A stretch of 26,682 bases of DNA from a virus: positions 1 through 26,682 of the IMG/VR virus record IMGVR_UViG_3300042294_001577. One strand, 5' to 3'. The notes below the pieces were generated by a model. The model saw only the letters and a program-made list of their open reading frames with translations. It was not told the origin of the DNA and made no database searches. The position numbers were made by a program, and so were the translations under genes. Below are positions 1 to 26,682 of this stretch, piece by piece (position 1 is the first letter of the stretch; the number at the start of each line of letters is the position of its first letter).

Positions 1-67
1 AATGAAACTTTATAAAATGAATAAAAAAACAAAAGGATATTCAATAACAGCATAAAATAAAACAAAT

Positions 68-211
68 ATGAAAACACAAAACAACATGACATCACTAATT
101 AGCCAAGCTGAATGGTGGGTAAAGAAAACACAGGTTAATCAAGTTCGTGGAACATTTGACTGGAAACTATACATGAAGCTAATTGAAATAAAACGAAATG
201 AAAAAAAGTGA
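68..211 (+). CDS. small hypothetical protein (47 aa)
   Basis: A 47-codon ORF runs from ATG 68 to TGA 209-211. It is preceded by an A-rich leader, as are most genes here. The product is hydrophilic and basic, with a Trp pair near residues 16-17 and a Lys-rich C-terminus. I recognise no domain. Its size, codon choice and co-orientation with the downstream operon make it a plausible small phage gene. It ends inside the start of the next micro-ORF and upstream of the promoter-like sequence at 229-260, so it probably closes the preceding transcription unit. Confidence 0.5.
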   Translation: MKTQNNMTSLISQAEWWVKKTQVNQVRGTFDWKLYMKLIEIKRNEKK

Positions 212-275
212 TTATCAATTTATAGCTTTTTGCTTATTTATAATTTTATCATTACTTTTGAAAAAACATCTGTGA
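198..275 (+). CDS. possible single-span membrane micropeptide (25 aa)
   Basis: This 25-codon ORF starts at ATG 198, inside the end of the previous ORF, and stops at 273-275, immediately before the ATG of the ParB-like gene. The product has a short charged N-terminus, a hydrophobic run at about residues 8-21 and a Lys-Lys-His tail, consistent with one membrane segment. A promoter-like sequence lies within it, so it may be only a chance ORF over regulatory DNA. The exact abutment with the next start is the main argument for translation. Confidence 0.3.
   Translation: MKKSDYQFIAFCLFIILSLLLKKHL
229..260 (+). promoter_or_regulatory. Bacteroidetes-type promoter for the ParB-FkbM-TET/JBP operon
   Basis: TTTG at 229-232 and TACTTTTG at 253-260 match the Bacteroidetes -33 (TTTG) and -7 (TAnnTTTG) elements with a 20-nt spacer. 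The ATG at 276 lies 15 nt after the -7 box, leaving a short 5' leader. It is the best promoter match I found in the window. It would drive the ParB-like gene and probably the coupled downstream genes into the terminase. Confidence 0.55.
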
Positions 276-854
276 ATGAAAATAGAAAAAGTAAAAGTAT
301 CTGCGATAAAAAATAATCCTAAAAATCCAAGATTAATAAAGGATGATAAATTTTTTAAGCTTGTAAAATCAGTAAAGGAATTTCCTCAAATGCTGGAGTT
401 AAGACCAATAGTAGTAAATGAAGATATGATTGTGCTTGGAGGAAATATGAGATTAAAAGCTTGTATTGAAGCTGGTTTTAAAGAGGTTACAATTGTAAAA
501 GCAAAGGACTTAACTCTTGAACAGCAAAATGAATTTATAATTAAGGACAATGTAGGCTTCGGAGAGTGGGACTGGGATATGTTAGCAAACGAATGGAGTT
601 CAGAAGATTTAATGGAATGGGGACTTGATGTTTGGCAACAATCTGCAGAGGTTGATTATTCAATATTAGATGACGAAGACGTTTCTAACCAATTAAAAGA
701 AATGACTGATGGAGTTAAGAAAGCTATTCAGATTGAATTTGAAGCTGAACACTATGAAGAAGCCTATCAACTTGTTAAATTTTGGAGAGAACGAAACGCT
801 TACGTTGGCGGTATGATTATGGAATATTTGAAAGCTGAAAAGGAAAAGTTATGA
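276..854 (+). CDS. ParB/Srx-like nuclease-domain protein
   Basis: A 192-aa protein with a ParB/sulfiredoxin-like domain in the first 90 residues. The visible motifs are NPKNPR (14-19) and GGNMR (55-59), the two conserved boxes of ParB N-terminal domains. The rest is acidic and Trp-rich (95-120), followed by a helical tail (about 145-192) that resembles the end of phage ParB-methyltransferase fusions, but no methyltransferase domain is present. In phages such domains often sit beside terminases and DNA-modification enzymes, where they are thought to bind or nick DNA. It leads an operon and overlaps the FkbM gene by ATGA. The domain call is firm; the function is inferred. Confidence 0.8.
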   Translation: MKIEKVKVSAIKNNPKNPRLIKDDKFFKLVKSVKEFPQMLELRPIVVNEDMIVLGGNMRLKACIEAGFKEVTIVKAKDLTLEQQNEFIIKDNVGFGEWDWDMLANEWSSEDLMEWGLDVWQQSAEVDYSILDDEDVSNQLKEMTDGVKKAIQIEFEAEHYEEAYQLVKFWRERNAYVGGMIMEYLKAEKEKL

Positions 855-1549
855 AATTAAACAAAGCAGAAATAAAAGGAATTAAATTTTATTATCGTGA
901 TGGAATGTCAGATAAAAAAACATTTGACGAAGTTTTAGGTAATGAAGTTTATTTAAAAAAAGGAATGACAATAAAAGCTGGTGAAACGTGGATGGATTGC
1001 GGTGGAAATGTAGGGGCTTTTACTTTATTAGCTTGTTCAAAAGGTGCAAAGGTTACTGTTTACGAACCTGACCCATATAACTGTGAAATGATTAAAAAGA
1101 ATTTAGATTTAAATGGATTTGAAGCTACTATAAAACAAGCTGCATTAGTTCATAATGATACTAAAAAAATTATTTTATTTATAGGCAACAATGGCAATGT
1201 GTGGCGAAATTCAATAGTAAAGAAATGGAATAACAAAGGTATTAAAGTACCTTGTTTAAATTTTGAAGCTGAAGCTAAAAACTTCGATTGTTGCAAAATG
1301 GATATTGAAGGTGCTGAAATGTTAATCTTAGAAAATACAAATAAAGTATTTAAGAAATTAGTTTATGAATGGAGTTTTGATATTGATGACAGCCTTCCAC
1401 GTTTTTGGAATATAATTGAAAAACAACAAAAACAATATAACGATTTAAAAGACGTTGGTAATACAGGAAAGTTTAAAAGCCGTGATTATGATGTTTGGCA
1501 AAAAAGTTGGTTTCCTGCATGTACAAATGTATTCGCCTATAATAAATAA
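851..1549 (+). CDS. FkbM-family SAM-dependent methyltransferase
   Basis: A 232-aa class I methyltransferase. The SAM-binding motif I is DCGGNVGAFT (49-58), the acidic residue ending strand 2 is E72 in VYEPD, and the FkbM signature KMDIEGAE lies at 149-156. FkbM enzymes usually O-methylate hydroxyl groups on sugars or polyketides; I see no target-recognition domain or NPPY/PCQ motif of a DNA base methyltransferase. It overlaps the upstream ParB-like gene by ATGA and is followed 3 nt later by the dioxygenase gene. It may therefore methylate a hydroxyl made by the oxygenase or a sugar added later, which is inference. The family is clear; the substrate is unknown. Confidence 0.85.
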   Translation: MKLNKAEIKGIKFYYRDGMSDKKTFDEVLGNEVYLKKGMTIKAGETWMDCGGNVGAFTLLACSKGAKVTVYEPDPYNCEMIKKNLDLNGFEATIKQAALVHNDTKKIILFIGNNGNVWRNSIVKKWNNKGIKVPCLNFEAEAKNFDCCKMDIEGAEMLILENTNKVFKKLVYEWSFDIDDSLPRFWNIIEKQQKQYNDLKDVGNTGKFKSRDYDVWQKSWFPACTNVFAYNK

Positions 1550-1552
1550 ATT

Positions 1553-2353
1553 ATGAAACGAATTGATTTAATTAAAGTAGAGCATAATGTTAAGATAGGT
1601 GACAAGTGCGAATATAAAGAGCCGAATGTTACTGAGGACTGCATGTTTTATGTTGATGGCGAATTGATAGGATTTTATTTAACTAAGATGCCTGAAAAAA
1701 TGTGTAAGCTCGCAGACTTGGCAAATGCTGAATTTAGAAGTAAAAATGTACCTAAAAGCATGATGGCAAGAGCTGGTAAATTAAGGGCATTACAAGCTGG
1801 TAAAACAAAAGAAGAAGCTAATAAAATTGATGTTGAACAATTCTCTACTATATTAGGAAGCGTACCACCAAAAGCATTAATGCGAAGAGAATATGAAAAT
1901 AGAAGTTCTGTTCATGCAGTAAAATCAGCACAAACTTTTATTAAAGCAATGATTATTTTAGCAAAAGAAAGTGAGCAATTAATAAAGGAATTACTACCTA
2001 AACAATACGAACAGCAAATAGAATTATTTAATGATGTTCCTGAAAAATGGAGATTTGGTAATTTATTTACAAGTTCAATTTCAAATTATAATATATCAGC
2101 ACCTTTCCATCGTGATGCTGGTAATATAGTCGGAGCGGTTAATGTAATCATTTGCAAAAAGTTTAATTCTAAAGGTGGAGATTTACACGTTCCTGATTAC
2201 AACGCTACAATCGGACAGCAAGATAATTCTATTTTAGTTTATCCTGCATGGCGCAATGTTCATGGAGTTACTCCTATCGTACCAACACATGAAGGAGGTT
2301 ACAGAAATAGTTTAGTATTTTACCCACTAAAAGCATTTAAAGGATTAAAATAA
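1553..2353 (+). CDS. TET/JBP-like 2-oxoglutarate/Fe(II) dioxygenase
   Basis: A 266-aa protein whose C-terminal half (about 165-266) has the double-stranded beta-helix motifs of 2OG/Fe(II) oxygenases. The iron ligands would be H186 and D188 in HRDAGN, with H237 in WRNVHG. R251, in a GGYRNSLVFYP strand, would bind 2-oxoglutarate. HRDxxN is the form found in TET proteins (HRDIHN in human TET2), and the 51-residue spacing between the two His resembles JBP1. This family oxidises the methyl group of 5-methylcytosine or thymine in DNA. The N-terminal half is helical and Lys-rich, consistent with DNA contact. It follows an FkbM methyltransferase and precedes the terminase. The oxygenase fold is secure; TET/JBP membership is likely; the substrate is inferred. 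Confidence 0.75.
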   Translation: MKRIDLIKVEHNVKIGDKCEYKEPNVTEDCMFYVDGELIGFYLTKMPEKMCKLADLANAEFRSKNVPKSMMARAGKLRALQAGKTKEEANKIDVEQFSTILGSVPPKALMRREYENRSSVHAVKSAQTFIKAMIILAKESEQLIKELLPKQYEQQIELFNDVPEKWRFGNLFTSSISNYNISAPFHRDAGNIVGAVNVIICKKFNSKGGDLHVPDYNATIGQQDNSILVYPAWRNVHGVTPIVPTHEGGYRNSLVFYPLKAFKGLK

Positions 2354-2363
2354 AATTAAAATT

Positions 2364-2699
2364 ATGCCACGCAAAGGAGGAGTCCCAGAAAATCTAAAGC
2401 CTTTTAAAAAAGGAAATGATGAGCGCAGAAATATGAAAGGCGCACCAGTTAAAATACCAACATTAGAAATATTATTAGCGGAAGTATTGGGTGAAGAGAG
2501 AGAAGGAATCGTAGCAGCAAAAGCAATTTTATCAGCTTTAAGAAATAAAGCATTAAAAGGTGATACAAGAGCAGCAGAATTACTTTTAGATAGAGCTTAC
2601 GGTAAAGCAAAACAAACAATTGACCAAAATACTAATCTTCAAGCTTTAACAATTAATTTAATTAATCCTGAAGATATTAATAAATTAAATAATCTGTGA
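2364..2699 (+). CDS. terminase small subunit (DUF5681-like)
   Basis: A 111-aa basic protein immediately upstream of the large terminase. The N-terminus contains KPFKKGNDERRN (about 13-24) followed by a Gly and a Lys/Pro-rich stretch, the pattern of DUF5681 proteins found beside terminases. A helical segment (about 32-95) with a KALKGDTRAAELLLDRAYGK-type helix follows, as in small subunits that bind packaging sites. The role as DNA-recognition subunit of the packaging motor comes from family and position. The start ATG follows an AT-rich leader 10 nt after the dioxygenase gene, suggesting co-transcription. Confidence 0.75.
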   Translation: MPRKGGVPENLKPFKKGNDERRNMKGAPVKIPTLEILLAEVLGEEREGIVAAKAILSALRNKALKGDTRAAELLLDRAYGKAKQTIDQNTNLQALTINLINPEDINKLNNL

Positions 2700-2706
2700 T
2701 AAATCA

Positions 2707-3867
2707 GTGAATACTACTCACGTATTTAGTAAATTATTAAAATCAGATTCAAGACTTGTAATAAGTCAGGGTGGAACTTCATCCAGTAAAACATATTCAA
2801 CACTACAATTACTTTTCTTAATAGCCTTCAAAAAGCAAGGCACTCACATTTCAATAGTTAGTGAAACTTTGCCACATTTAAAAAGGGGTGCAATGCGTGA
2901 TTTTTTTAACATAATAAAAAAGGAAGGAATTTATACAGAAAAGAATCATAACAAGTCAGGAAACATTTATCATGTTGGCGATTCAATGATTGAATTTTTT
3001 AGTGCTGATAATGGGGACAAAGTAAGAGGTGCAAGACGTGATTACTTATTTATTAATGAGTGCAACAATGTAAGCTTTGAAACTTATAATCAATTAGAAG
3101 TAAGAACAAAGAACCAAATATATTTAGATTATAATCCTTCGCACGAATTTTGGGTGCATGAATACTTATTAAAGCCTGAAATTGAACACACGTTTATTAA
3201 ATCAACTTACAAAGACAATCCATACTTAGATGCAAACATAGTTAAGTCAATTGAAAGCCGAAGATACACCGACTTAAATTGGTGGCGAGTATTTGGAGAA
3301 GGTGAACTTGGATTTAGTGAAAGCTTAATTTTTACTCATTGGAGACAAACAAAGAATATTCCTGAAGGAAATGTGGCATACGGGCTTGACTTTGGTTATA
3401 ACCACCCGACTGCATTAGTTAAGGTAACTGAACAAGATGGAAAGTTTTATGCTGAACAATTGATTTATGAAAGTCATTTAACTAATCAACAATTAATTGA
3501 AAGGCTTAAACAATTAAATATTAATCGCACAGCAGAAATATTTGCGGACTATTCAAGACCTGAAAGCATACGTGAAATATATTTAGCTGGGTTTAATATA
3601 AAAGATGCTGTAAAGGATGTTAAAAAAGGAATTGATAGTGTTAAGTCAAAGGAACTTTATATTCATGAATCTTCTGTTGATTTAATTAAAGAATTACGTT
3701 CTTATTCATGGAAAAAAGACCGAAACGAAAAACTACTTGAAGAACCTATAAAAATAAATGATGATGCCTGTGATGCTTTAAGATATTGCATCCATACATG
3801 GAAAGCTCCACAAATTACATTTATGAAGCCGAAAATTACTAACTTTGGAAGCCGAAACAATTACTAA
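2707..3867 (+). CDS. terL: terminase large subunit (PBSX-type)
   Basis: A 386-aa packaging ATPase/nuclease. The Walker A-like loop is GGTSSSKT (22-29) and the Walker B is YLFINE (113-118) with E118 catalytic. The C-terminal RNase H-like nuclease shows D228 in YGLDFGYNHP, D281 in FADYSRPE and the acidic pair in NDDACDALRY (351-360). Order and length fit the PBSX/Terminase_3 class. The start must be the GTG at 2707, because the first in-frame Met lies after the Walker A motif. It pumps DNA into the prohead and cuts it. The last base overlaps the first base of the next gene. Confidence 0.95.
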   Translation: MNTTHVFSKLLKSDSRLVISQGGTSSSKTYSTLQLLFLIAFKKQGTHISIVSETLPHLKRGAMRDFFNIIKKEGIYTEKNHNKSGNIYHVGDSMIEFFSADNGDKVRGARRDYLFINECNNVSFETYNQLEVRTKNQIYLDYNPSHEFWVHEYLLKPEIEHTFIKSTYKDNPYLDANIVKSIESRRYTDLNWWRVFGEGELGFSESLIFTHWRQTKNIPEGNVAYGLDFGYNHPTALVKVTEQDGKFYAEQLIYESHLTNQQLIERLKQLNINRTAEIFADYSRPESIREIYLAGFNIKDAVKDVKKGIDSVKSKELYIHESSVDLIKELRSYSWKKDRNEKLLEEPIKINDDACDALRYCIHTWKAPQITFMKPKITNFGSRNNY

Positions 3868-4418
3868 TGATAAAAGCGGATATTAAACGAAAGGAATATA
3901 AAATTCCAACAAGTTGGGCGGATGTGCCTTATATTAAAGCAATTGAAGTAATAAAGATAAAAGAACCTGACTTAGCTTTATGTAAATTAATAGGAATTGA
4001 AATAGAAGAACTTAACAGCCTTCAAAATAAGTCAGTTGCTATTCTTTATAATTGCGTTCAATTTATTAGTGATGTTTCAATAATGGAATCAAATGAGCCA
4101 AAAGAAAAATACAAAGATTTTGACTATGGTTCTAAAAGTTATGGTGATACCGAAAAAGTAAGAAACATTATAAGCCAAAATTCAGATAAAAACTTTTTAG
4201 ATTTAGCACCTGAAATAATTAAGCACTTAACTGGTGACGATATAAGCAACGAACCATTTAGCGAAGTAATTGGAACAGTAGGTTTTTTTTTAAATCAATG
4301 GATGATTTCTATAAGCAATATTCAGAACTTAATGAAAGCAGTAGGGATGAAAAACAACTTATTGCAGGAATTGAAAGAATCGACCGATTCGGAAGCTTCG
4401 GTACTTACGTTGAATTAG
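3867..4418 (+). CDS. probable tail assembly chaperone, zero-frame (G-like) product
   Basis: A 183-aa, mainly helical acidic protein with no catalytic motif. The N-terminus (KEYKIPTSWADV, about 9-20) and a segment near 38-52 (LCKLIGIEIEELNSL) resemble the first ORF of tail assembly chaperones from Bacteroidetes phages. A second ORF in the -1 frame overlaps its 3' end and is entered at a canonical slippery run (4283-4292), as with lambda G/GT. The position right after terL, far from the tape measure gene, is unusual. Function is inferred from architecture; a head or neck protein remains possible. Confidence 0.6.
   Translation: MIKADIKRKEYKIPTSWADVPYIKAIEVIKIKEPDLALCKLIGIEIEELNSLQNKSVAILYNCVQFISDVSIMESNEPKEKYKDFDYGSKSYGDTEKVRNIISQNSDKNFLDLAPEIIKHLTGDDISNEPFSEVIGTVGFFLNQWMISISNIQNLMKAVGMKNNLLQELKESTDSEASVLTLN
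4283..4292 (+). promoter_or_regulatory. candidate -1 ribosomal frameshift site (T run ending TTA)
   Basis: Nine T followed by A, read in the zero frame as GGT TTT TTT TTA, offer both T_TTT_TTT and T_TTT_TTA slippery heptamers. A -1 slip continues as AAA TCA ATG GAT into the ORF ending at 4546, with no stop in between. The -1 frame is open from 4262. No stimulatory structure was computed. A homopolymer indel is the alternative explanation. Confidence 0.55.
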
Positions 4419-4546
4419 CAAGAAGAGGGGCTTTAGGTAGCACCATTGATGAGGTTTTAAAACAAACTACAAGAGTTGTTTATCATTTATTACTTTATGA
4501 TAAATTAAAGTCAGATTATGAACGAGAATTAATAAAACAGAAATGA
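4292..4546 (+). CDS. tail assembly chaperone, -1 frame extension (T-like)
   Basis: About 84 codons in the -1 frame relative to the preceding gene. An in-frame ATG at 4298 could give an independent 82-aa product, but the 121-nt overlap and slippery run favour expression as a fusion of about 226 aa. The segment RFGSFGTYVELARRGALGS followed by a long charged helix resembles the T part of G-T chaperones, which contacts the tape measure protein during tail assembly. It ends in an ATGA overlap with the next small gene. Family assignment is by pattern, with moderate certainty. Confidence 0.6.
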   Translation, partial: KSMDDFYKQYSELNESSRDEKQLIAGIERIDRFGSFGTYVELARRGALGSTIDEVLKQTTRVVYHLLLYDKLKSDYERELIKQK

Positions 4547-4716
4547 AGCCAACAGAATGTGCCTTTTATTTAATTGGAAAGTTTTATATTAATACTGTAA
4601 TAAGGAGCAAAGAGGAATCCATCAAATGTAGTATTTTAGCAATTGATGAAATATTAAAAGATACCACAAAACAAGAATATTGGATTGAGGTAAAAGAAAT
4701 ACTTAACAAGTTATGA
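4543..4716 (+). CDS. small conserved phage protein (57 aa)
   Basis: A 57-codon ORF that overlaps its upstream neighbour by ATGA (4543-4546) and its downstream neighbour by ATGA (4713-4716), so translational coupling is likely at both ends. The sequence has a helix with KFYIN near residues 13-17, a central KCSILAIDEILKD (28-40) and a C-terminal YWIEVKEILNKL (46-57). This resembles small proteins common in Bacteroidetes phage structural operons. No function is known to me. Confidence 0.75.
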   Translation: MKPTECAFYLIGKFYINTVIRSKEESIKCSILAIDEILKDTTKQEYWIEVKEILNKL

Positions 4717-5156
4717 CTATAATTCAAAACATTAGAGAATCAGTAAATAATTGCCCTTCAATAACAAATCCTTTATTTGTTCATGGAAGAAGTTCAGATA
4801 CTGCTTTAGATTCAGCAAAGGAACTTAATATTGGCACATTTGTTTATTTAGAACCAATAACTAAAACAATAGGAATTACAGACCAATTTAAAACAGATGC
4901 AATTGTGATTGGTTTTTTAACACAGGATGAGCCTGATTCTGAAAGTGATGAGGTTATAAATGAGGAAAGCCAATTATCAATGGAAGAAAAGATTGCACAA
5001 ATGGAAACGGAATCTATTGCATGGTTAAATTACTTTTTAGATAATTATACTTATTCAATTTCAGGAACGTTTACTTTACAACCAGTTTATAGAATTAAAG
5101 GTGTTATGACTGGAGTTTTATTAACCTTAACAGTTATTGAACCAAATCAATGCTAA
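4713..5156 (+). CDS. hypothetical structural protein, possible tail completion/terminator
   Basis: A 147-aa protein with a beta-rich C-terminus (about 113-147, alternating hydrophobic strands ending LLTLTVIEPNQC) and an acidic middle (about 72-95). Its size, small alpha/beta make-up and place directly before an HK97-gp10-like gene fit a neck or tail-completion/terminator protein, but I see no diagnostic motif. It overlaps the next gene by 7 nt. Treat the function as a positional guess. Confidence 0.5.
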   Translation: MTIIQNIRESVNNCPSITNPLFVHGRSSDTALDSAKELNIGTFVYLEPITKTIGITDQFKTDAIVIGFLTQDEPDSESDEVINEESQLSMEEKIAQMETESIAWLNYFLDNYTYSISGTFTLQPVYRIKGVMTGVLLTLTVIEPNQC

Positions 5157-5686
5157 CTTTAAGCCAACAGGTTTTAATAGAACAATTTGCTCAAAAAGTT
5201 ATTACTGATTTAAGAATAGTTTTAAAAACAAAGCCTATTCCAAGAAAGTCGGTAAGATATGAGCAAGGCAAAAGAATTGAAAAAACTTTTTCAGCTCCAG
5301 TAAGTGCAAGTGGAAGGTTAGCAAATAGTTTACGTTATGAAATTACAGATACTCAATTAATAATTTGGGGTGAAGATTATATTTATTTTTCTATTTATGG
5401 AAGAGCGCCAACAACAAAAGCTGGTTCAGGAACTGTAAAAGATAAAATAAAACAATGGATTAAAGACAAAGGAATTACAAGTGATATTTCAGAAAATCAA
5501 TTAGCTTATTTAATTAGTCGCAAAATACATAGAGAAGGAAATTCAATTTACTTGTTTAGTGGCAAAAAGAATACAGGTTTATTAGATAATGTAATAACAA
5601 ATGAAATGATTAAGGACTTTAATGATAAATTTACAAAACAAATAGAAGCGGATATTGCAGCGGAATTTAAAAAGGACTTAGGATAA
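5150..5686 (+). CDS. HK97 gp10-like head-tail completion protein
   Basis: A 178-aa basic protein with the hallmarks of HK97-gp10-like minor head/tail completion proteins. SGRLANSLRYE lies at 54-64, WGEDYIYFSIYGRAPT at 73-88, and then an ALA/KWI-type helix (KDKIKQWIKDKGI, 97-109) and a Lys-rich helix near 119-129. Members sit at the portal-tail interface and close the DNA-filled head or join it to the tail. Its location between tail genes, not beside the portal, reflects the rearranged order here. It abuts the next gene without a gap. Confidence 0.7.
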   Translation: MLTLSQQVLIEQFAQKVITDLRIVLKTKPIPRKSVRYEQGKRIEKTFSAPVSASGRLANSLRYEITDTQLIIWGEDYIYFSIYGRAPTTKAGSGTVKDKIKQWIKDKGITSDISENQLAYLISRKIHREGNSIYLFSGKKNTGLLDNVITNEMIKDFNDKFTKQIEADIAAEFKKDLG

Positions 5687-6490
5687 ATGGCAACAAACGT
5701 ATATTTAACAGACGCACCTAATTATCTTTGGAATGCAGCATATTCCGATATTATTTTTTTATTTGATTTTAAGCAATACCAAGTATTTTCTGCAAGTGAA
5801 CAAATAGCATCAAGCGTTGGGACTGGAAAAACACAAATCAATCTTTATTATACTTGGGATATAAATCCTTCAAAAAACGAATACGTTTGGATTGACACAG
5901 GAATTTATGCAGGAAAGCATAGAGTTATAACATCAACAAATAATTCAGTTATAATTGATTTTCCTTTTGATGTTAATATAACAGGTGATGTATTCATAAA
6001 GTCGCTTAGATTGCCTCAATTTGAATTATACAAAGGTTTTAATACTGGTGAACAATTTGATGCATCCTTACCTTATACTTTAGTAACTTCATTTACTTAT
6101 ATATTCAATTCTAATTATCAATTAGAAATAAACATAAAAGGTATAGTACAAAAATGTTTTACTATTGAACCGCCAGTATTAACACAGGATTATGATTTTA
6201 GCGTATTTAATGCATTTCGCTTAGTTTGGGATGAGGAAATTACTGATTATGCTTTAGTTCTTAATTCAAGTATTTCAACAGATGAATTAAATGCTGTTTA
6301 TTTATCAAATGGTTTACCATTGACAAATGTAGATGAACAACTTTTATGGGGATGTGGAAACACTTTTTATACTATATTTGACGGTGGTTATCCTAAATTA
6401 AAAGCATTTAATGGTTATGACCAAGCGGTAGCAGGATTTAATAATGCATTTCAAACAAATCAATTTTCACAGGGTTTTGATATAAATTAA
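5687..6490 (+). CDS. hypothetical virion/tail protein (267 aa)
   Basis: A 267-aa protein made mostly of short beta strands rich in Tyr, Phe and Asn, typical of tail-tip or baseplate proteins, with no signal peptide or membrane segment. Notable parts are an N-terminal WNAAYSDIIFLFDFKQYQV-type segment (about 15-33) and a Gly-rich C-terminus (about 221-267). The gene starts directly after the preceding stop and lies in the tail block upstream of the tape measure gene. I cannot name the family. Confidence 0.6.
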   Translation: MATNVYLTDAPNYLWNAAYSDIIFLFDFKQYQVFSASEQIASSVGTGKTQINLYYTWDINPSKNEYVWIDTGIYAGKHRVITSTNNSVIIDFPFDVNITGDVFIKSLRLPQFELYKGFNTGEQFDASLPYTLVTSFTYIFNSNYQLEINIKGIVQKCFTIEPPVLTQDYDFSVFNAFRLVWDEEITDYALVLNSSISTDELNAVYLSNGLPLTNVDEQLLWGCGNTFYTIFDGGYPKLKAFNGYDQAVAGFNNAFQTNQFSQGFDIN

Positions 6491-6497
6491 TTACACA

Positions 6498-7076
6498 ATG
6501 GCGGTAAAAACAAAAGCACAGATATTAAGCGAAATTTCAACTTTATTAGCAGACAATACAAGTGGTGATATTTCAGCAAATGATGTAAGAACAGTTGTAA
6601 ATGATATTACTGATTCCTACGAAGATTTAATTACAGCAGGGACAACTTCACAATATTGGAGGGGTGATAAAACGTGGCAAACATTTCCTGTAACTGAATT
6701 AACAGGAAGTTTAACTGCAGCTCAAATTAATGCATTAGATACAACACCAATTACTTTATTGGCTGCTGCTGGTGCTAATAAGTATTATGTTATTGAAAAT
6801 ACATCATTTCATTACAAAGCTGAAACAACAGGATTTACAACCGCTGGAAATTTAAGACTAAAATATGTAACTGCTAATAGAAATATATTTACAACTTTAA
6901 ATACATCAACTTTAACAGGAACAACTGATAGAGTATATATTGGAGTGCCAGCTGCATTAGATTTGGAAAATACAATAATAAATGATTCAATTTCAGTAGA
7001 TTGTTCGGCTGCTATTTCAGGCGGAGACGGAACAATTAATTATTCAATTAAATATAGAATTGTAACTACTTCATAA
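6498..7076 (+). CDS. fibre-like tail protein (192 aa)
   Basis: A 192-aa protein. The N-terminal helix (KTKAQILSEISTLLADN, 4-20) followed by SGDISANDVRTVVND is a frequent beginning of phage fibre or baseplate adaptor proteins. SQYWRGDKTWQTF (51-63) resembles the repeated collar motif of tail-fibre proteins. The rest is beta-rich, with Thr and Asn abundant. It likely sits in the baseplate or tail tip. The stop and the next start share TAATG. A structural role is likely; the exact part is unknown. Confidence 0.55.
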   Translation: MAVKTKAQILSEISTLLADNTSGDISANDVRTVVNDITDSYEDLITAGTTSQYWRGDKTWQTFPVTELTGSLTAAQINALDTTPITLLAAAGANKYYVIENTSFHYKAETTGFTTAGNLRLKYVTANRNIFTTLNTSTLTGTTDRVYIGVPAALDLENTIINDSISVDCSAAISGGDGTINYSIKYRIVTTS

Positions 7077-8188
7077 TGGCAACTCCATCAAAAACATTCA
7101 CATTAATTAAAGGTGAGGAAATAACAATTGATTTAAATCAAATTTATATCAATGATTATGAACCAATACGTGATGTTTATTTAAATTATGGAGATAATTT
7201 TGTAATAGGAAATTTTAGACCGTCCTCTCTTTTTAATTATTATGTAAGACCAAGTGATTTAACAATTACACAATCTGCAAATGTTAACACATTAAATTAT
7301 CCTTTGAGTTATACAACCGCTTTACAACCAACTAAATTATATAATGGTACTGATTATGTAACCGAAATAAAAGTTAAAATAAATACAGCTGGCTCTTTTA
7401 TATTGCCTTTTGATTCTTTTTTTTATAAAGGTTATCAAACAGGTGGTTATGATCTTAATTTTACTTTTAATGTAGTTGAACCACCACCACCATTAGTTTA
7501 TAATAATGCTGGAATAGTTTATAATAAATATGATAGAGTTATAAGAGTTGAAAAAAATAAAACAACTGAAGTTTCTTTTGGAACGGATGGACTTTTTCCA
7601 AATGGTGAACAGCTTATAATAAACAGCGCATTACCAGCATGGATTACAAATAACACAATTGGTTCTTATACTCAATTTTGGACTTTAGCACCAACTTCAA
7701 CAGGAACTTTTTATTATAATGCAAGTGCTTATTTAAGAAATACTTTTGAAGGTGATGCTGCAATTACAGTTATTGTAGTTGATTCTTTATTTGAAGAAAT
7801 TGATAATTGCTGTTCAGATGAAAATGTTAATATAGTTTGGTTAAATAGACAAGGTGGAAGAGGTAATTTTATATTTACTCAAAGAAAAGATTTTAACGTT
7901 GAAATAGGAAAAAAATCAACTTACTTAACAAATGATATTAAAAGATATTCTGAAATAAAAAATGTTCATAATGGATTTAAAGTTTATTCAACTGGGTTAA
8001 CCTTAAATCAAATTGACTTTTTAGATACTTTAAGATATTCAATACAATGTTGGCAATATATTAATGGAGTCTTTATTCCATTGATTTTAGATATAGGTTC
8101 ATTTGAAAAATATAATACAAAAGAAAATATGTATGAAATATCAATGAACTTTTTATATGCTGAAAGGTTAAACATACAAAGACAATAA
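7076..8188 (+). CDS. tail/baseplate protein with Ig-like segment (370 aa)
   Basis: A 370-aa beta-rich protein. A tetra-proline linker (136-139) separates an N-terminal domain from an Ig-like segment (about 145-235), and a Cys pair (245-246) precedes a conserved-looking WLNRQGGRGNF (255-265) C-terminal domain. Ig-like domains are common on phage tails, where they bind cell surfaces weakly. It is followed by the GTG-started baseplate gene and lies upstream of the tape measure gene, so a tail-tip or baseplate role is likely. There are no enzymatic motifs. Confidence 0.6.
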   Translation: MATPSKTFTLIKGEEITIDLNQIYINDYEPIRDVYLNYGDNFVIGNFRPSSLFNYYVRPSDLTITQSANVNTLNYPLSYTTALQPTKLYNGTDYVTEIKVKINTAGSFILPFDSFFYKGYQTGGYDLNFTFNVVEPPPPLVYNNAGIVYNKYDRVIRVEKNKTTEVSFGTDGLFPNGEQLIINSALPAWITNNTIGSYTQFWTLAPTSTGTFYYNASAYLRNTFEGDAAITVIVVDSLFEEIDNCCSDENVNIVWLNRQGGRGNFIFTQRKDFNVEIGKKSTYLTNDIKRYSEIKNVHNGFKVYSTGLTLNQIDFLDTLRYSIQCWQYINGVFIPLILDIGSFEKYNTKENMYEISMNFLYAERLNIQRQ

Positions 8189-8190
8189 AT

Positions 8191-10287
8191 GTGGCTATTC
8201 TCGAAATTAAAATACAAGATAAAATCATTGATTTATACGATGAAGAAAAAATCGTGCAATCTTTTTCATTGATTAATATTGAAGATATTACTAAAAGAGA
8301 AAGCGAATATTCAAATACATTTAAAGTACCAAGAACTAATAATAATTTACAGGCTTTAGATTATATTGATTTTTTAAATTCAAACTCCTTACTTCCTTAT
8401 TCTCGATTAGATTGCCAAATATTAATTGATGGTTTTTTATTTAAAAATGGATTTGTTTCAATTGAAAGTATTGATGAAGACATAACTTTACAATTTTATA
8501 CAGGCAATGCAGGATTCTATGAAATAATTAAAACAAAAGAATTATCTGATATTAACACAAATAACACACCAAGTTTAGAAACTACATGGAATTTATCAAA
8601 CGTTATTTCAAAGAGAGCTGCAAATGAAGGGATATTTTTTCCAATGGTTGATTATAACGGAATGCCTACTTCAACTACAAACGTTGATGTTCGTTTATTA
8701 CTACCTTCATTTTATCGCAAAACATTAATAGAAGCTATTATTGAAGATGCTGGTTATACTTTAATTAATAATATAGGTGCGGATACAATTGATGCTTATA
8801 ATCATGATATAATACCAACAGCAACAAATAAACTTTATAATGACCAAGATACAATTAATTCAAACTTTTATAAAGGTGTTGATAATTACAGAAATAGAAA
8901 TTTAAGTGTAGCAACAAAAGTGTTTACGGTTCCAGTTACAACTTTTGATTTATCATATACGGGTTATGATATATTTAAATATGATTTTGTAGAAGGAAAT
9001 GAAAATACATTTACAAACGTACCAAATGGTAGAAGTTACTTTACTTCAAGTGTTGCGGGTGATTATAATGTAAATATTAATTTTAATATTAGTGCAGTAA
9101 ATACTTTTAGATGGGGCAACTATGCAAACACACAGGATATACCGAGATTCATTGCAAATACAACTATAAGATTTTATTTAACAATAGGAAATAGAGAAGT
9201 TCAATTTCATCAAATAAATAACAACTTTGAAAATCCTGCTAATATAATAGCGCCTTATATTAACTCATCTTTCAGTGATGTAATAAATTATTCAGGAAAA
9301 ATAAATGTTAATCAAGGTGAACAAGTTAGTGTTCGAGTAAATGTTTCATGTGTATTTGCTGATTCAAATGTAACTTACGCACCTGTTGGAAATGTACGTT
9401 CAAATGTTTTAGTTCAATGTGCAAAAGGTGATACATTTGAAATAAAATTAGCTGATAGCTTAGCGTTTAATGGAATTGTTAACCCATCAGGATGTTTAAG
9501 AGGAATAAAACAAAGCGAATTTTTAAAAGACACTTTGATTAGATATTGTTTAATTCCAATAGTTGACGAAGATAATAAAAAGGTTACTTTATTTGAGTTT
9601 AATCAAATTAAAGATAATATATCAAATGCAGTTGATTGGAGTGGAAAATTAGATGAAACAAATGAAAAAGAATTAACTTTTAAAATTGATACTTACGGAC
9701 AAAACAATTATTTAAATCATAAAGAAGATAAATTTCTTTTACAATTACCACAGGGAAGTAATGGAATAATTACAATAGGAAATCAAAACTTAGAATTAAA
9801 TAAGGATTTATATGAAAGTCCATTTGCAGCAAGTGAAACTGTAACTCGTTTAAATGGAAAAAAAGTTATGTATATAAATTTACATGACGGTGTTTCTTTA
9901 ACAACAACAGAAAGTTTTAAAAATGATGTTCAGGCAAGAACTGGTTACACATCAAAAGAAAATTTTACAGTTACTTATACCGATGGGATAACAAGCACAG
10001 TTGTTTCAAATGATATACCATTAACTTGGTTCATTGATAGTGCTAAAAATTACAATGCAGGATTTCAATATTTATTAGATTTTTCAATTGATTTAATAGC
10101 TATTTTACAAAATTTAAAATTAGTAAAAGCTGATATTAGATTAAATATTTTAGATATTATAAACCTTAATTATTTTTATCCAATATACATTTCAGAGTTC
10201 AATTCATATTTCTTTTTAAGCAAAATAAATCAATTTGACTATACTTCAAATGAAAGTACAAAAGTTGAATTAATTAAATTAAATTAA
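8191..10287 (+). CDS. large tail-tip/baseplate hub-like protein (698 aa)
   Basis: A 698-aa protein with two segments of the kind seen in tail hub proteins: FYRKTLIEAIIEDAGYTL (about 175-192), and a region near 445-490 with KDTLIRYCLIPIVDEDNKKV then an NAVDWSGKLDE stretch. The middle is beta-rich. The start is the GTG at 8191; no in-frame ATG occurs until well inside the protein, and the ATG at 8189 is out of frame. It directly precedes the tape measure gene, consistent with a hub onto which the tail is built. The assignment is positional plus pattern-based. Confidence 0.6.
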   Translation: MAILEIKIQDKIIDLYDEEKIVQSFSLINIEDITKRESEYSNTFKVPRTNNNLQALDYIDFLNSNSLLPYSRLDCQILIDGFLFKNGFVSIESIDEDITLQFYTGNAGFYEIIKTKELSDINTNNTPSLETTWNLSNVISKRAANEGIFFPMVDYNGMPTSTTNVDVRLLLPSFYRKTLIEAIIEDAGYTLINNIGADTIDAYNHDIIPTATNKLYNDQDTINSNFYKGVDNYRNRNLSVATKVFTVPVTTFDLSYTGYDIFKYDFVEGNENTFTNVPNGRSYFTSSVAGDYNVNINFNISAVNTFRWGNYANTQDIPRFIANTTIRFYLTIGNREVQFHQINNNFENPANIIAPYINSSFSDVINYSGKINVNQGEQVSVRVNVSCVFADSNVTYAPVGNVRSNVLVQCAKGDTFEIKLADSLAFNGIVNPSGCLRGIKQSEFLKDTLIRYCLIPIVDEDNKKVTLFEFNQIKDNISNAVDWSGKLDETNEKELTFKIDTYGQNNYLNHKEDKFLLQLPQGSNGIITIGNQNLELNKDLYESPFAASETVTRLNGKKVMYINLHDGVSLTTTESFKNDVQARTGYTSKENFTVTYTDGITSTVVSNDIPLTWFIDSAKNYNAGFQYLLDFSIDLIAILQNLKLVKADIRLNILDIINLNYFYPIYISEFNSYFFLSKINQFDYTSNESTKVELIKLN

Positions 10288-10288
10288 C

Positions 10289-12919
10289 ATGGCAGAAGTT
10301 AAGCTATTCGTCACCGAATTTGGTGAAACTATAAATAATATAAAGCGTTTAGAAGAGGAACTTAAACGACTTAAACAAATTTATAAAGATGCTGCTGTAG
10401 GTAGTGATGAATTTGTAAAAGCACAGGCTGCAGGTAAAGAAGTTACTGCTATTTTAAAACAACAAAATGATGCATTAAAAGCAAATACAAATGCTTTAGG
10501 TGGTGTTAATAGTGCTGCAAAGTTTGCTGAAGGTTCTTATGGAAGATTAAAACAACAGATAAAAGAAAATAGGGATTTATTAGATAAGCTTGTTATTGGA
10601 AGTTCTGAATATGAAGACGCTTTAAAAGAACAATCAAGGCTATCACAGCAAAGAATTGATATTGAAAAGCAATTGCCATCTTTATTTCAAGAAAGAATTA
10701 AAGGTGCTATTCAGGAAGCTAGTACAATTCAAGAATTAAAACAACAAATAAAAGAATATACAAATGCTGTTATAAGAGGTGAAGAAGGAGCTGCTGCAAA
10801 GTTAGCTGAATTAAAAGATAAATTAGATGATGTTAAAGATGCAACAGAAACTTTTAAAGGTAGTGGAGTTGAGGCATTACAATCATCTATGGGTATGCTT
10901 CGTGAATCAATTGAAAATTTTGATTTAGATAAATTTAAAACAGGATTAGACGGTTTAGGAGCTTCAATGAAAGCTATTCCAATTTTTTTAATTATAGAAG
11001 GGATTACTTTCTTACTTGAAAAGTTTGGAATAATGGATTTAATTGTTACAGCTTTAACAGATGCTTTTTATGCTTTAACTGATGCATTAGGATTAACTAA
11101 TAAAGAGGCTGAAAAAGCTGCAAAATCCATGATTGAAGGCATGGAAAAAGCAAATGAAATAACACAGGCTAAATATGATGCTGAAATAAAACTTGCTAAA
11201 GCCGCTGCTAAAAATACTGAATCATTAGAGCTTGAAAAATTAAAAGAAGTTGAAAGGAATGCTTTTAATCAATTAAATATTTTAAAAATATTAGCTAATA
11301 AAAAAGGTGAATTAAATAAAGATGAACAAAAAGAATTTGAAAAATTACAACTTGATTTAATTGCTGCAAGTGCTGAAAGAGCTGTTAAAGAAGCTGAAAT
11401 AAGTAAAAGAATTTCAGATGCACGAAAAGATTATGCAACAACTGTAAAAAACAGTGAAGATGCATTAAGGAAAGTAAGACAAAGTGATTCTCAAAATGCT
11501 ATTGATGAATCCAAAAAAAGTAGAGATGAACAATTAAAAATTTTAGAACAACAATTTCAAGATGGTAAACTTTACAATGGAAACACAAAACAAAACATTG
11601 CGGAGTTTGAAAAAGCAAAACAAAATATAATTCAGGCTTCAAATATTGAAGTTGCTAAAATAAATTCTGAAGCTGCAAAAGAAGCTAAAGCAAAACGTGA
11701 TAAGGTAAATGAAGATGAATTAAAAAGACAAAAGGAATTATTAGAAGGTGTTAAAAGAAACCAACAAGAAGAAATTTCTTTATTAGAATCTAAGATTCAA
11801 GAACGTAAAAACTTACAAGAAAAAAGTTTTGCTGAACAAGAGGATTTAATTAAGTATCAATATGAAGTTGCTAAATACAATGCTAATGGTAATTATGAAG
11901 CCATGTATAAAGCGCAAGTTGATTTTGATACTGCAATGTTGGAACTTCAAAAAAATCAAAAAGAAGAGGAAGAACGAATAAATAAAGAGTACTTTGAAAA
12001 AGATTTAAATGCGAGAAAATTACAGCAAGAAATAATAATAAATGAAGAACAAGCATTTCAAGAAGTTAATTTTGAAGATGCAATAAATACTTTAGAAACT
12101 CAATTTGAAGCAAAACAAAATTTATTATTACTTCAAAGAGAAGAAGAACTTTATGGGTTAGAAGAAAATTCTTTAAAGTATCAAGAAATAATTTCAAGAT
12201 ATAATCTGCAGGAAATAGAACTTGAAAGACAAAAACAAGAAGAAAAAGCAAAGTTAAGACAGACAGAAATTCAATCAGTTGCAAATACAATGCAAGTTAT
12301 AATGAATTTAGGTGCTTTACTTGCTAAAGACCAAGAGAAACAAGGAGCTTTTGCAAAGATGGCTGCATTAATTAATATAGCAGCAAATACAGGTTTAGCA
12401 ATTTCAAATTTAACTGCAACTGCATTTTCTCCAGCTTCACCAGATAATGTTATGACTGGTGGTTTAGCAGCTTACGCAAAATTAGCAGCAGGTTTAGTTA
12501 CCATTACTTCAAACATGGTACAAGCAAAGCAACTAATTAATTCATTTGAGGAAGGTGGTTATACAGGTGAAGGAAATCCACATGAAGTATCTACTAACTT
12601 AGGTAGTAAATCATATACTTACCATAAGGATGAATATGTTGTTCCTTCAAGAGTTTTAAATACTTCTAAAGGTTCAGCTTTAGCAGGGCAATTAGAAAAT
12701 ATGAGATTAGGGATGAGTAATCCTATGCCACATATAAGTGGAATGTTTGACGGTGGTTTTACAGGAAGAAGTGCAGGAATGGAAACTTCAAACATGTTAT
12801 CAAACCAAATAATGATGCAAAAATTTATTGAAAGTATGCCTAATCCAGTTGTAAGAGTAACTGATATAAATAAAACACAGAACAGTGTACAAAGGGCGGT
12901 AAACGTTAGTTCACTTTAA
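10289..12919 (+). CDS. tape measure protein
   Basis: An 876-aa protein dominated by coiled coil, with charged heptads at about 10-190 and 270-720. A hydrophobic segment lies at about 229-262 and a second Ala/Gly-rich one near 680-760. The end contains FEEGGYTGEG and a YHKDEYVVPSRVL stretch typical of phage tape measure C-termini. Tape measure proteins set tail length and exit with the DNA. By the usual 0.15 nm per residue rule the tail would be about 130 nm, implying a long-tailed morphotype. It starts 1 nt after the preceding stop and overlaps the convergent minus-strand gene by 9 nt. Confidence 0.9.
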   Translation: MAEVKLFVTEFGETINNIKRLEEELKRLKQIYKDAAVGSDEFVKAQAAGKEVTAILKQQNDALKANTNALGGVNSAAKFAEGSYGRLKQQIKENRDLLDKLVIGSSEYEDALKEQSRLSQQRIDIEKQLPSLFQERIKGAIQEASTIQELKQQIKEYTNAVIRGEEGAAAKLAELKDKLDDVKDATETFKGSGVEALQSSMGMLRESIENFDLDKFKTGLDGLGASMKAIPIFLIIEGITFLLEKFGIMDLIVTALTDAFYALTDALGLTNKEAEKAAKSMIEGMEKANEITQAKYDAEIKLAKAAAKNTESLELEKLKEVERNAFNQLNILKILANKKGELNKDEQKEFEKLQLDLIAASAERAVKEAEISKRISDARKDYATTVKNSEDALRKVRQSDSQNAIDESKKSRDEQLKILEQQFQDGKLYNGNTKQNIAEFEKAKQNIIQASNIEVAKINSEAAKEAKAKRDKVNEDELKRQKELLEGVKRNQQEEISLLESKIQERKNLQEKSFAEQEDLIKYQYEVAKYNANGNYEAMYKAQVDFDTAMLELQKNQKEEEERINKEYFEKDLNARKLQQEIIINEEQAFQEVNFEDAINTLETQFEAKQNLLLLQREEELYGLEENSLKYQEIISRYNLQEIELERQKQEEKAKLRQTEIQSVANTMQVIMNLGALLAKDQEKQGAFAKMAALINIAANTGLAISNLTATAFSPASPDNVMTGGLAAYAKLAAGLVTITSNMVQAKQLINSFEEGGYTGEGNPHEVSTNLGSKSYTYHKDEYVVPSRVLNTSKGSALAGQLENMRLGMSNPMPHISGMFDGGFTGRSAGMETSNMLSNQIMMQKFIESMPNPVVRVTDINKTQNSVQRAVNVSSL

Positions 12920-13099
12920 CTTTTTAACATAATCCTTCCATCCAAAAGGTTCTTTGTCTTTATAATAATCTTTTAATATATCACGAATTTTTGCTGAAGC
13001 TCTTTGTTCGCTATCTATTAAATCACATTCAAATTTATGCAAAGTAGTTGAGCCTAAACAAACTTGATATACTTTATAGTTCTTTGGTTTTTTTGACAT
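12911..13099 (-). CDS. orphan minus-strand small protein (62 aa)
   Basis: A 62-codon ORF on the minus strand, the only convincing reverse gene in the window. It fills the gap between the tape measure gene and the prohead protease gene, where no + strand ORF exists. The product is basic, with an N-terminal Lys-rich stretch, a KVYQVCLGSTTLHKFECDL strand region (8-26) and a Lys-rich C-terminal helix. A TAAATTTG element lies upstream (13124-13131 on the minus strand). Position and orientation suggest an independently expressed moron-type gene. Function unknown. Confidence 0.6.
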   Translation of the reverse strand: MSKKPKNYKVYQVCLGSTTLHKFECDLIDSEQRASAKIRDILKDYYKDKEPFGWKDYVKKLK

Positions 13100-13123
13100 T
13101 TTATATTAACTAATAATAAAAAA

Positions 13124-13131
13124 CAAATTTA
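13124..13131 (-). promoter_or_regulatory. putative -7 element (TAAATTTG) for the minus-strand gene
   Basis: Read on the minus strand, TAAATTTG matches TAnnTTTG and ends 24 nt before the ATG of the 62-aa gene. I see no TTG at a proper -33 distance, so this is a partial match in very AT-rich DNA. Confidence 0.35.
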
Positions 13132-13163
13132 ATTTTTTTCCTTTGAATAAATTTACTAATAAT

Positions 13164-14357
13164 ATGAAAATAGCTAAATTAAATATTGAAGGTTATATTG
13201 GAGGTAGTGATATGGTGTCATTATTTTCAGGTGCAGAAACCTTTAGTTTAGCAGCTTTAAAACGTTTTTTAGATACTTTAGAAAGCGATGTAACAGATAT
13301 TCATGTTTACATTAATAGCGGTGGGGGTTCTGTTATTGAAGGGTGGGCTATTTATGATAAACTAAAAACAAGCGGTAAAAAAATTACTACAATAGGTGAA
13401 GGCATGGTTGGTTCAATTGCAACCATTATTTTTATGGCTGGTGATTATAGAAAGTTACATGAAAATTCACGTTTCTTTATTCACAACCCATACTGGCAAC
13501 CTGACTCACCAACTCCAATGGAAGCTGATGACTTAATTACTTTAGGTGAAAGTTTACAAGCTGAACAAAAAAAGATTTTAGATTTCTATTCTAATCAAAC
13601 AGGAAAATCAGTTGAAGATTTAGAACCATTAATGCAAAAGGCTACTGACTTAACAAGCACACAGGCTATTGAATTAGGCTTTGCAAATGAAATAATATCA
13701 ACAAGTGTAAATTATACACCTTATAAATTAGTTGCTTTTGTAGCGACAGAAAACAAACCAAAACAAATAAAAATGAACAAAAACGAACAATCAGTATCGT
13801 GGATTAAAAGAGGATTCACGAAGTTAGCTGCATTGATAAATGGTGTTACTTTGAACATGGAAATGCCAGTTAAAGATGCGGAAGGAAATGAAGTATTATT
13901 ATACGTTGATTCTGAAACTGAAGATTTAGTTGGCAAATCAGCTTATTTATTAGATGCTGAAGGAAATGAAAGTGCAGCGCCAAATGGTGATTATACTGAT
14001 GCTAATGGCAGAGTTATTAAAGTTGCTGAAGGTGTGGTTGCTGAAGTTATTGAGGCTGAAGCTAAAAAGCATGAAGGTGAGGAAGAAACTAAAATGGAAG
14101 ATTTAATTGCAAAGATTGCTGAATTGGAATCAACAAAAGCAAATTTAACTTCTGAATTAGAATTAGTAAAAGCTGAAAAATCAAAAGCAGAAACAGAATT
14201 TAATGCATTTAAAAACGAATTTGAATCACTAAAAAAAGTGGTTATTGGTAAAGGCTCAAACTTCCAAGCAAGTGAACAGGACTTTACTAAAAAAGAAGCT
14301 ACAAGCGACAATTCATTTGGAGCATGGGCAATTAATAAAATAAAAAACAATAATTAA
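13164..14357 (+). CDS. ClpP-like prohead protease with scaffold-like C-terminal coiled coil
   Basis: A 397-aa protein counted from ATG 13164, preferred over the in-frame TTG at 13143 because KIAKLNIEGYIGG is the natural start of the fold. Residues 1-180 are an S14 (ClpP-type) serine protease. S84 lies in GMVGSIAT, H107 in FFIHNP and D162 in KATDLTSTQA, with a NSGGGSV oxyanion loop (51-57). After a linker comes an acidic region (about 230-300) and a heptad coiled coil (about 305-360), like a scaffold released by self-cleavage. The major capsid gene follows 20 nt later. It acts in prohead assembly and maturation. Confidence 0.85.
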   Translation: MKIAKLNIEGYIGGSDMVSLFSGAETFSLAALKRFLDTLESDVTDIHVYINSGGGSVIEGWAIYDKLKTSGKKITTIGEGMVGSIATIIFMAGDYRKLHENSRFFIHNPYWQPDSPTPMEADDLITLGESLQAEQKKILDFYSNQTGKSVEDLEPLMQKATDLTSTQAIELGFANEIISTSVNYTPYKLVAFVATENKPKQIKMNKNEQSVSWIKRGFTKLAALINGVTLNMEMPVKDAEGNEVLLYVDSETEDLVGKSAYLLDAEGNESAAPNGDYTDANGRVIKVAEGVVAEVIEAEAKKHEGEEETKMEDLIAKIAELESTKANLTSELELVKAEKSKAETEFNAFKNEFESLKKVVIGKGSNFQASEQDFTKKEATSDNSFGAWAINKIKNNN

Positions 14358-14377
14358 AAACTAAAAATTAAAACAAA

Positions 14378-15394
14378 ATGGCAGTAGTTACTTCGTTTAC
14401 AACTTATACAGGTAAACAATCAGAATTTAGAGAATTGGTTATGAAAAAACTTGCTGGTTATGCAAGAGTTGACCAATTAGGATTTCAATTAGTTGAAGAT
14501 GTACAATCTAATAAGATTATGTACAAAGATAACTATTTGGATAAAATCACAAAAAAATTTACAACTTGTCAAAATACAGAAACAGGAACTGGAATTGCAG
14601 TTTCATCTTTTACTTTGTCAGTTGCAAATATGCAAGCACAATTAGAGCAATGTGCTGCTGTATTTGATTCTACAATTTCAGAAATAGTACGTAAAAAAGG
14701 AGCAGATATTAATGACTTAACAGGAACTGAAATTGAAGCTTACGTTCTTGAAAAAGTTGCAGAAGCTGCAGCACGTGATTTATTTAGAGTAATGTTTTTA
14801 GGTGATACAACTTTATCTAATAGCGATTACACTCAATTTGATGGTGTATTCAAAAAAATTAAAGCTGGTTATTTAGCAGGTGATGGTACTGTTTATGGTG
14901 GTACTGTTTCAGCAAGTGATATTAATACTTCTAACATTGTAAATACTTTAGATTCTAAAATTTATGATGTTCAACCATACGAATTAAAGTTTATTGAAGA
15001 TTCACAAAAAGTGTTATTAGTTACTGATAACATTTACAAAGCTTGGGTTAAATATCTTTCATCAACTGCATACGGAATTGTTGAACAAAGAGCAGCATTA
15101 GTAAATGGTTTAACTGGTATTACTTACAGAGGTATTCCAATGGTATCTTTAGGAGTTTTAGATAAATATATTGCAACTGACTTTGCAACTGGTTCACCAG
15201 CAGCAGCAGCAACACCTTATCGTGCTATCTTAACAAAAGCTGATAATCACTATTTAGCGACTGATACTTTGACTTCAACTTCACAAGTACAAATGTGGTA
15301 CGACCAAACAGATGACAAAAACTACACACGTTTACGTTACAAAGCTGGTTATAACTATGCATTCGGTGAATTAAACGTTTTCGCAGGATTCTAA
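14378..15394 (+). CDS. major capsid protein
   Basis: A 338-aa protein directly downstream of the protease/scaffold gene, the usual place for the major capsid protein. It has an N-terminal helix, a long central alpha/beta region (LEKVAEAAARDLFRVMFLGD near 127-146) and a C-terminal strand region (RLRYKAGYNYAFGELNVFAG, about 318-337), compatible with an HK97-type fold. Codon use looks regular and the gene is followed by a perfect hairpin. Confidence rests on context, size and the C-terminal pattern. Confidence 0.8.
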   Translation: MAVVTSFTTYTGKQSEFRELVMKKLAGYARVDQLGFQLVEDVQSNKIMYKDNYLDKITKKFTTCQNTETGTGIAVSSFTLSVANMQAQLEQCAAVFDSTISEIVRKKGADINDLTGTEIEAYVLEKVAEAAARDLFRVMFLGDTTLSNSDYTQFDGVFKKIKAGYLAGDGTVYGGTVSASDINTSNIVNTLDSKIYDVQPYELKFIEDSQKVLLVTDNIYKAWVKYLSSTAYGIVEQRAALVNGLTGITYRGIPMVSLGVLDKYIATDFATGSPAAAATPYRAILTKADNHYLATDTLTSTSQVQMWYDQTDDKNYTRLRYKAGYNYAFGELNVFAGF

Positions 15395-15400
15395 TTTAAT

Positions 15401-15418
15401 GGGAGTGGAAACACTCCC
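15401..15418 (+). terminator. perfect GAAA-tetraloop hairpin after the major capsid gene
   Basis: GGGAGTG-GAAA-CACTCCC forms a perfect 7-bp stem closed by a GNRA tetraloop 7 nt after the capsid stop codon. Only two T follow, so this is not a standard intrinsic terminator. It could be a partial terminator, an RNA 3'-end stabiliser or a processing site that sets capsid mRNA levels against the downstream gene. Confidence 0.5.
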
Positions 15419-15442
15419 TTAACAATTTAATTAAATAAAAAA

Positions 15443-16009
15443 ATGGCAACAAATTGTAATGACTTAATAAGCGGAATAAACCCAGCATGTGACGCACTTA
15501 ATAAAGTAGGTGGTGTTAATAAACGTGTTTGGATAGGCTTAAAAGGAAATATTACTTACACTAAAGATTCAAACGGTTATGTAAATACTGTTTCAATGGG
15601 TACTGTAGGTTCTTTACCTTCTAAATTATATACATTCACAGGAAAGCGTGATAAAAATTCTTTTGCATTTCCTTTAACAGCAGGTGAAAACATTAATACA
15701 TTTAACCATCAAGCTATGATGGCATTGTATTATTCAACACCTTCAGAACTTGAAACACTTAATCAATTAGCAAATGCTGATGATGTTGTTGTTTTCATGG
15801 AAGGCAATGATTCTAAAATCTATGTTTTAGGTTTAGATAAAGGATTAAACGCAACAGCAGGTGAAGGTGGTTCAGGGATATTGTTAAATGATTCAACAGC
15901 TTACATGATTACATTAAGCGGAGAACAAACAACTGCACCAAATATTTTTAGAGTAAATGCAGCTGCAAGTTTAGCAACAAACCAAGCTTACTTAGATGCT
16001 TTAACCTAA
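15443..16009 (+). CDS. probable major tail tube or decoration protein (188 aa)
   Basis: A 188-aa protein rich in Gly, Ser, Thr and Asn with alternating strands and one helix (about 85-107), no membrane segment and no catalytic motif. CNDLISG and CDALNKVGGVNKRVWIG near the start (5-33) resemble Bacteroidetes phage structural proteins of the tail-tube type. It is the second gene after the protease and the last before a strong terminator, a position expected for an abundant virion protein. Tail tube versus head decoration cannot be settled from sequence alone. Confidence 0.55.
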   Translation: MATNCNDLISGINPACDALNKVGGVNKRVWIGLKGNITYTKDSNGYVNTVSMGTVGSLPSKLYTFTGKRDKNSFAFPLTAGENINTFNHQAMMALYYSTPSELETLNQLANADDVVVFMEGNDSKIYVLGLDKGLNATAGEGGSGILLNDSTAYMITLSGEQTTAPNIFRVNAAASLATNQAYLDALT

Positions 16010-16030
16010 TTAATAAAATTAATTATTAAG

Positions 16031-16055
16031 AGCCTCACTTCAGTGGGGCTTTTTT
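16031..16055 (+). terminator. intrinsic terminator of the capsid operon
   Basis: AGCCTCAC-TTCA-GTGGGGCT forms an 8-bp stem with one G-T wobble and is followed by a six-T run counting the stem's last base (16050-16055). It ends the capsid/tail-tube unit and separates it from the glycan cassette. Confidence 0.8.
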
Positions 16056-16058
16056 ATT

Positions 16059-16066
16059 TATATTTG
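16059..16066 (+). promoter_or_regulatory. putative -7 element (TATATTTG) starting the glycan cassette
   Basis: TATATTTG matches TAnnTTTG, lies 3 nt after the terminator T run and 18 nt before the ATG at 16085. No -33 TTTG is visible because that region is the terminator stem. A promoter here would give the cassette its own transcription. Confidence 0.4.
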
Positions 16067-16084
16067 TTGGTATAATTTATAGTA

Positions 16085-16543
16085 ATGCCAGATAAAAGAC
16101 CTAATGAAAGTAGAGAAGATTTTTTAACTCGTTGTATGAGTGATTCAGAAATGAATAAAGAATTTCCTGATAATGAACAAAGATATGCTGTTTGCTTAAC
16201 AAAGGCTAAATTAAAAGAGGAATATTACGCACAAGAATCTTATAACGATTATCCTGATAGCGTTTCAAATAATGCTAAAAGAGGGATTGAATTAAATGAA
16301 GCTGTAAATAATAAATGTGCAACACAGGTTGGTAAGGTAAGGGCGCAACAATTAGCAAATAAAGAAAAAATAAGTATTGATACGATACAAAGAATGTACT
16401 CATATTTAAGTAGGGCAGAAGTTTATTATAATGAAAATGATACAAAGGCCTGTGGCACTATTTCATATTTATTATGGGGTGGAAAATCAGGTTTAAGTTG
16501 GAGCAAAAATAAATTAAAAGAATTAGATTTATTAGATGAATAG
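16085..16543 (+). CDS. capsid-associated domain protein (CATQVGKVRAQQLAN type)
   Basis: A 152-aa protein in two parts. The N-terminal part (residues 2-40) has a Cys pair in RCMSDSEMNKEFP and QRYAVC. The C-terminal domain (about 53-150) has YPDSVSNNAKRGIELNE, KCATQVGKVRAQQLANKEKIS and ACGTISYLLWGGKSGLSWSKNKL. From memory, very similar domains occur as extensions of phage prohead proteases in Bacteroidetes and other phages; the exact role is not known to me. It starts the unit after the terminator and overlaps the next gene by 8 nt. Confidence 0.6.
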   Translation: MPDKRPNESREDFLTRCMSDSEMNKEFPDNEQRYAVCLTKAKLKEEYYAQESYNDYPDSVSNNAKRGIELNEAVNNKCATQVGKVRAQQLANKEKISIDTIQRMYSYLSRAEVYYNENDTKACGTISYLLWGGKSGLSWSKNKLKELDLLDE

Positions 16544-17321
16544 TGAATTAATAAATAAAGTTAAATCAGTTTTAGATAATCCAAAACAAAGATTAAATGA
16601 ATTATTTGAATTATGTAAAAATTTATGCAATCATGCAGTGAATATAAATTGTTCATCATGCGTAACAGAGGGTGTTATGCTTTTGACAAATTGGATTAAA
16701 GAAAACAACATAAAATTGGAAGCTCAAAACTATTTTAGAAAAGCGGTAAATGGTGAATATGAATTTAAGCCACTTAATTTATTTGTTCAATACTACCAAC
16801 AAGATAATCCTGATAGACAAAAGGAAATTGATGCATGTTCTAAATTAAATCACTCTTTAAAGCATTTTAATAAGGTTTTTAGCTTAACAGAACGATTAAC
16901 ATATAAAAAGATATTTGAACTTACGAACGATTACGCGGATTGTATTAATGTAATAGCAAATAGTGATATTTATTTTAATGAAACAATTTTATTTTCTCGT
17001 TTTATGAGAGAAGATGACTGTTATGCTTTAAGTCGCTGGGATTACCAAGAAAATGGACTTGCTGTTTTATTTGATAGAAAAGATAGTCAGGATGCTTGGG
17101 TATTTAATGGAGCAGTAAAAAAAATACAAGATGGAAATTATAATTTAGGAACTGCTGGATGTGATAATAGAATTGCTTGGGAGTTAAAACAAGCTGGCTA
17201 TAATGTACTTAATCCTTCAAAAACAATACATTCAATTCATTTACATTTATCTAATCATAGAACATATAAATCAATAGATAGAATAAGTGAACCTTACCAT
17301 TTTATATTTCCTCATCACTAA
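16536..17321 (+). CDS. GT-A-like glycosyltransferase with N-terminal four-Cys module
   Basis: A 261-aa protein. Residues 78-261 carry a glycosyltransferase-like domain: NSDIYF (142-147) in the place of a DXD motif, a CYALSRWDY strand (162-170), SQDAWVFNG (184-192), GTAGCDNRIAWEL (205-217) and IHLHLSNHRTY (234-244). The N-terminal 75 residues form a separate helical module with Cys at 27, 31, 39 and 42 (CxxxC-x7-CxxC), a possible metal site. Donor and acceptor are unknown. It is translationally linked to both neighbours (8-nt overlap upstream, TAATG downstream). The domain call rests on motif order. Confidence 0.65.
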   Translation: MNSELINKVKSVLDNPKQRLNELFELCKNLCNHAVNINCSSCVTEGVMLLTNWIKENNIKLEAQNYFRKAVNGEYEFKPLNLFVQYYQQDNPDRQKEIDACSKLNHSLKHFNKVFSLTERLTYKKIFELTNDYADCINVIANSDIYFNETILFSRFMREDDCYALSRWDYQENGLAVLFDRKDSQDAWVFNGAVKKIQDGNYNLGTAGCDNRIAWELKQAGYNVLNPSKTIHSIHLHLSNHRTYKSIDRISEPYHFIFPHH

Positions 17322-18244
17322 TGAAATTATTACACATAGGACTTTGTGTTTCTGAAATAGAAAACGGATTTCAAAAAGCATTTAAAAATGTTTTAGGAAG
17401 TGAAAATTATTTTGAATTAAGTACAGGTGAACAGCATATAAATGTAAAGATTTTACAAAAGTTTAATGAATGTAAACCTGATATTGTATTTTTTCAAATA
17501 CAAGCTGAAAATATAGTAGCAAATCAAACATTTGATTATTTAAAAAGTAATGGCGCTTTTGTTATTAATTGGACTGGAGACAAAAGAAATAGTGTACCAC
17601 AATGGATGATTGATGCTGCACCTTTTGTTAGTTTAACAGCTTTTAGTAACATGGAAGATGTAAGGGAATTAAATAAATTAGGATATGACAGTAAATACTT
17701 GGAAATTGGTTATGATGAAAACATTTACAATAATTTTGGCGATGCTTATACTGATTATGAGGTATTGTTTATGGCTAATAATTATGGCGCTGGTTATTTT
17801 CCATTTAGTCAATTTAGAATTGAAATAGCAGAAAACTTAAAAAACAAATTAAGTTCTTTTGGTTTATTTGGTAGTGGTTGGTTAAAAGGAAATGGTAATG
17901 TTAATCACTCACAATATGAAGAAGCTAAATGGTATAGAGGATGTAAAATTGCAATTAATTGTAGCCATTATAATGTAGCTCGTTATAATTCAGATAGGCT
18001 TTTAAGAATATTAGGAAGTGGTGCTTTTTGTTTATCTTATAAGCATCCTGAAATGGAAGAGGATTATGAAAATTATAAGCATTTAGTTTATTTTGATTCA
18101 ATAGAAGATTTAAACAACAAGATTGATTACTATTTGCAAAATGAAGATGAAAGAAAACAAATTGCTTACAATGGACAACAATTAGTTTTAAATAGAAATA
18201 CATTTAAAAATCAAGTAGAAAATATAATAAAATTATCACAATGA
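17321..18244 (+). CDS. GT-B glycosyltransferase (CgeB/GT1-like)
   Basis: A 307-aa protein with a two-Rossmann GT-B architecture. The N-terminal half (about 1-135) holds KPDIVFFQIQ and NWTGDKRNSVP (83-93). The C-terminal half holds a donor-binding region with INCSHYN, RYNSDRLLRILGSGAFCLSY (221-240) and a glutamate-rich loop, as in CgeB/YkvP-like family 1 enzymes. It transfers a sugar from a nucleotide donor; substrate unknown. It is coupled by TAATG upstream and ATGA downstream within the glycan operon. Confidence 0.8.
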   Translation: MKLLHIGLCVSEIENGFQKAFKNVLGSENYFELSTGEQHINVKILQKFNECKPDIVFFQIQAENIVANQTFDYLKSNGAFVINWTGDKRNSVPQWMIDAAPFVSLTAFSNMEDVRELNKLGYDSKYLEIGYDENIYNNFGDAYTDYEVLFMANNYGAGYFPFSQFRIEIAENLKNKLSSFGLFGSGWLKGNGNVNHSQYEEAKWYRGCKIAINCSHYNVARYNSDRLLRILGSGAFCLSYKHPEMEEDYENYKHLVYFDSIEDLNNKIDYYLQNEDERKQIAYNGQQLVLNRNTFKNQVENIIKLSQ

Positions 18245-18981
18245 AAGTTTTAGGATTTATGACCATTCATTATGGTTTAGAATATTTAAAAGAAAGTTTA
18301 TTATCAATTAGAGACCATGTAGATGGAATGGTAATAAGTTATGTTCATAAACCTTCACATGGTTATAAAACTATTTTAGATTGCCCAGATAAAGCTGAAG
18401 ATATTAGAAAAGTTTGTGAAGAAACTTTAGGAAATAAATTAATATGGGATGAGGCTTCATTTTATGGGGCTGAATGGCAGCATAGAGAAGTAAGATATAA
18501 ATACTCACAGGGATTTGATTTAATACTAACAATTGATGCCGATGAGGTATTTGAGCCAACTGAAATAGAAATAGCTTTAAAATACGCTTATACAAATCCT
18601 GAAAGGTATTATGGAATAAAAGGTTATCTTAATTTTTGGAGGTCTTTTAATTATATTTGTTTAGATGGATTTAGACCAATAAGAATAGAAAATTTAAATA
18701 ATCATAATAATTTACAGAATATAAATTGCCCTTTAACAATTTATCATTTTAGCACAGCTCAAAGTAAAGCAATTATGGAATATAAATATTCATGCTTTGG
18801 ACACGCAAGTGAAATTAAAGCTGATTATTTAGAAAAGATATTTTATAAATGGACACCTGAAAACAATTTTGGTGATTTACATCCAGTTTCAATTAATCTT
18901 TGGAACGCTGTAAAATATAATAAAAATAATTTGCCTAACTTTATGCACTCACATCCAAACTTTAATAAATTATTAATATGA
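18241..18981 (+). CDS. GT2-like glycosyltransferase (GT-A fold)
   Basis: A 246-aa protein starting MKVLGFMTIHYGLEYLKESLLS, the usual beginning of GT-A family enzymes. The metal/nucleotide DXD motif is IDADEVF (98-104). A later H-containing segment (LTIYHFS, about 165-171, and the C-terminal HSHP) may complete the active site. It lacks transmembrane helices, so it is probably cytosolic. It overlaps the preceding CgeB-like gene by ATGA and is followed by a very small ORF also joined by ATGA. Sugar and acceptor cannot be read from the sequence. Confidence 0.75.
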   Translation: MKVLGFMTIHYGLEYLKESLLSIRDHVDGMVISYVHKPSHGYKTILDCPDKAEDIRKVCEETLGNKLIWDEASFYGAEWQHREVRYKYSQGFDLILTIDADEVFEPTEIEIALKYAYTNPERYYGIKGYLNFWRSFNYICLDGFRPIRIENLNNHNNLQNINCPLTIYHFSTAQSKAIMEYKYSCFGHASEIKADYLEKIFYKWTPENNFGDLHPVSINLWNAVKYNKNNLPNFMHSHPNFNKLLI

Positions 18982-19058
18982 TAGTTTATCATTTTTATGA
19001 TGGGATTTTTGAAGTTTGGAAATGTAAATTTTATACAATTGAATTATGCATGAATTAG
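18978..19058 (+). CDS. possible coupling micro-ORF (26 aa)
   Basis: A 26-codon ORF starts in an ATGA overlap with the preceding glycosyltransferase stop and ends inside the first codons of the next gene. The product is aromatic-rich and unremarkable. It would carry ribosomes across the 64-nt gap to ATG 19046, so its value may be as a translational bridge. It could equally be a chance ORF. Confidence 0.25.
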   Translation: MIVYHFYDGIFEVWKCKFYTIELCMN

Positions 19059-19657
19059 CAGCTGTTATAGTAGATACAAGAAGATTAAGTTTATATCAAG
19101 TAATTACAGAACATTTATTTTATTTACCTAAGTACACAAAGCTTTACGTATTTAGTTCTGAAGGTAATAGGCATTTACAAGAAATGCTTAACTGTGAATT
19201 TCACGTAGTAGAAATAAATGATATTAGAGGATATAATAAGCTTTTAAAATCAAAAAACTTTTGGAATAAAATTAAAGAAGAAAATATATTAATTTTTCAA
19301 GAAGATAGCAGACTATTAAGAGAAGGAATTGAAGATTTTTATGAATATGATTATGTTGGTGCTGCATGGGATTTTTATCCTTTTGTTGGTAATGGTGGTT
19401 TAAGTTTTAGACACAAATCAGCAATGTTAAAAGTTTTAGAAGTTTGCAATCCTGAAAATGATATTAATGAGGATGTTTACTTTGCGTGGGGATGTAATGT
19501 TTTAAAATTAAATTTAGCACCAGTTCATGTAGCAAATAAATTTAGCTGTGAAACTCAATTTAATTTAGGAACTTTAGGTTATCATGCAATAGAAAAATAT
19601 TTATCTTTAGAACAAGTAAATGAAATAAAAAAGCAATATGAATCAATTATTAATTAG
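19046..19657 (+). CDS. DUF5672-like glycosyltransferase
   Basis: A 203-aa protein matching the DUF5672 pattern: GYNKLLKSKNFWNKI (62-76), LIFQEDSRLLR (82-92), YDYVGAAWDF (101-110), VGNGGLSFRHKSAM (114-127) and NEDVYFAWG. This family is regarded as glycosyltransferase-like, with QEDS in place of the DXD motif. The order and spacing of these motifs are complete for a roughly 200-residue member, so it appears intact. It overlaps the next methyltransferase gene by 20 nt. Substrate unknown. Confidence 0.75.
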   Translation: MHELAAVIVDTRRLSLYQVITEHLFYLPKYTKLYVFSSEGNRHLQEMLNCEFHVVEINDIRGYNKLLKSKNFWNKIKEENILIFQEDSRLLREGIEDFYEYDYVGAAWDFYPFVGNGGLSFRHKSAMLKVLEVCNPENDINEDVYFAWGCNVLKLNLAPVHVANKFSCETQFNLGTLGYHAIEKYLSLEQVNEIKKQYESIIN

Positions 19658-20210
19658 AGACAATTTCCAACAAGCTTGTAGAACTCCAAGTGATATAAAT
19701 GAACATTTAGAAGTACTTTATGATTTAGCAAAAGAATGTTCACATATTACAGAAATGGGTGTTCGTTCTGTTGTAAGTACATGGGCTTTTATGTATAGAA
19801 ATCCAAGTGTTTTAGTTGGAATTGATTTACATGTTCATCCTAATATTGATGAGGCTTTAAAAGTTTATACTAATTGGAAATTTATTCAAGCTGATACGCT
19901 TAAAATTGAAATAGAGCCAACAGAATTACTTTTTATTGATACATTACATATTTACACTCAATTAAAAAAAGAATTGTTTAAACATGGGAAAAAGGCGAAA
20001 AAATATATTGTATTACATGATACAACTACTTACGGGAAAATTGATGAACCGACTGATTGGCAAACTCCTGAAATTATGCAAAACTATAAGCAAGAAGAAA
20101 AACAAGGTTTAATTCCAGCAATTGAAGAGTTTTTAAATGAAAATAAAGAATGGTATATTTACAGACAATATACAAATAATAATGGTTTAACTATTTTAAA
20201 AAGAATATGA
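19638..20210 (+). CDS. SAM-dependent methyltransferase (MTase_24/CmcI-like)
   Basis: A 190-aa class I methyltransferase-like protein. The SAM region is ITEMGVRSVVSTWAF (37-51) with E39 and a Gly-x-Arg loop. GIDLHVHP (61-68) supplies the acidic residue after strand 2, and LFIDTLHIYTQLKKEL (98-113) plus IVLHDTT (124-130) match the FIDGxHxY/xHD pattern of Methyltransf_24 and cephalosporin-hydroxylase-type enzymes. Such enzymes O-methylate sugars or related hydroxyls, fitting the surrounding glycosyltransferases. It overlaps both neighbours, by 20 nt upstream and by ATGA downstream. Confidence 0.75.
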   Translation: MNQLLIRDNFQQACRTPSDINEHLEVLYDLAKECSHITEMGVRSVVSTWAFMYRNPSVLVGIDLHVHPNIDEALKVYTNWKFIQADTLKIEIEPTELLFIDTLHIYTQLKKELFKHGKKAKKYIVLHDTTTYGKIDEPTDWQTPEIMQNYKQEEKQGLIPAIEEFLNENKEWYIYRQYTNNNGLTILKRI

Positions 20211-20539
20211 ATTTAAAATTTAGAATTAAGCAAGATTTTATTCATTGTGATATTATCACTAAGGATAAATCAGGAAATGATGTTTTAGTAAATCATTTAA
20301 ACTTTAATGATTATTTTGCTAACTTAATGTTTATTGCTGGGCAAAGTCATTTAATAGAATTGAATCCTTTATATGATGCACAATTACAGGAAGAAAAAAA
20401 AACTTTCGAGCAAATATCGGAAAATGTTATTGCATTAACTTACAATCCTCTTCAGATAGAAGAAAACAATTTAACAGAAATTCCAAAAGAGCAGGAATTA
20501 AAGCGCAAACGTGGAAGGCAACCGAAAGTGAAAATATAA
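20207..20539 (+). CDS. small protein, zero-frame partner of the GT25 frameshift
   Basis: A 110-aa protein coupled by ATGA to the methyltransferase gene. Residues 1-65 look like one small alpha/beta domain (KFRIKQDFIHCDIITKDK, then NDYFANLMFIAGQSHLIEL). The C-terminal 45 residues end in a basic RKRGRQP tail, reminiscent of an AT-hook but lacking the exact RGRP core. Its codons 63-65 (GAA AAA AAA) form a slippery run. The sequence after it is also read in the -1 frame as the N-terminus of a GT25 glycosyltransferase, so 20401-20539 appears to be dual-coding. I do not recognise the family. Confidence 0.6.
   Translation: MNLKFRIKQDFIHCDIITKDKSGNDVLVNHLNFNDYFANLMFIAGQSHLIELNPLYDAQLQEEKKTFEQISENVIALTYNPLQIEENNLTEIPKEQELKRKRGRQPKVKI
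20394..20402 (+). promoter_or_regulatory. candidate -1 frameshift/transcript-slippage site (A9)
   Basis: Nine consecutive A are read in the zero frame as GAA AAA AAA ACT, giving the canonical heptamer A_AAA_AAA (20395-20401). An AGGAAG purine stretch (20388-20393) lies just upstream, where an internal Shine-Dalgarno sequence can stimulate frameshifting. A weak bulged hairpin (20404-20424) lies just downstream. A -1 slip continues AAC TTT CGA into an open frame to 21006. RNA polymerase slippage or a sequencing indel could produce the same outcome. Confidence 0.55.
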
Positions 20540-21006
20540 AACATAATGGATTTTTATTGCCGACTGAAATAGCAACCCTTCGCAGTCACATGGCAATACT
20601 TCAGCACTCTTTGAATGAAAATTTGGAGAGTGTTTTTATTTTAGAAGATGACGTTGATTTTACAGAAGATTTTATTAATAAATTAAATGATTGTTTAAAA
20701 GAATTGCCTGAAGACTGGGATGGTATTCACTTAGGTGGTTATTCACCAAATGGAAGCACAGTTAATTATTCAATAATGTTAAATAAATGCTTTGCAAGTT
20801 GGGGTGGTTATGGTTACATTGTAAATAAAAAAGCTATTCCAATAATTTTAGAAACAATTATAAAAGAGGAAAAACAAATTGATACTTATATTGCAAGTTT
20901 AATGCCATCATTAAAATGGTTTAAAACAAAAGAAAAACTTGTTTTACATCCACCTAATCAAAGTACTATATTAAACAAGTGGGTTGATTATAAAGATTTA
21001 TATTAA
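20401..21006 (+). CDS. GT25-type glycosyltransferase, expressed in the -1 frame
   Basis: About 201 codons in the -1 frame relative to the preceding gene. The early part, CYCINLQSSSDRRKQF (from 20425), then GIKAQTWKATE and NGFLLPTEIATLRSHMAIL, is the classical N-terminus of family 25 glycosyltransferases. It is followed by VFILEDDVDF (LEDD at 20641-20652), the GGYGY region and a C-terminal NQSTI. The frame is open from 20377 but has no ATG, GTG or TTG before TTG 20557, which lies inside the domain and would delete the first strand. Expression as a fusion of about 266 aa through the A9 slip is therefore favoured. Alternatives are a non-canonical ATC/ATT start or a homopolymer error. Family 25 enzymes transfer galactose or related sugars. 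Confidence 0.65.
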   Translation, partial: NFRANIGKCYCINLQSSSDRRKQFNRNSKRAGIKAQTWKATESENIKHNGFLLPTEIATLRSHMAILQHSLNENLESVFILEDDVDFTEDFINKLNDCLKELPEDWDGIHLGGYSPNGSTVNYSIMLNKCFASWGGYGYIVNKKAIPIILETIIKEEKQIDTYIASLMPSLKWFKTKEKLVLHPPNQSTILNKWVDYKDLY

Positions 21007-21033
21007 CTATCTTTAAAGAAATATATTAAAACT

Positions 21034-21041
21034 TAAATTTG
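21034..21041 (+). promoter_or_regulatory. putative -7 element (TAAATTTG) before the portal gene
   Basis: TAAATTTG matches TAnnTTTG and ends 5 nt before the portal ATG, implying a leaderless or nearly leaderless transcript. No -33 TTG is visible at the right distance. It lies in the 40-nt gap that closes the glycan cassette. Confidence 0.35.
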
Positions 21042-21046
21042 AAATC

Positions 21047-22258
21047 ATGTTTAAACCACGCACTTTAACGTATAAAAATCGTGTTGTTAAAATCTATAAG
21101 GATAATAACACCGATTTAATAAAATACGGTGCAGACAATGCTTTTCCACAAAAGTTAATAGCTCAATTAGATGAAAGCGGAACTGCAACAGCTTGTATTG
21201 ATGTACTTAGTCAATATATTTACGCAGATGGCTTAGTTAATGAGCAATTAGGAAATTTTAATATAAATGAAAAGCAAACATTTAATGAATTAATTGCTGA
21301 AATAACAAGTTACGTTGCACCTTTTCAAGCAGTATCACTTTATGTTATGCGTGGATTAAATGGAAAAGTAAGTGAATTAAAAATTGTACCTTTTGAGCAA
21401 ATAAGAAAAACAGACAGAGGTACTTTTATTGTTAATAATACTTTTGGAACTCCAAAATATAAAAAGGAAAAAGACAAAGAATTTCCGGCATTTTATGGAG
21501 CTGAAATAAGCCCCGATGAATTACGTGAACATGTAATGGAATGGGGAGAAAATACTGGTGAAATCCTTTATTATTTTAGGAAAAAACCAATGAAAAATTA
21601 TTATCCTATTCCAACTTTTTATAGTGCAATAGAAGATATAAATACAGATAGTGAGAATAGTAAATATGAACTTGAATCAGTTACCAATTCATTTTTGCCA
21701 AGTGGAATTTTAAACATAGTAGGAAACTATGATAATACACAGGAAGATGAAAATGGAATGACACAACAAGATTATTTAGATGCTACTTTAGAACAATTTA
21801 CAGGAAATGTAAAAGATGAAACAGGAGCAAGTGGAAGACAAAAACTTTTAATATTACAAGCTAAAACAAAAGAGGAACTTGCTGTTTACCAGCCATTGAG
21901 TAATGAAGGAATTTTAAATGCAATTGAAAACAGTACAAAAAGAGTTGCTGAAAAAGTTGCAAGGGCTTTTGGTGTACCACCATTTTTAATTGGTTTAGGT
22001 GGTAACGTTGGTTTTTCAACTAATATAATTGCTGATAATATTGAACTTTTTAATAATCGCGTAAAGGTTTTACAAAATCTAATAAGTGATGCATTACAAC
22101 AGTGTTACCCACAATTAGAATTTACTATGACACAATTAAAACCGATTAAATTTATTGATAGAGAAATTTTAAAAGATTTAACTATTGATGAACGTAGAGA
22201 AATAGCTGGTTATGAACCTTTAAATACAAACAATGGCATACAAACCACTAATAATTAA
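21047..22258 (+). CDS. portal protein
   Basis: A 403-aa protein with the HK97-type portal pattern. ADNAFPQKLIAQLDESGTA (29-47) opens the wing domain. A stretch AEKVARAFGVPPFLIGL (301-317), then STNIIADNIELFNNRV (324-339), marks the stem/crown helices, and DLTIDERREIAGYEPL near the C-terminus is typical of portal ends. The protein forms the dodecameric ring for DNA entry at one capsid vertex. It lies about 17 kb from terL rather than beside it. Its end overlaps the connector gene by 26 nt. Confidence 0.85.
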   Translation: MFKPRTLTYKNRVVKIYKDNNTDLIKYGADNAFPQKLIAQLDESGTATACIDVLSQYIYADGLVNEQLGNFNINEKQTFNELIAEITSYVAPFQAVSLYVMRGLNGKVSELKIVPFEQIRKTDRGTFIVNNTFGTPKYKKEKDKEFPAFYGAEISPDELREHVMEWGENTGEILYYFRKKPMKNYYPIPTFYSAIEDINTDSENSKYELESVTNSFLPSGILNIVGNYDNTQEDENGMTQQDYLDATLEQFTGNVKDETGASGRQKLLILQAKTKEELAVYQPLSNEGILNAIENSTKRVAEKVARAFGVPPFLIGLGGNVGFSTNIIADNIELFNNRVKVLQNLISDALQQCYPQLEFTMTQLKPIKFIDREILKDLTIDERREIAGYEPLNTNNGIQTTNN

Positions 22259-22787
22259 AAGCGACTTTGATGCTTATTGCAGAATAAGTAAGAATATAAA
22301 AGATTCTGACTTAGATATTCATATTCGAGATACACAGGAAGTAGAATTTGAATCATGGGTTAGTGAACCTTTTTATACTGACTTAATGGATAATTTATCT
22401 ACTAAGCCACAATTAACAGCTTTATTTAATGAATACATAAAGCCATTTTTGGTTTTAGGTTCTTATTATCGTTTTTTATTATGGCATGGTGCAAATGTTA
22501 GTCAGTATGGAATAAGACAAAACAATGAAGATACAAGCACAGAGGTAAGTGATAAAAGACGCGCTGAATTAATGGGTGATGTTCAAAGCAAAAAAAATGC
22601 TTATTTAAATAAATTAAAAGATAAATTGTTTAATGACAATTATACTTACGATGGTGTGCAATATAACTTTTATGACACTTACGATAAAAGAGAATTGATG
22701 CAAGAACAAAACATTAGACAATTAGGGCAAAGAAAAATAATTAAAAAAGGAAGGGGGTTCTGTGGTTATCCGAAGGATTGTTGGTGA
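22233..22787 (+). CDS. head-tail connector (DUF6712-like)
   Basis: A 184-aa helical protein directly after the portal gene. LDIHIRDTQEVEFESWV (27-43), then FYTDLMDNL and a Y/F-rich helix (IKPFLVLGSYYRFLLWHGA, about 69-87), matches the small connector/adaptor proteins next to portals in Bacteroidetes phages. It would extend the portal channel to the neck. The C-terminal CGYPKDCW tail is read through the start of the next gene (26-nt overlap), so those residues may be non-conserved. Confidence 0.65.
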   Translation: MAYKPLIIKSDFDAYCRISKNIKDSDLDIHIRDTQEVEFESWVSEPFYTDLMDNLSTKPQLTALFNEYIKPFLVLGSYYRFLLWHGANVSQYGIRQNNEDTSTEVSDKRRAELMGDVQSKKNAYLNKLKDKLFNDNYTYDGVQYNFYDTYDKRELMQEQNIRQLGQRKIIKKGRGFCGYPKDCW

Positions 22788-23097
22788 TACATATCCAGTA
22801 AAAATTCAGATATTTTCTGAAGATGGCACTGCATTTAATTTAACAGGGTGTACTTGCTTTTTTACTGTTAAAAAAAGATATGAAGACACAGATGCTCAAG
22901 CTATAATTAGTTTGAGTACAAGCTTACATGTGACAGCTTTAGAAGGCATTACAGAATTTAATATGACTTCGGCAAATGTTAGTTTAGTTGGTTCTTTTTT
23001 ATATGATGTAAAAGTAAAAGATACAAATAACATTATTTATTCAGTAATTACTGATAAAATTATTTTTGAAAATCACGTTACAATTAGAACTTCATGA
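22762..23097 (+). CDS. BppU-like N-terminal-domain baseplate/fibre adaptor
   Basis: A 111-aa beta-sandwich-like protein. It begins RRIVGDTYPVKIQIFSEDG, then FNLTGCTCFFTVKKR and LVGSFLYDVKVKD, the order seen in the N-terminal domain of BppU-type baseplate proteins that anchors receptor-binding fibres. The start is GTG 22762, preceded by AAGGAAGGGGG (22747-22757), a rare Shine-Dalgarno-like stretch in this window. It overlaps the connector gene and is joined to the next fibre gene by ATGA. Confidence 0.65.
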   Translation: MVIRRIVGDTYPVKIQIFSEDGTAFNLTGCTCFFTVKKRYEDTDAQAIISLSTSLHVTALEGITEFNMTSANVSLVGSFLYDVKVKDTNNIIYSVITDKIIFENHVTIRTS

Positions 23098-24536
23098 CAC
23101 CTTATAAACTTAAAATATTAAACGGAGTATTGAAGTTAAAATCATTTTCTGATGTGGTTTTAAATATCTTTGGAATTAAAGATTTAGGAACTCAAACAGG
23201 TAACGTTAATAATGGTTTAGTAGATTGGAGTATTCAGCATTTAACTAAAACAACTGCAGAATGGAATGCTGATACAACAACTATTTTATTAAAAGGACAG
23301 TTAGGCATTGAAGATACAGCAAATGCAACCTATAAGCTTAAAATAGGAAATGGTACTAATTTATGGAGTGCTTTATCTTACGTTGGAACTGGTGGTGCAG
23401 GTAGTCAGGATTTACAAAGTGTTACTGATTTAGGAGCATCAACTACAAACGCTATTAATACTGCAGGAATTACAAGTGATTATTTTCAATTAGATACAAC
23501 AGCAACAAATACAAATGCAGTTGGTAAGGTAGTATGGAATGATACATTAGGAACTGGTGAAATAGGTTTAAAAGGTGGAAATATCAATGCTAAATTAGCA
23601 CAGGATTTATACGCAAGAGTAGTAAATAAAACATCACAAAATCTTTTAAGAGCTAATTATCAAGCTGTAAAAGTACAAAGCGCACAGGGGCAAAGATTAG
23701 CAGTTAATTTTGCACAGGCTAATAATGATAATAACAGTGCAGATACTATTGGAATTGTAGCAGAAAATATAAATAATAATCAAGAAGGTTTTGTTATTAC
23801 AGTTGGTCTGATTGAAAACATAAATACAACTGGTTCTTTACAAGGTGAAACATGGGCAGATGGCGATGTAATTTATTTAAGTCCAACAACTGCTGGTTCA
23901 TTAACTAATATAAAACCAAACGGAAGCACAGGTCATATTGTAGTTATTGGTTATATTGAGTATGCTCATCAAAACAATGGTAAGATATACGTTAAGATAA
24001 TGAACGGGTGGGAGCTTGATGAACTTCATAACGTATATATTAATCAGGGAACTTTAGCAAATAATGATGCTTTAATTTATGAAAGTTCAACACAACTTTG
24101 GAAAAATAAACAAATAGGTTATACTTTATTATTTACAGCAGGAGCTAATCTTTTAATAAGTCCAGCAGATGCAACTACTTATTATTTTGGTTCAGGCAGA
24201 AATTCTATTTACACCCCTGACCATGCGGTAATAATACCAAAAGCGGGGACACTAAAATCAATTTCTTTTTTTCATGTGGTTAATTCAACATTAGGCACAG
24301 CAGAAAATAGCACATTATCGGTTCAAGTTAGAAATACAGGTTATTTAGGTTCAGTAAGTACAACAACTCAAATAACCAACACTTACAAATTTAATAGTAC
24401 TTATAATTCAACTATGTTTACAGGATTAAATATTGATTTGCCTGAAGGATGTGCAGTTGATATTAAATGGCTAACACCTACATGGGTTACAAATCCAGCA
24501 CAAATACAAATTAATGCAACTTTATTTATAGTATAA
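23094..24536 (+). CDS. tail fibre/receptor-binding protein (480 aa)
   Basis: A 480-aa modular adhesin. Residues 53-97 carry a TTAEWNADTTTILLKGQLG...IGNGTNLWSALSYVG segment common at the start of phage fibres. DLQSVTDLGASTTNAI (105-120) and a TWADGDVIYLSPTTAG region (about 250-265) with GHIVVIGYIE resemble shaft/chaperone-like fibre modules. The C-terminal 150 residues are beta-rich and probably form the receptor-binding tip. It is joined by ATGA to the adaptor upstream. Confidence 0.7.
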   Translation: MTPYKLKILNGVLKLKSFSDVVLNIFGIKDLGTQTGNVNNGLVDWSIQHLTKTTAEWNADTTTILLKGQLGIEDTANATYKLKIGNGTNLWSALSYVGTGGAGSQDLQSVTDLGASTTNAINTAGITSDYFQLDTTATNTNAVGKVVWNDTLGTGEIGLKGGNINAKLAQDLYARVVNKTSQNLLRANYQAVKVQSAQGQRLAVNFAQANNDNNSADTIGIVAENINNNQEGFVITVGLIENINTTGSLQGETWADGDVIYLSPTTAGSLTNIKPNGSTGHIVVIGYIEYAHQNNGKIYVKIMNGWELDELHNVYINQGTLANNDALIYESSTQLWKNKQIGYTLLFTAGANLLISPADATTYYFGSGRNSIYTPDHAVIIPKAGTLKSISFFHVVNSTLGTAENSTLSVQVRNTGYLGSVSTTTQITNTYKFNSTYNSTMFTGLNIDLPEGCAVDIKWLTPTWVTNPAQIQINATLFIV

Positions 24537-24685
24537 TGTTTACATACGAAATTAAACAAGAAAACGGAAAATATAATATTTACTATTACATAGATAATAA
24601 AATTGAAACAATAGAGTTTTATGCTTATGATTTAAGTAATCCTCAAGCAATAATTAGATACGGTTATAAACAAAAAATAAATTAA
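24536..24685 (+). CDS. small hypothetical protein (49 aa)
   Basis: A 49-codon ORF whose ATG shares its first base with the stop of the preceding fibre gene (TAATG) and which ends 5 nt before the next ATG. The product is rich in Tyr, Ile, Asn and Lys and shows short strands (YNIYYYIDNK). The tight spacing supports a real gene. Its place between fibre genes suggests a small tail or fibre-associated protein, though no family is recognisable. Confidence 0.55.
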   Translation: MFTYEIKQENGKYNIYYYIDNKIETIEFYAYDLSNPQAIIRYGYKQKIN

Positions 24686-24690
24686 ATAAA

Positions 24691-24969
24691 ATGATTACAT
24701 TTTCAAATAGAGCAGGAGTTTCGGGGGGTTCGGAACTAATAGCAGATACAGCTGCAAGAACAGGTGAACAAATTTGCGCTTTTTATGTACGTGAAGATAC
24801 TGTTGTAAGTGTTGCAACTGGTGGTGGTAAAAATTATGTTACCATACTTGGAATAAGTGGAAAAACTTTGAAAGCTGGTGATACTTATTATTTGCCATAC
24901 TTTGAGTACATTACAGCATTAACATTAACAAGTGGAAGTATTATTGCGTATTCAGAAAAGAATATATGA
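24691..24969 (+). CDS. small beta-rich virion protein (92 aa)
   Basis: A 92-aa protein with ADTAARTGEQICAFYVREDTVVS (18-40) and KTLKAGDTYYLPYFEYITALTLTSGSIIAY (about 59-88). This pattern of a short beta barrel ending in TLTSGSIIAY recurs in small phage fibre or decoration proteins. Gly and Thr are abundant and there are no charged catalytic clusters. It is joined to the next gene by ATGA. Structural role likely, position in the virion unknown. Confidence 0.5.
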   Translation: MITFSNRAGVSGGSELIADTAARTGEQICAFYVREDTVVSVATGGGKNYVTILGISGKTLKAGDTYYLPYFEYITALTLTSGSIIAYSEKNI

Positions 24970-25784
24970 TAGGCATAGCAAATACAATATTTAGAAATAT
25001 TAAAAAAATTAGCGGTGGCGCATCAACTGACCCCGACGCACAAGCTTTTATTACAGCAGCAGGAATAACTAATGCTACTCAACAAAGCGCAGTTAATCAA
25101 CTTGTATTAGATTTAAAGAGTGCTAACATTTGGACAAAAATTAAAGCTGCTTACCCAATGGTAGGTGGAACTGCTACTACTTGCAAGTGGAATTTAAAAA
25201 ACCCCGTTGACTCCAATGCCGCTTATAGATTAGTATTCAGCGGTGGTGGTACGTTTAGCGCAAATGGGTATCAGCCAGGAGGTGTTAATGGTTATGCTAA
25301 TACTTTTTTTAATACATCAACTCAAAGCACTTTAAACAATACTCACGCCTCTTATTATTCAAGAACAAATAGTGAAAATCTTGGAATTGAATTAGGTAAT
25401 TCAAATGGTTCTGGAGGTCAATTATTACTAGCACTTAGATTCACATCGGTAGGTTGTATTAGTGACCAATATAATTCAACAACTGGAAGAATTACAATTG
25501 CTAACGCAAACTCAGAAGGTCTTTATATTACATCAAGAACAACAAGTGCTATTCATAAATTATTTAAAAATTCTGCTCAAGTAGGTGCTACTAATACAGG
25601 TTCCAGCGGTTCTTTGCAAAATTTAAATCTTTATTTAGGTGCTATAAATCAAGGAACTGCGGTAAGTTTTTCAAATAGACAATGTGCCTTTGCATCAATA
25701 GGTGATGGCTTAACAGATGCTGAAGCCTTAGCACTATACAATGCAGTACAAACTTTTAACACAACTTTAGGAAGACAAGTATGA
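24966..25784 (+). CDS. putative adhesin with lectin-like domain (272 aa)
   Basis: A 272-aa protein. DPDAQAFITAAGITNATQQSAVNQLV (about 22-47) is followed by LKSANIWTKIKAAYPMVGG (50-68) and a Gly/Ser/Asn-rich beta domain that closes with GDGLTDAEALALYNAVQTF (248-266), a helix often ending concanavalin/LamG-like phage adhesin domains. Such proteins are typical of receptor-binding tips in Bacteroidetes phages. It is joined by ATGA to both neighbours. Confidence 0.6.
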   Translation: MIGIANTIFRNIKKISGGASTDPDAQAFITAAGITNATQQSAVNQLVLDLKSANIWTKIKAAYPMVGGTATTCKWNLKNPVDSNAAYRLVFSGGGTFSANGYQPGGVNGYANTFFNTSTQSTLNNTHASYYSRTNSENLGIELGNSNGSGGQLLLALRFTSVGCISDQYNSTTGRITIANANSEGLYITSRTTSAIHKLFKNSAQVGATNTGSSGSLQNLNLYLGAINQGTAVSFSNRQCAFASIGDGLTDAEALALYNAVQTFNTTLGRQV

Positions 25785-26032
25785 TACAATTAAAAGATAT
25801 AACAAAAGAGCAATACAGCATATATGTAGGCTTATTAACAACAGAACAAAAGGATAGTTTAATCCTGCAATGGTATGCGCCCGACTGCTATTTTAATCCA
25901 ATACAAGACATTAACGATAATTGGGTTATATCAGTTGAGGAAATGGCTAATTGTACGAATGAAGAGTTTATTTGGGTTAAAGATTTGCCATTAATTATTT
26001 ACGAACCTAAGCCAACACCACCAATTCCATAA
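25781..26032 (+). CDS. small fibre-associated protein (83 aa)
   Basis: An 83-aa acidic protein with an ITKEQYSIYVGLLTTEQKDSLILQWY helix pair (7-32), an aspartate-rich strand segment (43-53) and a Pro-rich C-terminus (PKPTPPIP). It is linked by ATGA to the lectin-like gene. Size and position resemble small fibre-assembly or accessory proteins, but no signature supports a specific function. Confidence 0.5.
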   Translation: MIQLKDITKEQYSIYVGLLTTEQKDSLILQWYAPDCYFNPIQDINDNWVISVEEMANCTNEEFIWVKDLPLIIYEPKPTPPIP

Positions 26033-26038
26033 TAAATT

Positions 26039-26245
26039 ATGAAAGAAGCATTAGAACTTATAAAAAAATACGGTGCTACAGCTGTTTTAGTAGCATGGTT
26101 ATTTCACACTAACATGAGAGTTGCATCGTTAGAATCTAAACTTTATAAGTGTTTAGAATCAGAAAAATTTGAAAGACAAGAGCAACAAAGAATGAGTGAA
26201 GCTATCTTACCAAAAGAAATAAATTATGAAGCTAAAAGTAGTTAG
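26039..26245 (+). CDS. small membrane protein, possible holin/lysis protein (68 aa)
   Basis: A 68-aa protein with a short N-terminal helix, one hydrophobic segment (GATAVLVAWLF, about 12-22) and a charged coiled-coil-like tail (RVASLESKLYKCLESEKFERQEQQ, about 27-50). One membrane span followed by a charged tail, directly upstream of and overlapping a lytic-enzyme-like gene by 20 nt, fits a small holin or spanin-like accessory. The leader AATAAATT before the ATG is typical of the window. Function inferred from topology and neighbours. Confidence 0.5.
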   Translation: MKEALELIKKYGATAVLVAWLFHTNMRVASLESKLYKCLESEKFERQEQQRMSEAILPKEINYEAKSS

Positions 26246-26651
26246 GGAAACTAAAAATGATGTTTGTACAATTGGCTCATTATTTATTAATGATGTTTTC
26301 TTTTGTTATACCTTAGAAGATAAAGACAGAGGATTAAAACAAAGTGATTCTCTTTTATTTATTCAGGCAAAAAAGATTTTCGGGCTTACTGCAATTCCTT
26401 CAGGCTTCTATAAATTAACAGTTAATCAATCGCCAAAGTTTAAAAGGATGTTACCTCGTATTCTTGAAATAAAAGGATTTGACGGTGTTTTATTGCACAG
26501 AGGTAATACAGCAGACCATTCATTAGGATGTATTCTTATAGGCTATAAAAAAGGGCATAATTCAATATTTGAAAGCACAAAAGCTGAAATTGATTTAGTA
26601 AACAGATTATTGTTACATAATAACGAAGTCCATACAATAGAAATTATATAA
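26226..26651 (+). CDS. DUF5675-like protein, possible peptidoglycan-acting lysis enzyme
   Basis: A 141-aa protein with the DUF5675 pattern: TAIPSGFYKLTVNQSPKF (55-72), LPRILEIKGFDGVLLHRGN (76-94) and ADHSLGCILIG (96-106). H91, D97 and C102 resemble the His/Cys active site of L,D-transpeptidase-type folds. In phages this family sits in lysis or terminal structural positions, so an activity on peptidoglycan is plausible but unproven. It overlaps the membrane-protein gene by 20 nt and is followed by an intrinsic terminator. Confidence 0.65.
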   Translation: MKLKVVRETKNDVCTIGSLFINDVFFCYTLEDKDRGLKQSDSLLFIQAKKIFGLTAIPSGFYKLTVNQSPKFKRMLPRILEIKGFDGVLLHRGNTADHSLGCILIGYKKGHNSIFESTKAEIDLVNRLLLHNNEVHTIEII

Positions 26652-26654
26652 ATC

Positions 26655-26680
26655 AAAAAAGCACCCCGAAGGATGCTTTT
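26655..26680 (+). terminator. intrinsic terminator at the end of the late operon
   Basis: AAAAGCACCC-CGAA-GGATGCTTTT can fold into a hairpin with one C-A mismatch, an A tract before and a T4 tract after. It lies a few nt after the stop of the DUF5675-like gene and ends the late unit. Confidence 0.65.
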
Positions 26681-26682
26681 AA

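Follow-up and report, generated by a model that had tools for sequence, protein, structure and literature searches.

A viral TET/JBP-family dioxygenase gene beside the terminase adjoins an exchangeable gene slot that here holds an FkbM-family methyltransferase

The window analysed here is a fragment of viral DNA of 26,682 nucleotides (positions 1 to 26,682 of IMG/VR record IMGVR_UViG_3300042294_001577), in which CpG is depleted (observed/expected 0.56) and GpC enriched (1.53). Near its start, the genes for a ParB-like protein, an FkbM-family methyltransferase, a TET-type dioxygenase, a candidate small terminase subunit and the large terminase subunit (TerL) follow one another in this order, overlapping or nearly touching. 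This operon is present in hundreds of viral contigs, and we found the same order in Prochlorococcus phage MED4-184 (P-HS2), whose TET and FkbM proteins are 49% and 56% identical to those of the window. The features are as follows:

276..854, + strand: ParB-like protein, 192 aa, with an exchangeable N-terminal ParB domain and a conserved C-terminal tail (about residues 145-192); PHROG ParB/nuclease families to 1e-24, PF02195 at 24.8 bits, slightly below the 26.3 cut-off
851..1549, + strand: slot gene, FkbM-family SAM-dependent methyltransferase, 232 aa, its start codon overlapping the parB stop; PF05050 at 44.2 bits (cut-off 22.7), TIGR01444 at 55.7 bits (cut-off 37.7), model of class I methyltransferase fold with pLDDT 84.5
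1553..2353, + strand: TET/JBP-family 2OG-Fe(II) dioxygenase, 266 aa, with nearly invariant catalytic residues
2108..2128, + strand: codons 186-192 (HRDAGNI) by translation, with metal-binding H186 and D188, and N191
2261..2263, + strand: codon of H237, third iron ligand, by translation
2303..2305, + strand: codon of R251, predicted ligand of the 2-oxoglutarate carboxylate, by translation
2327..2329, + strand: codon of L259, aligned with a histidine of TET2 and NgTet1
2364..2699, + strand: small terminase subunit candidate, 111 aa, preceding terL; DUF5681 at 26.3 bits, slightly below the 27.5 cut-off; homologues lie downstream of TET in relatives
2707..3867, + strand: TerL; TIGR01547 at 109 bits against a cut-off of 105, and PF04466

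A preliminary description of this DNA had placed a TET/JBP-like dioxygenase at 1553-2353, beside the terminase, and had proposed, among other checks, an HMM search against PF12851 and a structural comparison of TET/JBP with prolyl-hydroxylase folds. These two came out for the TET assignment, and the small terminase-like ORF and TerL bear out the position. Tet_JBP (PF12851) matched the ORF with 39.5 bits (E = 4.3e-10; cut-off 34.9), as the sole Pfam family reported. The window TET alone retrieved nothing useful from the PDB with phmmer; the profile search with its relatives (a profile of ten of them) put TET2 (6e-7), NgTet1 (0.002) and CMD1 (0.006) on top, with no other 2OG oxygenase among the matches. 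The AlphaFold2 model of the protein has a mean pLDDT of 94, and its top 26 Foldseek matches were all TET2, CcTet, NgTet1 or CMD1. By structural comparison the model scored Z 19.5 with TET2 (242 residues, 3.4 Å), 18.7 with NgTet1, 17.1 with CcTet and 16.8 with CMD1, whereas the non-TET 2OG oxygenases FTO, AlkB and PHD2 reached 14.8, about 13 and 12.9, respectively. This ranking, together with that of the profiles, rules out a prolyl hydroxylase or another non-DNA 2OG oxygenase. The suggestion that the N-terminal 160 residues match nothing and could be a DNA-binding part did not survive: residues 1-266 of the model align with TET2 and NgTet1, which makes the N-terminus a part of the catalytic fold, and a separate DNA-binding domain is ruled out because the model matches TET2 from residue 1. 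As judged from profiles and predicted structure, the ORF is thus a genuine TET-type enzyme with the TET catalytic fold across its entire length. It is under purifying selection (dN/dS about 0.04-0.08 against close relatives), and a search of bacterial genomes returned a single distant relative only. We also considered the name queuine tRNA-ribosyltransferase, given to such proteins by PHROG 6059 and RefSeq, and ruled it out by the TET fold and the lack of any such Pfam match; the TET protein of Mycobacterium phage LilMcDreamy (L084, 855-1787) bears the same label, which looks wrong.

The residues named in the preliminary description (HRDAGN with H186 and D188, then H237 and R251) are all carried by this exact ORF, and the likeness that it saw to the HRDxxN motif of TET2 was recovered by the profile search, N191 aligning with the asparagine of the motif. 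Among 225 distinct relatives, H186 and R251 are kept in 224, and D188, H237, N178 and N191 in all. Like TET2, NgTet1, CcTet and CMD1, the window TET has the iron triad and the 2OG arginine in a catalytic fold that spans the chain; unlike them, it consists of 266 aa with no extra domain, and has a leucine at the position of the TET2/NgTet1 histidine. This residue, L259, eight positions past the 2OG arginine, aligns in HMMER alignments with TET2 H1904 and NgTet1 H297, which we take to contact the cytosine. The histidine of 5mC-type TETs is, thus, not present in the window TET, and leucine stands there in 222 of the 225 relatives. JBP1 and JBP2, which hydroxylate thymine for base J, belong to the same Pfam family, and there, too, another enzyme later decorates the hydroxymethyl base; the J-binding domain of JBP1 was not found in the window TET, where the TET fold fills the chain.

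The gene translated immediately before TET passes both cut-offs of the FkbM methyltransferase family. The closest folds to its model are RNA methyltransferases, some of them methylating C5 of pyrimidines (uracil-C5 and m5C enzymes), but the fold search was uninformative as a guide to the acceptor, since these are generic class I methyltransferases; the family name and the class I fold leave the acceptor unfixed. In a 31-row alignment, the residues that never vary are those of the SAM loop and of the FkbM family motif K-x-D-I-E-G-A-E; C135 is the sole invariant cysteine. FkbM enzymes generally methylate small molecules and glycans. Accordingly, this one might be a passenger of the operon whose target is not DNA but a glycan, a small molecule, or a protein of the capsid or tail, and the window does hold glycosyltransferases between the capsid and portal genes (17321-21006, in a cluster spanning 16536-21006: Glyco_trans_1_2, a weak GT2, DUF5672 and a short GT25), to which we found no matches in the fetched flanks of relatives, which rarely extend that far. 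We consider such a role unlikely, however, because all 80 loci retrieved with the FkbM query carry a same-strand TET, directly adjacent in 79, and because the enzymes that replace FkbM at the same spot are DNA-modification enzymes. The window protein differs from the FkbM family at large in belonging to a phage subfamily that, in the loci sampled, occurs only alongside TET and nearly always with ParB. Among the open-licence papers searched, we found none linking FkbM to phage DNA modification.

The gap between parB and TET is an exchangeable gene slot that has been swapped repeatedly between phages. The earlier reading of the locus was right on the TET family and missed both the slot and the methyltransferase. 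By profile-based labels, the slot of relatives whose TET and ParB closely resemble those of the window holds FkbM, the glycosyltransferase TAGT, a GT-like protein of 301 aa (a label of ours; no Pfam family matches it above cut-off), or a set of kinase and amino-acid-transferase genes. A census seeded with the window TET gave 73 loci having ParB and TET: 34 with TAGT and one more with TAGT and an extra ORF, 29 with FkbM, 3 with the GT-like protein, 5 with kinase sets and 1 empty, so that TAGT and FkbM are about equally frequent and the methyltransferase fills the slot in some 40% of the close relatives sampled. Three of the kinase sets include GATase, GNAT and an ADDT-type ORF, one includes FkbM, ADDT and an FAD enzyme, and one a 360-aa ORF. 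Seeding with the MED4 TET gave 60 FkbM, 5 TAGT and 6 empty slots. PF20691 ('TET-Associated Glycosyltransferase') was above cut-off in all six slot glycosyltransferases scanned, and Pfam names ADDT 'Amino acid:DNA transferase'. In a phylogeny of 115 TET proteins, the slot label must have changed at least 21 times; if only well supported branches are counted, 10 changes are still required for FkbM. The exchange is sharp: loci L025 (FkbM) and L027 (TAGT) have collinear flanks of 84-89% identical DNA and TETs that are 97% identical, and their homology ends at the last base of parB and restarts at the first base of TET; the equivalent exchange with kinase sets is seen in L055/L066 and L066/L077, with boundaries within about 15 bases. 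Across 36 long records, 31 carry FkbM without TAGT above cut-off, 5 TAGT without FkbM and none both, which, as the records were picked by slot type, shows only that the other enzyme does not lie elsewhere in the record. In L067 and L149, FkbM shares the space between parB and TET with ADDT, an FAD enzyme and a kinase, and FkbM is, thus, not always the sole decoration. In a few loci (L195, L213, L215, L216 and L032) the slot is empty and ParB directly adjoins TET; these would be natural 'plain hydroxymethyl' controls.

By family, TAGT adds a sugar, and kinase and transferase together build amino-acid or polyamine side chains. The neighbouring genes (TAGT, the amino acid:DNA transferase and the kinases in the operons of relatives) therefore argue strongly that TET acts on phage DNA, in agreement with the earlier claim that the phage oxidizes bases of its own genome, and we regard a DNA pyrimidine as the very probable substrate. 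Since the enzymes that take the place of FkbM belong to families that work on hydroxymethyl pyrimidines in DNA, it is simplest to suppose that FkbM likewise works on what TET produces, to which we give even odds. PMC6449724 describes the route to such side chains by way of 5hmdU.

The order of the two reactions could also be the reverse, FkbM being an unusual base methyltransferase that methylates DNA and so supplies the substrate that TET oxidizes, with no further decoration. The place of a SAM methyltransferase right before TET would fit this, as would its RNA-methyltransferase-like fold and the lack of the C5-methyltransferase family PF00145 in most FkbM-type records. However, PF00145 does not match the FkbM protein at E up to 1, and the invariant positions described above are those of the SAM loop and the FkbM motif, with a single invariant cysteine. 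Moreover, three of the five TAGT-type records scanned also lack a C5-methyltransferase, and loci with a 97% identical TET have the glycosyltransferase and no FkbM. Overall, 41 of the 54 records, which are mostly fragments, lack PF00145, among them all five records of cultured phages, and the remaining 13 gave matches, some of them partial; thus neither kind of locus, with FkbM or with TAGT, usually comes with a known C5-methyltransferase. There was no match in MED4-184 (38.3 kb), nor among the Pfam-scanned portion of the ORFs of the 26.7 kb window. Because TAGT loci with a near-identical TET manage without FkbM, and because loci of both types mostly lack a C5-methyltransferase, we find it improbable that FkbM is the supplier. 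Another candidate source of a hydroxymethyl base, a hydroxymethylase of the thymidylate-synthase family (PF00303), was set aside, being present in just 1 of 30 records.

The absence of a C5-methyltransferase from most records and the leucine at the TET2 H1904 position lead us to lean slightly towards thymine rather than 5mC as the substrate, or towards an altered base pocket. Both arguments are weak, because the host may supply 5mC and because most records are fragments. If host-made 5mC were the substrate, TET might serve mainly to undo or diversify it on phage DNA, an oxidation that would counter restriction and stop at 5-hydroxymethylcytosine. The closest folds are, indeed, 5mC dioxygenases, N191 matches the TET2 motif asparagine, and some cassettes lack a slot gene. 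Most cassettes, however, include decorating enzymes, as expected if the end product is hypermodified, and the histidine common to TET2 and NgTet1 is replaced in the window TET, so that we judge this end point quite unlikely, more so than either alternative role of FkbM.

The cassette keeps its place before the terminase. A large ORF begins 318-1120 bases past TET in all 57 testable close relatives, and 54 of these ORFs group with the window TerL. Identities of 70-90% for TET and ParB often go with a TerL that is only 20-45% identical or unrecognizable; the cassette has therefore moved from one packaging module to another and kept its position. The ParB-like protein is itself mosaic. In distant members its N-terminal domain has 16-25% identity to that of the window, whereas the tail (the last 48 residues) is 77-96% identical in eleven of them; seven chimaeras (L021, L029, L031, L039, L040, L057 and L067) combine an N-terminal identity of 16-20% with a tail identity of 83-96%. 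Since the N-terminal domain is replaced in several loci (16-22% identity) while the last 48 residues persist, the shared cassette starts inside the parB gene. The tail may dock to TET or to DNA.

Taken together, we propose, with a probability of about 0.55, that positions 276-3867 form a DNA-hypermodification operon, which lies immediately before the terminase genes and runs on into them, and in which an exchangeable enzyme decorates the TET product. TET would use Fe(II), 2-oxoglutarate and O2 to oxidize the methyl at C5 of a pyrimidine that is already part of the phage DNA, giving a 5-hydroxymethyl pyrimidine, and the enzyme of the slot, whichever it is, would decorate that hydroxymethyl group. 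In the window, FkbM with SAM is predicted to O-methylate it to a 5-methoxymethyl pyrimidine; an O-methyl ether would be natural for the family, and we infer it with moderate confidence. The ParB-like protein would probably bring the complex to DNA; its part as recruiter, and a link to packaging, are weak suggestions. The modified base would shield phage DNA against host nucleases. The full chemical proposal, in which FkbM caps the TET-made hydroxymethyl of a thymine-derived uracil or a cytosine as a methoxymethyl, and the replacement of a single gene swaps this cap for a sugar or an amino acid, is tentative, and somewhat less probable than not. To our knowledge, 5-methoxymethyl pyrimidine is undescribed as a DNA base. 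It is a clear prediction, checkable in cultured P-HS2/MED4-184 (Prochlorococcus MED4), and one that would bear on whether phage TETs use thymine or methylcytosine. If the slot works as proposed, phages change their DNA chemistry by replacing one gene and keeping the oxidase, and a DNA-specific O-methyltransferase would offer a tool to label or protect hydroxymethyl bases.

The phage TET pathway of Burke et al. (2021), as summarized in PMC12730594, comprises a C5-methyltransferase, TET and glycosyltransferases. To the extent of that summary, it resembles the pathway proposed for the window in coupling a phage TET/JBP enzyme with decorating enzymes to make hypermodified pyrimidines, and differs in that most records scanned here lack a C5-methyltransferase and that the proposed decorating gene of the window is FkbM. 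TAGT, which is absent from the window record, occupies in close relatives the identical slot but belongs to a glycosyltransferase family. In our view, phage TETs with glycosyltransferases are already known, and the exchange of the slot and its FkbM occupant are new.

Clusters of TET with aGPT, kinase and ParB were reportedly predicted by Iyer and colleagues in 2009 and 2013. Besides the window clade there is another, distant one, whose TETs come from actinobacteriophages and IMG/VR contigs and whose loci have the order ParB, TET, a group of aGPT/ADDT, FAD enzyme and kinase, and terminase. The actinobacteriophage cluster (Tonitrus, CloverMinnie, LilMcDreamy) is like the window in having ParB first, then TET and then the terminase, with decorating genes in the operon; in contrast, its TET is only about 25-27% identical and the decorating genes follow TET instead of lying between parB and TET. 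In LilMcDreamy, gp5 (3761-4333) is annotated as 'terminase small subunit', but its GQPGAGKST P-loop and its likeness to the operon kinases make this label look wrong. In locus L314, an actinophage-like cassette, the gene at 5181-6266, a homologue of LilMcDreamy gp4, encodes another 2OG-type enzyme (Asp_Arg_Hydrox, PF05118) next to TET.
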